A stretch of 64,000 nt of DNA from a virus, in the IMG/VR virus record IMGVR_UViG_3300017971_000006, positions 1 to 64,000 of that record. One strand, given 5' to 3'. Made by a program: the position numbers and the translations under genes. Shown here piece after piece: positions 1 to 64,000 of this stretch; position 1 is the first letter of the stretch; each line of letters starts with the position of its first letter. The notes beneath the pieces were generated by a model. The model ran no database searches and had not been told where the DNA came from. It saw only the letters and a list, made by a program, of their open reading frames with translations.

Positions 1-499
1 CTGAGTACTCAGGAGGATTGGCCAGCAGCACAACTCGTACCCCTGGGGGTAGCTTGTCATCCCCGGCCACCCTGTCCAGGATGAGTGGTTGCATGGCGCC
101 CTGCGTGAGCCTATCTGCGTCGCTGGCCTCGTCTATGACGAGCACAGCGTCGTTAACGCCACCTCGGATGAGGCGCCGAATCTGGCCTATGAGGACCTCG
201 CTCCTAACGGTGTCTCCCACAATCACGGGGACGCCTACGAAGTTCTCCGGAGGGTACGACACAGGGAGCAGGCGCTCCTGCGTCATCCCCATAGAGCCCC
301 CCACCACAGCCTCGATTCGCTCCGACTTGCCGATACCCGACATCCCCCAGAAGATGGCGGGGATGCCCATCCTACAACCCTTATCCCAGGGGTTTAGGTC
401 CCTAGGGGTTTGGAGGAGGATGTACAGAACCTCCTCGAACCGTTCATACGGAATCTTCGTGAAGAAGTCCGATGTTACCTTTACCTTCTTTTCTCTCAT
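1..499 (-). CDS. MoxR/CobS-like AAA+ ATPase (3' end cut by window edge)
   Basis: The minus-strand frame opens at the ATG at 499 and runs off the left edge without a stop, about 166 residues seen. A Walker A motif GMSGIGKS lies near residue 50, and a Walker B stretch AVLVIDEASD near residue 120 is followed by a sensor-like VVLLANPPE. This order is that of MoxR/CobS-type AAA+ ATPases, which in phages often sit beside a VWA/CobT-like protein. Any such partner would be left of the window. The gene follows the Cys-rich gene at 502-1110 after two bases, so they are probably one operon. The AAA+ assignment is strong; the cellular role is not known. Confidence 0.85.
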   Translation of the reverse strand, partial: MREKKVKVTSDFFTKIPYERFEEVLYILLQTPRDLNPWDKGCRMGIPAIFWGMSGIGKSERIEAVVGGSMGMTQERLLPVSYPPENFVGVPVIVGDTVRSEVLIGQIRRLIRGGVNDAVLVIDEASDADRLTQGAMQPLILDRVAGDDKLPPGVRVVLLANPPEYS

Positions 500-501
500 A
501 T

Positions 502-1110
502 CTACCTCACAATGCAGTCGGTGCACTTCAGCTGACGCCAGCACCGTTTGTACGTACCCTCATCACATTCATCGCCTTGAGACACATCAGCGTTCCACAG
601 CTCTTTGACACAGCTGTCTAAGAGCTTCATGCAGCCGATGCACAGAACTACAGGTCTCTCTAGCCTATCCGTTCCTTTGAAATCTACCTCCGGTACACCA
701 AATGGTGTTCTTGGGGATGGTTGTAGTGCGCCGGAGCACACCGTCGCGAAAATCTCTCCATCCAGCACAGCGGAGTTACACTCAAAGCACCTAACCAGAT
801 GCTCGCTGTGGTAGATGGTTCTATGCAGTCTGTGTGACTTGCTCGCGTCTGTAAGTGCGTCTGTCATCTCCTCCCAGCACATCATGCAGAAGAAGTGGGG
901 GGCGAACAGGTAGTCGCCGTCATCTGCGGTCTCTATCCGAGTGATGACGTTTCTACCGTCCCTCACCCCCGAAACAACCTGCATAAGAACGATATCCTCT
1001 ACATCCCCCGGTACGGATAGGGGAATGTCCCTGTTGCAGTAGCTGCATCTGTGGCCACTGACAGCGAGGGAACCCACCCCAATCTGTCTGTTAAGGGCAA
1101 GCATGTCCAT
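502..1110 (-). CDS. Cys-rich, probably zinc-binding protein
   Basis: A 202-residue protein with Cys pairs spread along its length: CSYC near residue 23, CMMC near 75, CFEC near 109, CIGC near 148 and CTDC near the C-terminus. Five CxxC pairs suggest two or more zinc ribbons, perhaps for protein or nucleic-acid contacts. The ATG at 1110 is preceded by a good AGGAGGT ribosome-binding site six bases upstream, which supports this start despite a 112-base overlap with the gene behind it. I do not recognise the family. Confidence 0.75.
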   Translation of the reverse strand: MDMLALNRQIGVGSLAVSGHRCSYCNRDIPLSVPGDVEDIVLMQVVSGVRDGRNVITRIETADDGDYLFAPHFFCMMCWEEMTDALTDASKSHRLHRTIYHSEHLVRCFECNSAVLDGEIFATVCSGALQPSPRTPFGVPEVDFKGTDRLERPVVLCIGCMKLLDSCVKELWNADVSQGDECDEGTYKRCWRQLKCTDCIVR

Positions 1111-1658
1111 TCTTGTACCTCCTCTTCAACGGCTGCCCATCGGCGGCTTAACGTCTCGTATCTACTGTCAGGCTCTATGCCTGTCTCAGGGTCCTTATCC
1201 CATAAAAGGACAAGAAGTTGCTCTACATTTCGCCCACCTGTGTACACACGTCTTCTTATCTCAGCACCTCCTGGTATCTTGTCGGGGAACATGTACCTGA
1301 TGTACTGCTCTCTGTCGTACAGGTCATCAAGAAGGTCTCCCTCCGTAGCTAAAAGACCCTCCCACTCAGGCCCACCGGGGGCCGGGTAGGGTCTACCTGC
1401 CCACGAGCACCACGAGCCCTGAGATGCGGTACCGAGAAGCATCTCTAGCTCCATCTGATTTATGAAGGTAATGAAACCTTTGTCATCTACCAGTCGTGCG
1501 CGCAGACCTACGCTGTTTACAGGTCTAAAAAGGCTGTGGACAGTCCAAGAACGTGGGGGGCTACCGGGGTGCCAAAGCACAGTACCGGTAACCCCCCACT
1601 CGTCCGCAACCCTTCTAGCCCCGTTAAGGCTGGAGGGATGCCGAAGCATCCTTACCAT
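999..1658 (-). CDS. hypothetical protein, 219 aa
   Basis: An unrecognised soluble protein without obvious motifs, rich in Trp, Asp and Glu in its middle part. The start at 1658 has a GAGGGAG element about nine bases upstream. The last 112 bases overlap the well-supported start of the next gene (1110). An overlap this long is unusual here, so the C-terminal 37 residues may reflect a drifted stop codon. The gene lies in the same minus-strand block as the AAA+ ATPase. Confidence 0.6.
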   Translation of the reverse strand: MVRMLRHPSSLNGARRVADEWGVTGTVLWHPGSPPRSWTVHSLFRPVNSVGLRARLVDDKGFITFINQMELEMLLGTASQGSWCSWAGRPYPAPGGPEWEGLLATEGDLLDDLYDREQYIRYMFPDKIPGGAEIRRRVYTGGRNVEQLLVLLWDKDPETGIEPDSRYETLSRRWAAVEEEVQEWTCLPLTDRLGWVPSLSVATDAATATGTFPYPYRGM

Positions 1659-1752
1659 CCTTACGCTCCCTCTTGTCGAGCTCGTCTCTAGCCCAGAAAC
1701 CTAGACCAGATAGGAACCCAACAACGAAGGAGGACCAGAAGAGCGCGGACAT
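1624..1752 (-). CDS. small single-span membrane peptide, 42 aa
   Basis: ATG at 1752 overlaps the TGA of the gene before it by one base, so translation is likely coupled. The peptide starts MSALFWSSFVVGFLSGLGFW, one hydrophobic segment of about 20 residues, followed by a charged cytoplasmic-looking tail with RDELDKRERKDGK. It overlaps the next start at 1658 by 35 bases. A small membrane peptide of this shape could act in lysis control or superinfection exclusion, but nothing in the sequence decides this. Confidence 0.6.
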   Translation of the reverse strand: MSALFWSSFVVGFLSGLGFWARDELDKRERKDGKDASASLQP

Positions 1753-1898
1753 CAGTCCTCCTCCTCGTACAGGTAGTCGGCGCTGGATATCGCCGACCAC
1801 GCTGCACCCGAGTCCTCGTCGGACTCGGGGTAGGAGTCATCTTGCTCTTGCTCTTGCTGGTCGGGGCTTAAAAGCCCCTCATCATCGGGGAAAGACAT
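1752..1898 (-). CDS. small acidic protein, 48 aa
   Basis: A highly acidic peptide ending in YLYEEED, with the run EQEQDD in the middle. The ATG at 1898 is chosen because AAGGAG lies seven bases upstream. An in-frame GTG at 1934 would add 12 residues but has no ribosome-binding site. It is the first gene of a minus-strand block behind a promoter of the TGAAAG/TATAAG type at 1939-1967. Function unknown. Confidence 0.55.
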   Translation of the reverse strand: MSFPDDEGLLSPDQQEQEQDDSYPESDEDSGAAWSAISSADYLYEEED

Positions 1899-1938
1899 CG
1901 TCATCTCCTTTGTTAAGGTTGATGTCCTCTTCACTACT

Positions 1939-1967
1939 CTTATGCTAGAAATCAGGAGAAGCTTGCA
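1939..1967 (-). promoter_or_regulatory. phage-type promoter TGCAAG-N17-CATAAG
   Basis: Read on the minus strand this is TGCAAG, 17 bases, CATAAG, one of seven sites in the window with the same spacing and near-identical boxes. It points at the minus-strand block that starts at 1898 and ends with the AAA+ ATPase. Confidence 0.55.
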
Positions 1968-2018
1968 CGTGCTGGTAACGCTGCACTACTGTCATTGATG
2001 AGGTAGAATCTATAGGTC

Positions 2019-5000
2019 ATGCCGTACGCTAGTCACAAAGAGGCAAACGAGGCGCTGAAGGCTAAGGTTCTTGAGGGTATCGGTGAGCACTTCCCTATCA
2101 AGGGAAAGAAGCGTGAGCTCCACCTTGAGAAGCTAGAGGCAGATATAGGGACAGACCCCGACGACATCAGGAAGCAGCACGACCACAAGATAAAAGGTAA
2201 GACCTTTGCTACTCCTGTGTATGCTACGTTGAGGCTAGAGAACAAGGAGACAGGGGAGACGTCTAAAGAGAGAGTCCGGATAGCGTCTATACCGACTGTA
2301 ACCAGTCGTTTCAGCCACATCATAGACGGTAAAGAGTACCAGGTAGACAGCCAGTGGCAGCTGAAGCCAGGGGCGTACACGAGGCGTGATGTTAAGGGTA
2401 AGGTGCACACGGCCTTTAACGCTCCTGATGGTAGAGACTTTAAGATAGAGCTAGACCCGGCCAGCAAGCAGCTGTCTCTTCGTAGAAAGAAGTCCAACAT
2501 ACCGCTGTACCCCTTGATGAGGGAGATGGGGGTTACAGACGAGCAGCTCCAAAAAAGCTGGGGCAAGGAGATGTTAGAGGCGAACAAGAGCGCCAGAGCA
2601 GTTGAGGGAGCGCTGGAGGCGTTCTACAAGGCTGATAAGAAGTCTGCCGCACCATCTAAGAAGGAGGCTGCTGCCTACTTCAAGGAGGCTATGACAGCGA
2701 CTAAGATGCAGCCTGAGGTGGCCAAGTCTACCCTGGGTGTAGAGTCTGACCACATAACGGGAGACGTTCTTCGCAAGGCGACGAAGAGAATACTTGATGT
2801 TCACTCCGGTGCTCCTGAGGATGATAGAGATAGCTTAGAGTACAAGAACCTTCGCTCCGTAGAGGACTTTGCGTACGACAAGCTCACTCACTGGAAGACA
2901 AAGAAGATTGTAGAGACCAGGGGTAAAAGGCAGATAGACAATCCGAAGGCGGATATTCGGAAGATAGTAAACTTTGATTCCTTTAACGAGCCTGTACGCC
3001 AGGTGTTCCGTACCTCAATGGCGCGAATGGCGGACCAGATTAACCCTGTAGAGATTATCTCCTCCGCCTCTCAGACAACTCCGCTGGGACCTGGCGGTAT
3101 ACAGTCTGTACAGCGCGTGACCGAGGATGCCAAGGCTATAAACCCATCGCACCTTGGGTACCTAGACCCGCTACGCACTCCTGAGGGGGAGAAGACGGGT
3201 ATCACGCTACGGCTCCCTATGGGGGTCCGCAAGAAGGGTAATGAGCCCGTTGTACCGATGTACAACGTTAAGACGGGTAAAATGGAGGATGTCCCGCCAA
3301 GCAAGTTTGTAAACGCCAACGTAGCACTGGCAGACCAGGTTACGTGGGATAAGGGTAAGCCCAAGCCTGTAGGCAAGGAGATAAAGATTGCCGGAAAGGG
3401 GAACAAGCTAACAACCGGGAGTCTAGACAACGTAGACTACATACAGCGGCACGCGTCTCAGGCTCTAAACACTACGACGAATCTAGTTCCCTTCATCGGC
3501 AGCTGCTCCGGGAACAGAGCTACATACGCTGGGCAGCACATAGAGCAGTCTATCTCCTTAGAGCATAGAGAGGCCCCCTTAGTACAGGTAGGTACGGGCT
3601 CTAAGAAGGAGGGGTTACAGACGTTCGAGGAGCTACTAGGTAAAGCGTCAGGGCACATGTCTCCCGTCGACGGAGAGGTAGTAAGCGTTAAGGGCGACGC
3701 CATCGTCGTTAAGGATAAGTCTGGGAAGAAGCACGAGGTACAGCTGTACAACAACTTCCCGTTGAACGACCCTAAAGCCGTCATCACCTCCACCCCCCTG
3801 GTAAAGGTGGGGGACAGTGTGAAGAGAAGGCAGTCTGTAGCGGACACGAACTTTACCAAAGACGGTAAGCTGGCCTTAGGTACAAATCTTAGAGCGGCCT
3901 ATCTACCCTACAAGGGGTACAACTTCGAGGATGGCGTTGTAGTTAGTGAGAGCGCGGCAAAGAAGCTGTCCTCAGTGCACATGCAGAAGCTCCCTATAGC
4001 CCTTGAGGACCAGGTTGTCACAGATCCCAAGAAGTTCAGGAACCAGCACCCTGAGGCATTCGGTAAGGAGCAGCACGGTAAGCTAGACGAGAAGGGGGTC
4101 GTGAAGGTAGGGCAGACAGTAAGGCCGGGAGACCCTCTGGTCCTAGCCATGCGTCCGTACAAGATGAAGGACAGGATGGACCTGGGCTCCATAGGCAAGA
4201 GCCTGTCCGGACAGCACACAGACATCTCTCTGCGCTGGGAGTCTGACCACCCTGGGGAGGTGGTAGGGGTACACAAGAAGGGCAAGGAGGTAACGGTCCA
4301 CGTAAAGACCGTGGAGCCTATGAAAGCGGGGGATAAGCTGACTGGGCGTCATGGAAACAAAGGGATTGTAACATGTTTCTCTAATGATTCCGAGGTGTTA
4401 ACCGATAAGGGCTGGAGGTTCTTCAAGGACCTAGACCGGACGGAGCTGATTTGTACGCTCAACCCGGCGACCAGGAAGATTGAGTACCAAGCTCCTACTG
4501 GGTACGTTGACCAGCAACATGACGGGAAGATGTACTCGTATAGCGGTCGTAGACTCAACCTACTGGTGACACCAGAGCATCGTCATTACGTTCGTACTCG
4601 TAGGGGCAGCTATTCCCTACAGCCTGCGAAGGAGTGTTTTGGGATGCCTCGGTTACACCTTCGCACTGGGGTATGGGAGGGGGAGGAGCTCGAGGAGATT
4701 ACTATCCCTGGTAGACCAGACGCCCCCAAGAGGCACAAGAAGCTCTCTGCCCCTAGGAAGTACGACACAGACCTGTTTTTGGAGCTCTTCGGGCTTTGGC
4801 TTACAGAGGGGTGTATTGGAGGTAGCTCCCACATACACATCGCGCAGACTCGCAGCGTACACCCAGAGGAATATGAGCGAATATGCTCCGTGATTGAGCG
4901 ACTCGGGTACAGTACCTATAAAGAGGCTACTAGGATTACCTTCTCCGACCCCCAGCTTCACGCATGGCTAAAGCAGTTCGGTAAGGCTAAGGATAAGTTC

Positions 5001-8000
5001 ATACCTCGTGAGCTCCTCGTACTCTCGCAGAGACAGCTTAGGATTTTGGCTGATGCGCTGTTTATGGGGGACGGTGGTGTTTACTATAGAGCGAAGGACA
5101 ACCACACTCGCTATGAGCTGTTTACCTCCTCCCCTAGGCTAGCTGATGACTATCAGGAGCTAGCTTTGAAGCTAGGGTTCTCTGCAAACATTAAGGAGCC
5201 TAAGCCTGGAGAGCTTGTCGTTCGGTGGTCCTTGAAAGACGAGGTGTGGACGAACAACGATAAGAGGTACTGTAACGAGCGCTGGGAAGAGTACAAGGGG
5301 AGGGTCTACTGCGTCGACGTTCCTAACCACATCATCTACGTGCGTCGTTTGGGCATCCCAGTGTGGTCTGGTAACTGTGTCCTCCCAGATAAGGAGATGC
5401 CACATACGAGGGATGGTAAGCCCATCGATGTAGCCCTCAACCCCGCAGGAGTTCCCGGCAGAATGAACCCGTCTCAGATACTAGAGACGGCCGCAGGGAA
5501 GGTAGCAGAGAAGACTGGCAAGCCATTCATTGTGGAGAACTTCGCACCCGGTGCCGACAACCTTGCGATGGTCAAGAAGGCTCTCAAGGAGCATGGCATC
5601 GAGGACAAGGAGGAGCTCATAGACCCCGTCACCAAGCAGAGTCTGGGGAAGGTTCTCGTGGGCCCCCAGCACATGCTAAAGCTGACCCATCAGATAGACA
5701 AGAAGACAGCGGTACGCTCAGGCATGCCCTTAAAAGGCGACAACGAGCCAGAGAGCTACGACAACAACCTTCTACCTATAGGTGGGAAGAAGACTGGCGG
5801 GCAGCGCATGAGCCCACTGGGCATCTACTCCCTGTTGGCGCACGGGGCCAAGGCAAATATCAGGGAGATGCAGACCATCAAGAGCGAGGGAGACGACCCC
5901 AGACCCTTTGGCTGGGCAGGCCAGCACAGAGAGGTGTGGTCTGCGATACAGTCTGGAACCCCTCTACCTACCCCCCGCCCAACGTTCTCCTTCAACAAGT
6001 TCACATCGATGTTGAAGGCGGCCGGCGTCAATGTAGAGAAGAAGGGCCACAACATACAGCTTCTGCCGCTTACGAATAAGCAGATAAAGGACATGTCCAG
6101 CGGGGCAATTCCTAAGCCCGCTGAGCTTGTCTACACAAAGCTAGATAAGAACGGAGAGCCCGTCCCTAAGAGAGGGGGTCTCTTCGACCCCAAGATAACA
6201 GGCGGTCACGGCGGTAAGAGGTGGAACCACATCAAGCTAGCAGAGCCCGTACCCAACCCTGTCTTCGAGACTGCGATTCAGAAGCTAACCGGCCTGAAAG
6301 AGAAGGATTACACAGGTATTGTTGGCGGTGACCAGGCGGTAGACGAGAAGGGAAACATAGTGGCTCTAGACACTCCTGGAGCTCTAACGGGGGGACCGGG
6401 GATAAAGCGCCTTCTAGACAAGATAGACGTAAACAAGGAGCTAGCGACGCAGCAGAAGAAGCTTAAAGAGATGCCCGTCCCTAAAGGCATGGCTCACGGA
6501 GCGCCAACGCAGGAGATGGACTCTACCGTCAAAAAGATAAAGTACCTGCGTGCACTTAAGCAGATTGGCGCTAAACCGTCGGAGGCGTATGTTCTAGAGA
6601 ACCTTCCTGTAATCCCGCCGCAGATGCGTCCAGCATCTGTAATGAAGGATGGCTCCATTAAGTGGGAGGACATTAACGGGCTGTACCAGCTTCTAGCGCA
6701 GGGTAACGACTCTCTCAAGAAGGACTCTATGAAGGAGATTCTCGACAAGAACACGGCCAAGCGAAAGGCTAGAAAGAGTCTATATGATGGCGTCAAGGCT
6801 GTGATGGGTGTCGGTACATTTGGAGAGGACGATAAGTACAAAGGAATCTTGCAGCAGATTCATGGTAGCTCCCCTAAGGAGGGGTTCTTCCAGAAGACCC
6901 TAATGAACCGAAGGCAAGACCTCTCTATGCGCTCTGTCATCGTCCCTGAGCCCTCTCTCGGGGTAGATGAGGTGGGGATGCCTAAGGACTACGCGCTTAA
7001 GCTGATGCGACCGTTCGTTGCCAGAAAGCTAGTAGAGACGGGTGCAGCTAGAAACCCACTAGAGGCGAGGTCTATGCTCGCCGATAAGAAGGCTACTAAG
7101 AACCCATCAGTGCTCAGGGCGATAGAGCTTGTCGCTGATGAACGTCCTGTAATCCTGAAGAGAGACCCCGTGCTGCACAAGCACTCCGTACAGGCGTTCA
7201 AAACAAAGCTTGTAGGAGGTAAGGCGATAAAGATTCACCCGTTGGTGACGGGCGGCTTCAATGCCGATTTTGACGGGGATACAATGAGCGCCTACGTCCC
7301 CGTAGGAAGGGAGGCTGTTGAGGAGGCGAAGGGCATGCTCCCGTCAAAGAACCTGTACGCCGAGGCGTCAGGAAAGGTCACGTACCAGCCTAGTCTAGAC
7401 AGCGCTATGGGTCTCTACAAGATGACCAAGGTAGATAAGGTCAGTCGTAAGAGCTACAAGAGCCCGACAGAGGCGCTGCAAGCTGCTCAACGAGGGGAGC
7501 TGGGTATGACGGAGCTGGCGACGGTAGGAGGCAAGAAGACCACTCCAGGAAGGATGCTTGTAGCGTCTGCCCTTCCAGATGGTATGCAGGAGAAGGCCAT
7601 AGAGTCTCTTCCCACGTTAGACAAGAAGGGAATCACTAAGCTCTACTCGGAGCTAGCGAAGAACCACAAGGGTGACTTCGGAGACTCGGCGCACAAGCTG
7701 ATGAAGTTTGGGTTTGAAGCTGCTAACGGGCTTGTGTCTGTTCCTAACCCAGCACAGAAGGGTAGACAGGCAATAGAGGACGCGGAGCGACCAGACAAGA
7801 CCAAGATGTACATCCCGATGGGGGCACACTCCTTAGGGCTTGAGGACCTAGAGCCGGACAAAGCTACCAGAGACAAGCATCTAGGGATGGCAAAGAAGAG
7901 AGTAGACTTGATACGCGCCAGTAAGATGTCCGAGGCGGAGAAGGAGCGCCAGATACCCCTTGTATGGGCTAAGGCTAGTGCAGAGATGGACAAGGAGCAC

Positions 8001-9449
8001 AGGTCCAAGCTCCCAAAGAACAATCTGGCAACCATGCTATCGTCAGGCAACAAGCCGGGGTGGGACCAGTACAAGCAGCTGGCCTTAGCTCCTGTGATGA
8101 TGGTCGACTCTACTGGCTCGCCAGTTCCGGTACCGGTCGACAAGTCCTACGCGGAGGGCATGGACTTTGGAGGGTATTGGACGGCTGCCACTGGTGCACG
8201 CAGGGGCTCTGTACGAAAGGTTCAAGAGGTGTCGGAGCCAGGCTACTTCTCCAAGAAGCTGGTGCAGAACACCGTGAACCTTGTTGTAACTGGCGATGAC
8301 TGCAAGACGGACCGGGGTGTATCGATGTCTGTCGGTGACGAGGGGGCGTACGACAGGACCCTTGCAAGGTCGTTCAAGGCCAAAGGTCTCGAGGTCCCTG
8401 CTGGGACGGTGCTGACACCGGACATCTTGGGAAAGATGCGTAGAGCAGACAAGAATGCCCAGCTTGTAGTTCGCAGCGCCCTTAAATGTACGCACGGACA
8501 AGGGCTCTGCCAGAAGTGCGCAGGGCTGGGCGCAGATGGTAACCGGTACCCCGTAGGTACCAACGTGGGTATCCTCGCCGCACAGTCTCTCGGAGAGCGC
8601 TCAGTGCAGCTCCCTATGAAGGCGTTCCACAGTGGAGGGGTGTGGACGCCCAAGGCGTCGGTTGCAGACCAGTTTGCGAGAGTTCAGCAGCTGACCTCTA
8701 TGCCGGACAAGATAGCGAACTCAGCCACCTTAGCCATGACATCGGGCAGGGTTGAGAAGATACAGAGGGACAAGACCGGTACCAAGGTGTGGGTCGGGGG
8801 TAAAGCCCACCATGTGGGCAAGGATAAGAAGGGACGCTCTTTGTTCTCAGTAGACGATGACTCTCCTTGGAGGCCGCCTAAGGTTGGGGACAAGATAGAG
8901 GCCGGAACATCCTTGTCTGACCCCTCAAGAACAGTGGTCAATCCTAAGGACCTCTACAAGGCTACCAACAACTTCGAGAAGGTGCAGAACCACCTTGTAG
9001 ACGAGCTGCACAAGATTTACGCTGAGGAAGGAGTAAGAAGGCAGCACGTGGAGACGGTAGTTAAGGGGATGACGAACACGACGAAGATACGTGACCCAGG
9101 GGATGCTCCGTATCTTCTGAAGGGAGAGATAATGCCTGCGTCTGTGATAAGAGAGCAGAACATGAAGCTCGTGAAGGCGGGCAAGAAGCCGACAGTGCAT
9201 TCACCTATACTGAAGGGGGTGGACTTCGCCCCACTCCAAGCTCAGCAGGACTGGATGGCTAAGCTGCAGCACGAGAGGCTTAGAAGCACCATCATGGACT
9301 CGGCGGCTACAGGAGCTGTGTCGCACATACACGGTGTACACCCTGTTCCTGGCATCGCATACGGAGCTGAGTTTGGTGTGACGAAGGAGCATGCCAAGAG
9401 AACCCCAGGTCTTACTAGACTTCTAGACGTACCGGAGCACGCGTACTAA
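2019..9449 (+). CDS. fused beta-beta' DNA-directed RNA polymerase with an intein
   Basis: A single 2476-residue chain carries the beta and then the beta' core of a multisubunit-type RNA polymerase. Beta motifs: RTPEG near residue 387, GYNFEDGVVVSES near 633, GRHGNKG at 776-782. The beta-to-beta' passage lies near residue 1350, after REMQTIKSEGD and before GGLFDPKITGG. Beta' motifs: LPVIPPQMRP, the catalytic NADFDGD at 1748-1754 with its three Mg-binding Asp, a CTHGQGLCQKC zinc motif near 2155, and GILAAQSLGERS followed by MKAFHSGG near 2195. The N-terminal zinc cysteines usual in beta' are absent around GGLFDPK. Without the intein (residues 786-1119) the protein has 2142 residues, clearly shorter than bacterial beta plus beta'. 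It probably transcribes phage genes. No alpha, omega or sigma gene was recognised nearby. The next gene starts inside its stop (TAATG). Confidence 0.95.
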   Translation: MPYASHKEANEALKAKVLEGIGEHFPIKGKKRELHLEKLEADIGTDPDDIRKQHDHKIKGKTFATPVYATLRLENKETGETSKERVRIASIPTVTSRFSHIIDGKEYQVDSQWQLKPGAYTRRDVKGKVHTAFNAPDGRDFKIELDPASKQLSLRRKKSNIPLYPLMREMGVTDEQLQKSWGKEMLEANKSARAVEGALEAFYKADKKSAAPSKKEAAAYFKEAMTATKMQPEVAKSTLGVESDHITGDVLRKATKRILDVHSGAPEDDRDSLEYKNLRSVEDFAYDKLTHWKTKKIVETRGKRQIDNPKADIRKIVNFDSFNEPVRQVFRTSMARMADQINPVEIISSASQTTPLGPGGIQSVQRVTEDAKAINPSHLGYLDPLRTPEGEKTGITLRLPMGVRKKGNEPVVPMYNVKTGKMEDVPPSKFVNANVALADQVTWDKGKPKPVGKEIKIAGKGNKLTTGSLDNVDYIQRHASQALNTTTNLVPFIGSCSGNRATYAGQHIEQSISLEHREAPLVQVGTGSKKEGLQTFEELLGKASGHMSPVDGEVVSVKGDAIVVKDKSGKKHEVQLYNNFPLNDPKAVITSTPLVKVGDSVKRRQSVADTNFTKDGKLALGTNLRAAYLPYKGYNFEDGVVVSESAAKKLSSVHMQKLPIALEDQVVTDPKKFRNQHPEAFGKEQHGKLDEKGVVKVGQTVRPGDPLVLAMRPYKMKDRMDLGSIGKSLSGQHTDISLRWESDHPGEVVGVHKKGKEVTVHVKTVEPMKAGDKLTGRHGNKGIVTCFSNDSEVLTDKGWRFFKDLDRTELICTLNPATRKIEYQAPTGYVDQQHDGKMYSYSGRRLNLLVTPEHRHYVRTRRGSYSLQPAKECFGMPRLHLRTGVWEGEELEEITIPGRPDAPKRHKKLSAPRKYDTDLFLELFGLWLTEGCIGGSSHIHIAQTRSVHPEEYERICSVIERLGYSTYKEATRITFSDPQLHAWLKQFGKAKDKFIPRELLVLSQRQLRILADALFMGDGGVYYRAKDNHTRYELFTSSPRLADDYQELALKLGFSANIKEPKPGELVVRWSLKDEVWTNNDKRYCNERWEEYKGRVYCVDVPNHIIYVRRLGIPVWSGNCVLPDKEMPHTRDGKPIDVALNPAGVPGRMNPSQILETAAGKVAEKTGKPFIVENFAPGADNLAMVKKALKEHGIEDKEELIDPVTKQSLGKVLVGPQHMLKLTHQIDKKTAVRSGMPLKGDNEPESYDNNLLPIGGKKTGGQRMSPLGIYSLLAHGAKANIREMQTIKSEGDDPRPFGWAGQHREVWSAIQSGTPLPTPRPTFSFNKFTSMLKAAGVNVEKKGHNIQLLPLTNKQIKDMSSGAIPKPAELVYTKLDKNGEPVPKRGGLFDPKITGGHGGKRWNHIKLAEPVPNPVFETAIQKLTGLKEKDYTGIVGGDQAVDEKGNIVALDTPGALTGGPGIKRLLDKIDVNKELATQQKKLKEMPVPKGMAHGAPTQEMDSTVKKIKYLRALKQIGAKPSEAYVLENLPVIPPQMRPASVMKDGSIKWEDINGLYQLLAQGNDSLKKDSMKEILDKNTAKRKARKSLYDGVKAVMGVGTFGEDDKYKGILQQIHGSSPKEGFFQKTLMNRRQDLSMRSVIVPEPSLGVDEVGMPKDYALKLMRPFVARKLVETGAARNPLEARSMLADKKATKNPSVLRAIELVADERPVILKRDPVLHKHSVQAFKTKLVGGKAIKIHPLVTGGFNADFDGDTMSAYVPVGREAVEEAKGMLPSKNLYAEASGKVTYQPSLDSAMGLYKMTKVDKVSRKSYKSPTEALQAAQRGELGMTELATVGGKKTTPGRMLVASALPDGMQEKAIESLPTLDKKGITKLYSELAKNHKGDFGDSAHKLMKFGFEAANGLVSVPNPAQKGRQAIEDAERPDKTKMYIPMGAHSLGLEDLEPDKATRDKHLGMAKKRVDLIRASKMSEAEKERQIPLVWAKASAEMDKEHRSKLPKNNLATMLSSGNKPGWDQYKQLALAPVMMVDSTGSPVPVPVDKSYAEGMDFGGYWTAATGARRGSVRKVQEVSEPGYFSKKLVQNTVNLVVTGDDCKTDRGVSMSVGDEGAYDRTLARSFKAKGLEVPAGTVLTPDILGKMRRADKNAQLVVRSALKCTHGQGLCQKCAGLGADGNRYPVGTNVGILAAQSLGERSVQLPMKAFHSGGVWTPKASVADQFARVQQLTSMPDKIANSATLAMTSGRVEKIQRDKTGTKVWVGGKAHHVGKDKKGRSLFSVDDDSPWRPPKVGDKIEAGTSLSDPSRTVVNPKDLYKATNNFEKVQNHLVDELHKIYAEEGVRRQHVETVVKGMTNTTKIRDPGDAPYLLKGEIMPASVIREQNMKLVKAGKKPTVHSPILKGVDFAPLQAQQDWMAKLQHERLRSTIMDSAATGAVSHIHGVHPVPGIAYGAEFGVTKEHAKRTPGLTRLLDVPEHAY
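4374..5375 (+). other. intein with LAGLIDADG endonuclease in the RNA polymerase
   Basis: Residues 786-1119 (334 aa) interrupt the invariant beta motif right after GRHGNKGIVT. The first intein residue is Cys, block B reads VTPEHRHY, and two LAGLIDADG-like segments follow (LFGLWLTEG and ALFMGDGG). The end reads PVWSGN, then Cys as the first residue of the downstream extein. The usual penultimate His is replaced by Gly. After removal the flanks read GRHGNKGIVT-CVLPDKEMP, which aligns with the uninterrupted bacterial motif, so excision is needed for a working polymerase. Confidence 0.9.
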
Positions 9450-10687
9450 TGCCGCTCAAGGGTGTAAAAACGTATGAGAGCGAGAGCCCCCTTTATCGCT
9501 CCACCTTCCGTACAACATGGACACAGCCAGAGGGCAGAGTAGGAGCGCACATAATAGAATGCGTGGTAACTGGCCTTAACATGGCGACGTGGACTGTAGA
9601 TGTGGTGTCTAAGTACGACCAGCTGCACTTCATGGATATACAGGTGGCCTCACCGTACCTCCACTCTAATAGAGGAGACGGAGTGTACGTATGCCCGGAG
9701 GTAGGGGCTAAGTGCTATGTGTGCATCCCTAGTGATGGGCCTCCCCCTTTCGTTCTGTGCTTCATAATGCCGATAGAGCAGGTGGACCGAGACGTCCCTG
9801 CAGAGGGTGATGAGGCAGCAGACGAAACGAGCTCAAACACGTTTGCAGGAGGAAGGTCTCGGAGTAAGCCCGGTGACATCGTGATGAGGGGTAGGGATAA
9901 CAACTTCGTTGTTCTGCATAGAGGAGGAGTTCTCCAGATAGGCTCCACAGAGCTGGCGCAGAGGCTGTACATACCGCTGCAGAACCTGGTTGAGGACATC
10001 TCGCAGACGTACAGGCATCACAACACTGGTGGCTCTATCAGCTGGGGTGTTCGCCAAGGAGCACCGGACGACACGCTGCCTACCAGCTACAAGCATACAT
10101 TCAGGCTGTTCGCTAACCAGAGCGAGGCCAGCGTCAGAGTATGTGCCGGAACATTCGACGCCATGGCGGAGCCTGGTGACGGGTGGCAGGAGGACCTAGA
10201 GGAGCTGGAGATAGGTACAGACGACCCAGTGGTGTACGAGCTCACAGTGTCCCCCGAAGGGTTCAACGCTGCTGGAGGAGAGCCGAATAGCACGGCAATA
10301 GACAGCACGAAGCTCCGTTTCTTTATAGACAAGGCTGGTGGCGTGTACCTAGGCTCTAGGTCTAGTGTCTTCCTAGGATTTAAGGGGAAGATAAAGATTG
10401 TTGCAGAGGACGACATCTACATAGAGAGCAAGAAGAACATCACCATCAAGGCTGGCGGTACCATGCGTATTGAGGGCGGTGACGCAATGGACATCAGCTC
10501 TGGTGTGACGAAGATAAACGGAGGCTCCAAGCCGGTAGCCTCCGTTGGCTCTCAGGTGCTGTTCACCACGGTTGCACCCATCCCCATCATCATTGGTGCT
10601 CCCCCCGCTACAACACCGGGAATCATCTCTGCTGGTGCGGTCTTTAGCGCCTCAGTGTCGACGGGTAACCCCACAATCCAAGTCTGA
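9449..10687 (+). CDS. baseplate spike / puncturing protein (gp5/VgrG-like)
   Basis: The N-terminal 110 residues look like the OB-fold of T4 gp5/VgrG-type spike proteins. Residues about 290-360 contain short repeats such as KIKIVAEDDIYIESKKN and ITIKAGGTMRIEG, typical of the intertwined beta-helix of puncturing devices. A hydrophobic, Pro/Ile-rich C-terminus follows. It would sit at the centre of the baseplate and pierce the outer envelope when the sheath contracts. No lysozyme domain is visible. The start overlaps the polymerase stop by one base. Confidence 0.7.
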   Translation: MPLKGVKTYESESPLYRSTFRTTWTQPEGRVGAHIIECVVTGLNMATWTVDVVSKYDQLHFMDIQVASPYLHSNRGDGVYVCPEVGAKCYVCIPSDGPPPFVLCFIMPIEQVDRDVPAEGDEAADETSSNTFAGGRSRSKPGDIVMRGRDNNFVVLHRGGVLQIGSTELAQRLYIPLQNLVEDISQTYRHHNTGGSISWGVRQGAPDDTLPTSYKHTFRLFANQSEASVRVCAGTFDAMAEPGDGWQEDLEELEIGTDDPVVYELTVSPEGFNAAGGEPNSTAIDSTKLRFFIDKAGGVYLGSRSSVFLGFKGKIKIVAEDDIYIESKKNITIKAGGTMRIEGGDAMDISSGVTKINGGSKPVASVGSQVLFTTVAPIPIIIGAPPATTPGIISAGAVFSASVSTGNPTIQV

Positions 10688-10702
10688 GGGAGGAGGTAGA
10701 GC

Positions 10703-11359
10703 ATGGCATTCCCTATGACTCCTCCTTTACAGGGGGAGGTGTCTGGTAACCTCATTGACATGAATGCGGGGCTGGCTGCAGCTGTAGGGTTCCTCTACCC
10801 TCTCGGTGCGCAGATAGACGCGCTCATCTCTCTCGGAATAGGCCCCTTTCAGGCAGACCTCGCCATTCAGTTTGATGCCTCCCTGTCGGCGCAGGCAACC
10901 TTAAGCTTGCAGGTGGGGAACCCTCTAGCTGCTCTGCAGCTGGCCATAGCCGCCGTAGCCCAGCTTCAAGCAGCACTGCAAGCCGCGTTGGCACTGCCTC
11001 CCCTCACGCTGAGCATCGGTGCTGAGCTTGGGGCGTCCGCCGCGCTGGCGGGTGCTCTAGCTGCGAAGCTAGGAGGGCTGCAGGTGGTCATCGAGGCGGC
11101 GCTAGCTGTGAAGATTCCTGCCATGAGGCTGGCCTCGGAGCTTACGGCTAGGCTAAGTGCTGGGCCTGCGTTCTTGATAAGCTTCTCTGGCGACACCCTG
11201 GCAAACGTTGGAAGCGCTGTGCAAACAGACTTCTCGGCGGGAATCACAGACCCAGGGCCCCCCAACTCTATTTCACCAGGAGACCCGGTTACGGGTATCA
11301 TAATGCTAACGAAGGACCCTACAGCTGCAGCGAACATCGGCTTCCTGTTCGGTTTCTAG
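10703..11359 (+). CDS. Ala/Leu-rich putative virion protein, 218 aa
   Basis: A low-complexity protein rich in Ala, Leu and Gly, with long amphipathic helices around residues 60-150 and no charged clusters. GGAGGAGG sits six bases before the ATG at 10703. Its place between the spike gene and other likely virion genes suggests a baseplate or tail component. No family is recognised. Confidence 0.6.
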   Translation: MAFPMTPPLQGEVSGNLIDMNAGLAAAVGFLYPLGAQIDALISLGIGPFQADLAIQFDASLSAQATLSLQVGNPLAALQLAIAAVAQLQAALQAALALPPLTLSIGAELGASAALAGALAAKLGGLQVVIEAALAVKIPAMRLASELTARLSAGPAFLISFSGDTLANVGSAVQTDFSAGITDPGPPNSISPGDPVTGIIMLTKDPTAAANIGFLFGF

Positions 11360-11369
11360 GAGCAACGAC

Positions 11370-13385
11370 ATGGAACTATTCATAGACCCCACACTGACCT
11401 TCGAGCCTCTAGAGAAGCGAGCTGCAGAGGTGGACCTACCTGAGGACCCCAACAAGTGGCCCCACGAGATTCTGCAAGAGCTCTACAAGCAGGTGCCGTA
11501 CATCTCTGACTTCGAGCCACACGTCATGATGGACAAGGTGGACGCGGAGCGCGGGTACGGCTTTGGCCACGTACGCGTGTCTAATCAGACCCAGATGCAG
11601 TACGGAGTTACGCCGGAGGAGGAAGCCTCAGCGGGAGTAAGGGAGGCGCGGATACCTGTCATCATCCGGGAGGGTAGGCTTCTGCCCTTCGACCTCATAG
11701 TGACAGAGGACAGCAAGATGCAGCCTCTTACGGAGGCTAGACTTCGTCAAGCCATCTTCCGCCCCCAGATGTTCGACATAGCATCCAGCACTCCTGGAGA
11801 CCAGTCTCTCATCTCACAGCTGTACCCACCGTACCGTGACAGCGCCCATCTGGGAGGAGGCATGGTTGTCACGAAGGAGGGCTCTGCGAAGAGAGCTTCT
11901 ATCCTTGAGGCCATCCTTCCCACCATTAACAGCACAGACCATCAAGAGTTCATGAAGGCGGCCAGCGACCCGCACGTACAAGCAGCATTCGTAAGGAATG
12001 CCGAGGCTGCGTTCGCTCCCTTCAACGTGCTCTACCGACATACCCCTCTTCCCCTGCAGAAGGTGGCCGATGTAATGGCTAGCTCCCTCTCACCGAGCGT
12101 TGTCCAGGTTGTTAGGGTAGAGGGGGGCTACAAGGTAAAAGAGGCCACACACGCAGCGTGGCTCCCTGTTGAGGAGATTGTTGGCAGGAAGGACATCATC
12201 GAGAGGTACGGCACCAAGGTGGCCATGGAGGCGGACATGTCTGGAGCCGTTACCATGGCTGATGGAGCCGAGTCTGTTGCGGAGCAGGGGGACGAGGACA
12301 TGGGAGGTATGGCGCCCATCTCGGACTTCGGGCTGTACAAGGTTCAGACTGTAGAGGGTGACGAGCTAGTAGGCTACGTAATCCCTCACCTTCTTGATGT
12401 GGACGGTACGCCTGTCCCTCTAGCTCTGTTTACCAACGGCTCTCAAGCTGCAGTGCAGGGGAGCATATCTGGTGTTCCAGCCGCCGAGGGGGCAGAGCTT
12501 CCTACGGCCGACAAGCCGGCAGGGTACGGTTCCTTCTTCTCTGACGTCGGTGATGAGGTGGTAGCTACGGTACCCATGGAGGTTAAGGGCTCGTTCTCCG
12601 ACATAGAGCAGGGAGAGCCGGATACGTTCGCAGCAACCACATTCGCCGGTAGGGAGATACTCGTCTCACTGCAGCCTAACATTCAGGCGGTTGTCGGGAC
12701 AGAGGACGGGAAGATGCTTGTCCCAGCCCACTTCAAGTGGCTCCCTCTAGCTAAGGCAGGGGCTACTGCGCTTCTCTCTGAAGAGGACGAAGCAGAGATG
12801 AAGACGTCCTCTGTGTACGACCCAAGCACCATAGAGATACGCTCTGGTGGTCCCAACGACTTCTATGTATCCGGACCTTATGTAGACAAGCTAGCGTACG
12901 ACCAGCGCAACTCCTTATCTATAGACGACGCTATGTTCCTGCTCGCAGGATTGGGGGTAGAGCAAGGATTTGGGGCAACAAAGCTAGCCGAGTCTATCTC
13001 TGCCTCTAGCCCGATAGCAGTAAAGGCAGGTAGGCCCTTAGGTAACGCCGTCGAGCTTAGAAAAGAGGCCATGGCGCGCGCCAAGAAGAAGCTCGCTAGC
13101 CTTCCTAAGGTACGGTCGTACCTCTTCAAAGAGGCTGCCGTAATCCCAGACCCAGGTGCGGTGGATACCGTGCTCTCTCTAGGGTTCATCAACCCAGAGA
13201 ACCTGATGACGTTTGTGAGCTATCTCCCCACCCTTGAGACAGCACAGAAGAGACTGTGCGAGCTTCTTCTAGCAGCTAGAGTAGGCATGGAGGACATCCC
13301 TGTTAGTGCTCTAGAGAGAGCTGTGCGCTCGGTGGAGGAGGCTATCGAGGGGCTCAAGACACTCTGCTTTCAGGGGCCTAGCTAG
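11370..13385 (+). CDS. putative virion structural protein, 671 aa
   Basis: A large acidic protein that begins MELFIDPTLTFEPLEKRAAE. It has an N-terminal alpha/beta region, a middle part rich in short beta strands and Gly, and an Ala/Lys-rich C-terminus. AGGAGCAACGAC precedes the ATG. It lies between the spike and a putative small terminase, so a baseplate or head-related role is likely by position only. The portal protein was not found in this window and this is one candidate of suitable size, but I see no portal signature. Confidence 0.6.
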   Translation: MELFIDPTLTFEPLEKRAAEVDLPEDPNKWPHEILQELYKQVPYISDFEPHVMMDKVDAERGYGFGHVRVSNQTQMQYGVTPEEEASAGVREARIPVIIREGRLLPFDLIVTEDSKMQPLTEARLRQAIFRPQMFDIASSTPGDQSLISQLYPPYRDSAHLGGGMVVTKEGSAKRASILEAILPTINSTDHQEFMKAASDPHVQAAFVRNAEAAFAPFNVLYRHTPLPLQKVADVMASSLSPSVVQVVRVEGGYKVKEATHAAWLPVEEIVGRKDIIERYGTKVAMEADMSGAVTMADGAESVAEQGDEDMGGMAPISDFGLYKVQTVEGDELVGYVIPHLLDVDGTPVPLALFTNGSQAAVQGSISGVPAAEGAELPTADKPAGYGSFFSDVGDEVVATVPMEVKGSFSDIEQGEPDTFAATTFAGREILVSLQPNIQAVVGTEDGKMLVPAHFKWLPLAKAGATALLSEEDEAEMKTSSVYDPSTIEIRSGGPNDFYVSGPYVDKLAYDQRNSLSIDDAMFLLAGLGVEQGFGATKLAESISASSPIAVKAGRPLGNAVELRKEAMARAKKKLASLPKVRSYLFKEAAVIPDPGAVDTVLSLGFINPENLMTFVSYLPTLETAQKRLCELLLAARVGMEDIPVSALERAVRSVEEAIEGLKTLCFQGPS

Positions 13386-13430
13386 TAAAAGTCCTGGACT
13401 GCGCTACTCTACGTGCGTTACCTATAGACT

Positions 13431-14375
13431 GTGGCCCTAAGACGCAGTCCATGTGAGCTCTATATCCGTTCGTTGGTGTGCCACCCTAAGAGGTACACCA
13501 ACGACCGTATACGGGAGATTGTACGGTCCAAGGGGCTTGACTACATTGGAGGACCCTACGTAGACAGGCTACGCGCAGGATGCGCTCCCCCGAGACCGTT
13601 CTACCCGTTTAACAAGAACCACTCGCGCTCCAATCGCTTTCTTGTGAAGGAGGGGTTGACTCCCATCTTTCAACCTAAGACAGCGATGAAGCTGGCTAAC
13701 GCAATACTGAAGGACCCGTCTGCTAAGGAGATTGTAGAGTCCTCACTGATAGCCAGACAAGAGCACGCGTGGATAGTATCTTTGCTTAAGAGGAACGGCA
13801 TTCACGTATCTGTGGAGGCCGTAAAGCTGTACAAGAAGTTTTACTTCAACATAGATGTTCTTGACTCCTCCGAGGTGAAGGCTTTGCTAGAGCTACGGGC
13901 ATCTGCAGAGCCCAGCGATGACCCTGATGAGCAGGCGTTGCAGAGACATCTGTCATTAGCCAGGAAGTCGGACCCTAGGAGGCTAGCCTCTAGAAGCGCG
14001 ATATCCCCTCTTGCTGGGGTGATGCACCAGATGCGCTTTGGCATAGTTCCGGGCTCTGTAGAGCTGGCTAACCTTGCAGCGGCGTCTAGAGTTGCGGCAA
14101 CGGTGCAGGTGCTAGACTCGTGTCTATCGGGAGCCGCAGAGAGAGCCAGAGATTTCTCCATCGTGGCAAAGACCATGACAGATATCCTAGAGACCGTAGG
14201 AAGCCCGGAGGAGGAGCTGCAGAGGAGCTTACAGCAGCTATCGCTAAGGACAGAGCGAGAGGACATACCAACGATAAAGCAGCTGTCTGGGGGTAATCAC
14301 ACCGTGGATATACAGCCCGCCACAACTGCGCAGGCTGCGGAGGGTGTGGTAGTCATAGGAGAGGAAGATGAGTGA
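13431..14375 (+). CDS. DNA-binding-like protein upstream of terminase (candidate small terminase)
   Basis: A 314-residue protein with a basic N-terminus and helical segments around residues 75-150 that could form HTH units, including an IVSLLKRNGIHVSVEAVK region. A Glu-rich helical C-terminus follows. It starts at GTG, with no clear ribosome-binding site and the bases CTATAG three bases upstream. It ends inside the start of the next gene, and the large terminase lies two genes downstream, the usual place for a small terminase. The function is an inference from position. Confidence 0.5.
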   Translation: MALRRSPCELYIRSLVCHPKRYTNDRIREIVRSKGLDYIGGPYVDRLRAGCAPPRPFYPFNKNHSRSNRFLVKEGLTPIFQPKTAMKLANAILKDPSAKEIVESSLIARQEHAWIVSLLKRNGIHVSVEAVKLYKKFYFNIDVLDSSEVKALLELRASAEPSDDPDEQALQRHLSLARKSDPRRLASRSAISPLAGVMHQMRFGIVPGSVELANLAAASRVAATVQVLDSCLSGAAERARDFSIVAKTMTDILETVGSPEEELQRSLQQLSLRTEREDIPTIKQLSGGNHTVDIQPATTAQAAEGVVVIGEEDE

Positions 14376-14820
14376 GCGCACAGTAGTTCTATCAGAGGTT
14401 ACGGATGACGATGCGAAGCAGCAGCATCAGCTAGAGCGTGAAAGGGTGGGTAACGTGAGCATGGATGGCATAGAGAAAGCCGTACCCAAGTTCAACAGGG
14501 AGGAGGGGTACACCACCTTCATCGCTGAGTACGCTGTGAGGGGGGATGACCTGGTATTCCACTTCTACCTAACACCAGAGCTAGATGCAGAGCCCAAGGA
14601 CGGACCGGTGGCCGTGTATTGGATGCGAACCTTCCCGTCCGTGCTAGATGCGACAGCACAGAGCTTCTTCAACGCTACCGCTCCGAGGTTACAGGCGAAG
14701 TACACTCAGGAGCTTCAATCTTGGTGGCTTCTTGCTCAGGGCTTTGGGATGGCGATTGACCCGGAGAAGCTGGCTTTGTCCTTTCTGGAGAAGCTGGACG
14801 GTTGCTTAGACGAAGCTTGA
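14368..14820 (+). CDS. hypothetical protein, 150 aa
   Basis: An acidic alpha/beta protein that starts MSERTVVLSEVTDDD and ends with a helical segment. The ATG overlaps the end of the previous gene by eight bases, with GGAGAGGAAG upstream. It lies between a putative small terminase and the large terminase. No recognisable family. Confidence 0.6.
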   Translation: MSERTVVLSEVTDDDAKQQHQLERERVGNVSMDGIEKAVPKFNREEGYTTFIAEYAVRGDDLVFHFYLTPELDAEPKDGPVAVYWMRTFPSVLDATAQSFFNATAPRLQAKYTQELQSWWLLAQGFGMAIDPEKLALSFLEKLDGCLDEA

Positions 14821-14843
14821 GCGTAGCCGCAACACCTATATGC

Positions 14844-14907
14844 CCTCGTACATACTGTATTCTCGCCTTAAGAGAGTGCTCCTTAAGGAACAGACGGATG
14901 TACGAGG
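14844..14907 (+). repeat. nested inverted repeat upstream of the terminase gene
   Basis: Outer arms CCTCGTACAT (14844-14853) and ATGTACGAGG (14898-14907) are a perfect 10-bp inverted repeat. Inside it, CCTTAAG (14866-14872) pairs with CTTAAGG (14882-14888). The rest of the 14821-15044 gap holds no convincing plus-strand gene. There is no U-tract, so this is not a standard terminator. It could be a protein-binding site, a packaging-related site or an RNA structure controlling terminase expression. Confidence 0.6.
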
Positions 14908-15044
14908 ACAATATCTTTCTGTTAGGGGGCTGGCGCAGAAGAGAGATTGTTACCACATCATCCTCCTGCACCCACCCACCTAGAGTGTCTGGTACCGCTC
15001 TGTCTATGGAGCCGTAAAGCTCCTGCACAACCTCCTCGTCTACC

Positions 15045-16829
15045 ATGTCGTCATTATCACACACCCCAGATATACGTTGCTCCTCATCTAAGATTGCCAA
15101 CCCGTACGGCGGGGTACCGGACAACGTCATATGGACACCAGAGGATGAGGTAGGCACCCCCCTTGTGATGGATATGAGCGAGGTGGGGGAGCTTAAGGAC
15201 CTGAGCCTGTACCCCTCGGAGTTTACAGAGTTTGCGTTCTACATGCCCGTTACAGGAGGAGGGTACGCGCCATTCTCCTTTGAGGGTCGCAGGCACATGT
15301 ACCGGTGCTACGACACGCCCGCAAAAAGGATACTTCTATTCTGCGGGAGACAAGTGGAGAAGAGCACCCTGCTCGGTAACCGTGCTCTTTGCTACATGTG
15401 CCTTAGACCCGCTAGCCGCATTCTGTACGTGTCTCCCTCGGCGACACAGACAGTGACGTTCTCTAACGACAGAATCAAAGAGCCAATAGAGACGAGCCCC
15501 GTTCTTCGCAAATTCACCACAAGGATGCTGTCTCAGACAATCCTAGCGAAGCAGTTCTTAAACAGGTCCATCATCACCATGCGTTACGCGTTCCTCAACG
15601 CAGACCGTGCGCGTGGTATTCCAGCTACAACTCTTCTGCTTGATGAGTTTCAAGACATCCTGTCCGACAACATACCGGTAATAGAGCAATGCCTCTCCCA
15701 CGCAGACAAGGATGTAAAGGTTCAGATATACGCGGGTACCCCGAAGAGCCTAGACAACAACCTAGAGGTGTACCGAGCTAAGTACTCTACACAGGGAGAG
15801 TGGGTAGTACCCTGCGACAGCTGCGGCAATGAGGGCTCCTTCAGGTACTGGAACGTGCTGGGTGAGAAGAACATAGCTCGCAAAGGGCTGTCATGCGAGA
15901 GATGCGGGAAGCTGATAAACCCCATGCATCCGGACGCTCAGTGGGCGCGCATGGTGGAGCACGCGCCCTTTGAGTCTTACCGAATACCCCAGCTGATGGT
16001 CCCATGGGTGGCGTGGGACGAGATAATGCTGAACTACGAGCGGTACCCTCGTGCGCAGTTCTACAACGAGGTGCTAGGCATCAGCTACGACTCGGGATTA
16101 CGCCCTCTTACAATCGGACAGCTTCAAGAGGTGTGCAATGAGGACGTGCTCATGGTGGACGCCGAAGAGTACATCGGTCTGGGAGCGAGCCAGCCCATCT
16201 TCATGGGGATTGACTGGGGGACAGGAGAGGGCACCTACACGGTTGTGACACTGGGCACCTACGTAGACATGAAGTTCCGCATCTTCTACGCACGTAGGTT
16301 CACAGGTGCAGCAACCTCGCCCTCTGTACAGATGGAGATTATCTATCAGCTGATAGACCGGTACAACGTACGCTTGGTGGGGGTAGACTACGGTGGTGGT
16401 TTCGACCGTAACGACCTGCTTATGCGCAGGTACGGCCCCTCTAGAATATTCAAGTATCAGTACGCCGCACGCTCTAGAAGAAAGCTTCTATGGAATGGGG
16501 AGCTTAACCGCTACATCGCCCATCGAACAGAGGTGATGAGCGACATCTTCAACGCCATCAAGAAAGGGCTGTGTGAGCTACCTTGCTGGGAGGACTGGAA
16601 GGACCCGTTTGGGCAGGACATGCTCAACATCTTCAGCGAGTATAACAAGGTAATACGGATGATTGTCTACAAGAACCACAAAGGCTCTCCAGACGATACA
16701 TTCCATTCCATCCTTTACTGCTGGCTCGCATCCATGCTTCTGATAAAGAGACCAGACATCATCGTCCCTCGTAAGGAGGAGGACGTTAAGATGAACAACG
16801 ACATGGAGCATGAATTTGAGATTTACTAG
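15045..16829 (+). CDS. terminase large subunit
   Basis: A 594-residue packaging motor. The ATPase part has Walker A GRQVEKST at 101-108 and Walker B TTLLLDEFQD near 195-204. Two Cys pairs (CDSC near 257, CERC near 284) form a likely zinc site. The RNase H-like nuclease part has GIDWGTGEG (Asp390), VGVDYGGGFD (Asp448) and SPDDTFHS near the C-terminus as the metal-binding Asp set. The start is uncertain. ATG 15045 lacks a ribosome-binding site, and the first 15 or so codons use rarer triplets than the rest. The reliable protein begins around residue 16. Confidence 0.92.
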   Translation: MSSLSHTPDIRCSSSKIANPYGGVPDNVIWTPEDEVGTPLVMDMSEVGELKDLSLYPSEFTEFAFYMPVTGGGYAPFSFEGRRHMYRCYDTPAKRILLFCGRQVEKSTLLGNRALCYMCLRPASRILYVSPSATQTVTFSNDRIKEPIETSPVLRKFTTRMLSQTILAKQFLNRSIITMRYAFLNADRARGIPATTLLLDEFQDILSDNIPVIEQCLSHADKDVKVQIYAGTPKSLDNNLEVYRAKYSTQGEWVVPCDSCGNEGSFRYWNVLGEKNIARKGLSCERCGKLINPMHPDAQWARMVEHAPFESYRIPQLMVPWVAWDEIMLNYERYPRAQFYNEVLGISYDSGLRPLTIGQLQEVCNEDVLMVDAEEYIGLGASQPIFMGIDWGTGEGTYTVVTLGTYVDMKFRIFYARRFTGAATSPSVQMEIIYQLIDRYNVRLVGVDYGGGFDRNDLLMRRYGPSRIFKYQYAARSRRKLLWNGELNRYIAHRTEVMSDIFNAIKKGLCELPCWEDWKDPFGQDMLNIFSEYNKVIRMIVYKNHKGSPDDTFHSILYCWLASMLLIKRPDIIVPRKEEDVKMNNDMEHEFEIY

Positions 16830-16830
16830 G

Positions 16831-16859
16831 TGAAAGTATCCCGCACATGTAGGTATAAG
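16831..16859 (+). promoter_or_regulatory. phage-type promoter TGAAAG-N17-TATAAG
   Basis: A perfect match to the consensus seen six times on the minus strand: TGAAAG at 16831-16836, 17 bases, TATAAG at 16854-16859. It lies just after the terminase stop and 18 bases before the first small gene of the 16.9-30 kb block, which it probably transcribes. Confidence 0.65.
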
Positions 16860-16876
16860 AGGGGTGGAGCTAGTAA

Positions 16877-17086
16877 ATGAGTAAGACAAAGTCATGCAGT
16901 GAGTGCAAGCATCTTTTCCAACTGGGAAGGCGTGATGCCTGTGTAGATGCTCTAATCATCATCAACCATGACACATCCAGGGGTGTACCAGACTGGTGTC
17001 CGTTGCTGCATCCAGATAGGGATAAAGAGCTCGACCCTAAAGCTCTGGTGCTAGATTGCACGCCAGGAAAGGAGATAAAGCGATGA
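16877..17086 (+). CDS. small Cys-rich protein, 69 aa
   Basis: A short basic protein with CSECKHLF near the N-terminus and two further Cys (DACVD, DWCPLL), likely to bind one zinc. GGAGCTAGTAA precedes the ATG. It is the first gene after the promoter at 16831-16859 and overlaps the start of the following kinase gene. Confidence 0.65.
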   Translation: MSKTKSCSECKHLFQLGRRDACVDALIIINHDTSRGVPDWCPLLHPDRDKELDPKALVLDCTPGKEIKR

Positions 17087-17550
17087 AGGTAGTGGTGTTG
17101 AGGGGTATCAGTGGGAGTGGGAAGTCAACGTTGGCCCGTAGTAGGGCCAACATGCTGAGCAAAGGAGTAGGAAGAAAGGTGGCTATTGTGGGCGCCGACC
17201 TCATCATGGAGGAGCTCCATCGTGGAGAGTTCGTAAAGACATCGTTGCATCGGTGCCACATTATTTGCTTCAAAAGATTCTTGGACATACTGATGGAGGG
17301 AGAGACAGACACCATATTCGTGGACAACACGAACACACGGGTGCAGGAGGCAAGCCCTTACGTAATAGCTTCGGAAGCTTACGGGGCGGAGGTTGAGGTG
17401 ATTACCTTGGTGTGCCCTCCGGAGGAGGCGTGGGAGCGGTCGCGCAACGTGAACGACGCATCCGTCATTCTAGACCAGTACACCAGGCTGATGAGCGAGC
17501 CCACACCTCCCTACTGGAAGAGGGAGACGGTGTTTACTCACGACACATGA
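17083..17550 (+). CDS. P-loop kinase, AAA_33 / polynucleotide-kinase-like
   Basis: A 155-residue protein starting at the ATG at 17083, preceded by AAAGGAG. Walker A is GISGSGKST near residue 8, GADLIMEELHR near 45 fits the substrate-binding region, and FVDNTNTR near 90 is the Walker-B-like motif of T4 Pnk kinase domains and AAA_33 ATPases. It probably phosphorylates a nucleic-acid 5' end or a small substrate. There is no phosphatase domain. A longer in-frame start at 17056 lacks support. Confidence 0.8.
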   Translation: MKVVVLRGISGSGKSTLARSRANMLSKGVGRKVAIVGADLIMEELHRGEFVKTSLHRCHIICFKRFLDILMEGETDTIFVDNTNTRVQEASPYVIASEAYGAEVEVITLVCPPEEAWERSRNVNDASVILDQYTRLMSEPTPPYWKRETVFTHDT

Positions 17551-17556
17551 GGAGCT

Positions 17557-17721
17557 ATGCACTTCTGTCAAAACGAGATGTTCGCTCTCATGATGGCCGT
17601 TCCGGGCATCATGTGGATGTGGTTTAAGGTAAAGATGCTGTGGGCGCAGTGTACGCGTAAGGCGGCTCCCAGCCAAGAGGACGCAAGAGCGGTGGTGCAC
17701 AAGAGAGAGGAAGACGGTTGA
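17557..17721 (+). CDS. small membrane protein, 54 aa
   Basis: ATG at 17557 follows GAGGAG that overlaps the stop of the kinase gene. Residues 8-29 (MFALMMAVPGIMWMWFKVKM) form one membrane segment rich in Met and Trp, followed by a charged tail that ends REEDG. The role is unknown. It is the last protein gene before the structured-RNA region. Confidence 0.65.
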   Translation: MHFCQNEMFALMMAVPGIMWMWFKVKMLWAQCTRKAAPSQEDARAVVHKREEDG

Positions 17722-17818
17722 TTTCGTCTCTCTTCTAGGATAGTACTGGAGTACATGCTGCACCTTTTAACAACAAGGCAGGCGGGCCAAGTTGCTACTG
17801 CTGGTGTAGTGTGTACCC

Positions 17819-17887
17819 GCCGTTACCTAGGAAGGGCCAAGGGGAGTAATGACCCCCTACGCGAGGGTTCGAGTCCCTCTAATGGCA
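17819..17887 (+). tRNA. tRNA-like gene with an AGTAATGAC anticodon-loop region
   Basis: Acceptor arms GCCGTTA and TAATGGC pair over seven bases (one G-U), and the T arm GAGGG-TTCGAGT-CCCTC is canonical. The anticodon arm reads GGGG-AGTAATGAC-CCCC. A 7-base loop GTAATGA would be closed by an A.C mismatch and give anticodon AAU. Otherwise the loop has nine bases. The D arm is very short (loop about five bases) and the total is 69 bases. No CCA is encoded. The core GGAGTAATGACCC recurs in the minus-strand tRNA-like gene at 22307-22380. Confidence 0.55.
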
Positions 17888-18055
17888 CAGCCTACAGCTC
17901 AGCACCGGAGGATGGGCTAGCGCGCGCAAGGGATTCCCTAAAACAGTACAGGTGCCGGGACAGGAGGAGAACGTCTCTCTACGGAGAAGCGCCTCCTGCT
18001 CGTTATGGGGGCCTCCACCTCACGTGGGATTGGCCAATCTTAAAGGCCCCCGCCT
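17888..18055 (+). ncRNA. structured non-coding RNA between two tRNA-like genes
   Basis: No credible protein frame. CAGGAGG (17961-17967) pairs with CCTCCTG (17992-17998). GGGGGCCT (18007-18014) pairs with AGGCCCCC (18044-18051) and encloses two small hairpins, one of them the palindrome GATTGGCCAATC. GCACC upstream can pair with GGTGC near 17951. The dense pairing, and the position between two tRNA-like genes and ahead of a terminator, suggest a processed RNA. The class is not recognised. The bases 17722-17818 in front show only a GGCGGG/CCCGCC pair. Confidence 0.4.
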
Positions 18056-18126
18056 CCGTCTGTGGGACTGGTTGTCACAGGAGCCCTTATAAGACTCTGT
18101 TCCTGGTTCGATTCCAGGCAGACGGA
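18056..18126 (+). tRNA. tRNA-like gene, likely Ile(UAU), atypical architecture
   Basis: Acceptor CCGTCTG/CAGACGG is fully paired over seven bases, and the T arm CCTGG-TTCGATT-CCAGG is canonical. The anticodon loop CTTATAA has U33, anticodon UAU and A37, which would read the rare AUA codon. Its stem GAGCC/GACTC has one C.A mismatch and can be lengthened by ACA/TGT. The D loop is only about five bases (GAC-TGGTT-GTC). The discriminator is A, and the bases CAA rather than CCA follow. The long anticodon arm with a minimal D loop is unusual. Confidence 0.6.
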
Positions 18127-18127
18127 C

Positions 18128-18223
18128 AATGTCGGCAGGGTATGAAAAAAGCACATCTCTTTACCTTCTAAAGGTAGACGATCCCCTGGACGTAGCTTTC
18201 AGCTAGAGTGTGAATCCGACATT
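18128..18223 (+). ncRNA. structured RNA closed by an 8-bp stem, CUA-containing hairpin loop
   Basis: AATGTCGG (18128-18135) pairs perfectly with CCGACATT (18216-18223). Inside, TTTACC-TTCTAAA-GGTAGA is a 6-bp hairpin whose 7-base loop resembles an anticodon loop with U33, CUA and A37. TAGCT-TTC-AGCTA forms a second hairpin. There is no T arm with TTCRA, so this is not a standard tRNA. It precedes the terminator at 18241, so it probably ends a processed RNA transcript. Confidence 0.4.
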
Positions 18224-18240
18224 ACAACTGGGATAGCTAG

Positions 18241-18273
18241 AGCCCCTCTACAGCAGTGTAGAGGGGCTTTTTT
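18241..18273 (+). terminator. strong Rho-independent terminator
   Basis: A perfect 12-bp stem AGCCCCTCTACA / TGTAGAGGGGCT with loop GCAG is followed by six T. It ends the RNA cluster. Confidence 0.92.
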
Positions 18274-18289
18274 ACTTTGGAGGTGAGTG

Positions 18290-18682
18290 ATGCATGTGTG
18301 GCTGGTATTGAGAGGAGAGGAGCACATGGGTTACGTTGTGGTTAGCGTGTTCGCGAGCAAGGAGCTCGCTGGGGATGAGGCAGAGAGGCTTGCAAGCAGA
18401 GACAGCTACTACAAGGACGACAGTGAGGAGATGCTGTGGGTAGATGGCAGTAACTGGCTAAGGGTTGCGGAGGAGCAGGTTGTTGGCGCGGAGGACAAGC
18501 TAGTGGAGGCAGTGAGGAGGGTGGCACCTTACGTGATGGCTACTGTCAACCCAATAGGGCATCGCAAGGTAGATGGGAAACCTGAGTGGCTGGAGGTGCA
18601 TGGCGGAAGGTGCTGCAGCTCGTACGAGCAGATGAAAGGTCTTCTCAAAACGGCCGAAGAGCTGAGCGGATGCAAAGATTGA
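18290..18682 (+). CDS. hypothetical protein, 130 aa
   Basis: ATG at 18290 has GGAGG six bases upstream. The protein opens MHVWLVLRGEEHMGYVVVSV, followed by charged helices and a Cys pair near the C-terminus (GRCCSSYE). The opening resembles small phage proteins that open with a beta strand plus an FASKELA-type helix, but I cannot assign a family. It is the first gene after the strong terminator at 18241. Confidence 0.65.
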   Translation: MHVWLVLRGEEHMGYVVVSVFASKELAGDEAERLASRDSYYKDDSEEMLWVDGSNWLRVAEEQVVGAEDKLVEAVRRVAPYVMATVNPIGHRKVDGKPEWLEVHGGRCCSSYEQMKGLLKTAEELSGCKD

Positions 18683-18696
18683 GGTAAGATACGCCT

Positions 18697-19005
18697 ATGA
18701 AGATGCTACAGGTTTACAGGAGCGGACCTCAGGGTCAGCAAATCCCGGTGTACGAGTACACGTGTAACGTGTGCGGTAAGACCGTGAAGCAGGAGGGTGA
18801 AGACCTCCCGGAGGACTGGTTGGATATGGGTGACGATTACCATCTGTGCCCTGATTGCCAGGAGGAGCCCACTCAGCGGGAGCCCAGCCAAGCGGCAGAG
18901 GTTGATGCGGCTAAGAGCAAGAAGGACAAGAAGGTGAAGACCGGTGTCAAGGCTGGTGACGGTGCGGCCGTTCTGGAGGCCATCGAGGACTACCCTCTAG
19001 AGTAG
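18697..19005 (+). CDS. zinc-ribbon protein, 102 aa
   Basis: CNVCGK near residue 23 and CPDCQE near residue 52 form a four-Cys zinc ribbon. The following 45 residues are Lys-rich (KSKKDKKVK) and end acidic. It may bind nucleic acid or a polymerase, one of several zinc-ribbon proteins in this block. Followed by a terminator. Confidence 0.65.
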   Translation: MKMLQVYRSGPQGQQIPVYEYTCNVCGKTVKQEGEDLPEDWLDMGDDYHLCPDCQEEPTQREPSQAAEVDAAKSKKDKKVKTGVKAGDGAAVLEAIEDYPLE

Positions 19006-19044
19006 ACTATCTTGGTGCTTAGAGCATATAAGAGCTGCGCGGTG

Positions 19045-19077
19045 AGGCATTAGAGACATCTCTAGTGCCTTTTCTTT
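19045..19077 (+). terminator. Rho-independent terminator
   Basis: AGGCA-T-TAGAGA pairs with TCTCTA-G-TGCCT around a two-base loop and is followed by TTTCTTT. It separates 18697-19005 from the next gene, whose ribosome-binding site AGGAG lies directly after it. Confidence 0.75.
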
Positions 19078-19087
19078 AGGAGAAAGT

Positions 19088-19420
19088 ATGAACGAGGTCG
19101 GTAGAAGAGCAAGGCTGTTAACGGCTCTTAACGCTAAGGACAGGAGCAAGTACAAGCAAGAGACGGACATCAAGCTAGCTAAGGACGGGTACTACGTGGT
19201 AATTGCCGTCTGGAAGACGTATAAGGAAGATGACGTGAGGTATGACCTCGAATGGAGAAGGAAGAATAGTGAGCTAGCTGTAGTTCTAAACGTACCGGGA
19301 GATGTGGTGATGCTGGGAGAGCCTGTCCCCCGAGTACGTAGGAGCAGTCTACCTCCACCTCCATCGCGTAAGAGAGGTCCTAACATCAATCGTCGCAGCG
19401 TGTGCGACATGGAGGAATAA
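19088..19420 (+). CDS. hypothetical basic protein, 110 aa
   Basis: Begins MNEVGRRARLLTALNAKDRS and has a predicted beta-rich middle (GYYVVIAVWKTYKEDDVRYD). It ends in a Pro/Arg-rich tail with SSLPPPPSRKRGP. TTTAGGAG precedes the ATG. It overlaps the following small HTH gene by one base. No family recognised. Confidence 0.6.
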   Translation: MNEVGRRARLLTALNAKDRSKYKQETDIKLAKDGYYVVIAVWKTYKEDDVRYDLEWRRKNSELAVVLNVPGDVVMLGEPVPRVRRSSLPPPPSRKRGPNINRRSVCDMEE

Positions 19421-19623
19421 TGCCGAAGAAGGTAGAGGATAGGTTCGACCTGGACAGGATTGTTGAGCTAATCAAGCAAGGACACACTACCCACAATGAC
19501 ATCTTCCACGCTCTAGATGGGAGAGGCATACCAGGAAGGAGGAGGCTTGACCGCAGCATGCAGCAGCTGCGTAAGGAGGGACGCATACGCTACGTGCACA
19601 AGAACTGGGAGGTGGTGTCGTGA
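19420..19623 (+). CDS. small winged-helix-like DNA-binding protein, 67 aa
   Basis: The ATG overlaps the preceding TAA, with GGAGG seven bases upstream. Residues 12-65 show helix, HTH (IFHALDGRGIPGRRRLDRSM) and a terminal wing-like strand pair (GRIRYVHKNWEVV), a minimal winged-helix pattern. It may regulate phage genes. The longer frame from 19402 has no supporting signal. Confidence 0.6.
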   Translation: MPKKVEDRFDLDRIVELIKQGHTTHNDIFHALDGRGIPGRRRLDRSMQQLRKEGRIRYVHKNWEVVS

Positions 19624-19940
19624 GGTTCTGGCTCCGCATTGCAGACAACGTCCTAGCAGACGAGGACTACGGGTTCTTTGAGGTAACGACCAAAGGAGGG
19701 GTTGTAACGCATCTGGTAGAGCACAACAGCTTGTACTCTACCCCCGAGCTGGTAGGTAAGACGCTGGAGGACGTCTTGGAATGGCTAAAGTACGACGGTA
19801 CAGGACGGCACCCGGAGGAGTACCATGAGGTGTTCCTGGAGGGGGGCTGGACTAGTAGAGTGAAGGGCATAGAGGAGCTCATACGAAGAAGGGGGCTGGG
19901 CGCCCTATATAAAGGAGGAGAGGATGGACGGAATGGATAG
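19620..19940 (+). CDS. hypothetical protein, 106 aa
   Basis: Starts at a GTG that overlaps the previous TGA. Alpha/beta composition, with RFWLRIADNVLADEDYGFFE at the N-terminus and LEDVLEWLKYDG near the middle. No conserved catalytic motif is seen. Coupled translation with both neighbours. Confidence 0.55.
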   Translation: MRFWLRIADNVLADEDYGFFEVTTKGGVVTHLVEHNSLYSTPELVGKTLEDVLEWLKYDGTGRHPEEYHEVFLEGGWTSRVKGIEELIRRRGLGALYKGGEDGRNG

Positions 19941-20424
19941 CTGCAAGAGGTGTGACGAGATGCATATGAGAGCTCATGACTGTGAGGGGGACCCACAGAA
20001 GGGTGAAGAAGAGGACATTCTGCGGTTAGCATGTATCGGTCTAGCTGCTGTGTCCGCGACTGTTCACCAGGACGCTATAGACAATGGATTCTGGGAGGAG
20101 CATGCGGAGCTGTCGGGGGCTGCCATTACTTACCGAAGGGAGCTGGGAGAGGTAGCGTCTAAGATGGTGCTGATGGCCAAGCTGATGCTGGCTGTTGGAG
20201 AGCTATCGGAGGCTGCGGACTTTTTAAGAACGCCAGGAGACTCCTACACCCGTACCTGGCGTGTAGGAAGCAAGCCTGAGGGTTTTGGAGTAGAGCTGGC
20301 CGATGCCATCATCCGCATCATGGATGTGGCAGAGGCGGCCGGGGTAAATCTGGGAAAGGAGGTCTACGAGAAGATGGAGTACAACCGGACTAGGCTCCGT
20401 AAGCATGGGAAGGAGATAGGGTGA
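19924..20424 (+). CDS. MazG-like nucleotide pyrophosphohydrolase
   Basis: A 166-residue protein. After a Cys-bearing N-terminus (SCKRCDEMH), residues 70-150 fit the MazG fold: GELSEAADF supplies the first ExxE pair and GVELADAIIRIMD supplies the ExxD pair, the four acidic residues that bind Mg. MazG-type enzymes hydrolyse NTPs or dNTPs to monophosphates and are common in phages, where they may alter nucleotide or ppGpp pools. GGAGGAGAGG precedes the ATG. Confidence 0.75.
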   Translation: MDGMDSCKRCDEMHMRAHDCEGDPQKGEEEDILRLACIGLAAVSATVHQDAIDNGFWEEHAELSGAAITYRRELGEVASKMVLMAKLMLAVGELSEAADFLRTPGDSYTRTWRVGSKPEGFGVELADAIIRIMDVAEAAGVNLGKEVYEKMEYNRTRLRKHGKEIG

Positions 20425-20999
20425 AGGAAGAGCTACTAGGGGAGAGCACCTACAAGAAGGTTTTTGCGGCGCAAGAGAATCTAAGAAACGCCCAGAACCT
20501 CCTTGCTGATGCACACGAGTCAGTATCGGAAGCTATAAGCCTGCAGTACCTAGCGAGGGATGTATGGTTTAAGCAAGAGCGTGCGAGGGTGTGTCTTGCG
20601 CTCCACAAGGCTGGTTGCCCTTTTTCTGCGATTGGCGCGGCATACAGGTTGACCGGGTATGCTGTGGCGGATATCGTGCGCAAGGAGAGGGAGAGGCTTG
20701 CTAGTAGGGGTGTCCCTGCCTATACGGACTCGTGGGTACCATTAGGGGAGCTTGGGCTCTCCAATCGCACGTACAACTCTCTAACAAATGCTGGTCACCG
20801 AACTCTAGGTAATGTGGCCATGCTAACAGAGGAGGAGGTCCTACGTACCAGGAACTTCGGACGTAAGTCCTTTAAGGAGATAAGAGAGAAGATACAGATG
20901 CATGGCCTTCGCTTCGGTATGACAGCTGAAGAGGTGGATGCGGTACTGAGTGAGGATGGTAAAAGAAAGGAGATAGGATGTCCGAAGAGGAGGTACTAG
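20421..20999 (+). CDS. HTH protein with an RNA polymerase alpha-CTD-like domain (copy 1)
   Basis: Starts at a GTG inside the previous stop. Residues 56-92 contain a helix-turn-helix (LHKAGCPFSAIGAAYRLTGY). Residues 108-168 match the C-terminal domain of bacterial RNA polymerase alpha: LGLSNRTYNSL, TLGNVAMLTEEEVL, then NFGRKSFKEIREKI and GLRFGM, aligning with the host-type LxLSVRxxNCL, TEAELLKTKNFGRKSLNEIK and GLSLGM pattern. There is no alpha N-terminal dimerisation domain. It could tether promoter DNA to a polymerase, either host or phage. A paralogue follows at 21175-21975. Confidence 0.75.
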   Translation: MKEELLGESTYKKVFAAQENLRNAQNLLADAHESVSEAISLQYLARDVWFKQERARVCLALHKAGCPFSAIGAAYRLTGYAVADIVRKERERLASRGVPAYTDSWVPLGELGLSNRTYNSLTNAGHRTLGNVAMLTEEEVLRTRNFGRKSFKEIREKIQMHGLRFGMTAEEVDAVLSEDGKRKEIGCPKRRY

Positions 21000-21178
21000 C
21001 TGCCTTAGAGGAGCTGGTAAGGATGCTCCGCACTAGAGAGCAGCAAGAGTACGAGGCGTCCCTACGCGCCAACACAGAGGAGCGTAGGGGGTACCTCACC
21101 GGGAGAAGCAGTGGTCTGCAAGAGGCGGCTACTGCGGTGGAGCGGGAGATAGAGAGAGCAAAGGAGACAAGGGTATGA
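20978..21178 (+). CDS. small coiled-coil protein, 66 aa
   Basis: A very charged helical peptide (EEEVLAALEELVRMLRTREQ) lying between the two HTH-alpha-CTD genes, overlapping the first by 22 bases and the second by four. AAAGGAGATAGG precedes the ATG. It could be a partner of these proteins, an inference from position only. Confidence 0.55.
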   Translation: MSEEEVLAALEELVRMLRTREQQEYEASLRANTEERRGYLTGRSSGLQEAATAVEREIERAKETRV

Positions 21179-21975
21179 AGAAATCTGAGATAGAGGCCGT
21201 AAGGAAGGCAACGTTGCGCCAAGAGAAGCACCGCATATGCAAGCTATTGAGGGAGAAGGGGTGCACCTACGCTTTCATAGGGGAGCTCTATGGCCTCAAA
21301 ATGAACAGAGTCAGGTGCATTGTTGAGGAGGAGGCGCACAATGACCGCATTGCGGAGGCAAAGGAGGAGGAGAGGAGGGAAGGGACGCTTACATGGGAGC
21401 TCTACAACCTAGGATTGCGCCACTGGGTGAGGCACGTGCTGGATATCAATGGGATTAAAACCATTCCAGAGCTAGCGGCAATGGACCCTAAGGAGGTGAG
21501 ACGCGTTCCCAGAGTAGGGCGTACAGCTCTCAAGGATGTGCAGGACAAGCTACAAGAGGAAGGGCTCACGCTAGGCATGCCCATAGAGGAAGCTAGGAGT
21601 ATATTATCTGCGGCAGGGTACGTACCCTGTGAGGGAGAAGAGATGAAAAAAGAAAGCACATCACCGTTGTACTGCCCCCACGCAAACGAGACGCCAGGGG
21701 GAAAATGCAGCTGTCCAGATACCTGCTATTGCAGAGCTCAGGGTAACTGCTATAGCCCTAAGGAAGGGGAGGACGGGGTAAAGCTAAGCTTGGAGCTTAC
21801 AGAGAAGGGAAAGCTCACCCTTTGTGGTGCTGGTGAGGGCGGAGAGACCCTACTAGTGGCCCATACAACAAGCTTCAACATCCGGGAGGATAAAGGGTAC
21901 AAGAAGGTGTACACCTTGGGGTATGAGACCGCGGTACCCACCACTCTGACAATCACGTTCGAGCTTAAGGATTAG
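21175..21975 (+). CDS. HTH protein with alpha-CTD-like domain (copy 2) and Cys-rich tail
   Basis: Same plan as 20421-20999. Residues 15-52 form an HTH (LLREKGCTYAFIGELYGLKM), and residues 76-136 an alpha-CTD-like (HhH) domain with LYNLGLRHWVRHVL, TIPELAAMDPKEVRRV, VGRTALKDVQDKL and GLTLGM. A C-terminal part of about 110 residues has a Cys cluster (CPHAN...CSCPDTCYC) and a beta-rich end. An internal ATG near 21643, with GGGAGAAGAG before it, might give a separate short product. The stop overlaps the end of the minus-strand gene at 21972. Confidence 0.75.
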   Translation: MKKSEIEAVRKATLRQEKHRICKLLREKGCTYAFIGELYGLKMNRVRCIVEEEAHNDRIAEAKEEERREGTLTWELYNLGLRHWVRHVLDINGIKTIPELAAMDPKEVRRVPRVGRTALKDVQDKLQEEGLTLGMPIEEARSILSAAGYVPCEGEEMKKESTSPLYCPHANETPGGKCSCPDTCYCRAQGNCYSPKEGEDGVKLSLELTEKGKLTLCGAGEGGETLLVAHTTSFNIREDKGYKKVYTLGYETAVPTTLTITFELKD

Positions 21976-22304
21976 GCGGCGTCTCGGAGAGCTAAGCGGA
22001 TGTTGCTTACGATGGGCTTGGCATCTCCGTCTAGAGCGATAGCAGTGAGGGCGTGGTCTAGGTCTGGCTCTCTGAAGCGAGACACTAGAACGTCCCACTG
22101 CTTCGCTACCCAGGCTAGGTGCACCAGCTTATCCTCGTTATCAACCTCGAGGACTACCAGGTTATTGGAGCCCTTCATCCATCTGGCGTAGTCCTCGGGG
22201 TGCTCTTTTGCGTAGAGGGATAGCGCGTGGCAGCTCTGTGCTGCGCGCATCCCTGGTCTTAGGTCTGCACGGGTGACAATGTATAGCTTCTTTGTAGCTC
22301 CCAT
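21972..22304 (-). CDS. peptidyl-tRNA hydrolase, type 2 (PTH2) family
   Basis: A 110-residue protein matching the PTH2 fold: LYIVTRADLRPGMRAAQSCHA carries the conserved R-DL-GK/M-AAQ-HA block, NLVVLEV the next strand, and FREPDLDHALTAIAL the C-terminal E-x-L-TAIA motif. PTH2 enzymes free tRNA from peptidyl-tRNA and are typical of archaea and eukaryotes but occur in phages. There is no ribosome-binding site. The ATG lies two bases after the 3' end of a tRNA-like gene, so tRNA processing would leave a nearly leaderless message. Confidence 0.85.
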   Translation of the reverse strand: MGATKKLYIVTRADLRPGMRAAQSCHALSLYAKEHPEDYARWMKGSNNLVVLEVDNEDKLVHLAWVAKQWDVLVSRFREPDLDHALTAIALDGDAKPIVSNIRLALRDAA

Positions 22305-22306
22305 AA

Positions 22307-22380
22307 CAGTCTAGGCAGGAATCGAACCTGCGACCCCACGGGTCATTACTCCGTGTGCTCTTCCGCTGAGCTACTAGACT
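22307..22380 (-). tRNA. tRNA-like gene with an AGTAATGAC anticodon-loop region
   Basis: Acceptor AGTCTAG/CTAGACT, D arm GCTC-AGCGGAA-GAGC and T arm GCAGG-TTCGATT-CCTGC are all canonical. The anticodon arm is CACGG-AGTAATGAC-CCGTG, with nine loop bases, or seven (GTAATGA, anticodon AAU) if an A.C pair closes it. The same 13-base core GGAGTAATGACCC occurs at 17819-17887 inside different stem ends. No CCA is encoded (discriminator G). It sits two bases before the PTH2 start. Confidence 0.7.
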
Positions 22381-22381
22381 C

Positions 22382-22497
22382 TGGTCAACGTGGGAGGGGT
22401 CGAACCTCCGCTCCACTGCTGTTCACCTACACTTCGTGTGCACCCTCCATGTAGTCACCAGCAGCTTTCTCTGTCCGGGCCTCTCACCCGCACGTTG
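22382..22497 (-). tRNA. tRNA-like gene with a long non-standard insert
   Basis: Acceptor CAACGTG/CACGTTG, T arm GGAGG-TTCGACC-CCTCC and an encoded ACCA end are clear. The middle is about 80 bases instead of about 40: a short GGG/CCC D arm, then CTGCTG pairing with CAGCAG around an insert that itself folds (CTACA/TGTAG, ACAC-GAA-GTGT). No usable anticodon is obvious. Its first bases overlap the CCA of the neighbour at 22496. It may be a tRNA with an inserted sequence or a tRNA-like RNA of other use. Confidence 0.5.
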
Positions 22498-22580
22498 GTG
22501 GATGGGGGAGGAGTTGAACCTCCGACACACGGCGATACCCTCCGGTATCGCTGCTGCTCTGCCACCTGAGCTACCCATCC
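22496..22580 (-). tRNA. tRNA-like gene with a closed anticodon hairpin
   Basis: Acceptor GGATGGG/CCCATCC, D arm GCTC-AGGTGGCA-GAGC, T arm GGAGG-TTCAACT-CCTCC and an encoded ACCA end are canonical. In the anticodon position lies GCGATACC-GGAG-GGTATCGC, an 8-bp stem with a four-base loop that leaves no normal 7-base anticodon loop. The 3' CCA runs directly into the next tRNA-like gene. Confidence 0.6.
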
Positions 22581-22591
22581 AAAACGAGCAC

Positions 22592-22637
22592 AAAAAAGTC
22601 CCAGCAAGGTCAGGGGGGAGGGGCACCTTGCTGGGAC
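22592..22637 (-). terminator. Rho-independent terminator on the minus strand, no gene in front of it
   Basis: A perfect 13-bp stem GTCCCAGCAAGGT / ACCTTGCTGGGAC with a 14-base loop is followed, on the minus strand, by TTTTTT. It lies just upstream of the tRNA-like cluster. No minus-strand protein gene exists to its right until 30.9 kb, so it may end a short RNA. On the minus strand TTGACA occurs at about 22727-22732, a possible -35 box, with a weak -10. Confidence 0.7.
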
Positions 22638-22751
22638 CCGAAGGGAAAATGAGCTCGCTCAAAGACGCGACGAGGTCAATGTATAGAGACAGAACGCATC
22701 ACTCACAACAGTAACACCAGCCCTAGGGCTGTCAACAGAAAAAGGACAAGC

Positions 22752-23012
22752 ATGCATACGTACATCGCATACGACGCGCAGAGCAGGATTAGAAGCATCG
22801 TCATGGCTCGCTCAGAGGAGGCTGCTAAGGCGTACTGGCAAGGTAAAGGCGTGACGCCCTTCCGGATTAGGACAGTTGGGGAGATATCTAGGGTCGTAGG
22901 GCCAGAGGCGGTGGTAGCCCCTATTCTAGAGACGCGGGTGGATACCGGGTTTATGCGTGGGGGCTCTATGTCCGATGCGGTCATCGTGGTTAGGTGCAAC
23001 GTTCCGGAGTAA
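22752..23012 (+). CDS. hypothetical protein, 86 aa
   Basis: Starts MHTYIAYDAQSRIRSIVMAR, a small alpha/beta protein with SEEAAKAYWQGKGVTPFRIR near residue 21. It resembles small phage proteins with a stress-sensor-like single fold, but no family can be named. AAAAAGGAC precedes the ATG. Upstream, 22638-22751 holds no gene. Confidence 0.55.
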   Translation: MHTYIAYDAQSRIRSIVMARSEEAAKAYWQGKGVTPFRIRTVGEISRVVGPEAVVAPILETRVDTGFMRGGSMSDAVIVVRCNVPE

Positions 23013-23015
23013 AGC

Positions 23016-23909
23016 ATGGCACTGACAAGAGAAGAGGTAGAGCAAAGCAGAGGCGTGCGAAGAAAGCTAACACCAGCGTCCCAGCTGAAGATTGTTCTTG
23101 AGAAGGACGCGCAGATAGAGCGAGGAGGGCCAGGTGCTAAGAGAGTGATAGTGCCTCACAGGGCGGTTAAAAGCTTGTTCTGGAAAAGCGCAGACCAGAT
23201 ACTGGTGGAGATGGACCGGGCGATGGACCAGGGGGAGCCTCCGGAGGTAGCGATAGAGACGGCGCTTACGAAGCTTGGGTGGAAGCTTGGGATAAAGCCT
23301 GAGGACATACGCAGTCAGAGACCTGGACGGAAGGTGGAGGTAGCATTCTACACAGCGTTTAACATTGATTGGGTTAGTGGACAGCTCGAGTACGTTGTCA
23401 TCTCTGATAGGTTGGCTAGTCAGAAGGGGCAGGAATTTGAAAGGGATTACAATATGGAGCGGGAGCATAGACACGACATGTTCTACTTCGTACCGTTTAG
23501 GAACGATACATCTCAGTGTCCTTGCTGTGGAAGAAGGGTGCTGGCCGGAGGTATGGTCTCTCACCGTAGAGGTAGGGTGTGCCGCTTCGCAGCGGTACGT
23601 AGACAGGTAGAGCAGACAAACGTAGAGGTGCCTTATTGGCACTTTAGAGTATCTCCGTATGTACGCATGCGCTGCGTGGACATGCGGTACATTAACGGGA
23701 AGGTTAGGTCTATCCAGTCTTACTGGGTGAGCAAAGGGCCAAAGGTGACATGGTGTAATGACCACGGCCTAGACAAGGTACACGACACATCCTCCAGGGC
23801 GGATTTCCATGCTGCCGCAGCGGTCGCTAATAGGTTCTGTGACATGGCACACAGGCAGCTTACAGGGTATAAGCCGAAGCAGAGGATTCTGTATCTATCG
23901 AAAGGATAA
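23016..23909 (+). CDS. zinc-binding protein of unknown function, 297 aa
   Basis: Starts three bases after the previous stop. A CPCC pair near residue 168 with downstream HRRGRVC makes a likely CCHC-type zinc site. The flanks are rich in Arg and aromatic residues (VPYWHFRVSPYVRMRC). The size and the basic character suggest nucleic-acid binding, but no catalytic motif is visible. Confidence 0.6.
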   Translation: MALTREEVEQSRGVRRKLTPASQLKIVLEKDAQIERGGPGAKRVIVPHRAVKSLFWKSADQILVEMDRAMDQGEPPEVAIETALTKLGWKLGIKPEDIRSQRPGRKVEVAFYTAFNIDWVSGQLEYVVISDRLASQKGQEFERDYNMEREHRHDMFYFVPFRNDTSQCPCCGRRVLAGGMVSHRRGRVCRFAAVRRQVEQTNVEVPYWHFRVSPYVRMRCVDMRYINGKVRSIQSYWVSKGPKVTWCNDHGLDKVHDTSSRADFHAAAAVANRFCDMAHRQLTGYKPKQRILYLSKG

Positions 23910-23913
23910 ACGG

Positions 23914-24576
23914 ATGAGTGAGAAGTGGGACAAGCGTTTTATGCAGGTAGCAATCTTAGCCTCTACCTGGTCTAAGGACCCATCTACGAAGGTAGGTGCT
24001 GCTGCTGTTTACCCAGCTACGAAGGAGGTTCGCTCTATAGGCTACAACGGGTTCCCTCGGGGAGTAGCTGATGACGCGCGGTACGAGAACAGGGAGCTCA
24101 AGTACAAGCTCATTGTGCACGCTGAGAAGAACCTGTGCTTTCATGCTGCACGCACAGGCACGTCACTTGAAGGATGTACCCTTTACACGACGTTCTCTCC
24201 CTGCACTCCCTGTGCGGGTGCGGTAATTCAGGCTGGGTTCAAAGAGGTTGTCTACCTGCAGCAGCATGAGCCCGATAGGTGGAGGGACGACCTAGAGCTT
24301 GGGCGCTCTATTATGGAAGAGGCTGGCCTCTGTGTAAGGGGATTAGCTTTGGAGGGAGAGCTGCAAGGGTTCCCATGCATAGACGTGCTGCACTGTCGGT
24401 GTGTGGTGCATGATGACGTTAAGTGCGCGGTACGATACACAGTACCCAGCGAGAAACGGTTTGTTACGGTGTGTAGACGCTCACTACCGGTAACCTCTGC
24501 TGTCGTAACCGCAAGAGTAACGTGCCCAGAGTGCGTAAAGGAGATTATAGAGCATGAGAGCAAGGTTGACATTTGA
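23914..24576 (+). CDS. dCMP deaminase family protein with Cys-rich C-terminus
   Basis: Start chosen at 23914 (MSEKWDKRFMQVA), with AAAGGATAAACGG before it. The longer frame from 23809 is antisupported by the gene it overlaps. Zinc ligands and catalytic residues are seen in HAEKN near residue 67 and FSPCTPCAGAVIQAG near residue 95, the dCMP deaminase signature. The enzyme makes dUMP for thymidylate synthesis. After residue about 150 a Cys/His-rich tail (CIDVLHCRC...CPEC) is extra compared with the usual 150-180 residues and may bind another zinc. Confidence 0.85.
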   Translation: MSEKWDKRFMQVAILASTWSKDPSTKVGAAAVYPATKEVRSIGYNGFPRGVADDARYENRELKYKLIVHAEKNLCFHAARTGTSLEGCTLYTTFSPCTPCAGAVIQAGFKEVVYLQQHEPDRWRDDLELGRSIMEEAGLCVRGLALEGELQGFPCIDVLHCRCVVHDDVKCAVRYTVPSEKRFVTVCRRSLPVTSAVVTARVTCPECVKEIIEHESKVDI

Positions 24577-25120
24577 GATAGAGTGCGGAGAGAGAACATG
24601 CGCCTCTAAGCCAGGTAAGTTCTGTCGCTTCCTGCGCACAAAGAAGCTCGGACAGATTCCTGTGTGCGACATCTTCAGAGAGCGTAATGGGGAGGAGAAG
24701 AGACTATTAGATAGTGAGGAAGGATGGGTGCTACGGTGTGAAGAGTGCCTGGCTGTCGCTCAAGAGGTCAAAAGAAAGAGGAGGTCGAAGAGGTACAGAT
24801 GTGATGATGGAGCCGTTCTTGAGGCGCATGAAGGGTACGACGGTATCGTGCGCATCTTCTGGGTGTACCCCGGAGATGAGTTTGAAACTGGGGCGGCGCT
24901 TGGAGAGCGCACAATCCACAAGAGGCCGAAGAGGAAGGAGGGCGTAGAGGAGTGGGTTGCGTGCAAGGCTGCTAAACCCTTCTCAGAGCCCACCACCAAC
25001 AGGATAGCTGGGTACACGTTCGAGTCTATGGCTAAGGCTAAAAAGGCAATACGAGCAGCGAACGAGGCGCTTAGAGAGGAGATGGCCGCATACGAGGATG
25101 TCAAGAGCAAGAAAAAGTGA
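24554..25120 (+). CDS. Cys-bearing hypothetical protein, 188 aa
   Basis: Overlaps the deaminase end by 23 bases. The N-terminus has CGERTCASKPGKFCRF and later CEECL, so it probably binds zinc. A Lys/Arg-rich linker (KRKRRSKRYR) and an Ala/Lys helical C-terminus follow. No family recognised. Confidence 0.55.
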   Translation: MRARLTFEIECGERTCASKPGKFCRFLRTKKLGQIPVCDIFRERNGEEKRLLDSEEGWVLRCEECLAVAQEVKRKRRSKRYRCDDGAVLEAHEGYDGIVRIFWVYPGDEFETGAALGERTIHKRPKRKEGVEEWVACKAAKPFSEPTTNRIAGYTFESMAKAKKAIRAANEALREEMAAYEDVKSKKK

Positions 25121-25391
25121 GGCGGTGCGTTCCATCAAGCAGGACAAGCTCAACAGACGTCTAGAGCGTCGTTGGCAGCTAAAGCAAAGGAAGCGTAAGG
25201 AGGCTAGGGATGCAGCGGTCGCCAAGGCTATGAAAGAGGCTGAGGAGCTCTTAGCCAAGAGACACAGGTGTACCTGCGGTAAGGGTTGCTCTTCGGCGTG
25301 CCCGAGGACCTTCTTACCTGAAGGGTGCTGTCGTGTGTGCGGGGCACCTCTGTCCGTAATCTGTGACTGCCCTCCTTGGTGGCAGACATGA
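25098..25391 (+). CDS. basic protein with C-terminal Cys cluster, 97 aa
   Basis: The first 55 residues are a very basic helix (RRLERRWQLKQRKRKEARDA). The C-terminus has CTCGKGCSSACP and CCRVCGAPLSVICDC, nine Cys, likely one or two zinc sites. It overlaps the previous gene by 23 bases. Confidence 0.6.
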   Translation: MSRARKSEAVRSIKQDKLNRRLERRWQLKQRKRKEARDAAVAKAMKEAEELLAKRHRCTCGKGCSSACPRTFLPEGCCRVCGAPLSVICDCPPWWQT

Positions 25392-25401
25392 TGGGAGGAA
25401 G

Positions 25402-25689
25402 ATGGACCCGTACAGAGCGGTGACGCGCAGGGCAGGCCCTACGGGTCCTTCTCTCCTTCGTAGGTTTTGGTGCGCGCTTAGATGTACCTACGGTATGCAC
25501 GGCCATTGTTGGCACATGAACGGAGAGCTTCGTGGTTGCTACGATGGGGACGGAAGGAGTCTTATAGAGGTAGAGTGTTGTAGGTGCTACGCTGTGCGCG
25601 TAGAGCCCTTCGACAATCACGTATGGGACGGGTACCCCCTTGTGGTGTGCCCAGTAAAGGAGCATAGAGAGGAGGATGGACCTGATTGA
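25402..25689 (+). CDS. Cys/His-rich small protein, 95 aa
   Basis: ATG 25402 follows GGGAGGAAG. Cys and His residues (FWCALRCTYGMHGHCWH, VECCRCYAV) suggest zinc binding. A longer frame from 25363 is unsupported. One more member of the cluster of Cys-rich proteins between 23 and 27 kb. Confidence 0.55.
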   Translation: MDPYRAVTRRAGPTGPSLLRRFWCALRCTYGMHGHCWHMNGELRGCYDGDGRSLIEVECCRCYAVRVEPFDNHVWDGYPLVVCPVKEHREEDGPD

Positions 25690-25750
25690 GATATTGGTGA
25701 TGTACATGTGTTTAGGACTACTTCTGTTGGGACCGGTGAACGATGGATAA
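25676..25750 (+). CDS. possible 24-residue membrane peptide
   Basis: ATG 25676 lies within the end of the previous gene, and the peptide is almost wholly hydrophobic (MDLIEILVMYMCLGLLLLGP). It bridges the gap to the next gene and overlaps its start by eight bases. AGAGAGG lies close upstream. Being so short it could be chance, but the hydrophobic run and the gap-filling position favour a real gene. Confidence 0.35.
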   Translation: MDLIEILVMYMCLGLLLLGPVNDG

Positions 25751-26024
25751 AGAGTATCTAGGGGTTGATGGTAAGCCGCCATGGTGGACTGAGGCTTTAC
25801 GCCTGTGCTGTAGAGCTAGTCGCGCTTGCGATAGGATGGATGAGGCTCTACCGCCAGTAGCCCCTGAGGTCCGGTGGTCGTTTGAGACGTTCTCTTACGA
25901 CGTCCTGCGCAGTAGGTTGGAGAGCCTTGGTTTGTCCCCCGAAGAGATAGAGGAGATAAAGAGACACGTGACGAGTATGTCTCCTAAGGATAGAGCGCGC
26001 ATCGCAGGAGAGATAGAGCTGTGA
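25743..26024 (+). CDS. hypothetical helical protein, 93 aa
   Basis: A mainly helical, acidic protein with LGLSPEEIEEIKRHVTSMSP near the C-terminus. The stop overlaps the GTG of the following membrane protein. No family recognised. Confidence 0.55.
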   Translation: MDKEYLGVDGKPPWWTEALRLCCRASRACDRMDEALPPVAPEVRWSFETFSYDVLRSRLESLGLSPEEIEEIKRHVTSMSPKDRARIAGEIEL

Positions 26025-26191
26025 CAAAGCTAATTGCAAACATAGTGTGCGGCGTAGTAGCTGTAGTGCTGGCTATAGGTACTGTGCTGTTTGTTGTGTA
26101 CGGCCCTAGACCAGCGGCAATAGCGACAGGGCTTCTGAGCTTGCTATTTGCTGCGATGGTCTTCTTCAGTGTAAGGAGCGAGGATGAGTAA
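26021..26191 (+). CDS. small two-span membrane protein, 56 aa
   Basis: A GTG start overlaps the previous TGA. Residues 8-29 (IVCGVVAVVLAIGTVLFVVY) and 34-52 (AIATGLLSLLFAAMVFF) are two membrane segments joined by a short YGPRPA turn. The end is charged (SVRSEDE). Holin-like topology is possible, but no lysis gene lies beside it. Confidence 0.6.
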   Translation: MTKLIANIVCGVVAVVLAIGTVLFVVYGPRPAAIATGLLSLLFAAMVFFSVRSEDE

Positions 26192-26270
26192 GAAGCTAGA
26201 GGAGATGAGCAACGATGCCCTATTGCGGGGCGCGATTGAAGAAATGGGAGTAGAATGGGACGTAATGTAG
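26184..26270 (+). CDS. very small acidic peptide, 28 aa
   Basis: ATG 26184 with AAGGAG five bases upstream overlaps the end of the membrane protein. The product (MSKKLEEMSNDALLRGAIEE...) is one acidic helix. It ends inside the next start. Confidence 0.4.
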   Translation: MSKKLEEMSNDALLRGAIEEMGVEWDVM

Positions 26271-26485
26271 ACCTGTGTCAGATGCTAGGGGCGCCCGAGA
26301 CGGTCGTGTGCCCTTTGTGCGCAGATACTACACCTACGTGGTGGGACGACTACGACATCGACTACTCACTTTTGAACCCGCGAGCAGGAGAGTGGCACCT
26401 GACTGCTTACTGCTCTAGCTGCGGGCACAGGTGGTCTATGGTGTACGAGGTTAGCCTTAAGGAGAAGGTAAAGGAGAAGGCATGA
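26255..26485 (+). CDS. zinc-ribbon protein, 76 aa
   Basis: CPLCAD near residue 19 and CSSCGHRW near residue 53 form a zinc ribbon, with an acidic, aromatic stretch (WWDDYDIDYSLL) between them. GGGAGTAGA lies before the ATG. A role in protein contact or nucleic-acid binding is likely but unproven. Confidence 0.65.
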   Translation: MGRNVDLCQMLGAPETVVCPLCADTTPTWWDDYDIDYSLLNPRAGEWHLTAYCSSCGHRWSMVYEVSLKEKVKEKA

Positions 26486-26754
26486 GTACGTGTAAAGGAT
26501 GCTGCAAAAACAGAGAAGAGAAGAAAGAATGCAAAGGGTGTGGCTGCGACGGCAGCTGCGACTGTGATGAGAAGCTCAAAAGAGCCCGAGAGGAGGCGGA
26601 GAAGAAAGACGGCGTGTTCTGCAAGCTGTGCGGTACATGGGCAAGCATGTGCCGTCCAAACTGGTGTAACGGGGACTTTTACTGCGACAGCTGTAAGAGA
26701 ACCAGGGCGTATCTTCTCCCGAAGAAGGGGAAGCCTGTGAAGCAGTACCCATGA
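26482..26754 (+). CDS. Cys-rich protein with two zinc clusters, 90 aa
   Basis: Starts inside the previous stop. The N-terminal half has CKGCCKN and CKGCGCDGSCDCDE, the C-terminal half CKLCG, CRPNWCNG and CDSCKR, sixteen Cys in 90 residues. Several zinc ions are likely bound. No family recognised. Confidence 0.6.
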   Translation: MSTCKGCCKNREEKKECKGCGCDGSCDCDEKLKRAREEAEKKDGVFCKLCGTWASMCRPNWCNGDFYCDSCKRTRAYLLPKKGKPVKQYP

Positions 26755-26987
26755 AGCGGGTTGTAGACGTTGATGTTAGGAGGCGTAATGAGGCGTCTCC
26801 TAAATACTTTGTATCCGTCATGGAGCTAGAGTGCGGGCATTACGTTACTAGGACTGTTCATTTCGGTGCCAGTCCTTTTGCGCGTGATTTCGCATGGTGC
26901 TCTAAGTGCGAGAAGAGCAGAGCACATCTAGCATGGAGGATGAAGAGACGGGACCGGATAAGGAGGTACAAGAATGAGATGCAGTAG
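26751..26987 (+). CDS. small zinc-binding protein, 78 aa
   Basis: Overlaps the preceding stop. A single ECGHYV plus CSKCEKS pattern resembles a one-zinc knuckle preceded by a beta strand (YFVSVMEL). The C-terminus is strongly basic (RMKRRDRIRRYK). Confidence 0.6.
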   Translation: MKRVVDVDVRRRNEASPKYFVSVMELECGHYVTRTVHFGASPFARDFAWCSKCEKSRAHLAWRMKRRDRIRRYKNEMQ

Positions 26988-27519
26988 GCGTAGAGTAAAT
27001 GCACCAAGCCCCCCTAAAACCAGGGTGTACGTCAAGCTCATAAATGGCGTGCACAGAACAAGTATTCTTCTAAATGCGAAGAGAGACAAGAACGGCAAGC
27101 TGTCCTTGTCGAAGGGGCAGATGAGCAAGGCCAGAAAGGCTCTGTGTCCTAACAAGGGGTGCCGATGTGCTGCTGACAGAGCTCACCAGCAGGGAACCAG
27201 GAGCTACGTGGTTGGTCCTACTGGCGCCTTAAGGGCTACACGCCCAGAGGAGCTACCAGTTATGATATTTAGTGAGAGGTACTACCACGTTGATAACACC
27301 CCTTACTTCAGCACTAAGCACGTTAGGGGAGCATGCTCTGTTGCAGAGTGCTTAGACTGTGGGTATGTCGTGTACGGTGGCCCCCTCGCCGTACCCAAGT
27401 TTTTCGATGAGAAAGACGAGGCCATAAAGTACGCAGCTATAGCGGCTGCTAACGAGATGGAGGCTCTCCAGCTGCAGGAGGTGAAGGAGCTAAGCGAGCA
27501 GGGCGCTATCTGGGAGTAA
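26974..27519 (+). CDS. hypothetical protein with zinc-type Cys, 181 aa
   Basis: A basic N-terminus (MRCSRRRVNAP) and CPNKGCRCAA near residue 58 with CSVAECLDCGYV near residue 120 suggest metal binding. The end is a Glu/Ala-rich helix. It overlaps the preceding gene by 14 bases and is the last gene before the antirepressor-like gene. Confidence 0.55.
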   Translation: MRCSRRRVNAPSPPKTRVYVKLINGVHRTSILLNAKRDKNGKLSLSKGQMSKARKALCPNKGCRCAADRAHQQGTRSYVVGPTGALRATRPEELPVMIFSERYYHVDNTPYFSTKHVRGACSVAECLDCGYVVYGGPLAVPKFFDEKDEAIKYAAIAAANEMEALQLQEVKELSEQGAIWE

Positions 27520-27534
27520 GACGGATAAATCTAC

Positions 27535-27560
27535 TACCACTGATTGGGGGGTCAGTGGTA
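27535..27560. promoter_or_regulatory. inverted repeat, possible operator
   Basis: TACCACTGA (27535-27543) and TCAGTGGTA (27552-27560) form a perfect 9-bp inverted repeat around TTGGGGGG, 25 bases before the start of the antirepressor-like gene. It could be an operator or an RNA hairpin that controls this gene. There is no U-tract. Confidence 0.55.
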
Positions 27561-27585
27561 CTATACACATGGACAGGAGAAGAGA

Positions 27586-29457
27586 ATGAGTGAGCACTAC
27601 CGACCGAAGAGCACACGCAAGTACCGTGACTTTATCTATAAGGCGTTGAAGCACCTCGTAGCACGCAATGGAAAGGTATACACGCTTGGTGACGTTGAAG
27701 AGGCGACACAGATACCAAGGAAGGTGCTGGACGATATGTACGCCATGACGCCCCTACTCAAGGAGGGCAACAGTGTGTACGGAGCCAGGGCCAGCTGGGC
27801 GTACAACGAGATATCGTTCCTGGGGGATTGCGAACGCTTGTGGATTGACCCAGGTGAGGTGTGGGCAGCCTGTACGGCGCATCCTAGGGCATGTCTCTTA
27901 GACATAGGATTACCAACGGACGAGTTTGGACGTCCCCTGAGAGAGCGCCCGTCGCGCAAGGTATCAAGGGGGCGTAAGCGTGGGTCCAAGATTGCGGAGA
28001 AGAGTAGCGCAGAGCCCCAAAGACAGAGCTCCTCCGACGGGCTGGATCCAGCCCATCGGGAGACGCGGTACCGAGAGCCTGAATCCAGGCCATCGGAGAG
28101 CTCCGGTGGTAAGCCTTCGTTTGAGCTGCTTGAGGACTGCCCAACCCTGCGGCCCATCACCCTCTTCGGCATCACCGTCATGGCTGTGCAGGTCAAGCCC
28201 TTCGCTGATGAGCCCGATGAGGTGCAGGGCGCAGTATCTGTGCGGTCGGTCTGTGAGGCTCTAGGTATCGATCGTCCGACCCAGATGGAGAAGATCCGAG
28301 AAGAAGGCTGGATGGCGCGGTGGGATACCCCTCTGCGCCATCCTCGAGATGGAATATCTCGAGCAACCGCCATCATCCACATCATAGACATCCCTAACTG
28401 GCTGAACTCTATCAACCCAAACAAGGTCAAGGAGGAGATAAGGGGCAACATCGCGCGCATCAAGGCTGAGATTACGTACGTTGTGCGCACGTATTTCTCC
28501 AAGGGAGTAGCCGCCAACCCCCGCTTCTCAGAGGAGGAGCAGAATGCAGAGCTCAAGCGGCAGCAAGAGAAGAACCGAGAGCTTCAAGGGGAGCTCGAGC
28601 ACCACAGGAAGCTGCTCGCTATTAAGGAGGAGAAAGAGCTCGAGCTGGCTAAGCAGCAGACTCTCAGAGAGAGGCAGAGAGTGTTTGATGCTGAGACTGA
28701 GCTGCTCAAAACCAAGTTCCAGGAGAAGCTACTAGAGAAAGTATCAGGCACGGACAAAAGAGAGTGCGTTACAGATGACCCGGACCTGGTAAAGATACAG
28801 GATGAGAACCATAAGTGGAGAGGGTGCTATCTACGGGTGTCCTCTAGACGAATCTACTGCACAGCGTCTTTTGGAAGTAGGTACCTGGAGTGCAAGGAGG
28901 GAGGAAGGGTAGGACCAGCCTACTCTGCTATGGCAGAGAAACGTGCAAAGCTAGCTGTTGTTGAGGGGTCTAGAGAACGGAAGGACGGTACATACTATAG
29001 AACTAAAGCGTCTATTGCGGAGGAGGAGAAGTGGACCAACCCAAAGTTTCCGGAGTCAAGGTTTGGCACGTTTGCTCGCCTGGCGCGATGCAGAACGTAC
29101 ACCGTGAACAACCCTAACATCGCTGTAAGGCGCAACGGCCAAGATACGGTAGACCAGGTTCTGTTCGACGTGGAGGACCTTGAAAGTGTAGAGCAGGCTA
29201 TGGTCGACTGGTGCGAGATTGGGTGTCCCAAGTGTCCAGTAGAGCGGCTTGTGACTAAGAACGGGACAGAGTTCGGCGCACCTTACCCAGACAGAGAGGA
29301 TGCTAAGAGGATTCTAATAGGCATTGAGTACCTTACGTACGATGACCTAGAGGGGGTAGATGTAGCTGTAGACGCCCTTCTAGACAGGTACGAGAATAAG
29401 TACCCAAGGCTGGGGAGGTTACGAGAGGCTACGGTTTTGAAGCTTCACAAGACGTAA
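27586..29457 (+). CDS. antirepressor-like protein (P22 antirepressor N-terminal domain)
   Basis: A 623-residue protein; ATG 27586 has AGGAGAAGAGA before it. Residues 1-75 look like a small HTH (KVYTLGDVEEATQIPRKVLD), then a basic, Ser/Pro-rich linker. Residues about 190-320 match the P22-type antirepressor N-terminal domain: ITLFGITVMAVQVK, VSVRSVCEALGIDRPTQ, MEKIREEGW. A long coiled coil (about 325-405) follows, then a C-terminal domain of about 200 residues with Cys (CPKCP) that I do not recognise. Such proteins act in phage immunity or expression switches. The inverted repeat upstream may be its own control site. Confidence 0.7.
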   Translation: MSEHYRPKSTRKYRDFIYKALKHLVARNGKVYTLGDVEEATQIPRKVLDDMYAMTPLLKEGNSVYGARASWAYNEISFLGDCERLWIDPGEVWAACTAHPRACLLDIGLPTDEFGRPLRERPSRKVSRGRKRGSKIAEKSSAEPQRQSSSDGLDPAHRETRYREPESRPSESSGGKPSFELLEDCPTLRPITLFGITVMAVQVKPFADEPDEVQGAVSVRSVCEALGIDRPTQMEKIREEGWMARWDTPLRHPRDGISRATAIIHIIDIPNWLNSINPNKVKEEIRGNIARIKAEITYVVRTYFSKGVAANPRFSEEEQNAELKRQQEKNRELQGELEHHRKLLAIKEEKELELAKQQTLRERQRVFDAETELLKTKFQEKLLEKVSGTDKRECVTDDPDLVKIQDENHKWRGCYLRVSSRRIYCTASFGSRYLECKEGGRVGPAYSAMAEKRAKLAVVEGSRERKDGTYYRTKASIAEEEKWTNPKFPESRFGTFARLARCRTYTVNNPNIAVRRNGQDTVDQVLFDVEDLESVEQAMVDWCEIGCPKCPVERLVTKNGTEFGAPYPDREDAKRILIGIEYLTYDDLEGVDVAVDALLDRYENKYPRLGRLREATVLKLHKT

Positions 29458-29480
29458 GCTGCAGAGCTGTTGATGCTGCA

Positions 29481-29510
29481 GGGCGTGCCAGATGGCACGC
29501 CCTTTTCTTT
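29481..29510 (+). terminator. Rho-independent terminator
   Basis: GGGCGTGCC pairs perfectly with GGCACGCCC around AGAT and is followed by TTTTCTTT, 23 bases after the antirepressor-like gene. Confidence 0.9.
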
Positions 29511-29524
29511 AAGGAGTACAGGTC

Positions 29525-29617
29525 ATGAAAGACCTGATTGAGACGATGAGCATTTTTCTGAAGTACAAGAACCCTCACTATGAGGTGGTGCGTACTGAGC
29601 AGGTAGAAGGAGAATAG
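29525..29617 (+). CDS. small protein, 30 aa
   Basis: ATG 29525, with AAGGAGTACAGGTC upstream directly after the terminator, opens a 30-residue frame (MKDLIETMSIFLKYKNPHYE...). The strong ribosome-binding site and coupling to the next gene support it. Function unknown. Confidence 0.5.
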   Translation: MKDLIETMSIFLKYKNPHYEVVRTEQVEGE

Positions 29618-29619
29618 TG

Positions 29620-29802
29620 ATGGACCCCGAGGCAGCATTGGCGAACCTAAGAGAGCTCTGTGCTCAGGTGTTAGAGGGAGACGAGGAAGGTGACCCTACG
29701 CTAGAGGACTCAGAGCTACGTGCGTTGGAGATAGCGGAGCAGTTCCAGGCTCTGGATGAGTGGTTGTGTAGAGGCGGATTCAAGCCGAAGGAGTGGGCGT
29801 AA
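29620..29802 (+). CDS. small acidic helical protein, 60 aa
   Basis: ATG 29620 (seven bases after AAGGAG) is preferred over the GTG at 29617. An acidic helix-rich sequence with CAQVLEGDEEGDPTLEDSEL. Ends in TAA overlapped by the next ATG. Function unknown. Confidence 0.5.
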   Translation: MDPEAALANLRELCAQVLEGDEEGDPTLEDSELRALEIAEQFQALDEWLCRGGFKPKEWA

Positions 29803-30014
29803 TGGTGGTAGAGATTTGGGAGACAACGGATGGGCTACAGTTCACGTGCTCGAAGGCTGCACGCCTTTGGGACTCATGGAAGGAGCTGGAGAAGGTGATA
29901 GACTCGCCCTTAAGCGAGACCTTGGACCAACGTGCCGAGCACTTCTGCTGGGTTGTCGAGCATGTACGCCCAAAGGCGTACAACAAGCTTGCAGTTCAGA
30001 TGACAGGAGCGTAA
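29802..30014 (+). CDS. hypothetical protein, 70 aa
   Basis: ATG 29802 overlaps the preceding stop, with AAGGAGTGGGCGTA before it. Small alpha/beta protein with two Trp-bearing helices (AARLWDSWKELEKVI, AEHFCWVVEHVRP). Function unknown. Confidence 0.5.
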   Translation: MVVEIWETTDGLQFTCSKAARLWDSWKELEKVIDSPLSETLDQRAEHFCWVVEHVRPKAYNKLAVQMTGA

Positions 30015-30029
30015 GGTAGAGGAGCATTG

Positions 30030-30146
30030 GGTGGACCTGCTCAAGCCGAGCTTCTCGCCTCAGGGCCAGCGGCGTTAATAGGAAGGGCAGGTAGTCACCT
30101 CCTCAATCAGTATCGGTAGGTGTTCTCTCACGGTGCGGAAGGCCAG
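30030..30146 (+). ncRNA. candidate structured RNA between 30014 and 30195
   Basis: No protein frame fills 30015-30194. GGTG plus ACCTGC near 30040 can pair with GCAGGT plus CACC near 30095, enclosing a GC-rich hairpin (CGCC...GGCG). The region runs straight into the terminator at 30147. It could be a small RNA or a leader of the next gene. No known class is recognised. Confidence 0.4.
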
Positions 30147-30180
30147 GGGACTCGGTAGTTGCACACCGGGTCCCTTTTTT
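30147..30180 (+). terminator. Rho-independent terminator
   Basis: GGGACTCGGT pairs with ACCGGGTCCC (one T-G) around an eight-base loop and is followed by TTTTTT. After it comes TTAGCTA, a sequence also seen beyond several minus-strand terminators. Confidence 0.9.
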
Positions 30181-30194
30181 CTTAGCTAATAAAA

Positions 30195-30884
30195 ATGGAC
30201 GACGAGGATACTCTAACCCCCGAGGAGGCAGCTAAGGAGCTTGGAGTGGACCGTGTAACGGTCTACAAGTACCTAAGGGAGGGCATCCTAAGCGCAAGGC
30301 AGGGTAGCGGTGGAAGGGCCAGGCTAGCCATACGTGCCGAGGACGTGGCCGTGCTTAAGGAGGCCATGGGGCGGCGCTGGGACCTGCCTGCAGTGGCTGC
30401 TGTAGCTCTTCAGGCTCATGTAGCTAGCAGAAGTGCAGAGAGGACCTTGAAGCGGCTCATGGATGTCCTAGGAGTAAACGTCCCTGCGTTGATACTCAGT
30501 GATGATGACGCCAGGGACCTATACCGACGGGCTAAGGAGCAGCTGGACATGCCTGGCAACCCATCAGTAGCGGAGATGCTGCAGTGGTCTAAGGTGTTCT
30601 ACGCTCTTGGAGAGGAGCATCTGGAGCAGCTGGACAGACTGGGGTACAAGGAGCCGTGGAAGCTGTTTTTGGAGCTAGCAGAAAGCATGAGCGTAAAGGC
30701 CCTTAGCAGCTACATGGTAAAGGAGACTGAGGTAGCGTACGGCTACCTCAGCATGGCCCGAAACAATGTCAGGAACGTAGCCTACTTCTACGTTAGGCTG
30801 CGCTTTGGGAGAGACAAGGCCGCAGAGGTATTCCCCATAAAGGACACCCACGACAAGGTGCTCTCCCTCGCCTTCCCTCCTTAG
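30195..30884 (+). CDS. HTH (MerR/excisionase-type) protein, 229 aa
   Basis: Residues 6-50 form an HTH_17-type DNA-binding unit: LTPEEAAKELGVDRVTVYKYLREG. The rest is helical without known motif. No ribosome-binding site precedes the ATG, which lies 14 bases after the terminator T-tract, so the start mode is unclear. Convergent with the minus-strand block whose last gene ends 14 bases beyond it. Confidence 0.7.
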   Translation: MDDEDTLTPEEAAKELGVDRVTVYKYLREGILSARQGSGGRARLAIRAEDVAVLKEAMGRRWDLPAVAAVALQAHVASRSAERTLKRLMDVLGVNVPALILSDDDARDLYRRAKEQLDMPGNPSVAEMLQWSKVFYALGEEHLEQLDRLGYKEPWKLFLELAESMSVKALSSYMVKETEVAYGYLSMARNNVRNVAYFYVRLRFGRDKAAEVFPIKDTHDKVLSLAFPP

Positions 30885-30898
30885 CTCGTCTTACCTGT

Positions 30899-31384
30899 TT
30901 ACCGTCTCCTCTCGTACTCCTCCTTCGTTACCTCTCTTACCTCCTTGTCATCTGAGACAAGGAACTTTCGGGAGCCCTGAAGGTCTCCATAGAACCCTGG
31001 CTCCTCCACATGTATCCAGAATCGAATGCGCATGTTCGGGGAGAATGGGACGACGTACATGCGAAGGCTCCATCCGTCTCGTTTGTCTACAAGAAGCTTC
31101 GCATCCCGTCTCTTCTTGAAGACCATCTCTGCGATGGTCCCATCAGACATGACCTTCTTTCCTGACTCTGTGTAGCCCGCCAGCGTACCTATTAGAACGT
31201 GGCTGGTAACCTTCTCCTTTCCTTTCACTTCGTATACATAGCGTATGAACGGGTACTCGTTTAAGAGCACGTCCCCCAGCTCATCCAGCGCATCCAGCGC
31301 TACCTCATCTACGGGGTCTCTTACCATTCCCTCGCGAGTAATTCTCTCGAGAGCTTTATCAACCTCACATCCCATGTTGTTCAC
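30899..31384 (-). CDS. hypothetical protein, 161 aa
   Basis: An alpha/beta protein with KVTSHVLIGTLAGY and MRIRFWIHVEEPGF strands, ending in basic EEYERRR. It may start at the GTG at 31384 or the ATG three codons later; neither has a good ribosome-binding site. Last gene of the minus-strand block 30.9-33.8 kb. No family recognised. Confidence 0.55.
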   Translation of the reverse strand: MNNMGCEVDKALERITREGMVRDPVDEVALDALDELGDVLLNEYPFIRYVYEVKGKEKVTSHVLIGTLAGYTESGKKVMSDGTIAEMVFKKRRDAKLLVDKRDGWSLRMYVVPFSPNMRIRFWIHVEEPGFYGDLQGSRKFLVSDDKEVREVTKEEYERRR

Positions 31385-31387
31385 TTT

Positions 31388-31609
31388 CTAGGCGTCTCCT
31401 CCCATGAGGGCTGACTGTGCCAGCTCCTTTAACCACTCTGCCACAGCTGCTTCGTCACCTATGACGCCTTCTTTTAGGTGAGCAGCAGCGTACACCTTCT
31501 TTGGGTTGTTTTTGAACACCCTACCCACCCATTCTAGCTCCTCTGGCGTCAGATGTCTTACAGCTATGTCTATTATAATCTCCTTCGTTAGCTGCTCTCT
31601 ACCGCCCAT
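31388..31609 (-). CDS. hypothetical protein, 73 aa
   Basis: Small helical protein (LTKEIIIDIAVRHLTPEELEWV) with an Ala-rich end. It starts 11 bases inside the preceding basic peptide gene. Function unknown. Confidence 0.5.
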   Translation of the reverse strand: MGGREQLTKEIIIDIAVRHLTPEELEWVGRVFKNNPKKVYAAAHLKEGVIGDEAAVAEWLKELAQSALMGGDA

Positions 31610-31766
31610 TGTTTCTCTTTATCCTCCTCCTTCTTCTCTTCCTCTCCTTTCGTAGCTTAGCTACCTTGTTTCTACGTGCGGCGGCTTTAGCCTTCTGCCG
31701 CTCTATGTGCTTGAGAAGCTTGTTACCGCTCTCAACATCCTTCTTCTCTAGGGTCGTCTCCTCCAT
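31599..31766 (-). CDS. small very basic protein, 55 aa
   Basis: ATG 31766 with AAGGAG six bases upstream. The C-terminal half is a run of Arg and Lys (KERKRRRRRIKRNN), likely to bind nucleic acid. It fills the otherwise empty stretch between its two neighbours. Confidence 0.6.
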   Translation of the reverse strand: MEETTLEKKDVESGNKLLKHIERQKAKAAARRNKVAKLRKERKRRRRRIKRNNGR

Positions 31767-31775
31767 GCTCTCTCC

Positions 31776-32099
31776 TTACAGCTGACTGATAACTGTTGAA
31801 GCTTGCAGCTTCGTGAGCTCTCCGGCTAGGTACGCCTGTACGATGCGTACACATTTCCAAGCGAATAGAGCGCAGTACCCTTTAAGCTGGAGGGCAACCA
31901 CGGCGTTGCCGGAGCCATCTTGTACTTCTAGCTCCTCTACCACGATGTCTAGGATGTCATCGGGCATGGAACCCTCGTACGCGGTGTACTTAGTCAGGAC
32001 TATCTCCTTCATGTAGTCTACCTGAGTCTCCACAGTGTGGGCCCTGTGTCTAAGCTCCCACACCCAGTACGGAAGCACGGTATCCTCGGCTTGTCTCAT
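31776..32099 (-). CDS. hypothetical protein, 107 aa
   Basis: A helical protein starting MRQAEDTVLPYWVWELRHRA, with a hydrophobic patch (GYCALFAWKCVRIVQAYL). TTTAGGAGCTAAAAG precedes the ATG. Follows a GC hairpin. Function unknown. Confidence 0.55.
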   Translation of the reverse strand: MRQAEDTVLPYWVWELRHRAHTVETQVDYMKEIVLTKYTAYEGSMPDDILDIVVEELEVQDGSGNAVVALQLKGYCALFAWKCVRIVQAYLAGELTKLQASTVISQL

Positions 32100-32119
32100 T
32101 CTTTTAGCTCCTAAAGGCA

Positions 32120-32144
32120 GGGGAGTAGAGTATCCCTACTCCCC
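32120..32144 (-). terminator. hairpin, possible weak terminator
   Basis: GGGGAGTAG and CTACTCCCC form a perfect 9-bp stem with a 7-base loop. On the minus strand it lies after the gene ending at 32157 and before the next start, but only scattered T follow. Confidence 0.45.
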
Positions 32145-32156
32145 CCTAGATGCCAA

Positions 32157-33263
32157 CTAGTCTGCCTGGTACAGCTTGTCCCACATGGTCTCAAGCTCCC
32201 TATGACTCTTGAGAAGGTCTTTATACCTCTGCAAACCCTGCTTTAAGGTCTCGATACGCTCTCTGAGCTTTATCACCTCGTTACCGTGCCGTTGGTCTGC
32301 CGCCAGCTTTCCAGCTGTTAGGCGTGACAGCGCATCTACCTTCTCCTTAAGCTGGTCCTCTACCTCCCTTGTTTTCTTATTCGCGCAGGGGTAGCAGATT
32401 AGCCGATGGGAGGGTGAGTGGACGCCGCAATGGTCACATGCAGGACCATCCTTCTCTCTCTCCTGGTACTCATCAAGCTCCTTCGTAAGCCGCTCGACCT
32501 CCTCCCTCCTTTCTCTCGCCTCCGTCATCTTAACCAGCCTTTCAGCGTCCTCCTCCATCTGCGCGACACGCTGGTTAAGCTCCTCATTCTTGTGTACTAG
32601 GTTTCTGGCGAACCTTACGAGCGTGTCTACCTCGCCTTCATCCTGAATGGACTTGGCAATCTCCTTGTTAGAGGTGAGCATGTTGGCGAAGTCGGACATT
32701 AGCTCCTCTGAGAGCTCTCTGTCCTTAGCTGCCACAGTGTAGGGCAGCACGCGTTTCATGAACGCAGCTTTGTGTGCGCAAGGTTCCTCTCCGACGTTAC
32801 ACCCAGCTATTCTTGGCGGAGTACAGGTACCGTACATAGAGGAGAAGCTAGCTTCTTTAAGCTGTCTGCGCTGCGCGCGTGTCTCTTCAAGGAGCTCGTT
32901 ACACCGTATCTGGGTGCGGGTTAGGGCGCTGCTAAGGTCGTCGTTTGAGGTTAGAAGCTTTCTAAGCTCGGGCATGCTCAGCTCAATTGTCTCCCCCTCT
33001 ACCTCGAGGGGGTCAATCTCGTCTCCCCTTGCTTTGCGGAAGCACAGGAACCTATCCTGCTCCTCTCCGCTAGCTGATAGCACGACCTTAACTGTGAGGT
33101 CGCACTCGTTGAGAGGGGCATCCCTATGGGCGGAGTCTCCCCTGCTGTCTGGCGGGAACGAGTCCTCGCCCTCCACCACGTTAGCGAATAGCAGACAGGC
33201 TACAGATGCCCTCCCGCGCTTATTCTTTAGAACCTCCTCCAGCATATACTTCAACGTGCTCAT
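32157..33263 (-). CDS. coiled-coil protein with a zinc knuckle, 368 aa
   Basis: ATG 33263 with GGAGGAGAGTG before it; the start overlaps the previous TGA. The N-terminal 100 residues are globular, then long coiled coils (about 190-275 and 300-365) enclose a zinc motif (CDHCGVHSPSHRLICYPC). This layout recalls scaffolding or DNA-associated coiled-coil proteins such as SbcC-like stalks, but there is no ATPase motif. Function unknown. Confidence 0.65.
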   Translation of the reverse strand: MSTLKYMLEEVLKNKRGRASVACLLFANVVEGEDSFPPDSRGDSAHRDAPLNECDLTVKVVLSASGEEQDRFLCFRKARGDEIDPLEVEGETIELSMPELRKLLTSNDDLSSALTRTQIRCNELLEETRAQRRQLKEASFSSMYGTCTPPRIAGCNVGEEPCAHKAAFMKRVLPYTVAAKDRELSEELMSDFANMLTSNKEIAKSIQDEGEVDTLVRFARNLVHKNEELNQRVAQMEEDAERLVKMTEARERREEVERLTKELDEYQEREKDGPACDHCGVHSPSHRLICYPCANKKTREVEDQLKEKVDALSRLTAGKLAADQRHGNEVIKLRERIETLKQGLQRYKDLLKSHRELETMWDKLYQAD

Positions 33264-33508
33264 CACTCTCCTCCGCTACCTCTCTGGGCTCTTCTACTCT
33301 CCTGCACCGTGTTCACAATTACGCTCCCCTCCTTCGCCATCGTCGTAATCTTGTACGGCGGAGGCGGTAAGGGCTCGGCCGGCTCCTGGTCGTCGAAGAA
33401 GGTTACAGCTATCCCTTCTGCCACCAGCATAGACGCAACCATCTGCGCGATGGTTGACTTACCAGACTTGGGCGTACCACTTATCGTTACGGTTACTCTC
33501 TTCTTCAT
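33263..33508 (-). CDS. short P-loop protein (truncated kinase-like), 81 aa
   Basis: Begins with a strand plus Walker A, TVTISGTPKSGKSTIAQ, followed by a helix and FFDDQEP, as in small nucleotide kinases. It then breaks off after a Pro-rich segment. With 81 residues it lacks the lid and base-binding parts, so it is either a remnant or a minimal P-loop protein. It is translationally coupled to the coiled-coil gene. Confidence 0.6.
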   Translation of the reverse strand: MKKRVTVTISGTPKSGKSTIAQMVASMLVAEGIAVTFFDDQEPAEPLPPPPYKITTMAKEGSVIVNTVQESRRAQRGSGGE

Positions 33509-33517
33509 CTTTACCTC

Positions 33518-33778
33518 CTAGAACGGTATCTCTTGCTCTACTTCGTCGCTCTGCGTGCACTTTAGCTCACCCCTGTATCGTTTAGGGTGCAGCACGATGC
33601 TCACTCTATCTTGTGGTGGTTTAGAAAGGTACTGTACCGGAAACGTGTCCAGCTTCACTGAGATACTGCCCTCCTTAGACTCCCACGCTGCTCCGCACTC
33701 TAACCACTTTTGCTCTCCCGCACTATCAAAGATAGGGAGGTAGGCACCGAAGTCTGGCCTTCGCTTCTTAAAACTCAT
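33518..33778 (-). CDS. small beta-rich protein, 86 aa
   Basis: WLECGAAWESKEGSISVKLDTFP resembles small conserved phage and plasmid proteins in which a strand, a Trp and a GS-turn repeat, possibly an OB-like fold. AATAAGGAGAG precedes the ATG. The 69 bases before it (33779-33847) hold no gene. Confidence 0.55.
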   Translation of the reverse strand: MSFKKRRPDFGAYLPIFDSAGEQKWLECGAAWESKEGSISVKLDTFPVQYLSKPPQDRVSIVLHPKRYRGELKCTQSDEVEQEIPF

Positions 33779-33847
33779 TGTTCTCTCCTTATTAGGCGCA
33801 TGTGCTTAACCACGTCTCTTCTACTAGAATTGCTACTAGTCTTCCAC

Positions 33848-34630
33848 CTATATGACGTTGTACTCCTCCGTCTCCGCTGCGGATGGTAGACCACCCAGCA
33901 TAGCCTCAGTGTAGTTACTTTTATGGAGTACGAAGGTACTGCATCCCCTGCCAGACGCTACAAGTCTGGCTAGGCTAAGAAGCCCTTTAGCCTCTAGTAC
34001 GCTGCGAGCGTCTGCGTTAGATATAGGGTTGCCTCTCATGTCTAGCTGCTCTAGCTTCCTTAGATGTTGGGAGCGTACTAGCGCCTCTACGCCCGGCTTG
34101 CTCACCTTACCGGGTCCGATGTTTAGGTGCTCTACCCGACTTAGACATGCTTGTGCTGCCAGCTGTATAATCTCCTTATTGCCTATACCCCAATCCACGA
34201 GTGTGAGTACAGTGGGTCTACTAGCATTGAGAGCTTTTACAGCATCCATGAGATGGTCCGGGTTAGCCCTTTGCTTCTTATTAGGGGAGTAGTGTACGCT
34301 TAGTGACTCTACTAGAGCCATGCTACGGTGTTCTAGGACCTTACGTAGCCACGTGGTGGAGGATACATGCACAGTAGCGGAGGTAACAAACCCGTGAAGG
34401 GTTTCTGCAGTGTCTACGCCCTTGGGTACCTCTCTACTAAGAGACTTTTCTAGCCCCACGAGCATGGCAGTTATGTCCTTCATCATGTATGCGAGGCTTA
34501 TAACCTCTCCTCTCCTATCTCCCTTATGTAGGAGTAAAGTAGCTAGCTTCTCCCACTTATCCCGGCTGCTCCTGTCATCCATTACAGCGTATAGGGCATC
34601 TTGCAGCTTCTCGTCGTCTCTTTTAGTCAT
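33848..34630 (-). CDS. leucine-rich-repeat protein, 260 aa
   Basis: Start chosen at ATG 34630, with AGAGGAGGT before it. Residues about 15-50 (RSSRDKWEKLATLLLHKGDRRGEVISLAY) resemble the TIGR02996-type lead segment often found before LRRs in myxobacteria. The C-terminal half has LRR units such as LSRVEHLNIGPGKVSKPG and LRKLEQLDMRGNPISNADA. LRRs bind proteins; a host target is likely but unknown. An LRR fragment at 35765-35962 may derive from a related gene. Confidence 0.7.
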   Translation of the reverse strand: MTKRDDEKLQDALYAVMDDRSSRDKWEKLATLLLHKGDRRGEVISLAYMMKDITAMLVGLEKSLSREVPKGVDTAETLHGFVTSATVHVSSTTWLRKVLEHRSMALVESLSVHYSPNKKQRANPDHLMDAVKALNASRPTVLTLVDWGIGNKEIIQLAAQACLSRVEHLNIGPGKVSKPGVEALVRSQHLRKLEQLDMRGNPISNADARSVLEAKGLLSLARLVASGRGCSTFVLHKSNYTEAMLGGLPSAAETEEYNVI

Positions 34631-34666
34631 GTACTTACCTCCTCTTTGATTGTGGTTTCTCAAGCT

Positions 34667-34687
34667 AAAAAAGGGGGCACGCCCCCC
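34667..34687 (-). terminator. Rho-independent terminator
   Basis: GGGGGC/GCCCCC hairpin followed on the minus strand by TTTTTTAGC, just after the gene ending at 34694. Confidence 0.85.
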
Positions 34688-34693
34688 GTAAGA

Positions 34694-34999
34694 TTAAAAG
34701 CCAGATGACGAGGGCATGTCCTCTTCGAGCATCTGATTTAGCTGCCCGTAGTAGGCTTCTATTGCTCCTTCCTTAAGCTTAAGCTGTTGGCGCAAAGCAT
34801 GTACCTCAAGGCGCTGGGAGCGGAGAACAGTCTTCACCTCCTCCCAGCTCTCCTTGTACGTTCTTGTCAGAACACGCTCTGCCTTGTACGCGTGCAAAAG
34901 CTCCAAGACCAGCGATGGGTCCTGGAGTAAAACCTCCACCATGTCTGCCTCTGTGAGCCCATTAGCGGACATGCGCTGAAGGACATCATCTACGTTCAT
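34694..34999 (-). CDS. hypothetical helical protein, 101 aa
   Basis: Short helices (DDVLQRMSANGLTEADMVEV), then a coiled-coil-like second half rich in Leu, Gln and Glu. TAGGAGGCTACG precedes the ATG. Transcribed from the promoter at 35031-35059 and ended by the terminator at 34667, a one-gene unit. Function unknown. Confidence 0.6.
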   Translation of the reverse strand: MNVDDVLQRMSANGLTEADMVEVLLQDPSLVLELLHAYKAERVLTRTYKESWEEVKTVLRSQRLEVHALRQQLKLKEGAIEAYYGQLNQMLEEDMPSSSGF

Positions 35000-35030
35000 C
35001 GTAGCCTCCTAGGTGTGTCCCACCAGCGCT

Positions 35031-35059
35031 CTTATACAGAGTTTACAGACGCCCTTTCA
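35031..35059 (-). promoter_or_regulatory. phage-type promoter TGAAAG-N17-TATAAG
   Basis: On the minus strand TGAAAG, 17 bases, TATAAG: a perfect match to the consensus, placed 32 bases before the start at 34999. Confidence 0.65.
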
Positions 35060-35069
35060 TGGGGTACCG

Positions 35070-35384
35070 CTAGAGCTTCTCCTCTAGCTGCTCTACCTTC
35101 GACTTAAGAGCCTCAGACAGCGCTCTTGAGCAGCCGTCAAAGGCAGCCCAGGTAAGCTCGTCCTCACCTAGGTCATGGTCCTTGGCCATTTCCACAATAG
35201 CCCCCAGCAGCTCCAAGGACAGGTCCTCTACCTCCCCTCCCCCCTCGGACATCCCTTCATGCACACAAGCAAATCCTAGCAGCACCTTTAACAGTACTAC
35301 CATACGCTGTGGCGGGGTGGCCTCTAGAAGGGTCTTCTCGATGGTTACGTGCGTAGCCATCCTCATAGCGTTCTTACTCGGCAT
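35070..35384 (-). CDS. hypothetical helical protein, 104 aa (possible paralogue family)
   Basis: Helical protein with PPQRMVVLLKVLLGFACVH and a Glu-rich middle. AGGAGGAAGAG precedes the ATG. Its plan resembles that of 35394-35714 and 36406-36738 (hydrophobic LL-rich helix, acidic centre, helical end), but similarity is weaker. Function unknown. Confidence 0.55.
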   Translation of the reverse strand: MPSKNAMRMATHVTIEKTLLEATPPQRMVVLLKVLLGFACVHEGMSEGGGEVEDLSLELLGAIVEMAKDHDLGEDELTWAAFDGCSRALSEALKSKVEQLEEKL

Positions 35385-35393
35385 CTCTTCCTC

Positions 35394-35714
35394 CTAGTTC
35401 AGTGCCCTACGGTTCTCTTCGTACACCTTCTTAAGAATGGCGTTTATCGCCAGATAAGACGACCTATTGCACACTGCGAGGGCTAGCTCTACCCTCTCAA
35501 AGTCATCTAGACCCTTTCTACTCGCGAAGTTGGTTATAGCCTCTTCGAGGGTTGCAGCAAGGTCTCTTATTTTTACGCTCACTGTGTAGGAGCACAGTGA
35601 AGCCATGCTCACCAGAAGGAGTGCACAAGCTCCCTCGTTAAGCGCGCTGTCAGCCAGCTCCTTGGAGAGCACTGCTACCAGCTCCTTCTTCATCTCATCT
35701 GTTACCCTACTCAT
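35394..35714 (-). CDS. paralogous small helical protein, 106 aa
   Basis: Shares with 36406-36738 the pattern VTDxM at the N-terminus, G-CALLLV, GLDDF near residue 75 and A-I-AILK near the end. The two are clearly paralogues. AGGAGACAACA precedes the ATG. The start overlaps the tail of a decayed frame. Function unknown. Confidence 0.6.
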   Translation of the reverse strand: MSRVTDEMKKELVAVLSKELADSALNEGACALLLVSMASLCSYTVSVKIRDLAATLEEAITNFASRKGLDDFERVELALAVCNRSSYLAINAILKKVYEENRRALN

Positions 35715-35764
35715 TGTTGTCTCCTATCACGCGTTCAACCATCTCATCCGGTAGGATGTGGTCC

Positions 35765-35962
35765 TTAGTCAGCAGCGGCCCGTTGTCCTTGTTGCGCTCG
35801 TAGGGGCCTAGCCACTGCCTTCTCTTTCACAGAGTCTGTGAGGAAGGTGGAATGAAGCAACGCTTTCATTCCTGCGGCTCCTAGGTAGTTGCCCCACAGG
35901 TCAAGAGTGGTGAGATTACGTAGGCTATCAGAGGTGGCAATGGCTTTCGCCCCCTTAGCTCC
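35765..35962 (-). pseudogene. leucine-rich-repeat gene fragment
   Basis: The minus-strand frame after a TGA encodes GAKAIATSDSLRNLTTLDLW followed by GNYLGAAGMKALLHS, one full LRR unit of the type in the gene at 33848, and stops at 35765. There is no start codon at its head. A second frame through the same bases, ending at 35707, gives a protein-like tail (KDHILPDEMVERVIGDNNE), so the region looks like decayed, frameshifted remains of one or two genes. Confidence 0.6.
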
Positions 35963-35977
35963 TCAACTACCATTGCT

Positions 35978-36403
35978 TTACTCCCAGTCATTCTCTAAAT
36001 CGATGTCCCCAGCTGTCCCATCCCAAACATCATCAAGAGCAGAGATAGGGGTAGGGGGCATCTCATTAATCTCCCGAACGCTCAGTGCTCGTAGTGGTGC
36101 AATATCCTCGATGAGCTCGTCCATGAGCTCCGCTCGAGTCATCTCTGACCACCAAGTAGGGTACAGCGTACCGTGGCACTGCCACAACCGTAGGTACGCT
36201 ATCTTTCTTTTTCGGTATAGCGACAAGCACCTAGGGCACTTAGGTGCTCTTCCGTACTTTAATGAGTTGTTAAGCTGGTTGGTTGTTCTCTCTTGAGGAC
36301 AACCACAGACACAGCTGCACTCCCAAAGTATGCCCCCCTTGTACCTCCTATCTGTAGCCCTTAGTACAGTGAGGTCTCCTACCTTGTCTCCTACCTTAAA
36401 CAT
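35978..36403 (-). CDS. zinc-finger domain of a homing-endonuclease-like protein, no nuclease part, 141 aa
   Basis: The first 65 residues (VGDKVGDLTVLRATDRRYKG, then WECSCVCGC and CPRC) match the zinc-binding lead domain found in front of HNH homing endonucleases, as in the gene at 61586-62191. No HNH motif follows; the rest is a helical acidic tail. It is either an independent DNA-binding protein or a truncated endonuclease. No ribosome-binding site is visible, and the start follows the previous stop by two bases. Confidence 0.6.
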   Translation of the reverse strand: MFKVGDKVGDLTVLRATDRRYKGGILWECSCVCGCPQERTTNQLNNSLKYGRAPKCPRCLSLYRKRKIAYLRLWQCHGTLYPTWWSEMTRAELMDELIEDIAPLRALSVREINEMPPTPISALDDVWDGTAGDIDLENDWE

Positions 36404-36405
36404 GG

Positions 36406-36738
36406 CTAGTTGAGCTCTTTATCAGGAAGGGTGGTTGCCGCTCTAAACTCTTTCAAAATAGCTTCTATAGCGGCGTGTGCCGTCCCTGCACATGAAAGAA
36501 GAGAGAGCTCTAGGAGTGCAAAGTCATCCAGACCCTCATCTTCAGCGAACTGCCGTAGGGACTCCTCTATTCTTCTAGCCATATCAGCCGCATCATCATC
36601 TTCCTCATCGTATTCGCCACTCATGCAGGATATGCACACGAGCAGCAGGGCACACACCCCAACTCTAGAGGATTCTCCTCTAAGCTCATCTAGTAGCTTA
36701 CAGCTCATCTCCATCAGCATGTCGTCGGTCACCTTCAT
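36406..36738 (-). CDS. paralogous small helical protein, 110 aa
   Basis: ATG 36738 with AGGAG eight bases upstream is preferred over the longer frame from 36789, which would run through the terminator. Paralogue of 35394-35714 (VTDDM, VCALLLVCIS, GLDDFALLEL, AIEAILKEF), with a very acidic loop EYDEEDDDA. Function unknown. Confidence 0.6.
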   Translation of the reverse strand: MKVTDDMLMEMSCKLLDELRGESSRVGVCALLLVCISCMSGEYDEEDDDAADMARRIEESLRQFAEDEGLDDFALLELSLLSCAGTAHAAIEAILKEFRAATTLPDKELN

Positions 36739-36757
36739 CAGCTTACTCCTGGTAGCT

Positions 36758-36779
36758 AAAAAAGGGGGGTGAGCCCCCC
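36758..36779 (-). terminator. Rho-independent terminator
   Basis: GGGGGG/CCCCCC with loop CTCA (minus strand) followed by TTTTTTAGCTA, behind the 34-residue gene that ends at 36786. Confidence 0.85.
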
Positions 36780-36785
36780 CTGTCA

Positions 36786-36890
36786 TCACTCTTCGGGCAT
36801 CTCTATCCCGTTGGCGCTCAAGAGCGCCAACGCTATCTTAAGTCTGTTCTTGTATCTCTTCAGCCTTCTACACCTTTTACACTTACTCAT
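36786..36890 (-). CDS. small basic peptide with a Cys pair, 34 aa
   Basis: ATG 36890 with AAGGAG seven bases upstream. The peptide starts MSKCKRCRRLKRYKNRLK, a CxxC in a basic helix, then a Leu/Ala helix. It ends just before a terminator. Function unknown. Confidence 0.5.
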   Translation of the reverse strand: MSKCKRCRRLKRYKNRLKIALALLSANGIEMPEE

Positions 36891-36899
36891 GCTTACTCC

Positions 36900-37175
36900 T
36901 TACTTACCAGGCCACCAAGGGGTGAAGCGCACCCCGTCGTTGTTGATGCATACGGAGCCTGCGGGGGTACGGTAGTACTCCCACCCGCAGATGGCCTCGT
37001 CTAGCTCGTAACCTTTCTCCTTGAGGGAGCGGGAGACAAGCTCCCTCGTATCCTCATCAAGTCCCTGTAGGTACTTGGCTGCCGAAGTGGCCCTCCTTCT
37101 GTTGTGCCTTAGGTACCTACCACCTACGGCATGAACCAACGTGTTAATAGCCTCGCTAGTTTTTAGATTGCTCAT
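36900..37175 (-). CDS. hypothetical protein, 91 aa, probably leaderless
   Basis: Basic N-terminal half (GGRYLRHNRRRATSAAKYLQ), then a Trp/Tyr-rich end (CGWEYYRTPAG). The ATG lies seven bases after the TATAAG box of the promoter at 37183-37211 and has no ribosome-binding site, so the message would begin at or next to the start codon. Confidence 0.6.
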   Translation of the reverse strand: MSNLKTSEAINTLVHAVGGRYLRHNRRRATSAAKYLQGLDEDTRELVSRSLKEKGYELDEAICGWEYYRTPAGSVCINNDGVRFTPWWPGK

Positions 37176-37182
37176 CAGGGGT

Positions 37183-37211
37183 CTTATACAGGTTATCTGC
37201 CTATTCTTTCA
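37183..37211 (-). promoter_or_regulatory. phage-type promoter TGAAAG-N17-TATAAG
   Basis: A perfect consensus match on the minus strand, drives the gene at 37175. The plus-strand virion gene at 37250 starts divergently from the same gap and shows no such box. Confidence 0.7.
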
Positions 37212-37249
37212 TCTTCCCTTACATCTAGCCACTGCTGTAGCCTTTAAGC

Positions 37250-38533
37250 ATGAGTGACCTACCCCAGCTCCTACAGCAACAGCAGCAGAAGGCTACTCCC
37301 ATCTCCGGCTTGGAGCTGGAGACCTTCGGCAAGCACGCAGCCAAGCTCTACACCCAAGGGCAGTACGCCACCGTACAGGAGGCCCTGATAGAGACCATCA
37401 AGACATCTGCACTATCACCAGAGCAGGTTCGCCGAGTGGTGGAGTTCGCAAACACAGCGGCATACCTCAACGAGCTCGAGAAGTGCGGAAGCCATCGCTA
37501 CGTTGAGCTTCAAGGAGGACCGGCAGACCCTGGTGATGTTCTGCGAGACCTAAACGACGGCGGAGCGCCGGAGCCAGCACGTCCCCTATCATCAGACTAC
37601 GACCTACCCCCAGAGGACCTCACCAAGAAAGCGGATGCAGCGAGGCACAGATTAGGCATCCCAGACCACCTAGATGAAGCGTTCAAAACAGGTGGCAGGC
37701 CCGAGGCACCATATGCTGACCCCCTACAAGACTCCATCCGCTTAAGGCACAAGCTCGCCGGGGCACACGGGGACCTCATGTCCCAGCTATCCTCCCTAGA
37801 GACCAATCTCATGGTGGAGCATGAGCTACTGTACAGACAGGTAAAAGAGGCAGCGCTCAAAGGCACAGACCTAGGTGATGTACTTCAAGCTTGGGCAGCA
37901 ACAGGACATGAGCCAGAGATGGCGAAGGTTGCGTTTAGGTTTATTACACCTACTTTACTAAGAGAAAATGTCTATAAAGGAAGAGGTGATGTAGCGGCCT
38001 CTTTGAGCAGGTTTACCAAGACTGCGGCGATGGTCAACATCGAGCATCCTCTTGTTAAAACCTACGACACCTTCTGTACAACGCTTAAAAAGCTAGCACA
38101 TGTTAGAGCGACAGAGGAAGAGGTACGTAGTCATCTTGATGGGATTACCACCTTTATCATCCAAGCAGGACAGATTAAGGAGGCTGGAAAGGGAGCCTTG
38201 GTTGGTAAGGTTCTAGGTAAGGGGATACACGGAGCACGCAGGGCTCGTGGTGCTGCTAAGGCTGGTTTCAGAGAGGCAGGTCAGCAGCTAACAGAGGCTC
38301 TAGGTGGTGGAAGAGGCGCTAGGTTGGCCGGCGGAGCACTAGCACTCACTCCCGCAGCAGCTGAGCTAGCTGCACTTGGTCTTGGTGGTGAGGCCATCCA
38401 TGAGCACCTCAAGTACAGTCCAAGCATGCCAGCAAGAGCAGCCAGAGCAACAGGTGAGTACCTCACTGGTGCCTTAATGCCTACCTCCGAGGCTGGTCTA
38501 CGAAGGCGGTACAGGATTCAGAGCGGACAGTAA
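37250..38533 (+). CDS. putative virion protein, 427 aa
   Basis: Starts with a Gln-rich head (MSDLPQLLQQQQQKATPISG), then helical regions, with a Gly/Ala-rich C-terminus (about 310-395) of alternating small residues, as in membrane-active or internal virion proteins. It contains the KTAA-type motif (FTKTAAMV near residue 257) shared by many proteins of this module. No clear ribosome-binding site. The function is inferred from context. Confidence 0.6.
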   Translation: MSDLPQLLQQQQQKATPISGLELETFGKHAAKLYTQGQYATVQEALIETIKTSALSPEQVRRVVEFANTAAYLNELEKCGSHRYVELQGGPADPGDVLRDLNDGGAPEPARPLSSDYDLPPEDLTKKADAARHRLGIPDHLDEAFKTGGRPEAPYADPLQDSIRLRHKLAGAHGDLMSQLSSLETNLMVEHELLYRQVKEAALKGTDLGDVLQAWAATGHEPEMAKVAFRFITPTLLRENVYKGRGDVAASLSRFTKTAAMVNIEHPLVKTYDTFCTTLKKLAHVRATEEEVRSHLDGITTFIIQAGQIKEAGKGALVGKVLGKGIHGARRARGAAKAGFREAGQQLTEALGGGRGARLAGGALALTPAAAELAALGLGGEAIHEHLKYSPSMPARAARATGEYLTGALMPTSEAGLRRRYRIQSGQ

Positions 38534-38536
38534 GCC

Positions 38537-38722
38537 ATGGACAGATGCCCGACATGTGATGCCCCTGTGCAGCTCGACAACCTTGGACGAGCGTACACCT
38601 GTCCGGAGTGCAAGACGCGCTGGTCTGTTCTAAAAGTCTCTTGCGACTGGACCTACCCCGTGTGCAGGATTAAGGATGAGCCCATACAGAAGGACAGGAA
38701 GAGCCCCCGTTCTGAAGCTTAG
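38537..38722 (+). CDS. zinc-ribbon protein, 61 aa
   Basis: CPTCDAPV near residue 4 and CPECKTRW near 23 form a zinc ribbon. It follows the previous stop by three bases and overlaps the next gene by 47 bases. Confidence 0.6.
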   Translation: MDRCPTCDAPVQLDNLGRAYTCPECKTRWSVLKVSCDWTYPVCRIKDEPIQKDRKSPRSEA

Positions 38723-38969
38723 CTGGTGGCACGAGCTCAAGCATCTTCTCCGGGTGGACGAGGAGAGATGGGTGGACCGTGTATTTGCCGACGGCACTGC
38801 CAAAGTTTTCAGGTACTGCAGAGAGTGCGGAGAGCACCTAGGCTTCAAAAGGTTCATCGAGCTTGAAGGCATTGAGGTGCGGCACTGGCAGAGCCCACCC
38901 ATGTCTTTAAGCAGGAGCACGTCTGACAAGATGAAAGAGCTAGAGGAGAGCTATGAGCAACCCAATTGA
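38676..38969 (+). CDS. hypothetical protein, 97 aa
   Basis: Contains one Cys pair (YCRECGEHLGF), with basic and Trp-bearing N-terminal helices (KLSWWHELKHLLRVDE). Overlaps both neighbours (47 and 17 bases). The start has only AAGG close by, so the first residues are uncertain. Confidence 0.5.
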   Translation: MSPYRRTGRAPVLKLSWWHELKHLLRVDEERWVDRVFADGTAKVFRYCRECGEHLGFKRFIELEGIEVRHWQSPPMSLSRSTSDKMKELEESYEQPN

Positions 38970-39687
38970 TGAGTACTTCACAGCTAAGAAGGAAGCTGGA
39001 TGGCTGTCTGGCGTTGGTAAAGGGATGAAGGATGTAGGGAAGGGATTCTCCGAGATGCTCTCCCCCAAGAACATCGGCATCACTGCGGGGGCAACCATGC
39101 TCGCTACGGGCCTAGACCTACCTGGGCGTATAGCAGAGAAGGCGTACTACGCAGTTACGAAGAACCGTGACTTCAACGCCATGATGGATACGAACCCCGA
39201 CCTAAAGCAGCTGCAGAGAGACAACGTCAAGCAGTTCAACTCCCACTACAGCTCTCTGCGCGCCATCAACCCTCAGTTCGCGTCAGACCCTGTGGTAGCC
39301 GGAACGTACATGAGGCAGATGAGCTTACAGCCTGAGGTAGCGGGCAAGGTCATCGTAGAGTCTCTAGGTGGGCTACCTAGAGAGCAGCCGGGGACAAGGG
39401 CCACGCAGCTCTTAGGCATGGCTGACCCGATGGAGAAGATGCGCGCTCTCCAAGAGCAGAAGCTTACGGCAGAGATTGCAGGCATGCCAGGTAGGACGGA
39501 GAGGGAGCAGCAGATGCATGGGGCCAAGATGCTCGAGCTGGGTCAGAAGGCTGAGCTGCATCCTGGGCAGCTGGAGGTCCAAAAGGGTCAGCTGCAGAAG
39601 ATGCCTTTCGATATAGAGACGGCCAAGGAGAAGATGCTCGCTGCCCAGAACAAGGCGCATAATCAGCCCAAGAGCTGGAGGGAGTAG
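38953..39687 (+). CDS. putative virion protein, 244 aa
   Basis: Begins MSNPIDEYFTAKKEAGWLSG with a Gly/Lys amphipathic stretch and a hydrophobic patch (NIGITAGATMLATGL), then Met/Gln-rich helices. Similar in style to internal virion or DNA-ejection proteins, but no family named. Ends at a convergent hairpin. Confidence 0.55.
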   Translation: MSNPIDEYFTAKKEAGWLSGVGKGMKDVGKGFSEMLSPKNIGITAGATMLATGLDLPGRIAEKAYYAVTKNRDFNAMMDTNPDLKQLQRDNVKQFNSHYSSLRAINPQFASDPVVAGTYMRQMSLQPEVAGKVIVESLGGLPREQPGTRATQLLGMADPMEKMRALQEQKLTAEIAGMPGRTEREQQMHGAKMLELGQKAELHPGQLEVQKGQLQKMPFDIETAKEKMLAAQNKAHNQPKSWRE

Positions 39688-39705
39688 CTTTACGGAGCTA
39701 AGAAG

Positions 39706-39730
39706 AGGAGGGGGGTAGCTCACCCCTCCT
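39706..39730. terminator. hairpin between convergent genes, likely bidirectional terminator
   Basis: AGGAGGGG (39706-39713) pairs with CCCCTCCT (39723-39730) around a nine-base loop. On the minus strand it is followed by CTTCTTAGCT, on the plus strand by TCACTG. Confidence 0.6.
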
Positions 39731-39740
39731 TCACTGTAGA

Positions 39741-39887
39741 CTATGCGTACCTGACTGTATCAGGTAGCTCATCCTCCCTTCTTTGCATCTCCTCCCTTAT
39801 CATCTTATCTAGTCGGTCGTTTATTCCCTCTGCGTAGTACTTAATACGCCGCAGGGCTGCATCAGATAAACTCTTTAGCTTCTCCAT
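39741..39887 (-). CDS. small charged protein, 48 aa, probably leaderless
   Basis: ATG 39887 lies seven bases after the CATAAG box of its promoter and lacks a ribosome-binding site. The product (MEKLKSLSDAALRRIKYYAE...) is one charged helix. Its 3' end meets the hairpin at 39706. Function unknown. Confidence 0.6.
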   Translation of the reverse strand: MEKLKSLSDAALRRIKYYAEGINDRLDKMIREEMQRREDELPDTVRYA

Positions 39888-39894
39888 CAGTATT

Positions 39895-39923
39895 CTTATG
39901 CAGCCTTTTACCCCGTACTTTCT
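39895..39923 (-). promoter_or_regulatory. phage-type promoter AGAAAG-N17-CATAAG
   Basis: Minus-strand boxes AGAAAG and CATAAG, 17 bases apart. The start codon at 39887 falls where transcription should begin. Confidence 0.65.
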
Positions 39924-39934
39924 TTTACGTAGCT

Positions 39935-39951
39935 AAAGGGCCGAGGCCCCA
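39935..39951 (-). terminator. short GC hairpin with CTTTAGCT tail
   Basis: GGGGC/GCCC around CTCG followed by TTTAGCTACGTAAAA on the minus strand. The stem is short. It lies right after the gene ending at 39955 and before the next promoter. Confidence 0.5.
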
Positions 39952-39954
39952 CTA

Positions 39955-40155
39955 TCAAAGATACTCTTCCTCCCTCTCCCTATCCTCCAGTAACATGTCC
40001 CTCTCCTTCTTCATCTTCCTCTCTTCCTCCTCCAGTCTCTGTATCTCCTCTGCTAGCTCCCTGTAAAGGGAGCTTGATGTGGTCCACTCCATTACGGAGT
40101 GGACCGTATTCTGTTGTCGGACATTCTCTCTGATTCTTTCGTTTAGCTCTTCCAT
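39955..40155 (-). CDS. small coiled-coil protein, 66 aa, probably leaderless
   Basis: Highly charged coiled coil (LAEEIQRLEEEERKMKKERD). The ATG at 40155 lies nine bases after the CATAAG box of its promoter, with no ribosome-binding site. Function unknown. Confidence 0.6.
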   Translation of the reverse strand: MEELNERIRENVRQQNTVHSVMEWTTSSSLYRELAEEIQRLEEEERKMKKERDMLLEDREREEEYL

Positions 40156-40164
40156 ATCATTAAT

Positions 40165-40193
40165 CTTATGCTCTCTTTTACGCCTTTATTTTA
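40165..40193 (-). promoter_or_regulatory. phage-type promoter TAAAAT-N17-CATAAG
   Basis: The minus-strand -10 box CATAAG is clear; the upstream box TAAAAT matches four of six consensus bases at the same 17-base spacing. Confidence 0.5.
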
Positions 40194-40204
40194 CGTAGCT
40201 AAGA

Positions 40205-40226
40205 AGAGGAGCGCATGCGCTCCTCT
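40205..40226 (-). terminator. terminator hairpin, 22-base palindrome
   Basis: AGAGGAGCGCA and its exact complement form an uninterrupted palindrome, followed on the minus strand by TCTTAGCTACG, ten bases after the gene ending at 40236. Confidence 0.7.
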
Positions 40227-40235
40227 CATTATTAT

Positions 40236-40445
40236 CTACTCCTCTGTCTGTCTCCTTGCCTCGGAGGCGGCGTTAAGCCTCACCTCCTGAACGTACATTT
40301 CCGTTACGGTCTCTACACTCTTCTGGAGACCGACTATCTCTACCTTTAGCTTGACGAGCTCTGCACGAGCCTCTTCAAGCTCATTTCTTAGAAGCTCAAT
40401 CTCATCACGCTCTCTACTCTTCTCTGTCTCACTGTATTCACTCAT
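40236..40445 (-). CDS. small coiled-coil protein, 69 aa
   Basis: ATG 40445 (MSEYSETEKSRERDEIELLR) has AGGAG seven bases upstream; the longer frame from 40484 lies inside the previous gene. A leucine-heptad coiled coil. Function unknown. Confidence 0.55.
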   Translation of the reverse strand: MSEYSETEKSRERDEIELLRNELEEARAELVKLKVEIVGLQKSVETVTEMYVQEVRLNAASEARRQTEE

Positions 40446-40677
40446 TGTTGGTCTCCTTCTTCTCCGTATCTCTCTCCGCATCACGTATCTCGTTTAGAAG
40501 TAGCTGTAGGATGTCCATCCTCTTCGCCACCTCCATCTTGACTTTCTCCACACAGGACGGGTGGCGGGCTAAACAGTCGAACATATCGTTGACGTATAGC
40601 TCTCCATCTGCCCACTCATCCACTAGCTTCTCCGCAATCTCACAGTCGTCTAGACCGTCAGTATTCATCGTTGCCAT
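40438..40677 (-). CDS. small acidic helical protein, 79 aa
   Basis: Start chosen at ATG 40677 (MATMNTDGLDDCEIAEK), with AAGGGG before it; longer frames would lie within the gene behind. It contains LYVNDMFDCLARHPSC and an ILQLLLNEIRDAE helix that resembles the end of the 40900-41169 product. Function unknown. Confidence 0.55.
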   Translation of the reverse strand: MATMNTDGLDDCEIAEKLVDEWADGELYVNDMFDCLARHPSCVEKVKMEVAKRMDILQLLLNEIRDAERDTEKKETNNE

Positions 40678-40903
40678 GCTTACCCCTTCTGGCGGCGGCC
40701 CTGCTCCACGCAGTTTCAGCCATTCTGGTGAATACCTTGGCTGCGAGAGCGGCATCCTCTCTGTGTAACCAGTTAATGTGCTCTCGGAGCTCATCTAACA
40801 GGGTTACAATGTTCTCCCTATCCCCCTCCAGACTATCGTACAGCTCAGCTGCCGTAACCTTCCCAGCAAGCCAGAGGTCAGGAACCTTTCTCTTCTTGCT
40901 CAT
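40658..40903 (-). CDS. small helical protein, 81 aa
   Basis: Starts MSKKRKVPDLWLAGKVTAAE, with GAAGGAG upstream. Helical, with LDELREHINWLHREDAALAA in the middle. Overlaps both neighbours. Possibly a diverged relative of the products on either side. Function unknown. Confidence 0.55.
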   Translation of the reverse strand: MSKKRKVPDLWLAGKVTAAELYDSLEGDRENIVTLLDELREHINWLHREDAALAAKVFTRMAETAWSRAAARRGKHGNDEY

Positions 40904-41169
40904 CTATTTGCTCCTTCCTTCACTTTCTTAGCGTACTGTACCTCCTCTATAAGGATTTGCAGGGACGCTATTCGTCTCCTAGCCTCCTCCTCTATCCATT
41001 TATCTATCAGCTCATCTACCTCCCTTTCAGCCGCCATCAGCTTTCTCTCTCTAAGCTCCTCCAGGCGCGCTATCAGAAGCGCCTTGTTCTTGTAGATGTC
41101 GTTTACGGTGACATCCGCTAGGGTGTCGTCACTCAACCGCTCTTCTGCTTGCTCTTTGTCTGCAGTCAT
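40900..41169 (-). CDS. small helical protein, 89 aa
   Basis: AAGGAG precedes the ATG at 41169. An acidic and then basic helical sequence (TVNDIYKNKALLIARLEELR, SLQILIEEVQYA). First gene of the four-gene operon behind the promoter at 41209-41237. Function unknown. Confidence 0.6.
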   Translation of the reverse strand: MTADKEQAEERLSDDTLADVTVNDIYKNKALLIARLEELRERKLMAAEREVDELIDKWIEEEARRRIASLQILIEEVQYAKKVKEGANR

Positions 41170-41208
41170 CTTTTACTCCTTACTGTTCGTGTCTGGGGTA
41201 CCAGGGCT

Positions 41209-41237
41209 CTTATTCCCTTTTTCGCATCTAACTTTTA
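41209..41237 (-). promoter_or_regulatory. phage-type promoter TAAAAG-N17-AATAAG
   Basis: Minus-strand boxes TAAAAG and AATAAG, 17 bases apart, 40 bases before the start at 41169. It lies back to back with the plus-strand gene at 41254. Confidence 0.6.
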
Positions 41238-41253
41238 CACTTGAAGAGACCCC

Positions 41254-44190
41254 ATGCTCAAGTACTCACACTTCTTAGGCGACGCAGAGACCGGCCCAAC
41301 GGCTATCCCTCTATTTGGACCTGCCGACTCAGAGTTCGAGAAGACGGCAGCCCCTACCCTTTTACCAGAGGTGGTCGAGTATATTGCGACGCTACAGCCT
41401 AGAAACGACTCTCAGTACGTGCTCGTCAACGCCATGGGCGCCGGGGAGTACTACGGCTCGAATATCAACGGGGACCACTTTCCAGAGGCCGCCCTCATCC
41501 ACAAGCCCAGCGACTGGACGGGGAACCCGCTTGTGGATAGAGCTCGTGCTAGAACCTGGCCGTATGGTTTTCCCACCTTTTATCTGGCGCATCCGTACGC
41601 GCACCACAGAAATAAGGACCCAAAGAGGGCGTTCGGTGGGGTAGAGCTAGCAGCATGGAACGAGCACATGAAGCGTGTAGAGCTGATTGTGCGTGTAGAC
41701 CATGAGAGGTGCCAGCAGTTCGGGGGAATAGGGGTCTGGGACAAGCTGATATCCGGTAAGTATCCAGATGTGTCGATGGGATGCGTTCCTGCGGGTACTC
41801 GCGTAATGCTTGCGGATGGCTCTTTTAAGCAGATGGAGTGCATGCAGGAAGGGGACCAGGTAATCACGCACGTGGGGAAGGTGTGCTGTGTCGAGGAGGC
41901 CCTTAGGTACCAGTACGAGGGTACCCTATACAGATTTAAGGCGTACGGGTTTCCTAGGGAGCTCTGCTTAACAGAGAACCACCCGTTGTGGTTGGTACGG
42001 GGGGAGCAGCTGGTATGTAAGCCTACGGCAGGAGTCAACAAGGGGCGCAAGCAGCGGCACTGCACTCCTCTGGTCAAGTCCAGAGGTAAGGGGTGTATGG
42101 GCTGCGAGACTACTCCTAGATACGGCTTTGAGTGGGTGCGCGCAGACGAAGCAGAGGTAGGGGACTACGTAGCGTTCCCGGTCCCCTCTGCGGTAGATGC
42201 CACCGTAAGCAGCGTGGACGAGGCTAGGTTTCTTGGATTCTACCTAGCAGGAGGGCATGTTGGCAGCTACAACGACCATCCTTTGGAGCAAATCACCTTC
42301 AGCCTTGGATTTGAGGAGAAGGAGCTAGCAGAGGAGATAGAGTCTTTGGGGAGGAAGCTGGGAGCTACTGTCTCATGGCATAGCGAGGACAAGGACAGGG
42401 GGGGTCGCTACGTAACAGTGGTTAGCAAGGAGCTAGCAGACAGATGCCTTCGTTTCTGCGGCTCCGGCGCTAAGACAAAGCAGCTGTCTAGAGAGGCCCT
42501 GTATATGTGCACAGAGCTGCAGAAGGCGTTTCTTGGGGCTTACTTGGATGGAGATGGGGGCACTTACAAAGGCTCCGCGTACTTCTCTACATCGTCTGAG
42601 CAGCTTGCAGACCAGCTATTTGTAGCGTTAGCTAGGTGCGGAATGATTAGCTCCATCAACACCATCAATCACATACCGTCTGCACGGTCTGTTGTGCGGA
42701 AGGAAACTGTAGAGTACCAGGTGTGGGTTGGTACAGACTTCTCACCTGTTATCGGTCCGTACACCAGGAAGCCTGTACGTGCCTCTAAGAAGGTAAGGGG
42801 TCAGCGGTTCTTCTACGAGTACGAAGGGACCAAATACATCCTTTCCCCGATACTGGAGATTGTAGAGGAGGATTACAGAGATGATGTGTTCAATATCTCT
42901 GTAAAGGGTGACGACAGCTACGTCTCAGAGCTCATTGCTACGCACAACACGAAAGTTCCGTACGACACCTGTGCAATCTGTCTAGACTGGGACGAGTACA
43001 CTAAGGCACTGCTTACCTACAAGGACGGGAAGCACAAGCATCCTGGTGAGGCTGTTCTTATCTACCACAAGGCTAAGAAAGCCAAGGATGGTGTTGGCAT
43101 CAGGGGTCTGTCTATCACTCGAGCGGATTACTGCGAGCACGCACGCAAGATGATGAACCGTATCCTTCCTGATGGCAGGAAGGTTTGGGTCTACAACGAC
43201 TTCCCTCGCTTCTTTGACATCTCCTTCGTCTTCATCGGTGCAGATAAGATTGCCAAGGTGATGATGTACATCTCTAGGATGGGTGTCCCTGCTGAGGATG
43301 AGCCGAGAGATATGGTCGTTGGGGAGCCGGTGGATGCTACGCTAGAGAAGAGCGCAGAGAGAAAGCCACCACATGCTTGGAGCTGGAAGACCAGATACGA
43401 GACCAGGCGTAAGAACGGGTGGTTGCCTAAGGACAAGCCGATAAAGGACAAGGTAGCATCACTAGATGACCTCATACTCAAGACTGCTTTTGGCAAGCTG
43501 GCAAAGCCAAAGAGCGCTGAGATTAAGAAGGATGTCGTTCCAAGTCAATTTGCGGGTAAGGCTGTACCTCTGCTTACGCAGGCGGAAGGGGATATCCCGA
43601 GAGAGGTCCTTGAGGCGCTGAGCGATGTACCCCTGGGCAACGCTCTATCTACTACAGCAGGCATGGGCGTGCTTTTACGTCCTAGAGAGTTTCAGCGTAT
43701 ACTCTTAACACGTATGGGTAGAAGGGATGAGGCAGATGAGCTGGAGGGGAGAGGCACTGTGTTTCCTCGTATGGCTGAACGTGTGTGCCCTCACATGGCT
43801 CCTGAGCTGTTCATGCCCTCCCTCGCTAGGCTACTACTCCCTCTCCTTGCCCATCGGTCAGCTTTGGGGCCTGAGATAGAGAGAAGAGTAGTTGTTCTAT
43901 CCTCTTTTACACCGAAGAAAGAAGCTTCGTGCTCTTCCCATACACCGGAGCTCCTGCATAAGATTGGAGCTGCATACAACGGTTACCGTAGTGGAGCACT
44001 GGAGCTAGTGGCGCAAACACAAGGTCTGACAGCTAACCTAGGAGAGCTAGAGAAGCAGGCTAGTGCGCCCGTAGACTCAATATTTACCCCACTAGCTGTA
44101 CACTACATACATCACGCTTACTGGGATGAGGTAGGGCAGCCGGGGGCAACAGGCCGTGTGGCCGGCGTGGAGAGGGGACGCCCCTCGTAG
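41254..44190 (+). CDS. putative capsid-maturation (prohead protease-like) virion protein with an intein
   Basis: A 978-residue chain, 589 without the intein at residues 177-565. N-extein features are NAMGAGEYYGSNINGDHFPE and AHPYAHHRNKDPKRAFG, with a conserved His/Asp region (VDHERCQQFGGIGVWDKL) and YPDVSMG. The C-extein continues with TKVPYDTCAICLDWDEY, then FPRFFDISFVFIGADKIAKV. The joined SMGTKVPYDTC block recalls proteins annotated as prohead protease or capsid maturation factors in large phages, but the catalytic residues cannot be assigned with certainty. The C-terminal 250 residues are divergent. Its place just before scaffold- and capsid-like genes fits a head-assembly role. Confidence 0.6.
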   Translation: MLKYSHFLGDAETGPTAIPLFGPADSEFEKTAAPTLLPEVVEYIATLQPRNDSQYVLVNAMGAGEYYGSNINGDHFPEAALIHKPSDWTGNPLVDRARARTWPYGFPTFYLAHPYAHHRNKDPKRAFGGVELAAWNEHMKRVELIVRVDHERCQQFGGIGVWDKLISGKYPDVSMGCVPAGTRVMLADGSFKQMECMQEGDQVITHVGKVCCVEEALRYQYEGTLYRFKAYGFPRELCLTENHPLWLVRGEQLVCKPTAGVNKGRKQRHCTPLVKSRGKGCMGCETTPRYGFEWVRADEAEVGDYVAFPVPSAVDATVSSVDEARFLGFYLAGGHVGSYNDHPLEQITFSLGFEEKELAEEIESLGRKLGATVSWHSEDKDRGGRYVTVVSKELADRCLRFCGSGAKTKQLSREALYMCTELQKAFLGAYLDGDGGTYKGSAYFSTSSEQLADQLFVALARCGMISSINTINHIPSARSVVRKETVEYQVWVGTDFSPVIGPYTRKPVRASKKVRGQRFFYEYEGTKYILSPILEIVEEDYRDDVFNISVKGDDSYVSELIATHNTKVPYDTCAICLDWDEYTKALLTYKDGKHKHPGEAVLIYHKAKKAKDGVGIRGLSITRADYCEHARKMMNRILPDGRKVWVYNDFPRFFDISFVFIGADKIAKVMMYISRMGVPAEDEPRDMVVGEPVDATLEKSAERKPPHAWSWKTRYETRRKNGWLPKDKPIKDKVASLDDLILKTAFGKLAKPKSAEIKKDVVPSQFAGKAVPLLTQAEGDIPREVLEALSDVPLGNALSTTAGMGVLLRPREFQRILLTRMGRRDEADELEGRGTVFPRMAERVCPHMAPELFMPSLARLLLPLLAHRSALGPEIERRVVVLSSFTPKKEASCSSHTPELLHKIGAAYNGYRSGALELVAQTQGLTANLGELEKQASAPVDSIFTPLAVHYIHHAYWDEVGQPGATGRVAGVERGRPS
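41782..42948 (+). other. intein with LAGLIDADG endonuclease in the capsid-maturation-like gene
   Basis: Residues 177-565 (389 aa). It starts CVPAGTRVMLADGSFK (block A), has LTENHPLWL (block B), LAGLIDADG-like FLGFYLAGGHVG and FLGAYLDGDGG, and ends with DDVFNISVKGDDSYV and then IATHN (blocks F and G), followed by Thr as the first downstream extein residue. All canonical splicing residues are present. Its sequence is not close to that of the polymerase intein. Confidence 0.92.
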
Positions 44191-44235
44191 ATAGCGCGAG
44201 AAACATCCACTAATCTTTTGGAGCAAGAAATCATC

Positions 44236-45099
44236 ATGATGAATCAGTTTTTCGCAGAGATGTACGGCACCCCCGGCGCCGATGAGAACCTAGAGAAGAC
44301 CGCACAGGCAGAGGCCTTTGTGAAGCTCGCCGTAGACAACGGCATCGACATCAGTCAGCTCTCTGATGAGCAGATTGCAGAGCTGTGGAACGCCACCTTC
44401 GAGGGTGAAGAGGAGAAGACCGCTGAGGCCAGTGATGAGCAGCTTCAGCAGCTCTACGCTCAGGCCAATGAGGAGTTCTCTGGTGTGGCCTCTCAAACCG
44501 ACATGCAGAAGCAAGCAGAGGCGTTCGGTCAGCAAGCTGCACACGCCTTCTACGCAGAGCTACAGGAGATTGAGAAGGTTGCTGGGAATCTGTCCAACCT
44601 GGGTGAGTACGCCGCGGGAGCAGCTGGCAAGCTTAAGGGTGTGGCGGGCAAGATTAAGGATGTGGCTACAGGGAAGAAGGCCCGAGAGGCTGCTGGAGAG
44701 ATAAAGAGGATGAAGGCCGGTAAGGTGCCTTCTGACTACGCTCCTCTGGCCAGGGAGAAGAAGAAGCTCCTAGCTGGCGCAGCAGAGACTGCTGGCGCCT
44801 ATGGAGGTGCAGGCTTAGCAGCTGGAGGCACGGCATACGGAGCATCTAAGTTGGAGAAGAAGGGTAAGGGTAAGACCGCTTCTGCTGCCATTGACAAGCT
44901 TGCAGCCCATGTAGCCTACGAGAAGCTCGCAGAGGCCGAGTGGAACGAGGAAGAGGCTGCTGAGCGTTTGAACGCTGTTCTTACCCTCGGTGCGGGTGAG
45001 TCTGAGAAGATTGCCCATGCAGCTGACACAGACCAAGCAATCGAGATTCGCGCTTACGAGCTGATGGAGCTCGCAGGCTACCCCGTGTCCTGGGAGTAG
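44236..45099 (+). CDS. putative head-internal or scaffold-type protein, 287 aa
   Basis: Acidic N-terminal half (LSDEQIAELWNATFEGEEEK) with several KTA motifs (LEKTAQ, EEKTAE), then a Gly/Ala/Lys hydrophobic region (AYGGAGLAAGGTAYGASKLE) and another KTASAA element. ATG 44236 is preferred over the TTG at 44218. Position between a maturation factor and the capsid gene and the low complexity suggest a scaffold or internal head protein. Confidence 0.55.
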   Translation: MMNQFFAEMYGTPGADENLEKTAQAEAFVKLAVDNGIDISQLSDEQIAELWNATFEGEEEKTAEASDEQLQQLYAQANEEFSGVASQTDMQKQAEAFGQQAAHAFYAELQEIEKVAGNLSNLGEYAAGAAGKLKGVAGKIKDVATGKKAREAAGEIKRMKAGKVPSDYAPLAREKKKLLAGAAETAGAYGGAGLAAGGTAYGASKLEKKGKGKTASAAIDKLAAHVAYEKLAEAEWNEEEAAERLNAVLTLGAGESEKIAHAADTDQAIEIRAYELMELAGYPVSWE

Positions 45100-45117
45100 T
45101 AGGTAGAAGCTAGTACG

Positions 45118-46551
45118 ATGAACGGAGTAGGCACATGGGTGAAGCTGAGCAAGGCAATAGGGTCGGGCACATCCGACCCGGTACAGTCGGAATCGGCTAT
45201 AGCCCCTGTGCCTACTATTGCATCAGCCAACAAGCCAGCGCCTGGGCAAACAGGCCCGAAAGGGCTTGCCCCAAGGACCACGTACTCAAAGGTGAACACG
45301 GGAACACCCCCAACCACGTCGGTGGGAATGAATCAGAAGACAGTCCCTCCTCTAGGGGCTGCGTTCCTTCCGAGGAAGACAGCACAGGTCAACATGACGA
45401 CGATGATAGGAAGACCTAGCCTTCAGGAGCTGATGGCATCTGCCATGGAAGGTACCATGGATAAGGTTGCTGTCTCTGTGGAGGCGAGCAGACAGCTAGG
45501 GGAGGAGCGACAGAAGGAAGCCGCTCAGTCCTCTGATTACATCAGCACAGAGATGGCCTCTAAGCTTGCGGGAGCAATGAGCTACATTGCGAAGCTAGCG
45601 CAGGAGGGCCAGGTTCAGGTTGTAGGCGAGGGCCCTGGTGCCCTCGACGTCATGGCATCTAACAAGACAGACAAGATGCCTGGGCCAGGGGACCAAGGGC
45701 AGGCCACTGCGGCACATCAAGCCCCAATGAACCCTCCTCTTCAGCCTGAGAAGAAGCAGACTGGTAAAGCCAACACAGGGCTTCAAACCAACGACGAGAC
45801 GCACCTTCCGCCGTACCCCACAGAGCCAATCAAGAACCAGCAAGCGGCAGTCCAGCCTCCTAGCGCAATCCCAGAGGCTACAGACATGACTGCTAAGAGC
45901 GCCTCTGTTCGGCGGGTTCTTGGAGCTATTGGAAAGCTTAAGAAGACGAGCAGTGTTGCGGGTGCCCCTGTAGCTATTCTGCGCAAGCTAGCAGAGGACG
46001 CCATCAACCCCGCTCAGGTATCTGGGAAGAAGGAGGTACCGCCTCCCGCTACTCAGGTTGGAGAGGGAACACCTGCGGAGCCTTCTGACGTCACCAGTCA
46101 GAAGTCTATGATTTCTAGCAACCAGTCTGCCATCGGCTACAAGAAGGTTCAGGCGAAGAAGGACCCAATCAGCGATGTAGAGCAGGTTGTGACTGAGCCC
46201 GCCATGTCTGCCAGCACAGACTCTACGTTGCAGCAGACCTTGGACCATACGCAGGAGGCTGGTGCGAAAATCTCCATGGCCAAGAATGCCCATCAGATTG
46301 CTGCAGCACGCGCTCTCCTTATGAAGCTCGCCCAAGAGGAGGAGCAGAAGAAGGAAGAGGAGAAGAAGGACGAGGAGTCCAAGGAGAACGGCAATGGGGA
46401 GGGCAAGAAGGGTAACGGCGAGAAGAAGCCGATGCCTTTTCGAGCCCAGGAGATGAAGAAGGAGAAGGAGTCCCAGATGTCAATGACCAGCCCGGCGTCA
46501 TTCCAGGGTCCTCCTCCTACGCCAGGCGGCAGCATGCCTACGGGAATGTGA
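45118..46551 (+). CDS. putative head-internal protein, 477 aa
   Basis: Low-complexity protein rich in Pro, Ala, Gln, Ser and Lys; a middle helical section (ELMASAMEGTMDKVAVSVEA), then a Lys/Glu block (EEEQKKEEEKKDEESKEN). Motifs RKTAQV and KKTSSVAG match the KTA pattern of the module. Probably disordered, as scaffold or internal head proteins are. Function inferred from position. Confidence 0.5.
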   Translation: MNGVGTWVKLSKAIGSGTSDPVQSESAIAPVPTIASANKPAPGQTGPKGLAPRTTYSKVNTGTPPTTSVGMNQKTVPPLGAAFLPRKTAQVNMTTMIGRPSLQELMASAMEGTMDKVAVSVEASRQLGEERQKEAAQSSDYISTEMASKLAGAMSYIAKLAQEGQVQVVGEGPGALDVMASNKTDKMPGPGDQGQATAAHQAPMNPPLQPEKKQTGKANTGLQTNDETHLPPYPTEPIKNQQAAVQPPSAIPEATDMTAKSASVRRVLGAIGKLKKTSSVAGAPVAILRKLAEDAINPAQVSGKKEVPPPATQVGEGTPAEPSDVTSQKSMISSNQSAIGYKKVQAKKDPISDVEQVVTEPAMSASTDSTLQQTLDHTQEAGAKISMAKNAHQIAAARALLMKLAQEEEQKKEEEKKDEESKENGNGEGKKGNGEKKPMPFRAQEMKKEKESQMSMTSPASFQGPPPTPGGSMPTGM

Positions 46552-46558
46552 GGAGGTC

Positions 46559-46933
46559 ATGAGAAAGCTAAGCGCTGCAGAGATTCAACGCATCATGAGT
46601 GATGGCTCTATCGCTCTCACCAAGCTTGCAGCACAGCGTGATGCAGCTGTGAGGGAGCTCGAGGAGCTAAAGAGGCGCATGGAGGCTGAGAAGCTTGCAC
46701 ATGCCATGCACTCTCAAGGTGCGTATGCTGACAAGTCCCTTGAGGACCTGTCTGCTTACCTGGAGGAGCAGTCTCGAGATGGGCAGCTCCCCGTCATCAA
46801 GGAAGCGATGAAGATGTTCCCGCCCAACATGGGCAGCAAAACGGCGAGCCTTGCCAGTGACGAACCGCAAGGAGGGGCGCTACACCCCTTTGAGCAGTTC
46901 CTCCTGGGAGGTCGACTAGGAGATGTTGGCTGA
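46559..46933 (+). CDS. small helical virion-module protein, 124 aa
   Basis: A coiled-coil N-terminal half (LAAQRDAAVRELEELKRRME), then SKTASLASDE near the C-terminus, again the KTA motif. Starts seven bases after the previous stop with GAGGAGG. Role unknown; likely head assembly. Confidence 0.55.
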   Translation: MRKLSAAEIQRIMSDGSIALTKLAAQRDAAVRELEELKRRMEAEKLAHAMHSQGAYADKSLEDLSAYLEEQSRDGQLPVIKEAMKMFPPNMGSKTASLASDEPQGGALHPFEQFLLGGRLGDVG

Positions 46934-46961
46934 CAGCCCCCATCCCAGATAAGGACAAACA

Positions 46962-47492
46962 ATGGCTATTCAGAGAAACAACTGGGAGCCCGTCTCGGAC
47001 CTCTTGGCTATCGACCGACGGGATATCCCTCTGGCAGACAAGACCCTTCTGGACCCTTACAACGCGCTCTACCTCATCGATGGTGAGTGGCTAGCGGTTC
47101 AGGACACTGCGTACTCCCTCGTGCGTGCAGCCAGTGTGGCTGCCGTGGGTAACGTAGCAACCCGACCCGCTTATCCTCTCTGGGCTGAGAGAGGACGGAC
47201 GGATGTCCGTGCTATGAGCGGCGGTAAGGTACCGGTGTGGTGGAACCGTGATTGGGAGGCTGATACGCGCGTGTTTGACGCCACTGCCGTTGTTGGCGCA
47301 GGGGCGGCTATCACCTATCACGGGCAGCCCTTGAAGGTTGCCAGCATCCAGCCAGGTGGCGCCGGTACCCGAATCTTTTCTGGGCTGGTAGGTCATGGCG
47401 GCCTTGGAGTCGATGCAGACCCCATCGCTTGCTACGTCTCCAAGCTCCACACACTTAACGGCGACAAGCTGCGGGTAAAGAAGTCCGTCTAA
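46962..47492 (+). CDS. putative capsid decoration protein, 176 aa
   Basis: A beta-rich protein with SGLVGHGGLGVDADPIACYV near the C-terminus, a pattern I associate with proteins encoded just in front of HK97-type capsid genes in large phages. The gap to the capsid gene is 33 bases, with AAAGGAG. Decoration or cement function is inferred. Confidence 0.55.
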   Translation: MAIQRNNWEPVSDLLAIDRRDIPLADKTLLDPYNALYLIDGEWLAVQDTAYSLVRAASVAAVGNVATRPAYPLWAERGRTDVRAMSGGKVPVWWNRDWEADTRVFDATAVVGAGAAITYHGQPLKVASIQPGGAGTRIFSGLVGHGGLGVDADPIACYVSKLHTLNGDKLRVKKSV

Positions 47493-47525
47493 CCCTAGGC
47501 TGCAGCGGATAAAGGAGAAGAGAAC

Positions 47526-48653
47526 ATGGCTAGCGGCGTTCCCGCAGAGTTGATGAACGACCTCTTCACCCGACAGGCTGAGACGCCTGAGGGTAAGGTC
47601 AAGATTGCCCAGCTGGGTGGTGACTACATTCGTGACCGCCTTCGCGAGGTTTCATTTGCACGAAAGGTGCTCCCCCCGCAAAAGGTGACCAGGGATGAGT
47701 GCCAGGTGTCGGTGCACCACGACACCCTCACCAAGATTGTAGAGCTCGAGCCGGAGAGCCGCGCACTCACGATGTCCTTCCGAGGACAGCCGAGGGCCGA
47801 GTTCATCTCCGGTCTGCGTACAGAGTGCGCCTTCTACACCATCTCCTCGGAGATGTACCAGAAGACAGAGCAAGAGCTCCTTGCCTATACGATGCCCATC
47901 ACCAAGATTATCGAGGATAACGTGGTGAAGGACATGCAGGAGGTCGAGGACCGCGAGTTCCTCATCAACGTTGAAGCTTGCGTACAGGCCCTTCAGACCG
48001 AGGCTAATGGTGGTGTCGTTACCACCCTCAACGCTACCGCCATCACAGCGGGAACAGTTGTTGAGTTCTCCGTCATCAAGGGCGAGCTCGCTCGTACGGC
48101 TACCACCGACGACGCAGTTGTGCGTCCCATCCAGAGACCAGACCTGGTTAACCTGTTCAAGCTGCTCGACGGCAACAGGCTCCGGTCTGAGCGCTTCCTC
48201 CTGACGGAGGTGGATTGGCTCGACGTTCTGCAATGGACCGTTGAGGACTTCGGCGACAAGATTCAGTCGGAGACGACTGTGGATGGGTACAAGTACCCGA
48301 CCCTCTTGGGCAAGCCGTACATCCGCACCATCAAGACGGACATCCTCCGTCCTGGTAACGTGTACGCGTTCACCACCCCCGAGTTCCTGGGACGGTTCTT
48401 CATCCTGAACCAGACCAAGTTCTACATCGACAAGGTCGCCAACACCATCACCTTCCAGTCTTGGGAGGACATTGGGATGATTCTGGCTAACGTGGCTGCC
48501 ATGCGTAAGCTGGAGCTCTACTCTGGCGATGCTACCACCAACGATGCCGACGGCATCCTGGCCAGTGTGTCCCCTGTGGACGAGGAGGCCATGGGAGCAG
48601 TCAACAACCGGGTTGCCCAAGGGCTGGTCTTCCCGAATGTCGCATCTTACTAG
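47526..48653 (+). CDS. major capsid protein (HK97 fold)
   Basis: A 375-residue protein with the expected order: N-terminal arm, E-loop region around residues 40-90, then a P-domain helix and a C-terminal A-domain. FLGRFFILNQTKFYIDKVAN and WEDIGMILANVAAMRKLEL are typical for capsid proteins of tailed phages. AAAGGAGAAGAGAAC precedes the ATG, and a terminator follows, as expected for a highly expressed gene. Codon use is biased to C-ending codons compared with neighbours, also a sign of high expression. Confidence 0.8.
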   Translation: MASGVPAELMNDLFTRQAETPEGKVKIAQLGGDYIRDRLREVSFARKVLPPQKVTRDECQVSVHHDTLTKIVELEPESRALTMSFRGQPRAEFISGLRTECAFYTISSEMYQKTEQELLAYTMPITKIIEDNVVKDMQEVEDREFLINVEACVQALQTEANGGVVTTLNATAITAGTVVEFSVIKGELARTATTDDAVVRPIQRPDLVNLFKLLDGNRLRSERFLLTEVDWLDVLQWTVEDFGDKIQSETTVDGYKYPTLLGKPYIRTIKTDILRPGNVYAFTTPEFLGRFFILNQTKFYIDKVANTITFQSWEDIGMILANVAAMRKLELYSGDATTNDADGILASVSPVDEEAMGAVNNRVAQGLVFPNVASY

Positions 48654-48692
48654 CCTGACTACCTTGTAGTCCGGCTCAGACGGCCCGACGAA

Positions 48693-48724
48693 GGGCGTCG
48701 GCGTCAAAGCGTCGGCGCCCTTTT
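48693..48724 (+). terminator. Rho-independent terminator after the capsid gene
   Basis: GGGCGTCGGCG pairs with CGTCGGCGCCC (two G-U) around TCAAAG, followed by TTTT. Confidence 0.85.
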
Positions 48725-48744
48725 CAACATTGAGAGATAGAGCT

Positions 48745-49440
48745 ATGAGCACAGGAAGCGGACTTCTAACCAAAGAGAAACCACTTGTTCCCCACCTTGC
48801 ACACGCTGGTAAGGAGGTTGGCGACCTTCGCCGTGACGTAGAGCGAGCGCTTGCTCCAATACGTGCGAGGGGCATCGTTGAGTACGTAGACCCGGCTGCA
48901 GCGGCAGCAGACTCTGTCATAACGGCTGGTGCGGGCATCACGAGCCAGCTCACAGAGCAGGAGCTCTTGCCGGCGGATATGGACGGAGCTCTAGGTGCAG
49001 ACCTTGTCTACGCTAGGCAGCTTACCGTCACCACTGGCGGCGCTACCCCTGCAGAGTCTCCTGCATCTATGCTTGTCGAGGGCCTTGATGCGCAGGACAA
49101 GGCTATCAGCGAGACCCTGACCTTGAGCCAAGCTGCGGGGACAGACACCACTGCCAAGTACTACAAGAGGTTCACCAAGCTTACGCTCCCTGCTGGTACC
49201 GGCACTGGTGCAACGTTCACCATGGGACACGCAGCTCCTCTCGGTCTTCCGTACCCGCCTAAGGCACGAGCTGGAGGTGTAGACCTTCTCTGGGAGAAGG
49301 AGTCTACGCTTGGTGTGGTAGCCACCGGCGCCATCACCGACGCAGCTACTGACGAGCCCTACGGAGCGTACACCCCAGCTACTGCAGCAGACGGTGCTGA
49401 GGACTACGCTATTGAGTATGAGTACGACCCAACGGTGTAG
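48745..49440 (+). CDS. putative virion protein, 231 aa
   Basis: ATG 48745 is chosen over the TTG at 48730. Ala/Thr/Gly-rich, beta-dominated (TTGGATPAESPASMLVEGLD, KAISETLTLSQAAGTDTTAK). Its composition is like virion surface or head fibre-base proteins. No family recognised. Confidence 0.55.
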   Translation: MSTGSGLLTKEKPLVPHLAHAGKEVGDLRRDVERALAPIRARGIVEYVDPAAAAADSVITAGAGITSQLTEQELLPADMDGALGADLVYARQLTVTTGGATPAESPASMLVEGLDAQDKAISETLTLSQAAGTDTTAKYYKRFTKLTLPAGTGTGATFTMGHAAPLGLPYPPKARAGGVDLLWEKESTLGVVATGAITDAATDEPYGAYTPATAADGAEDYAIEYEYDPTV

Positions 49441-49441
49441 G

Positions 49442-49903
49442 ATGGGAAAGGAAGCATACAGAGTACACAGCGCCGTGATGTCGGTGCACACCCGTACGAC
49501 CAGGCATAGGACGCCTGGGAAGATGAGGTGGGTACAGCACATCGGTGGCGGGGAGATTAAGGTTCGTAGAAAGAGACCTGCCTCTGTAAAGGAGGATGCT
49601 CTCTTGAAGCACCTTGACGAGCTAAAGCGTCTTGAGGGCGAGGGGAAGATTGTTGTCCGTACGGCATCAGGTCTTCGCGTCAACCTAGAGACATTGGACG
49701 TGGAGAAACCACCTCCCCCTAAGCCTATGCCTGCCAGGCCGAAGGACACGATATCCAAGGACATCTACCCTGTTATCGAGCCTAGTCCGGCAGAAGCGGT
49801 AGACATGGAGCCCCAAGAGGTCAGCATGGCCCTTCCGGTCGTAACCCATAGTGAGGACAAGGACCCGGCCAAGCGCCGCAAGAAGGGAAGGAAGAGGAGC
49901 TAA
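49442..49903 (+). CDS. basic hypothetical protein, 153 aa
   Basis: A first ATG at 49442, just after the previous stop, or the ATG at 49523 (MRWVQHIGGGEIKVRRKRP) may be used; the latter begins at the conserved-looking part. A helical KEDALLKHLDELKRLE segment, a Pro-rich linker, and a very basic end (KRRKKGRKRS). Possibly a virion-associated nucleic-acid contact protein; function unknown. Confidence 0.5.
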   Translation: MGKEAYRVHSAVMSVHTRTTRHRTPGKMRWVQHIGGGEIKVRRKRPASVKEDALLKHLDELKRLEGEGKIVVRTASGLRVNLETLDVEKPPPPKPMPARPKDTISKDIYPVIEPSPAEAVDMEPQEVSMALPVVTHSEDKDPAKRRKKGRKRS

Positions 49904-50205
49904 TGAAGGTCTACAACATCACAGACGTAGAGACGCCTCAGCTGAAGAGCCTTGGTAGGGTGAACATCCCCATCAAGCTGGGCGACACCATCATCCCACC
50001 TGGTGGCTCTGCCATTGTGCACGAGCGCTACAGGTCTGAGGTGGTGCAGCGCTTTGATGGCGCCGCTGTCATAGACACCCTCCCTCCAAGCTACAACGGA
50101 GCGGCTAGGCCGAAGCCTACGGTTAAGCCCAAGAAGGAGGAGAAGAAGGCGCTGAAGCCTAAGCTGAGTGTGAAGAGCTCTGAGAAGAAGAGCGAGGAGA
50201 AGTAG
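49903..50205 (+). CDS. small virion-module protein with a Lys-rich tail, 100 aa
   Basis: Beta-rich N-terminal 60 residues (MKVYNITDVETPQLKSLGRV, GDTIIPPGGSAIV), then a Lys/Pro tail (KPKKEEKKALKPK). It overlaps the stop of the gene before and the start of the gene after. Confidence 0.55.
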   Translation: MKVYNITDVETPQLKSLGRVNIPIKLGDTIIPPGGSAIVHERYRSEVVQRFDGAAVIDTLPPSYNGAARPKPTVKPKKEEKKALKPKLSVKSSEKKSEEK

Positions 50206-50711
50206 TGGCACTACAGGGTGTAGCAGGCATGTCAGACGCCATGAAGGCGTTTGTTCATGAGGTGCGGCTGTTCCTGAGGGACATCCCGGAGCTCAACAGG
50301 CTTACAGCTGGGGAGGAGTCGAGCGACCGTATGATTGCTTGGGCAACCATGGATGCTCTGTCTCGTTTCAACGGTACGCCGCACCACACCTACTACACCC
50401 TAGAGGAGCTTCTAGCAATCAACCAGAATAACCTCCTTCTGCGTATGACTGTAGAGACCCTTTTAGAGTCTATCGGCATGCTGCAGACAAGAAACCACCT
50501 AAACTACTCTGCTGGTGGTATCAACGTTGGGGTTAACGATAAGACTCCTCTGCTGTTGCAGTGGTTGCAGCTGTTCAAATCCACGACAGAGCAGAGGATA
50601 CAGCATGTTAAGGTTGCTCTGAACATAGAGGGCATTCTGGGGTCAGACAACATGGGTGTACACAGTGAGTACTGGTGCACGAACATGTCATATCTAAGGT
50701 TCGGACCATGA
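50205..50711 (+). CDS. putative head-tail connector (adaptor-like), 168 aa
   Basis: GTG start overlapping the previous stop. A mainly helical protein (MKAFVHEVRLFLRDIPELNR, MIAWATMDALSRFN), with a size and place after the capsid gene that suit a head-tail adaptor. No signature is decisive. Confidence 0.45.
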   Translation: MALQGVAGMSDAMKAFVHEVRLFLRDIPELNRLTAGEESSDRMIAWATMDALSRFNGTPHHTYYTLEELLAINQNNLLLRMTVETLLESIGMLQTRNHLNYSAGGINVGVNDKTPLLLQWLQLFKSTTEQRIQHVKVALNIEGILGSDNMGVHSEYWCTNMSYLRFGP

Positions 50712-51157
50712 CTCTTCAGGTACGCCAGATACATCATTCTAAGCTAGAGCACTTCCTAAAGGGAGGAATCACCGGTGGTGTAGCTGTTACAAACCCGGTG
50801 GCGCGTTTCTTCGTTCACGGGCTGACGTTGGTCTTCAACAACCCTGTTGGTCTTGTAGGCTTCGTGGCAGCAGGCGGCCCGTCAGACTTTCTAACACCCA
50901 AAGAGGTGAAGACCCAGATTGAGGCGGCTGTAGCCGTTACTGTGACGTTCCACCAAGGACGTCTTTGCCTCATAGAGAGCGGCCCACTTGGTGGTGTAGA
51001 CCTGTCGGCAGCAGGGACAGCCAATCAAATCCTAGGGTTTGGTACTACGACAGACACTGTAGGCACGTTCTACAACCCACCTGGGGGAGGAGCTCCCGAG
51101 CTTGTGGCTATAGGTCAGGTGGGGGACGGGTTTCTACAGGTTGTTACAGACGAGTAG
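50708..51157 (+). CDS. tandem paralogue pair, copy 1, 149 aa
   Basis: ATG 50708 overlaps the previous stop. A beta-rich protein with LQVRQIHHSKLEHFLKG, then PKEVKTQIEAAVAVTVTF, and GTANQILGFGTTT and GDGFLQVVTDE at the end. The next gene repeats this plan (LQVYNIHHSQLKHLLQG, GTANSILGFST, DDGLLQVITDE), so the two arose by duplication. A structural role in the head, neck or tail is likely from context. Confidence 0.6.
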   Translation: MTLQVRQIHHSKLEHFLKGGITGGVAVTNPVARFFVHGLTLVFNNPVGLVGFVAAGGPSDFLTPKEVKTQIEAAVAVTVTFHQGRLCLIESGPLGGVDLSAAGTANQILGFGTTTDTVGTFYNPPGGGAPELVAIGQVGDGFLQVVTDE

Positions 51158-51160
51158 ACC

Positions 51161-51628
51161 ATGGCGCTTCAGGTATACAACATTCATCACTCGCAGCTGA
51201 AGCATCTGCTTCAGGGTGCCATATTCGGCGCTATGGCAGCAGACCAGCGTGGTCTTGAGCTCAGCTTTGAGGGGCTGAATCTTCTGACCCTGGTCTTTCT
51301 TGTCCCAGCCGTTACGGTAACCTTCGCTCTTCCGCCATCTGGAGAGAACGTCTATCCGTTCAAGGAGGTGAAGAGCCAGATAGAGACCCAGGCTCCCCTT
51401 CTTCTTGTTACGAAGCAGATGAACCAGCTGGTGATTGCCAGAAAAGCGCCTGTTGTAGGCATCAACGTCGCTCTAAACACTACGGGCACGGCAAACAGCA
51501 TACTGGGATTCAGCACTGCAGCGGTTACGACTGGAATCTCCTACGCTACACCTCTTGGGGCACCCCCAAGGCTCATCTCATTTCACCAGATTGACGATGG
51601 TCTTCTACAGGTCATCACAGACGAGTAA
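51161..51628 (+). CDS. tandem paralogue pair, copy 2, 155 aa
   Basis: Paralogue of the preceding gene, three bases downstream, with conserved ends (IHHSQLKHLLQGAIF, GLLQVITDE) and a diverged middle. The two may form a heteromeric ring. Confidence 0.6.
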   Translation: MALQVYNIHHSQLKHLLQGAIFGAMAADQRGLELSFEGLNLLTLVFLVPAVTVTFALPPSGENVYPFKEVKSQIETQAPLLLVTKQMNQLVIARKAPVVGINVALNTTGTANSILGFSTAAVTTGISYATPLGAPPRLISFHQIDDGLLQVITDE

Positions 51629-51631
51629 GCA

Positions 51632-54235
51632 ATGAAGGACCTCGCAAAAGAACTTCTCGGAAAGCCGTCACTAGAGGATGCAGCAGGATTCTTCGTAAGA
51701 ATCAAAACAGCTGGATGGTCCGACCCGCCTGACGAGACAGGAGAGCTTGAGGGTACCTTCGATGCGCCTGTTGAGGAGGTTCTCGACCTCATGCAGAGCT
51801 CCGTGAAGCACCTCATAGAGCTCAATGTAGGCTACGAGGTTCTTCTAGAGGTGGCTCGTGGTCCTGGTAAGGAGGCGCTAAGAGGTGTCTGTGGCTACGG
51901 CGCGGCAGACGCGCTCAGGAGCTTTGTGAAGAGGATGGCTACGCTGGGTGGTCCTGTACACCTCCCAGAGGTAGAGATGCCTCCAGCTACAACAGACCCT
52001 GTAGGCATTGCCAAGATGCTCATCCGCAAGGAGCAAGAGCTAATAGCCTCCCTCGAGGAGCTTAAGATAGCTGTGGGCTCGGCTCCTATGCTCTCTATGG
52101 TAGACGCTACCTCCAAACGCTCCCAGGAGCGCATTGACTCTCTATGGAGTGCGGTGCCTAGAGAGACAGAGAGCCCTGTGCTGTCCTACGATGCCCCTCC
52201 CGAGGAAGAGGAGGAGTCCATCGTTGAAGAGGAGACTCCGGAGGAGGGTGTAGCGGGTAAGCTGGCCTCTGCGCCTACAAAAGAGGAGCTCAAGCAGAAG
52301 GGCAAGTGGCGCGCTATAAGTGGACTTTCAGCCAAGGCCGAGAAGGGGAAGGGCACACGAGGAGAGCGCTACGGACAGCTAGCGGGCTCTGCTGGTGGGG
52401 CTCTCGGGGGAGCCGCTCTTGGGCGCAGGTACATCGGCGGTAAGGCCGGTACAATTGCAGGGCTCGCCGGGGGATACCTTGTTGGAGGAAAGGCAGGCAA
52501 AGAGCTCGGTAAGGAGCTGGACATCAAGAAGGCCGCCTCTATGATGAAGCAGGCGTACCGTATGGGCGCTGCTCTTGGTGCCCTTGGGGGAGGGGCTGCT
52601 GGGTACGGCTTAGCTCCTGAGGAGCACAAGGTGCTGGGCACTGTGGGCGGAGCACTAGCTGGTGCTGGTCTTGGTGCTGGAGCGCAGCACCTTCTAGGAA
52701 GGGGATTGAGGGGAGCAGGTAAGCAGCTAGCGGAGGAGGCAGCGCCACCTCCCGTTACGCCTGGTGCAGCTGTAGCAGACGAGGCCAGGGCGCTAAGGAG
52801 AGACGAGCAGGCTAGAGCGGCACAAGAGTGGGCCGATGCCAACCTTGCGAGGCAGCAGGAGGCCCGTATAGCCGCCAACCCTAAGCTCGAGGGGACTGGA
52901 GGGGGCAAACCTTCTGCAGGTGACCTGGAAGCAGCTAAAAAGCTAGAAGACGTTGATTCTGAGGCGGAGATAGCTGAGAGAGTAGCGGCTAATCCCACTA
53001 TTCAGAAGTTAAAGGCCATGAGGGAGAAGGTAAAGCAGCAGGGAGAAGATATTGCCGCGCTTAACCAAGAGAGCTCGGGGGTTACTAATACAATGGCGCA
53101 GCAAGGAGAACAGGTAAACGAGCTCGTAGCTAGAGCGCGTGGACTCGCTGCAGAGGTAGCCCCCAAAACGCCGGGGGGGAAGCCTCAGCTGCAGGTGATT
53201 CCAGGAAGGGCCGCAGAGCGTTCTCGCTCCAAGCTGTCCTCTGCAGCAGGTCGCTTCAAGGCCGCTCTCCTGAAGATGGCAGAGGGCGATATGGCGGGTC
53301 AAGGTATGGCGGCCCCCTCCGCAGCGCCTCCTGACCAAGAGGCAATAGCCTATCTCGCCGCAGAGCAGGCCGGTAGGCAGGCCCAAGAGGCTAACGAGTC
53401 TGCGCACTACAAGCAGCGCTTCCAGCAGGCTGTCATGGAGAACCAGGGTCTTCAGCAGATGATGATGCAGACCCAGCAGCAGCTTCAGGCTGTGCAGCAG
53501 CAGGCCCAGATGGCCGGACAGCAGATACAGCAGGCAACTCAGCAAGCTGTTCAAGCTAACGATGAGGCTCTGCGACAGACCCAGCAAGCGGCTAACATGA
53601 GGATGGGGATGCAGCAGATGCGCGCGCAGATGCTCCAGGTAGCCTCTCAGGAGCCCGATGCCATTGCCACCCAGATGCAGCAGGAGCAGGCACAGGCTCA
53701 AGCGCAGCAGCTTGCTAGTGAGCTACAACCACCTCCGGAGGCGGGGATGGAAGGTCCTCCACCAGTCCCAGCAACGCCTCAAAAGGCCGAGGAGGAGGCT
53801 GTACAGGCAGAGAAAGCACAGCAAGAGGCTCAGCAGCAGGCGATGCAAGCAGAGCAGGCAGCCCAAGGAGCTCAGATGAAGATGGGCTCTGCCTGGGACT
53901 ACGCCGCACCCGCTGTAGGGGCTCTTCTAGGCGCCGGAGGCTCTATACAGCAGACCATGCAGGGGGAGGAAGGTCTTGCTAAGCGCCGAGAGGCCATTCA
54001 AGCGTTAGAAGGAAAGGGCGGGTTCGCTAATGCGATGAGGATGGCAAAGGCGAAGGCAGGATTAGCCGGGGCAGAGATGGCTGTAAGCAATCCTATAGGC
54101 TCTGCATTGATGGGTGCCGCGGGGGGAGGAGCTATAGGAGGGGCATTTAGGGGCGCTCAGATGGGAAAGAAGACACAGAGTCTTCTAAAGGACATCGCCA
54201 ATTCACGTGGAGAGCTGGCTCGATTGGCTAAGTGA
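51632..54235 (+). CDS. large low-complexity virion protein, 867 aa
   Basis: N-terminal domain with KTAG (RIKTAGWSDPP), an acidic block (EEEEESIVEEETPEEG), and then Gly-zipper repeats around residues 235-360 (AGSAGGALGGAALGRRYIGG). A Gln/Ala/Met coiled coil (about 590-750) and a second Gly-zipper near the C-terminus follow. This combination, membrane-active zippers plus a long coiled coil, fits an internal or ejection protein or a tail tape measure. Its position upstream of neck and sheath genes does not settle which. Confidence 0.55.
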   Translation: MKDLAKELLGKPSLEDAAGFFVRIKTAGWSDPPDETGELEGTFDAPVEEVLDLMQSSVKHLIELNVGYEVLLEVARGPGKEALRGVCGYGAADALRSFVKRMATLGGPVHLPEVEMPPATTDPVGIAKMLIRKEQELIASLEELKIAVGSAPMLSMVDATSKRSQERIDSLWSAVPRETESPVLSYDAPPEEEEESIVEEETPEEGVAGKLASAPTKEELKQKGKWRAISGLSAKAEKGKGTRGERYGQLAGSAGGALGGAALGRRYIGGKAGTIAGLAGGYLVGGKAGKELGKELDIKKAASMMKQAYRMGAALGALGGGAAGYGLAPEEHKVLGTVGGALAGAGLGAGAQHLLGRGLRGAGKQLAEEAAPPPVTPGAAVADEARALRRDEQARAAQEWADANLARQQEARIAANPKLEGTGGGKPSAGDLEAAKKLEDVDSEAEIAERVAANPTIQKLKAMREKVKQQGEDIAALNQESSGVTNTMAQQGEQVNELVARARGLAAEVAPKTPGGKPQLQVIPGRAAERSRSKLSSAAGRFKAALLKMAEGDMAGQGMAAPSAAPPDQEAIAYLAAEQAGRQAQEANESAHYKQRFQQAVMENQGLQQMMMQTQQQLQAVQQQAQMAGQQIQQATQQAVQANDEALRQTQQAANMRMGMQQMRAQMLQVASQEPDAIATQMQQEQAQAQAQQLASELQPPPEAGMEGPPPVPATPQKAEEEAVQAEKAQQEAQQQAMQAEQAAQGAQMKMGSAWDYAAPAVGALLGAGGSIQQTMQGEEGLAKRREAIQALEGKGGFANAMRMAKAKAGLAGAEMAVSNPIGSALMGAAGGGAIGGAFRGAQMGKKTQSLLKDIANSRGELARLAK

Positions 54236-54243
54236 GGATTACG

Positions 54244-55773
54244 ATGCTGGATACGTTTCTAGAGGTTGCAGCAGGTCATTACAAGAAGGCCAACGACAAG
54301 GCCCGTACAGTAGAGCTCATGTCTCGTCTCCCTAAGGAGACCCTCATGAAGATTGCTAGTGGACAGCTGAAGCTGTCCGGGCTGTGCGGAGACGATGATT
54401 GGCTTGAGAAGTACAAGGGAACTCCCCTTTTGCCCGCCGCCATTCAGCTTGCACAGCAGGAGCTCGAGCTCGAGCAGCAGGACATCGAGCAACGGGCGCA
54501 GCGCAGGGCAGAGAGGGAGGAGGACGACACCTTCGCTGCAAGAGACCAGCTTCAGGTACAGAAGAAGATGCTAGACCTCGAGCTAGCCCAGGTAGGGGAG
54601 GGTGCCCCCTCAGAGCAGGCAGAGCCAGAGGCGGCAGAGCCCGCACCAGAGGCCCTTCCCCCGCCAGGACCCGAGCCCATGCCCACGACTGAGACGCCCC
54701 CTGAGGTGTCGGCTCCTCCTGGTATGGGAGCAGCCCCTATAAAGGCCGCTGCAGCTCGTATGCGCAAAGCCGCAGCAGTGCTAGACATGTCGGCTAGGGA
54801 GAAGATTAAGAGCAAGAACTTCGCAATCCCCAAGGGAGGGAAGGGCGAGGGCTCCTACCCCATCCATGACCCGGAGCACGCAAGGAACGCCCTTACGCGC
54901 GTGCGGCAGTTTGGCTCCCCAGCGGAGAAGTCAAAGGTCTACGCTGCTGTGGCGAAGAGGTACCCAGCACTTGCTACGCGCTCAGAGGTCATCCCAGAGA
55001 AGAAGCAGCGCACCGCAGAGAAGAAGCTAGGGCTATCCAAGGGCGAAGAGTCCATGAAGATGGAGAAGGCCAAGCAGAAGGTCTCTGGTGGATGCCAGAA
55101 GATGTCTGGCAGCTGCAAGACGGCGTCAGAGCTCCAGAAGGAGGCTCTAGGTCTCGGTGCTATCGGTAAAGGGATAAGCTCTCTTCTGACAAGGGCCCCA
55201 AAGGTCGTCACCGGTGCGGCGAGCAAGGTTCCTGGGGCAGTGAAGGGAGGCACCCTTCCCTTCCTATCCAGGCTTGCTAAGCCAGTGGGGCAGGCAGGCC
55301 AGAGATTTACGGGCTTCGCCAAGGCGTCCTCTGCGCAGGAGGAGCACTTCCTCGAGGCTGCACAAGAGATTCTCGTGAAGAGCGCGCAGGTGAAGCTTAG
55401 AGATGGTGAAGAGCTAACCGAGCTCGAGAAGGTAGCCCTCGGTGCTTTTATCGGCAAGCTGGTAGGCGGCGCTAGGCGCGCAGGGTCAGCGTTATTGAAG
55501 GGCGGAAAGAGTCTCGTTGAGGCCGGTACTGCCGGAGCCAAGGGAATGACCACGGGCGGTAAGACATTGATGCAGCGAGCTGCAGGTCCTGTTGCTCCTG
55601 GAGCGGCAGCGCCTATGGCTGCTACCGGTGGCGGAGCCAAGGGCTTCTTACATGGAGTAGGGAAGCAGTGGCAGGCGCTAGCCAAAACGAACCCTGGTGC
55701 CGCCGCTGGTTTGGTTGCAGCACCGGTTGCTCTAGCAGGACTTGGGGCAGGGTACGTGGCTGGGAAGGACTAG
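54244..55773 (+). CDS. putative virion protein with a conserved helical domain, 509 aa
   Basis: Start at ATG 54244 (MLDTFLEVAAGHYKKAND); a GTG at 54232 is less likely. Helical, Gln/Glu/Ala-rich head (about 65-160), then residues about 190-260 (KIKSKNFAIPKGGKGEGSYP, followed by IHDPEHARNALTRVRQFGSP) match a small domain found in many phage and plasmid-linked proteins. KTASELQK and a Gly/Ala/Lys-rich hydrophobic end follow. Probably an internal virion protein. Confidence 0.55.
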   Translation: MLDTFLEVAAGHYKKANDKARTVELMSRLPKETLMKIASGQLKLSGLCGDDDWLEKYKGTPLLPAAIQLAQQELELEQQDIEQRAQRRAEREEDDTFAARDQLQVQKKMLDLELAQVGEGAPSEQAEPEAAEPAPEALPPPGPEPMPTTETPPEVSAPPGMGAAPIKAAAARMRKAAAVLDMSAREKIKSKNFAIPKGGKGEGSYPIHDPEHARNALTRVRQFGSPAEKSKVYAAVAKRYPALATRSEVIPEKKQRTAEKKLGLSKGEESMKMEKAKQKVSGGCQKMSGSCKTASELQKEALGLGAIGKGISSLLTRAPKVVTGAASKVPGAVKGGTLPFLSRLAKPVGQAGQRFTGFAKASSAQEEHFLEAAQEILVKSAQVKLRDGEELTELEKVALGAFIGKLVGGARRAGSALLKGGKSLVEAGTAGAKGMTTGGKTLMQRAAGPVAPGAAAPMAATGGGAKGFLHGVGKQWQALAKTNPGAAAGLVAAPVALAGLGAGYVAGKD

Positions 55774-56679
55774 ATGAGCGTTCCCCTCAAGATAGAGCGG
55801 TTAAAGGTTCGCTCACTCAACATAGACCACAACGAGGTTACGTGGGTCGTGCAGTCCACAACAGAGGATGTGCTGGATTACACGTTCCAGGTGATGCGGT
55901 CTGAGAGCGAGATGGGCCCGTACGAGCTTTTGGCCGCTCCTTTTGAGGACCGCTACATCTTTCTAGACAACGCAATCAAGGTCGGTCACTCGTTCCGGCG
56001 CTACTACTACCAGATTCGTGTAACTAGAAAGAGTGATGGGGCATCAGAGGACTTTGGACCTTCTAGCTTGTCTCCCGAGCCAGACCTAATAGCGATAGAG
56101 CTCCGTAAGCACATGAACCTCCTGTTTAGGGAGTTCGCAGGTAGAAGATGCTGGGCTCTTCCTGTTCGTACGTTCGGGCAGCGCTGCTCTTGCTGGAGCA
56201 AAGCACTAAACAAGAGCACAAAGAGTGGGTGCAGGGCGTGCTACGACACAGGGTTTACACGAGGGTACATGTACCCGGTAGAGAGCTGGGTGGCATTTGA
56301 CCCTAACGCGAAAGCAGAGCAGATGTCCTCTGTAGGGAAGCAGCAGCAAGAGAACACAACTGCGCGCATGGGCTACTTTCCTGAGCTAAAGCCGTTAGAC
56401 CTAATCATAGAGCCGGAGAACGTTCGTTGGCGTGTAGTGTCTGTATCCTCTCCAGAGCATCTTAGAGCTGGCGTTCTACAAGAGCTACAGCTGCACAAGA
56501 TACCAAAGACGGATGTAGAATACGCCATAGAGCTGCAGCTAGATAACGCCCTAGAGGATATCTTCTTCTCTCCTGCTAGAGCGTACACCAACCCGCAAAC
56601 GCTAGATGCGTTCGAGCGTGAGGAGATACCGAGCATCTTCTCTCTATACCCAAGCACGTACGGAAAGATTAAGACATGA
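55774..56679 (+). CDS. putative neck protein with fibronectin-III-like and zinc parts, 301 aa
   Basis: Starts right after the previous stop. Residues about 15-90 (VTWVVQSTTEDVLDYTFQVM, IFLDNAIKVGHSFRRYYYQI) look like a fibronectin type III fold. Four Cys in FGQRCSCWSKALNK and GCRACYDTGF form a zinc site near residue 140. The C-terminal part is beta-rich. Position before sheath and tube genes suggests a head-tail neck component. Confidence 0.55.
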   Translation: MSVPLKIERLKVRSLNIDHNEVTWVVQSTTEDVLDYTFQVMRSESEMGPYELLAAPFEDRYIFLDNAIKVGHSFRRYYYQIRVTRKSDGASEDFGPSSLSPEPDLIAIELRKHMNLLFREFAGRRCWALPVRTFGQRCSCWSKALNKSTKSGCRACYDTGFTRGYMYPVESWVAFDPNAKAEQMSSVGKQQQENTTARMGYFPELKPLDLIIEPENVRWRVVSVSSPEHLRAGVLQELQLHKIPKTDVEYAIELQLDNALEDIFFSPARAYTNPQTLDAFEREEIPSIFSLYPSTYGKIKT

Positions 56680-57224
56680 GGGTTCTACGTCCAGATGAGG
56701 TAGAGAAGTGCGCACAGGGTACTGCAGAGACGTACGTCCCCTGGTATGGTGCAGCCGCTGGGGGTACTGGTGGAGCTCTGGCAGGGCAGAAGCTACTTCA
56801 GGGTACCAGGTATGAGATACCAGCTGCTTTAGCGGGGACGCTACTAGGGACGGCTCTAGGTGTGCATGGTGGGGAGGCTATAGGTCGAACGATAGACCGA
56901 GCTAGAGCCCGCAAACAGGTCAACGGCAGTGTGAAGACTGCTGAGGAGGTATCCAACGACCGGGAGAAGCTCAAGAGGGTGCTTAAGGTCATGGGGACCA
57001 CTGGTGCTGGGCTAGCAGCGGGAACCCTAGCCGGGGCGGGCGCTGGGTACGGAGTAGGCAGGCTGGTGCAGAGGGCCACCGGAAAGCCGATACCTCTTAA
57101 GTACGTTGCAGGAGTTCCCGCTCTTGTTGGCGCTGGGATGGGAATAGCGCACCCAATCATGAAGGCTATTGCCAAGAGGGAGATGGACCGTGCCATCGAA
57201 GGCGAGAGCGATACGGCCGGATAG
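56676..57224 (+). CDS. glycine-zipper membrane-active protein, 182 aa
   Basis: Two Gly/Ala-rich hydrophobic blocks (YGAAAGGTGGALAGQKL and GTTGAGLAAGTLAGAGAGYG), separated by a basic helix with KTAEEVSND. Starts inside the preceding stop. Glycine zippers insert into membranes; this could help DNA ejection. Function inferred. Confidence 0.55.
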   Translation: MRVLRPDEVEKCAQGTAETYVPWYGAAAGGTGGALAGQKLLQGTRYEIPAALAGTLLGTALGVHGGEAIGRTIDRARARKQVNGSVKTAEEVSNDREKLKRVLKVMGTTGAGLAAGTLAGAGAGYGVGRLVQRATGKPIPLKYVAGVPALVGAGMGIAHPIMKAIAKREMDRAIEGESDTAG

Positions 57225-58137
57225 AGGCTTAGCCGGCAGTAGCTTTAAGTACACGCCTCTTCAGCATCTCCGTGAGACATTCGTTCTGTTCTGTCAGGGC
57301 CTATTCTCCGCAGCTCCTCCTGGTGCTTTTCACTGGAGCGAGGACATAGACCACACAGAGATAGTCATCTGCGACGAGAACCCAATCAACATAGAGAAGA
57401 TAGGGTCTAGACCTGCGATTAACTTCGTAAGAGGTCCAATCCAGTTCAGCTCTATAGGTCTTGACGACATGGTTGGGTACCAGTTCGACTCAGGAAAGAA
57501 GACCAAGGAGGTGTTCGTACCAGGAACTATGAGCATCAATTGCTGCTCAGCAAATGACCTAGAGAGTGAGCAGGTAGCCTGGATTGTAGGAGAGATGACA
57601 TGGCTGCTCAGAGAGCTTCTTCTTAAAGAGGGAGGGCTCTTTGAGGTGGGACGCCGTATCTCTATGGGCTCCCCTTCACCGGCGGGCTCCATAATCGCCA
57701 ACGACCAGGGTGCGGAGTGGTTCGCCACGACACTGCAGATACCGTTCCAGATGACTAGACGCTCTGCGTTTACTCCTCTCGGTAAGACCATCGTACAGAG
57801 CATAGAAACGCAGATGTCTACTCGTTACAGCTCTGTGGGCTCTAGAGGAGCTCCTAGTCCCGGATACGGCATCTACGAGTGCCCACCAAACGGCTTCCCG
57901 GACGCTACAGACGCTCACGGGCGTACAGCAGACCCAGCGGGTATAAGGCAAGACCCGCTACCGAAGGTGTATCCACATACGCCCTCTACAAGGGTACGAT
58001 ATGTGCGACCCTACAACCTCAGACAAGGGCTCAAGCCTCCCTCTATGGGGGGCCTACCTATTCCCATAACCCGTACATGCGTGGAAGAATCGGAAGTGAC
58101 CTCCCTGGACGTTTCTGGTGCGGTCAAGACCAAGTAG
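57190..58137 (+). CDS. putative tail terminator or neck protein, 315 aa
   Basis: GTG 57190 with GGGAG seven bases before it is preferred; the longer frame from 57169 lies deep in the previous gene. Beta-rich N-terminal 200 residues (FHWSEDIDHTEIVICDENPI, RPAINFVRGPIQFSSIGLDD), resembling neck or tail-terminator proteins placed in front of sheath genes. A Pro-rich C-terminus follows. The identity is inferred from order and fold type. Confidence 0.5.
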   Translation: MPSKARAIRPDRGLAGSSFKYTPLQHLRETFVLFCQGLFSAAPPGAFHWSEDIDHTEIVICDENPINIEKIGSRPAINFVRGPIQFSSIGLDDMVGYQFDSGKKTKEVFVPGTMSINCCSANDLESEQVAWIVGEMTWLLRELLLKEGGLFEVGRRISMGSPSPAGSIIANDQGAEWFATTLQIPFQMTRRSAFTPLGKTIVQSIETQMSTRYSSVGSRGAPSPGYGIYECPPNGFPDATDAHGRTADPAGIRQDPLPKVYPHTPSTRVRYVRPYNLRQGLKPPSMGGLPIPITRTCVEESEVTSLDVSGAVKTK

Positions 58138-58149
58138 AAGGAGCAGAAG

Positions 58150-61100
58150 ATGGCTAATGAAGAGCTCCCCCAACCAGGAGTAGAGGTAGTTCAGGTCTTT
58201 CGGGCCACCTCCCCTTCGGTAATCACACCAACACTTCTCAGCTGTGTTGTGGGTGTCTGCAAGCAGATTGTGGAGGTCTACGAAACGAACGCTGCGGGCT
58301 CGAGCTCCTTAAACGGAGACGCCCTCATACAGCTCCCTGCCTTTTTTGAGGCGCCAGCTGGACCGTACACAGGCTTGCATGGGGCTAACCTAGTGTTCTC
58401 AGCTAACTACGGACCAAACATTACCGTAGTCTTCGATGACCCCCTGATAACGGGTCTAAGCGCAGCAACAGTGGTGAGTCAGGTGAACGCAGCGCTTACA
58501 GCGCAAAGCGTAACATCCGTTACAGCGGAGCTTGTAGGCTCTGACCGATGGCGCCTGCGCTCTGTAGGTGTTGGAGAGTTCCAGACACTCTACATCGACC
58601 CATCTACAACGCCTGTGTGCCAGACTGCTTTTGCAATCGGGTTGGGCAAGATGTACCAGGGTCTTACGGGGTACAACCAGTACGAGGTTGTTGTTCCTGA
58701 GACTAACTTCCCTGACCCGAACAGCAACCTAGATGAGCTGGCGATAGAGAGCAGCTCTATTCGGGCTTTCATGTACACCGGGGAGTCTACCTCTCTCTAC
58801 GAGGCGATGAGAGATGCTGCGTTTCTCCGTAATGGAGTGGTCGATGATGCAGCGACGGTTACGGGAGCCACCGACATAACCCAGGCCACCAATCCTCTTT
58901 GGTACGCCCCCGCTGGCACGCTGGATGGTACCGACTTCAACATTCAGTTTGAAGGCGGAGCAGTCATCAACGTCAACTTCATCGAGTCTGCCGGCCACCT
59001 TGTAGATGAGACCACGTTGATAGCGCGCATCATGGCGCTGGTGACCGACATCCAGGCGACCATTGAGGTTACGGGTGAGCTCACGCTAACCTCCCTCATC
59101 GCGGGCTATCCAGGCTCATTCACTGTGAGTGCTGGTACCGTTGACGCTCTAGCGATTCTAGACCCAACGTCATCCTTGGTAGGGACGCACAACGGCAACA
59201 GCATAGAGGCGGTAGATGACGGCAACGGTGATGCTGTAACTCCTATTCTTGAGTTCGCGAATGAGGACTTCACTGCGGCACCCACTCAGGCGGTAGCATC
59301 TGGAACGGGACCTATCGCTGTCTGGCCTGCGGCAGGAGAGACACTCATCTTGAGCGACGGTAAGCAGGAGCAGACCATCACCTTCCTCGGCACAGAGGTG
59401 ACTATTGCCGGTGGCGCCCCAGACCTGAAGACAGCCATCGAGGCTGTTCTCGGTACCGCCGCAGGCGGCAAGCTAACCGTTACAGACGTTGGCGGCGTGC
59501 TCACCATCACGCACTCTGACTTCGGTACGGACTCTCAGATACACGTCATAGGCGGAACCTACCTGGCAAACTCTCTGTTGGCCGCAGGTACATACAGGCC
59601 GACGGCCATGTCTCTACCTGAGCCTGGCGACGAGCTCTGGATTGACGGCGCCTACTACGGGCTCATCACTCAGGTGGCCCCTGGCGGGCTAGCGGACCGC
59701 CTAAAGGTGGACTCGCAGGTCACAATCAGCCCGAATGTGGGAGCTTACTTCTACATCGTGGCCAAGAACCTCCCAGGGTCGGCGACTAGGCCGGACCCGG
59801 AGCTGACCATCGACCTGTACGGCAATGCCATTCTCAAGCCAGAGATGCTGAGGGACATGCAGGGAGACCCAGTTGTCTCTAACGCTCCTCTGTACCTAAC
59901 GTACACGGCCTTGCGGCTAGATGTGACATCTAGAGCCTCTAATCCTGGTCTGCTGAAGATGGACAGCACCACGGACATCGAGGATGCTATCCCGCCAATC
60001 ACCACGGACAACCCGCTTGCATTGGGGATGTACTTTGCCTCGGTGAACGCCCCTGGTTCACAGGTAACCGGTCTAGGCGTAGACGAGGTCAGTGCGGATG
60101 CTCCCTACGGTACCGTAGAGGGGTTCACCCGAGCGGCTGAGTACCTAGAGGCGTTCGAGGTGTACGCCATCGCCCCCCTTACTCACGACGAGTCAGTTGC
60201 GCAGGTGTTTAACACCCACGTAACGTTCATGAGCGAGCCGTCAAACAAGGGAGAACGCATTGTTCTCTGGAACCCAGACATGCCCTCCTATGCCAGGGAC
60301 ACGCTGATTGCCTCCGGTAACGACGGTAACTCCTCTGGTCCGACTGGTTTGCTATTCGACACCAAGGTCACGAACCTCACCACCTTGGTTCTCGCCGAGG
60401 GAATCAATCCTACGGGCGTAATCCCAGTGTCTGAGGGGCTGTACCTGGACATCGCCAGTGACAGCAAGAGGTACAGCGTTGCTGGCATCTCCGGTTCTAC
60501 CATCACAATCCGTACGTCGTTCGCCGCCGGTGAGAACGATGACAGCTACTACTCGACCACGGCGTTGAACGCGTCTCCTCTACCGGCCTACCTGGTTCAG
60601 GAGCAGTTCTCAATCAAGGTGCGCGGTGCAGAGCTTGTAACGGTGGCTGGTGACGTTGACCGAAACGCCATCGCAGACAACATCCAGGCAACTGGGCGTG
60701 TGTTCCAGAACAGGCGCTTTTGGATGGTTGTGCCGGACCAGACGGCAGCTACCGTCGGTGGTGTAGAGACAGTCATGGATGGCTTCTACATGTGTGCGGG
60801 CATCGTGGGCATGATTAGCCAGCAGCCTCCACAGCAGTCATTCACCAACTTCCCAATGTCTGGGTTTACGCGGGTCATTGGCTCTAACGACAGCTTCTCT
60901 CGTAGCCAGCTCAACAGGATGGCAGCTGGAGGGGCGTACATCATCGTGCAAGAGGCGGAGGGTGCCCCATTGACCGCTAGGATGGCGCTCACCACGGACA
61001 TGACGAGCATCGAGACCCGTACAGATTCCATCACCAAGGTTGTGGATATGACGGCGAAGTTCCAGCGAACAGGTCTCAAGAACTTCATCGGGCGCTTCAA

Positions 61101-61299
61101 CATCACCCAGGGATTCTTGGACTCTCTCGGTACGGTGCTAGACGGTTTGACAACCTTCCTCACCGATATTGGCGTGCTCATCGGCGCAAACGTGAACAAC
61201 ATCATCCAGGACGAGGACACTCCAGATACGGTGCTCATCGATGAGACGGTGGACGTTCCGTACCCCTGCAACTACATCCGCCTTACAATAACGGTGTAG
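58150..61299 (+). CDS. contractile tail sheath protein
   Basis: A 1049-residue protein. The N-terminus PQPGVEVVQVFRATSPSV is the typical sheath start. The C-terminal core (LTTDMTSIETRTDSITKVVD, FQRTGLKNFIGRFNITQGFL) matches the conserved sheath C-terminal domain that binds the tube and the next ring. The middle has several inserted, Ala/Thr/Gly-rich beta domains that would form the outer surface, making this longer than most sheaths. AGAAGGAG precedes the ATG. It establishes a myovirus. Confidence 0.88.
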   Translation: MANEELPQPGVEVVQVFRATSPSVITPTLLSCVVGVCKQIVEVYETNAAGSSSLNGDALIQLPAFFEAPAGPYTGLHGANLVFSANYGPNITVVFDDPLITGLSAATVVSQVNAALTAQSVTSVTAELVGSDRWRLRSVGVGEFQTLYIDPSTTPVCQTAFAIGLGKMYQGLTGYNQYEVVVPETNFPDPNSNLDELAIESSSIRAFMYTGESTSLYEAMRDAAFLRNGVVDDAATVTGATDITQATNPLWYAPAGTLDGTDFNIQFEGGAVINVNFIESAGHLVDETTLIARIMALVTDIQATIEVTGELTLTSLIAGYPGSFTVSAGTVDALAILDPTSSLVGTHNGNSIEAVDDGNGDAVTPILEFANEDFTAAPTQAVASGTGPIAVWPAAGETLILSDGKQEQTITFLGTEVTIAGGAPDLKTAIEAVLGTAAGGKLTVTDVGGVLTITHSDFGTDSQIHVIGGTYLANSLLAAGTYRPTAMSLPEPGDELWIDGAYYGLITQVAPGGLADRLKVDSQVTISPNVGAYFYIVAKNLPGSATRPDPELTIDLYGNAILKPEMLRDMQGDPVVSNAPLYLTYTALRLDVTSRASNPGLLKMDSTTDIEDAIPPITTDNPLALGMYFASVNAPGSQVTGLGVDEVSADAPYGTVEGFTRAAEYLEAFEVYAIAPLTHDESVAQVFNTHVTFMSEPSNKGERIVLWNPDMPSYARDTLIASGNDGNSSGPTGLLFDTKVTNLTTLVLAEGINPTGVIPVSEGLYLDIASDSKRYSVAGISGSTITIRTSFAAGENDDSYYSTTALNASPLPAYLVQEQFSIKVRGAELVTVAGDVDRNAIADNIQATGRVFQNRRFWMVVPDQTAATVGGVETVMDGFYMCAGIVGMISQQPPQQSFTNFPMSGFTRVIGSNDSFSRSQLNRMAAGGAYIIVQEAEGAPLTARMALTTDMTSIETRTDSITKVVDMTAKFQRTGLKNFIGRFNITQGFLDSLGTVLDGLTTFLTDIGVLIGANVNNIIQDEDTPDTVLIDETVDVPYPCNYIRLTITV

Positions 61300-61303
61300 G
61301 GCG

Positions 61304-61525
61304 ATGGGAGCACCAATCGACCTCATCCGAAAGACAGCAGCTGCACAAGCTTGCAGCTGCTATCTGGAGGAGTACGTTGGTCCCCCGGCTGTGTCTGCGG
61401 TGGCCATGGTAAACCTCAAGAAGGCTGCATCAGCCGACCCAAGGCTCCTTAGAGCGGCTGCCTGGGCCGCAGGAGACGGCGATGCGCTAGAATTGTATGA
61501 GCTGCTAGGCGGCACTTACAGGTAG
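61304..61525 (+). CDS. small helical protein with the KTA motif, 73 aa
   Basis: Starts MGAPIDLIRKTAAAQACSCY, five bases after the sheath stop. Helical, Ala-rich. Contains RKTAAAQ near residue 10, the motif found across the virion module. Role unknown. Confidence 0.5.
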   Translation: MGAPIDLIRKTAAAQACSCYLEEYVGPPAVSAVAMVNLKKAASADPRLLRAAAWAAGDGDALELYELLGGTYR

Positions 61526-61585
61526 GTCATGCTGGATAACGTCACAACCTCTTCGGGAATAAGGGCTCTGAAAGGAGATACCCTC

Positions 61586-62191
61586 ATGAAAAGGTTTGAC
61601 GATTTCACAGGCATGACGTTCGGATGGCTCAGTATCACCAAGCAAGCTCAACCTGACGAGCACTTCAACACCTGGTGGCGCGCAACGTGTCGCTGCGGGA
61701 AAGAGCGCTCTATCAGGGCCTCTCAGATTAGAGAGGGCAAGTTTTTTACCTGCGGCTCTGAGGAGTGCAGGTTCTGGTCTAAGGTAGACAAGACAAGCTC
61801 CGACAAGGGCTGCTGGCTCTGGACCGGTGCAGTAAAGGACACAGGGTACGGCGTCTTCAAACCCAGTCCGCATGCTACAGTGGTTAAGGCCCCTAAGTAC
61901 GCATGGGAGTCTACAAGAGGACCGGTACCAAAAGACAAGTGGTTGTTGCACAAATGTGATGACCGGAGGTGCTGTAACCCAGAGCATCTGTACCTGGGTA
62001 CGCACCAAGACAACATGGATGACATGAAGAGGCGAGGAAGGAGTAAAGTACCTCGTCTTAAGGTCGCCGAATCGGATAGAAAAACTATCCGGGAGAGATA
62101 CTCCTCTGGGGCGTCCCAGACTGAGCTCGCCAAGGAGTTTGGTGTGGGGACGCGTACAATACGAAGGATTATCAGAGAGGTAGGAGGATAG
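61586..62191 (+). CDS. HNH homing endonuclease
   Basis: Start at ATG 61586, with AAAGGAG eight bases before it. The zinc-binding lead domain has CRCGKER and CGSEECRFW, and the HNH motif reads KWLLHKCDDRRCCNPEHLYL with GTHQDNMDDMKRRGR after it (HNH_3 type). A C-terminal HTH (GASQTELAKEFGVGTRTIRR) gives DNA recognition. It stands between sheath and tube genes, where a free-standing homing endonuclease is an insertion. Confidence 0.85.
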   Translation: MKRFDDFTGMTFGWLSITKQAQPDEHFNTWWRATCRCGKERSIRASQIREGKFFTCGSEECRFWSKVDKTSSDKGCWLWTGAVKDTGYGVFKPSPHATVVKAPKYAWESTRGPVPKDKWLLHKCDDRRCCNPEHLYLGTHQDNMDDMKRRGRSKVPRLKVAESDRKTIRERYSSGASQTELAKEFGVGTRTIRRIIREVGG

Positions 62192-62195
62192 GACA

Positions 62196-62951
62196 TTGGC
62201 TGGGAATTTCTCCGATTGGCAACCGTACACCACCTACGTGCAAGCGGGGATGGTGGATGGAGCTTACGCAAACGCAGGCTTCACAATGCTTGCTGCAGGC
62301 CCCCCGCGTATCGCGAACATCGGTGGGGCGGCGTCGTTCGCCTCTGCCATCAGCGGTAGTGGGCAGAATGCAAACCAGATTGTCTACCCTGTAGGCATCA
62401 TCCAGAACTTCAACCTGTCTCACACACGGCAGTTCAGCCGTATCTTTGAGATAGGCTCTGAGCGTTCCTACTTCATCGCTGGTAGGACGGTGGGTCAGCT
62501 GGCTCTTGCGCGCATCTACTACCACGGTCCGTCCCTCCTGCGGACCCTGTACGCGTACTACCAGGACCTCATCCCGCCCACCTTCGTACCAGCCTTGTGG
62601 CCTAACGCTGGTACGGCGAGCATGGCGAATCCTCACGATGTCGTCATCCCTCCTGGGTACGAGAACATCTACATCAACCTTGCGTCAGACCTGTTCGCTC
62701 AGCCAATCGGTCTGCTGATGTACATCAGAGACATCAACCAGGATGCGCTGGGAGCGATGTACTTCGAGGCATGCTACCTCCCAAACCATTCCTGGTCTAC
62801 GGACGCGCAGGGAGTGCTCATTCAGGAGCAGACATCTGTACAGTTTGAGAGGGCTGTACCGGTCGCAATCAGCGCCTTGACGCTTACGAGCGGGCTTAAT
62901 GCTGGTGGAGCCAGCGCAAACGAGACCTTCCTGGGAATCCCGGGTAGCTAG
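62196..62951 (+). CDS. putative tail tube protein, 251 aa
   Basis: TTG start at 62196, AGGAGGA before it. Beta-rich with IFEIGSERSYFIAGRTVGQL, a pattern typical of tube proteins that follow the sheath gene in large myoviruses, and a Pro/Tyr-rich surface part. Only the HNH gene and the small 61304 gene separate it from the sheath. Confidence 0.6.
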   Translation: MAGNFSDWQPYTTYVQAGMVDGAYANAGFTMLAAGPPRIANIGGAASFASAISGSGQNANQIVYPVGIIQNFNLSHTRQFSRIFEIGSERSYFIAGRTVGQLALARIYYHGPSLLRTLYAYYQDLIPPTFVPALWPNAGTASMANPHDVVIPPGYENIYINLASDLFAQPIGLLMYIRDINQDALGAMYFEACYLPNHSWSTDAQGVLIQEQTSVQFERAVPVAISALTLTSGLNAGGASANETFLGIPGS

Positions 62952-62959
62952 GAGGAGCC

Positions 62960-63340
62960 ATGGCAACGCCTTTTACAGTTAGCGGAAGCCTGCAGATACC
63001 GCCCGACTCTGGGCAGCCTGTAGCTCCAATCCCATTCTCTCTGTCGAACCAGTACGAGGCCAAGACTCGTATGGAGCTCAACCTGGTGGGCGTGGGCACG
63101 CACAGCGTGTGCTTCGGTACCATCGCAGCTCCTGGAGCCAAGCTCATCCTGGTAGAGGTAGATGCTGACCCTGCGGCAGCCCCCATCTACGTGCAGAACA
63201 ACGGTGGAGTCGCCGGTCAGATAGAGATAGCTGCCGGCGGATTCATGATAATCGGCAACCCTGCTCCTGTGGCAGGAACCTCATCCATGCAGATTGTTCA
63301 CAGCACCAACAACAAGGTGCATGTTACCATCCTTGGGTGA
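62960..63340 (+). CDS. small beta-rich virion protein, 126 aa
   Basis: Nine bases after the tube gene. All-beta composition (GSLQIPPDSGQPVAPIPFSL, KLILVEVDADPAAAPIYVQN), a jelly-roll-like pattern. May be a tail accessory protein. No family recognised. Confidence 0.55.
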   Translation: MATPFTVSGSLQIPPDSGQPVAPIPFSLSNQYEAKTRMELNLVGVGTHSVCFGTIAAPGAKLILVEVDADPAAAPIYVQNNGGVAGQIEIAAGGFMIIGNPAPVAGTSSMQIVHSTNNKVHVTILG

Positions 63341-63345
63341 GCCTG

Positions 63346-63711
63346 ATGACAGCCCTCCAACCAGCTAAAGGCTTGACCGAGGTAGCGGTCAAGGGAGGGC
63401 TGTCGCTTGTCGAGTCAAGCATCCTGGGGGCTATCACGGTAGTAGCCGTAGGAATCGCCATCTTTGCTATATGGAAGCTTAGCAGAGTGCAGGATGCTCG
63501 TGTGTCCGACCGAGAGAAGCTGAGCTCAGAGAAGGACAAGCTCCTTTCCGAGCTCATAACCCTAAACAACAAGATGACAGAGACCTTCAGCGCCACCAAG
63601 TCTAGCATTGATGAGCTCCGCTCCTCTGAGAGGGAGGGGCAGGAGGTTCTTCGGGGGGTGCGCCAGTCATTGGATACTGTTGTCCTGGAAGCAGTTAAGC
63701 GTAGAAGGTGA
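63346..63711 (+). CDS. membrane-anchored coiled-coil protein, 121 aa
   Basis: ATG 63346 is preferred over the GTG at 63337. Residues about 22-43 (SILGAITVVAVGIAIFAIWK) are a membrane segment; the rest is a coiled coil (REKLSSEKDKLLSELITLNN). This topology recalls spanin-like or holin-like proteins but is not decisive. Confidence 0.55.
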   Translation: MTALQPAKGLTEVAVKGGLSLVESSILGAITVVAVGIAIFAIWKLSRVQDARVSDREKLSSEKDKLLSELITLNNKMTETFSATKSSIDELRSSEREGQEVLRGVRQSLDTVVLEAVKRRR

Positions 63712-63715
63712 CGGT

Positions 63716-63982
63716 ATGTTGACGTTCCTTAAAAGGGTGCTCTGGCCTCCTGTTGAGGAGGAGTGCGAAGACTCCAGGTTAGCCGAGGAGACTAAGAAGC
63801 TGAGTGAGCGGGGAGAAGAGCTTGCTAAGCTTCAGATGTCTCTAGCTGATATTAAGGAGGAGTCTGAGCGCAAGAGCGCAGAGCTCAAGGTCCTCTCAAC
63901 AACAGGGGTATACCAGGCCCTGCCTGATGACATATCAGAGGAAGAGAGTGTAGACCATGTCGGAGACAGCTTCCCGCCGTAA
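63716..63982 (+). CDS. small coiled-coil protein, 88 aa
   Basis: ATG 63716 (MLTFLKRVLWPPVEEE) starts four bases after the previous stop, with GAAGGTGACGGT before it. Charged heptads (LAEETKKLSERGEELAKLQM), then an acidic end. It may pair with the preceding coiled-coil protein. Function unknown. Confidence 0.5.
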   Translation: MLTFLKRVLWPPVEEECEDSRLAEETKKLSERGEELAKLQMSLADIKEESERKSAELKVLSTTGVYQALPDDISEEESVDHVGDSFPP

Positions 63983-64000
63983 GACTAAGATGCGGCATGA
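63957..64000 (+). CDS. start of a further gene, cut by the window edge
   Basis: ATG 63957 opens a frame (MSETASRRKTKMRH...) that is still open at the right end. It overlaps the previous gene by 26 bases, as many genes here do. Too short to judge. Confidence 0.35.
   Translation, partial: MSETASRRKTKMRH

What the first reader, a model, noticed from the sequence alone, without database searches (positions are those of the whole stretch)
2019..9449. Single-chain beta-beta' RNA polymerase in a phage, interrupted by an intein in its most conserved loop
Beta and beta' are fused in one gene and reduced to about 2142 residues after splicing. The intein sits directly behind GRHGNKG, so the polymerase is inactive until it splices. 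The beta' N-terminal zinc site is missing, while catalytic NADFDGD is intact. No other polymerase subunit was recognised in 64 kb. This could be a polymerase lineage distinct from the split phiKZ type and from crAss-like single-chain enzymes.
Basis: partly seen in the sequence, partly recalled or inferred. Interest (0 to 1): 0.8.

Follow-up and report, generated by a model that had tools for sequence, protein, structure and literature searches.

The report
Phage single-chain RNA polymerase with intein
This phage carries a complete bacterial-type RNA polymerase whose two big subunits are one protein that must cut out an internal parasite (an intein) before it can work; it belongs to a large, mostly uncultured phage lineage with the same one-piece enzyme, usually with its own sigma-type start factor, which suggests these phages run transcription with two proteins instead of the usual host set.

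Summary
Confirmed: window 2019-9449 is one 2476-aa ORF encoding beta, a 334-aa LAGLIDADG intein (aa 786-1119) and beta'; 2142 aa remain after splicing. NADFDGD, the trigger-loop His and the second Zn site are intact; the N-terminal beta' Zn site is gone.

It is not unique. 189 IMG/VR loci (165 distinct proteins) carry one ORF spanning beta to beta'. 103 representatives are separated from 25 bacteria by one fully supported branch; all 103 lack the first Zn site. Cultured Salmonella phage Arash and Vibrio phages D69/D148/D181 belong here, with the beta' C-terminus in a separate gene.

Correction: the polymerase is probably not alone. At contig 97982-98878, outside the window, lies a divergent sigma-70-family gene, present in 33 of 41 related records; its profile matches sigmaA over regions 2-4 (E 5e-17). 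No alpha was found.

Best reading: an alpha-less one-chain core plus a dedicated sigma, switched on by protein splicing. Inteins recur at active-site motifs across the clade.

Novelty: new variant of a known kind. The lineage was probably sampled as 'mReC' (2020), whose main text mentions no fused mReC enzyme, intein or sigma. Assembly, promoter use and virion packaging are inferred.

The parts
2019..9449 (+). single ORF, 2476 aa: beta - intein - beta - beta' in one chain
2019..4373 (+). N-extein, beta aa 1-785, ending ...GRHGNKGIVT (GRHGNKG at nt 4344-4364)
   Evidence: Rpb2_3 and Rpb2_6; alignment to relatives
4374..5375 (+). LAGLIDADG intein, 334 aa (aa 786-1119), Cys1 ... Gly-Asn | Cys+1
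   Evidence: exact insertion against intein-less relatives; intein family alignment; AF2 model and Foldseek
5376..6038 (+). C-extein, rest of beta (aa 1120-1340), running without a linker into beta'
   Evidence: bacterial beta ends near aa 1339-1340 and beta' begins near aa 1342-1356 in the alignments
6039..9446 (+). beta' part, aa 1341-2476
   Evidence: Rpb1 domains; AF2 pLDDT 88.5, TM 0.82 to bacterial RpoC
6198..6212 (+). point where the beta' N-terminal Zn domain (about 36 aa in bacteria) is missing
   Evidence: 0 of 103 phages against 25 of 25 bacteria have the CxC...CxxC site
7260..7280 (+). catalytic NADFDGD, aa 1748-1754
8301..8519 (+). second beta' Zn site: Cys 2095, 2157, 2164, 2167
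   Evidence: pattern present in 98 of 103 phage representatives
8577..8639 (+). trigger-loop segment AAQSLGERSVQLPMKAFHSGG with His 2204
   Evidence: His invariant in 50 aligned phages; intein site in L025 and L088
9449..10687 (+). neighbour: baseplate-assembly-like protein, conserved next to the RNAP in 113 of 146 loci
15045..16829 (+). neighbour: terminase large subunit, conserved near the RNAP in 95 of 146 loci

Best explanation
The gene encodes the catalytic core of a phage-owned, bacterial-type RNA polymerase in which beta and beta' are one polypeptide, so the core need not rely on an alpha dimer to bring the two large subunits together. The precursor should be inactive on translation, because a LAGLIDADG intein splits the beta double-psi-barrel loop at GRHGNKGIVT|C; splicing restores a 2142-aa core. 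The spliced core most likely joins the phage's own divergent sigma-70-family factor (contig 97982-98878, outside the window), which directs it to phage promoters. The gene sits in the structural gene region between portal and baseplate/terminase genes, so it is probably made late and may be packaged in the virion. Shown by computation: single ORF, intein anatomy and fold, catalytic motifs, beta' fold, clade separation, clade-wide Zn1 loss, a co-conserved sigma-family gene, no detectable alpha. Inferred: splicing in vivo, core-sigma assembly, promoter specificity, timing and packaging.
For: Single ORF and domain order. The same fusion in 165 distinct proteins. Phages and bacteria split by one branch with full support. 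NADFDGD, Zn2 and trigger-loop His kept. beta' model pLDDT 88.5, TM 0.82 to bacterial RpoC. Intein defined against empty sites and by fold. Sigma-family partner: Sigma70_r3 over cut-off in the window phage's own copy, profile match to SigA at 5e-17, homologues in 33 of 41 related records. No RNA_pol_L (alpha) in G000, and none over cut-off in 43 related records. Portal homologue, baseplate-like gene and TerL around the RNAP.
Against: No experiment. The sigma gene is about 89 kb away and nothing here shows it binds this core; some members also carry a second, more ordinary sigma-like gene. Alpha could be too divergent to detect; omega was not tested. Eight records lack a detectable sigma homologue; one of them (W03) is host contamination and several others are fragments. 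No promoter motif emerged.
Confidence: 0.72

Rival explanations
1. The single chain is a true RNAP core but is not autonomous: it borrows host alpha, omega and/or host sigma, and the phage sigma-like protein serves the host polymerase instead.
For: Many phages carry sigma factors for host RNAP (PMC7824862). The flap-tip region and clamp are broadly bacterial in alignment and fold.
Against: The sigma-like family is found in most of the RNAP-bearing records, Arash and D181 included, which fits a partner of this enzyme. Its region 2.3 lacks the usual Trp pair in 28 of 29 members. phiKZ-type phage RNAPs work without alpha (PMC7598289).
Confidence: 0.2
2. The polymerase is a recent capture of a host rpoB-rpoC pair, fused after transfer (for example from a Helicobacter-like fusion).
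For: Close bacterial homology and bacterial domain order.
Against: 27-29% identity to bacteria against 59% to the nearest phage; one long, fully supported branch between phages and bacteria; clade-wide Zn1 loss; the best 80 hits in 84,980 species genomes are all at most 30% identical; Helicobacter and Wolbachia fusion models score 460 and 426 bits against cut-offs of 5372 and 4632. No Helicobacter row was in the tree.
Confidence: 0.03
3. The fusion is an assembly or frame artefact and the real genome has two genes.
For: One relative (L157) shows beta and beta' as two ORFs at the junction.
Against: 165 distinct proteins show the same fusion; the near-identical locus L156 is fused; cultured D69 and Arash are fused at the same junction.
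Confidence: 0.01
4. The intein has no role for the phage: it is only a homing parasite and splicing is constitutive. (Compatible with the best explanation; it concerns the 'switch'.)
For: Sporadic presence (28 of 165 proteins are longer than 2230 aa), several different sites in the clade, and the known preference of inteins for conserved sites (PMC1635734). LAGLIDADG motifs look intact.
Against: Nothing excludes conditional splicing; it was not tested.
Confidence: 0.8

Closest known systems
mReC, multi-subunit RNAP-encoding Caudovirales (Weinheimer and Aylward 2020, PMC7481178)
   Same: Phage-encoded, alignable beta and beta', deep separate branch from bacteria, NADxDGD, surrounded by phage structural genes; their data source (IMG/VR) and filters would accept fused proteins.
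   Different: A search of the main text found no fused mReC enzyme, no intein and no sigma. Their capsid (PF07068) and terminase (PF03237) families are not found here (control).
Salmonella phage Arash and Vibrio phages D69, D148, D181 (GenBank)
   Same: Same beta-beta' junction fusion, Zn1 missing, homologous portal and sigma-family protein, similar genome size.
   Different: beta' C-terminal third in a separate gene; AADYDGD instead of NADFDGD in Arash and D69; only about 31-32% identical to the window protein.
phiKZ/AR9-type jumbo phage RNAPs (PMC7598289)
   Same: Phage-owned two-barrel RNAP without alpha and omega.
   Different: Those are split into four or more polypeptides and come as two enzymes; here one chain, far closer to bacterial sequences.
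Helicobacter and Wolbachia fused RpoBC
   Same: beta and beta' in one chain.
   Different: Cellular; about 2850-2890 aa; models far below cut-off here; Zn1 loss is not part of those enzymes (own knowledge).
crAss-like single-chain RNAP and YonO
   Same: Single-chain phage RNAPs with two-barrel ancestry.
   Different: Reported as too divergent for COG0085/COG0086 models (PMC7481178), whereas this protein matches bacterial rpoB and rpoC models at 1e-89 and 1e-136.
Inteins in eukaryotic RNAP second-largest subunits (PMC1635734)
   Same: Several non-allelic inteins at the most conserved sites of RNAP; one of them also ends in Gly-Asn.
   Different: Here a phage enzyme, with sites in both beta and beta', including NADFDGD and the trigger loop.

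Membership tests
bacterial-type two-barrel RNA polymerase | beta and beta' domains with the NADFDGD catalytic loop | tested here: met
   Pfam domains and motif; beta' fold TM 0.82 to RpoC
bacterial-type two-barrel RNA polymerase | beta' N-terminal Zn site | tested here: not met
   absent in 103 of 103 phages, present in 25 of 25 bacteria
bacterial-type two-barrel RNA polymerase | alpha subunit encoded by the same genome | tested here: not met
   no RNA_pol_L match in G000; none over cut-off in 43 related records
bacterial-type two-barrel RNA polymerase | promoter-dependent RNA synthesis | not testable with these tools
   needs purified protein
mReC | phage contig with alignable beta and beta' forming a branch separate from cells | tested here: met
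mReC | major capsid protein of family PF07068 | tested here: not met
   0 of 20 records including G000; the search does ring in Rhizobium phage RHph_TM30
mReC | terminase large subunit of family PF03237 | tested here: not met
   TerL matches only PF05876 at E <= 0.01
mReC | sequence falls among the 97 published contigs in a tree | not testable with these tools
   supplementary contig list not available
phiKZ-type RNAP | beta and beta' each split into several polypeptides, two enzymes per genome | tested here: not met
   one ORF; Rpb2_6 only in this ORF in the whole record
Helicobacter/Wolbachia beta-beta' fusion | match to the fusion models NF007172 / NF011417 above cut-off | tested here: not met
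   460 of 5372 bits and 426 of 4632 bits
crAss-like RNAP | no recognisable similarity to rpoB/rpoC profile models | tested here: not met
   strong rpoB and rpoC profile matches; no crAss sequence was compared directly
intein (LAGLIDADG class) | exact in-frame insertion, Cys1, block B Thr-x-x-His, LAGLIDADG motifs, terminal Asn, Cys/Ser/Thr at +1 | tested here: met
   fold match to full-length inteins
intein (LAGLIDADG class) | penultimate His | tested here: not met
   Gly-Asn here and in 28 relatives; Gly-Asn is known in another RNAP intein (PMC1635734)
intein (LAGLIDADG class) | splices | not testable with these tools
   needs expression
sigma-70 family (P0002, contig 97982-98878) | regions 2, 3 and 4 | tested here: met
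   P0002 over the Sigma70_r3 cut-off; family profile aligned over regions 2-4 of SigA, E 5e-17. Region 2 is weak: 2 of 29 members match Sigma70_r2 on their own
sigma-70 family (P0002, contig 97982-98878) | binds this core and directs initiation | not testable with these tools
   needs biochemistry

The most novel reading that the evidence does not exclude
A large, old and mostly uncultured phage lineage runs a minimal two-protein RNA polymerase holoenzyme: a single-chain beta-beta' core without alpha, omega or the beta' N-terminal Zn domain, plus one dedicated divergent sigma factor, with activity gated by protein splicing at different active-site motifs in different members.
Probability: 0.5. 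Interest if true: 0.8.

Novelty: new variant of a known kind. Interest (0 to 1): 0.62.

Why it matters
Bacterial RNAP uses alpha to assemble its two large subunits. A natural one-chain core with its own sigma-family partner would be among the simplest bacterial-type holoenzymes known, useful for asking what the core minimally needs and as an orthogonal promoter system. The lineage also gives a deep, alignable phage branch of RNAP evolution with cultured members (Arash, D181), so the questions are directly testable. Inteins at the beta barrel loop, the RTPEG region, NADFDGD and the trigger loop make this clade an unusual natural set of splicing-dependent polymerases.

Tried and rejected
A single-protein scan of IMG/VR found nothing; alignments were needed. 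The wastewater 'phage' contigs OR846602 and OR844998, and the Listeria-named ones, first looked like split two-gene phage RNAPs; they are most likely host chromosome contamination (Gram-positive-sized rpoB and rpoC) and were treated as bacteria or dropped. The Sigma70_r4 hit at 61529-62191 was rejected as sigma (HNH endonuclease with an HTH). Loss of the beta flap was suspected; the alignment shows only a short deletion there. A promoter word search in 75 upstream regions gave only weak, scattered words. No archaeal rows were available to root the tree. Literature searches for a described fused phage RNAP of this type found none in the open-access library, which lacks subscription papers and most preprints. 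An in-frame TGA near the start of the L052 intein was considered as a split intein and rejected, since the same codon sits at Trp positions in other relatives.

Full report
What is in the sequence. Window 2019-9449 (+) is one uninterrupted ORF of 2476 codons. Pfam finds, in order, Rpb2_3, Rpb2_6, LAGLIDADG_3, Rpb1_1, Rpb1_2 and Rpb1_5. The window is the first 64 kb of an IMG/VR virus record of 178,559 bp with a 123-bp direct terminal repeat, so the genome is probably complete.

The intein. Twenty-eight related inteins from this phage group share Cys1, the block B His (with Thr three residues before it in nearly all), LAGLIDADG-type acidic helices and a C-terminal Gly-Asn. The AlphaFold model (pLDDT 93.7) matches whole inteins TliVMA, PhoVMA, PI-SceI and PI-PfuI. 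That the precursor is inactive until spliced follows from the position in the double-psi-barrel loop; it was not measured.

The enzyme. NADFDGD (aa 1748-1754), the trigger-loop segment MKAFHSGG (His 2204) and the second Zn site are present. The beta' N-terminal Zn domain is missing: 103 of 103 phage representatives lack it and 25 of 25 bacteria have it. Compared with bacteria the rest of the chain shows only short clade-wide deletions. Bacterial beta ends and bacterial beta' begins at about the same point of this chain (aa 1340-1356), so the fusion has almost no linker. The beta' part folds with pLDDT 88.5 and matches bacterial RpoC with TM 0.82.

It is a lineage. Two alignment-based scans of IMG/VR and a third with basal members returned 221 loci, some from the same contigs. 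In 189 loci one ORF runs from the beta start to the beta' end, 165 distinct proteins; 137 of these are 2230 aa or shorter (median 2079 aa) and 28 are longer. In a FastTree of 128 rows and an IQ-TREE mixture-model tree of 44 rows, phages and bacteria lie on opposite sides of one fully supported long branch. The window's closest relative in the tree (L060) is 59% identical; bacteria are 27-29%. The best 80 hits among one genome for each of 84,980 bacterial and archaeal species are all at most 30% identical and appear to be cellular. So this is not a recent capture from a sequenced host. The deep root cannot be placed here for lack of an archaeal outgroup.

Cultured relatives. Salmonella phage Arash and Vibrio phages D69, D148 and D181 carry the same beta-beta' fusion, with the beta' C-terminal part in a separate gene. 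Arash and D69 have AADYDGD instead of NADFDGD. Arash and D69 form one supported clade with L154 and L158. The junction fusion is therefore common to the whole group; the separate beta' C-terminus marks one branch. Rhizobium phage RHph_TM30, which has a separate full beta' with the Zn domain, groups away from the clade, on a long branch.

The missing partner. No Sigma70_r2 match exists in the genome, but a 298-aa protein at contig 97982-98878, outside the window, is related (E 1.5e-14) to a protein of relative G013 that has a weak Sigma70_r2 match. Homologues occur in 33 of 41 related records, Arash and D181 (weakly) included. The family profile hits SigA/RpoD chains in the PDB at up to 5.4e-17, aligned over regions 2 to 4. 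The window phage's own copy passes Pfam's Sigma70_r3 cut-off. The Trp pair of region 2.3, which helps bacterial sigma open the -10 element (own knowledge), is found in only 1 of 29 members; this hints at a different promoter code (inference). Alpha (RNA_pol_L) was not found in G000, nor above cut-off in 43 related records. Omega was not tested.

Where the gene sits. The neighbourhood is conserved in relatives: a portal homologue (33% identical to Arash's annotated portal) in 119 of 146 loci, a baseplate-like gene in 113 and the terminase in 95. This is the structural gene region, so late expression and packaging into virions are plausible but untested.

Inteins across the clade. Besides the window's site, insertions of intein type occur at GDK(L/M)|C just before GRHGNKG, at GRHGNKGI|C, in RTPEG, at NADFDGD, in the trigger loop at MKAFH|C, and at about aa 1146. 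A further large insert at about aa 1300 (L089) shows no homology to the window's intein. This matches the known preference of inteins for the most conserved sites, described for eukaryotic RNAP genes (PMC1635734), and argues that homing is the main force.

Relation to known work. Weinheimer and Aylward (PMC7481178) described mReC, phages with a deep-branching beta/beta'. Their filters would accept a fused protein and they searched IMG/VR, so members of this clade are probably among their 97 contigs. A search of the main text found no mention of a fused mReC enzyme, inteins or sigma. Their capsid (PF07068) and terminase (PF03237) markers are not met here (positive control for PF07068). The phiKZ type is split and comes as two enzymes (PMC7598289). 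The Helicobacter and Wolbachia fusion models score far below cut-off.

Verdict. What is new, as far as could be checked, is the combination: one-chain core, clade-wide loss of the Zn1 domain, a co-conserved divergent sigma, no detectable alpha, and recurrent inteins at active-site motifs.

Noticed in passing
G000 contig 97982-98878 (L008:15482-16378), outside the window: Divergent sigma-70-family protein (298 aa), conserved in 33 of 41 records with the fused RNAP.
   Followed up: yes
L342:4045-10110, L345:4075-10137, L349:4603-10035, L052:9983-17047: In-frame TGA codons in the fused RNAP genes of some relatives (11 in L342), several at conserved Trp positions such as MP[TGA]KGYNFE; looks like TGA read as Trp in those phages.
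   Followed up: partly
window 41254-44190 (+): A second intein-bearing protein, 978 aa (LAGLIDADG_3, weak Intein_splicing); the host protein is of unknown function.
   Followed up: no
relatives, about 6 kb downstream of the RNAP, e.g. L039:22151-25162, L055:22875-25754: A ~960-aa protein near the RNAP carries an allelic intein in many relatives; in the window the terminase (594 aa, no intein) lies at that distance, so it may be the terminase.
   Followed up: partly
window 61529-62191 (+): HNH endonuclease with a C-terminal HTH that mimics sigma region 4.
   Followed up: yes
L002, L003 (Vibrio phage D69, Salmonella phage Arash): Catalytic loop reads AADYDGD; other relatives have G, S, T or M in place of the first Asn/Ala pair. 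Whether these enzymes are fully active is open.
   Followed up: no
GenBank OR846602, OR844998, OR848788, OR846821: Records named as Enterococcus, Staphylococcus and Listeria phages carry Gram-positive-like rpoB and rpoC and are probably host chromosome contamination.
   Followed up: partly
L001:11968-17482 (Vibrio phage D181): The beta part is interrupted by a homing endonuclease gene that is absent in D69, so probably an intron.
   Followed up: no
NC_070966.1 155259-158642 (L365): Rhizobium phage RHph_TM30 encodes a separate full-length beta' with the Zn site and no Rpb2_6 match in its genome.
   Followed up: partly
window 22496-22580 (-): tRNA-like gene with an odd four-base anticodon (ggag) reported by ARAGORN.
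   Followed up: no
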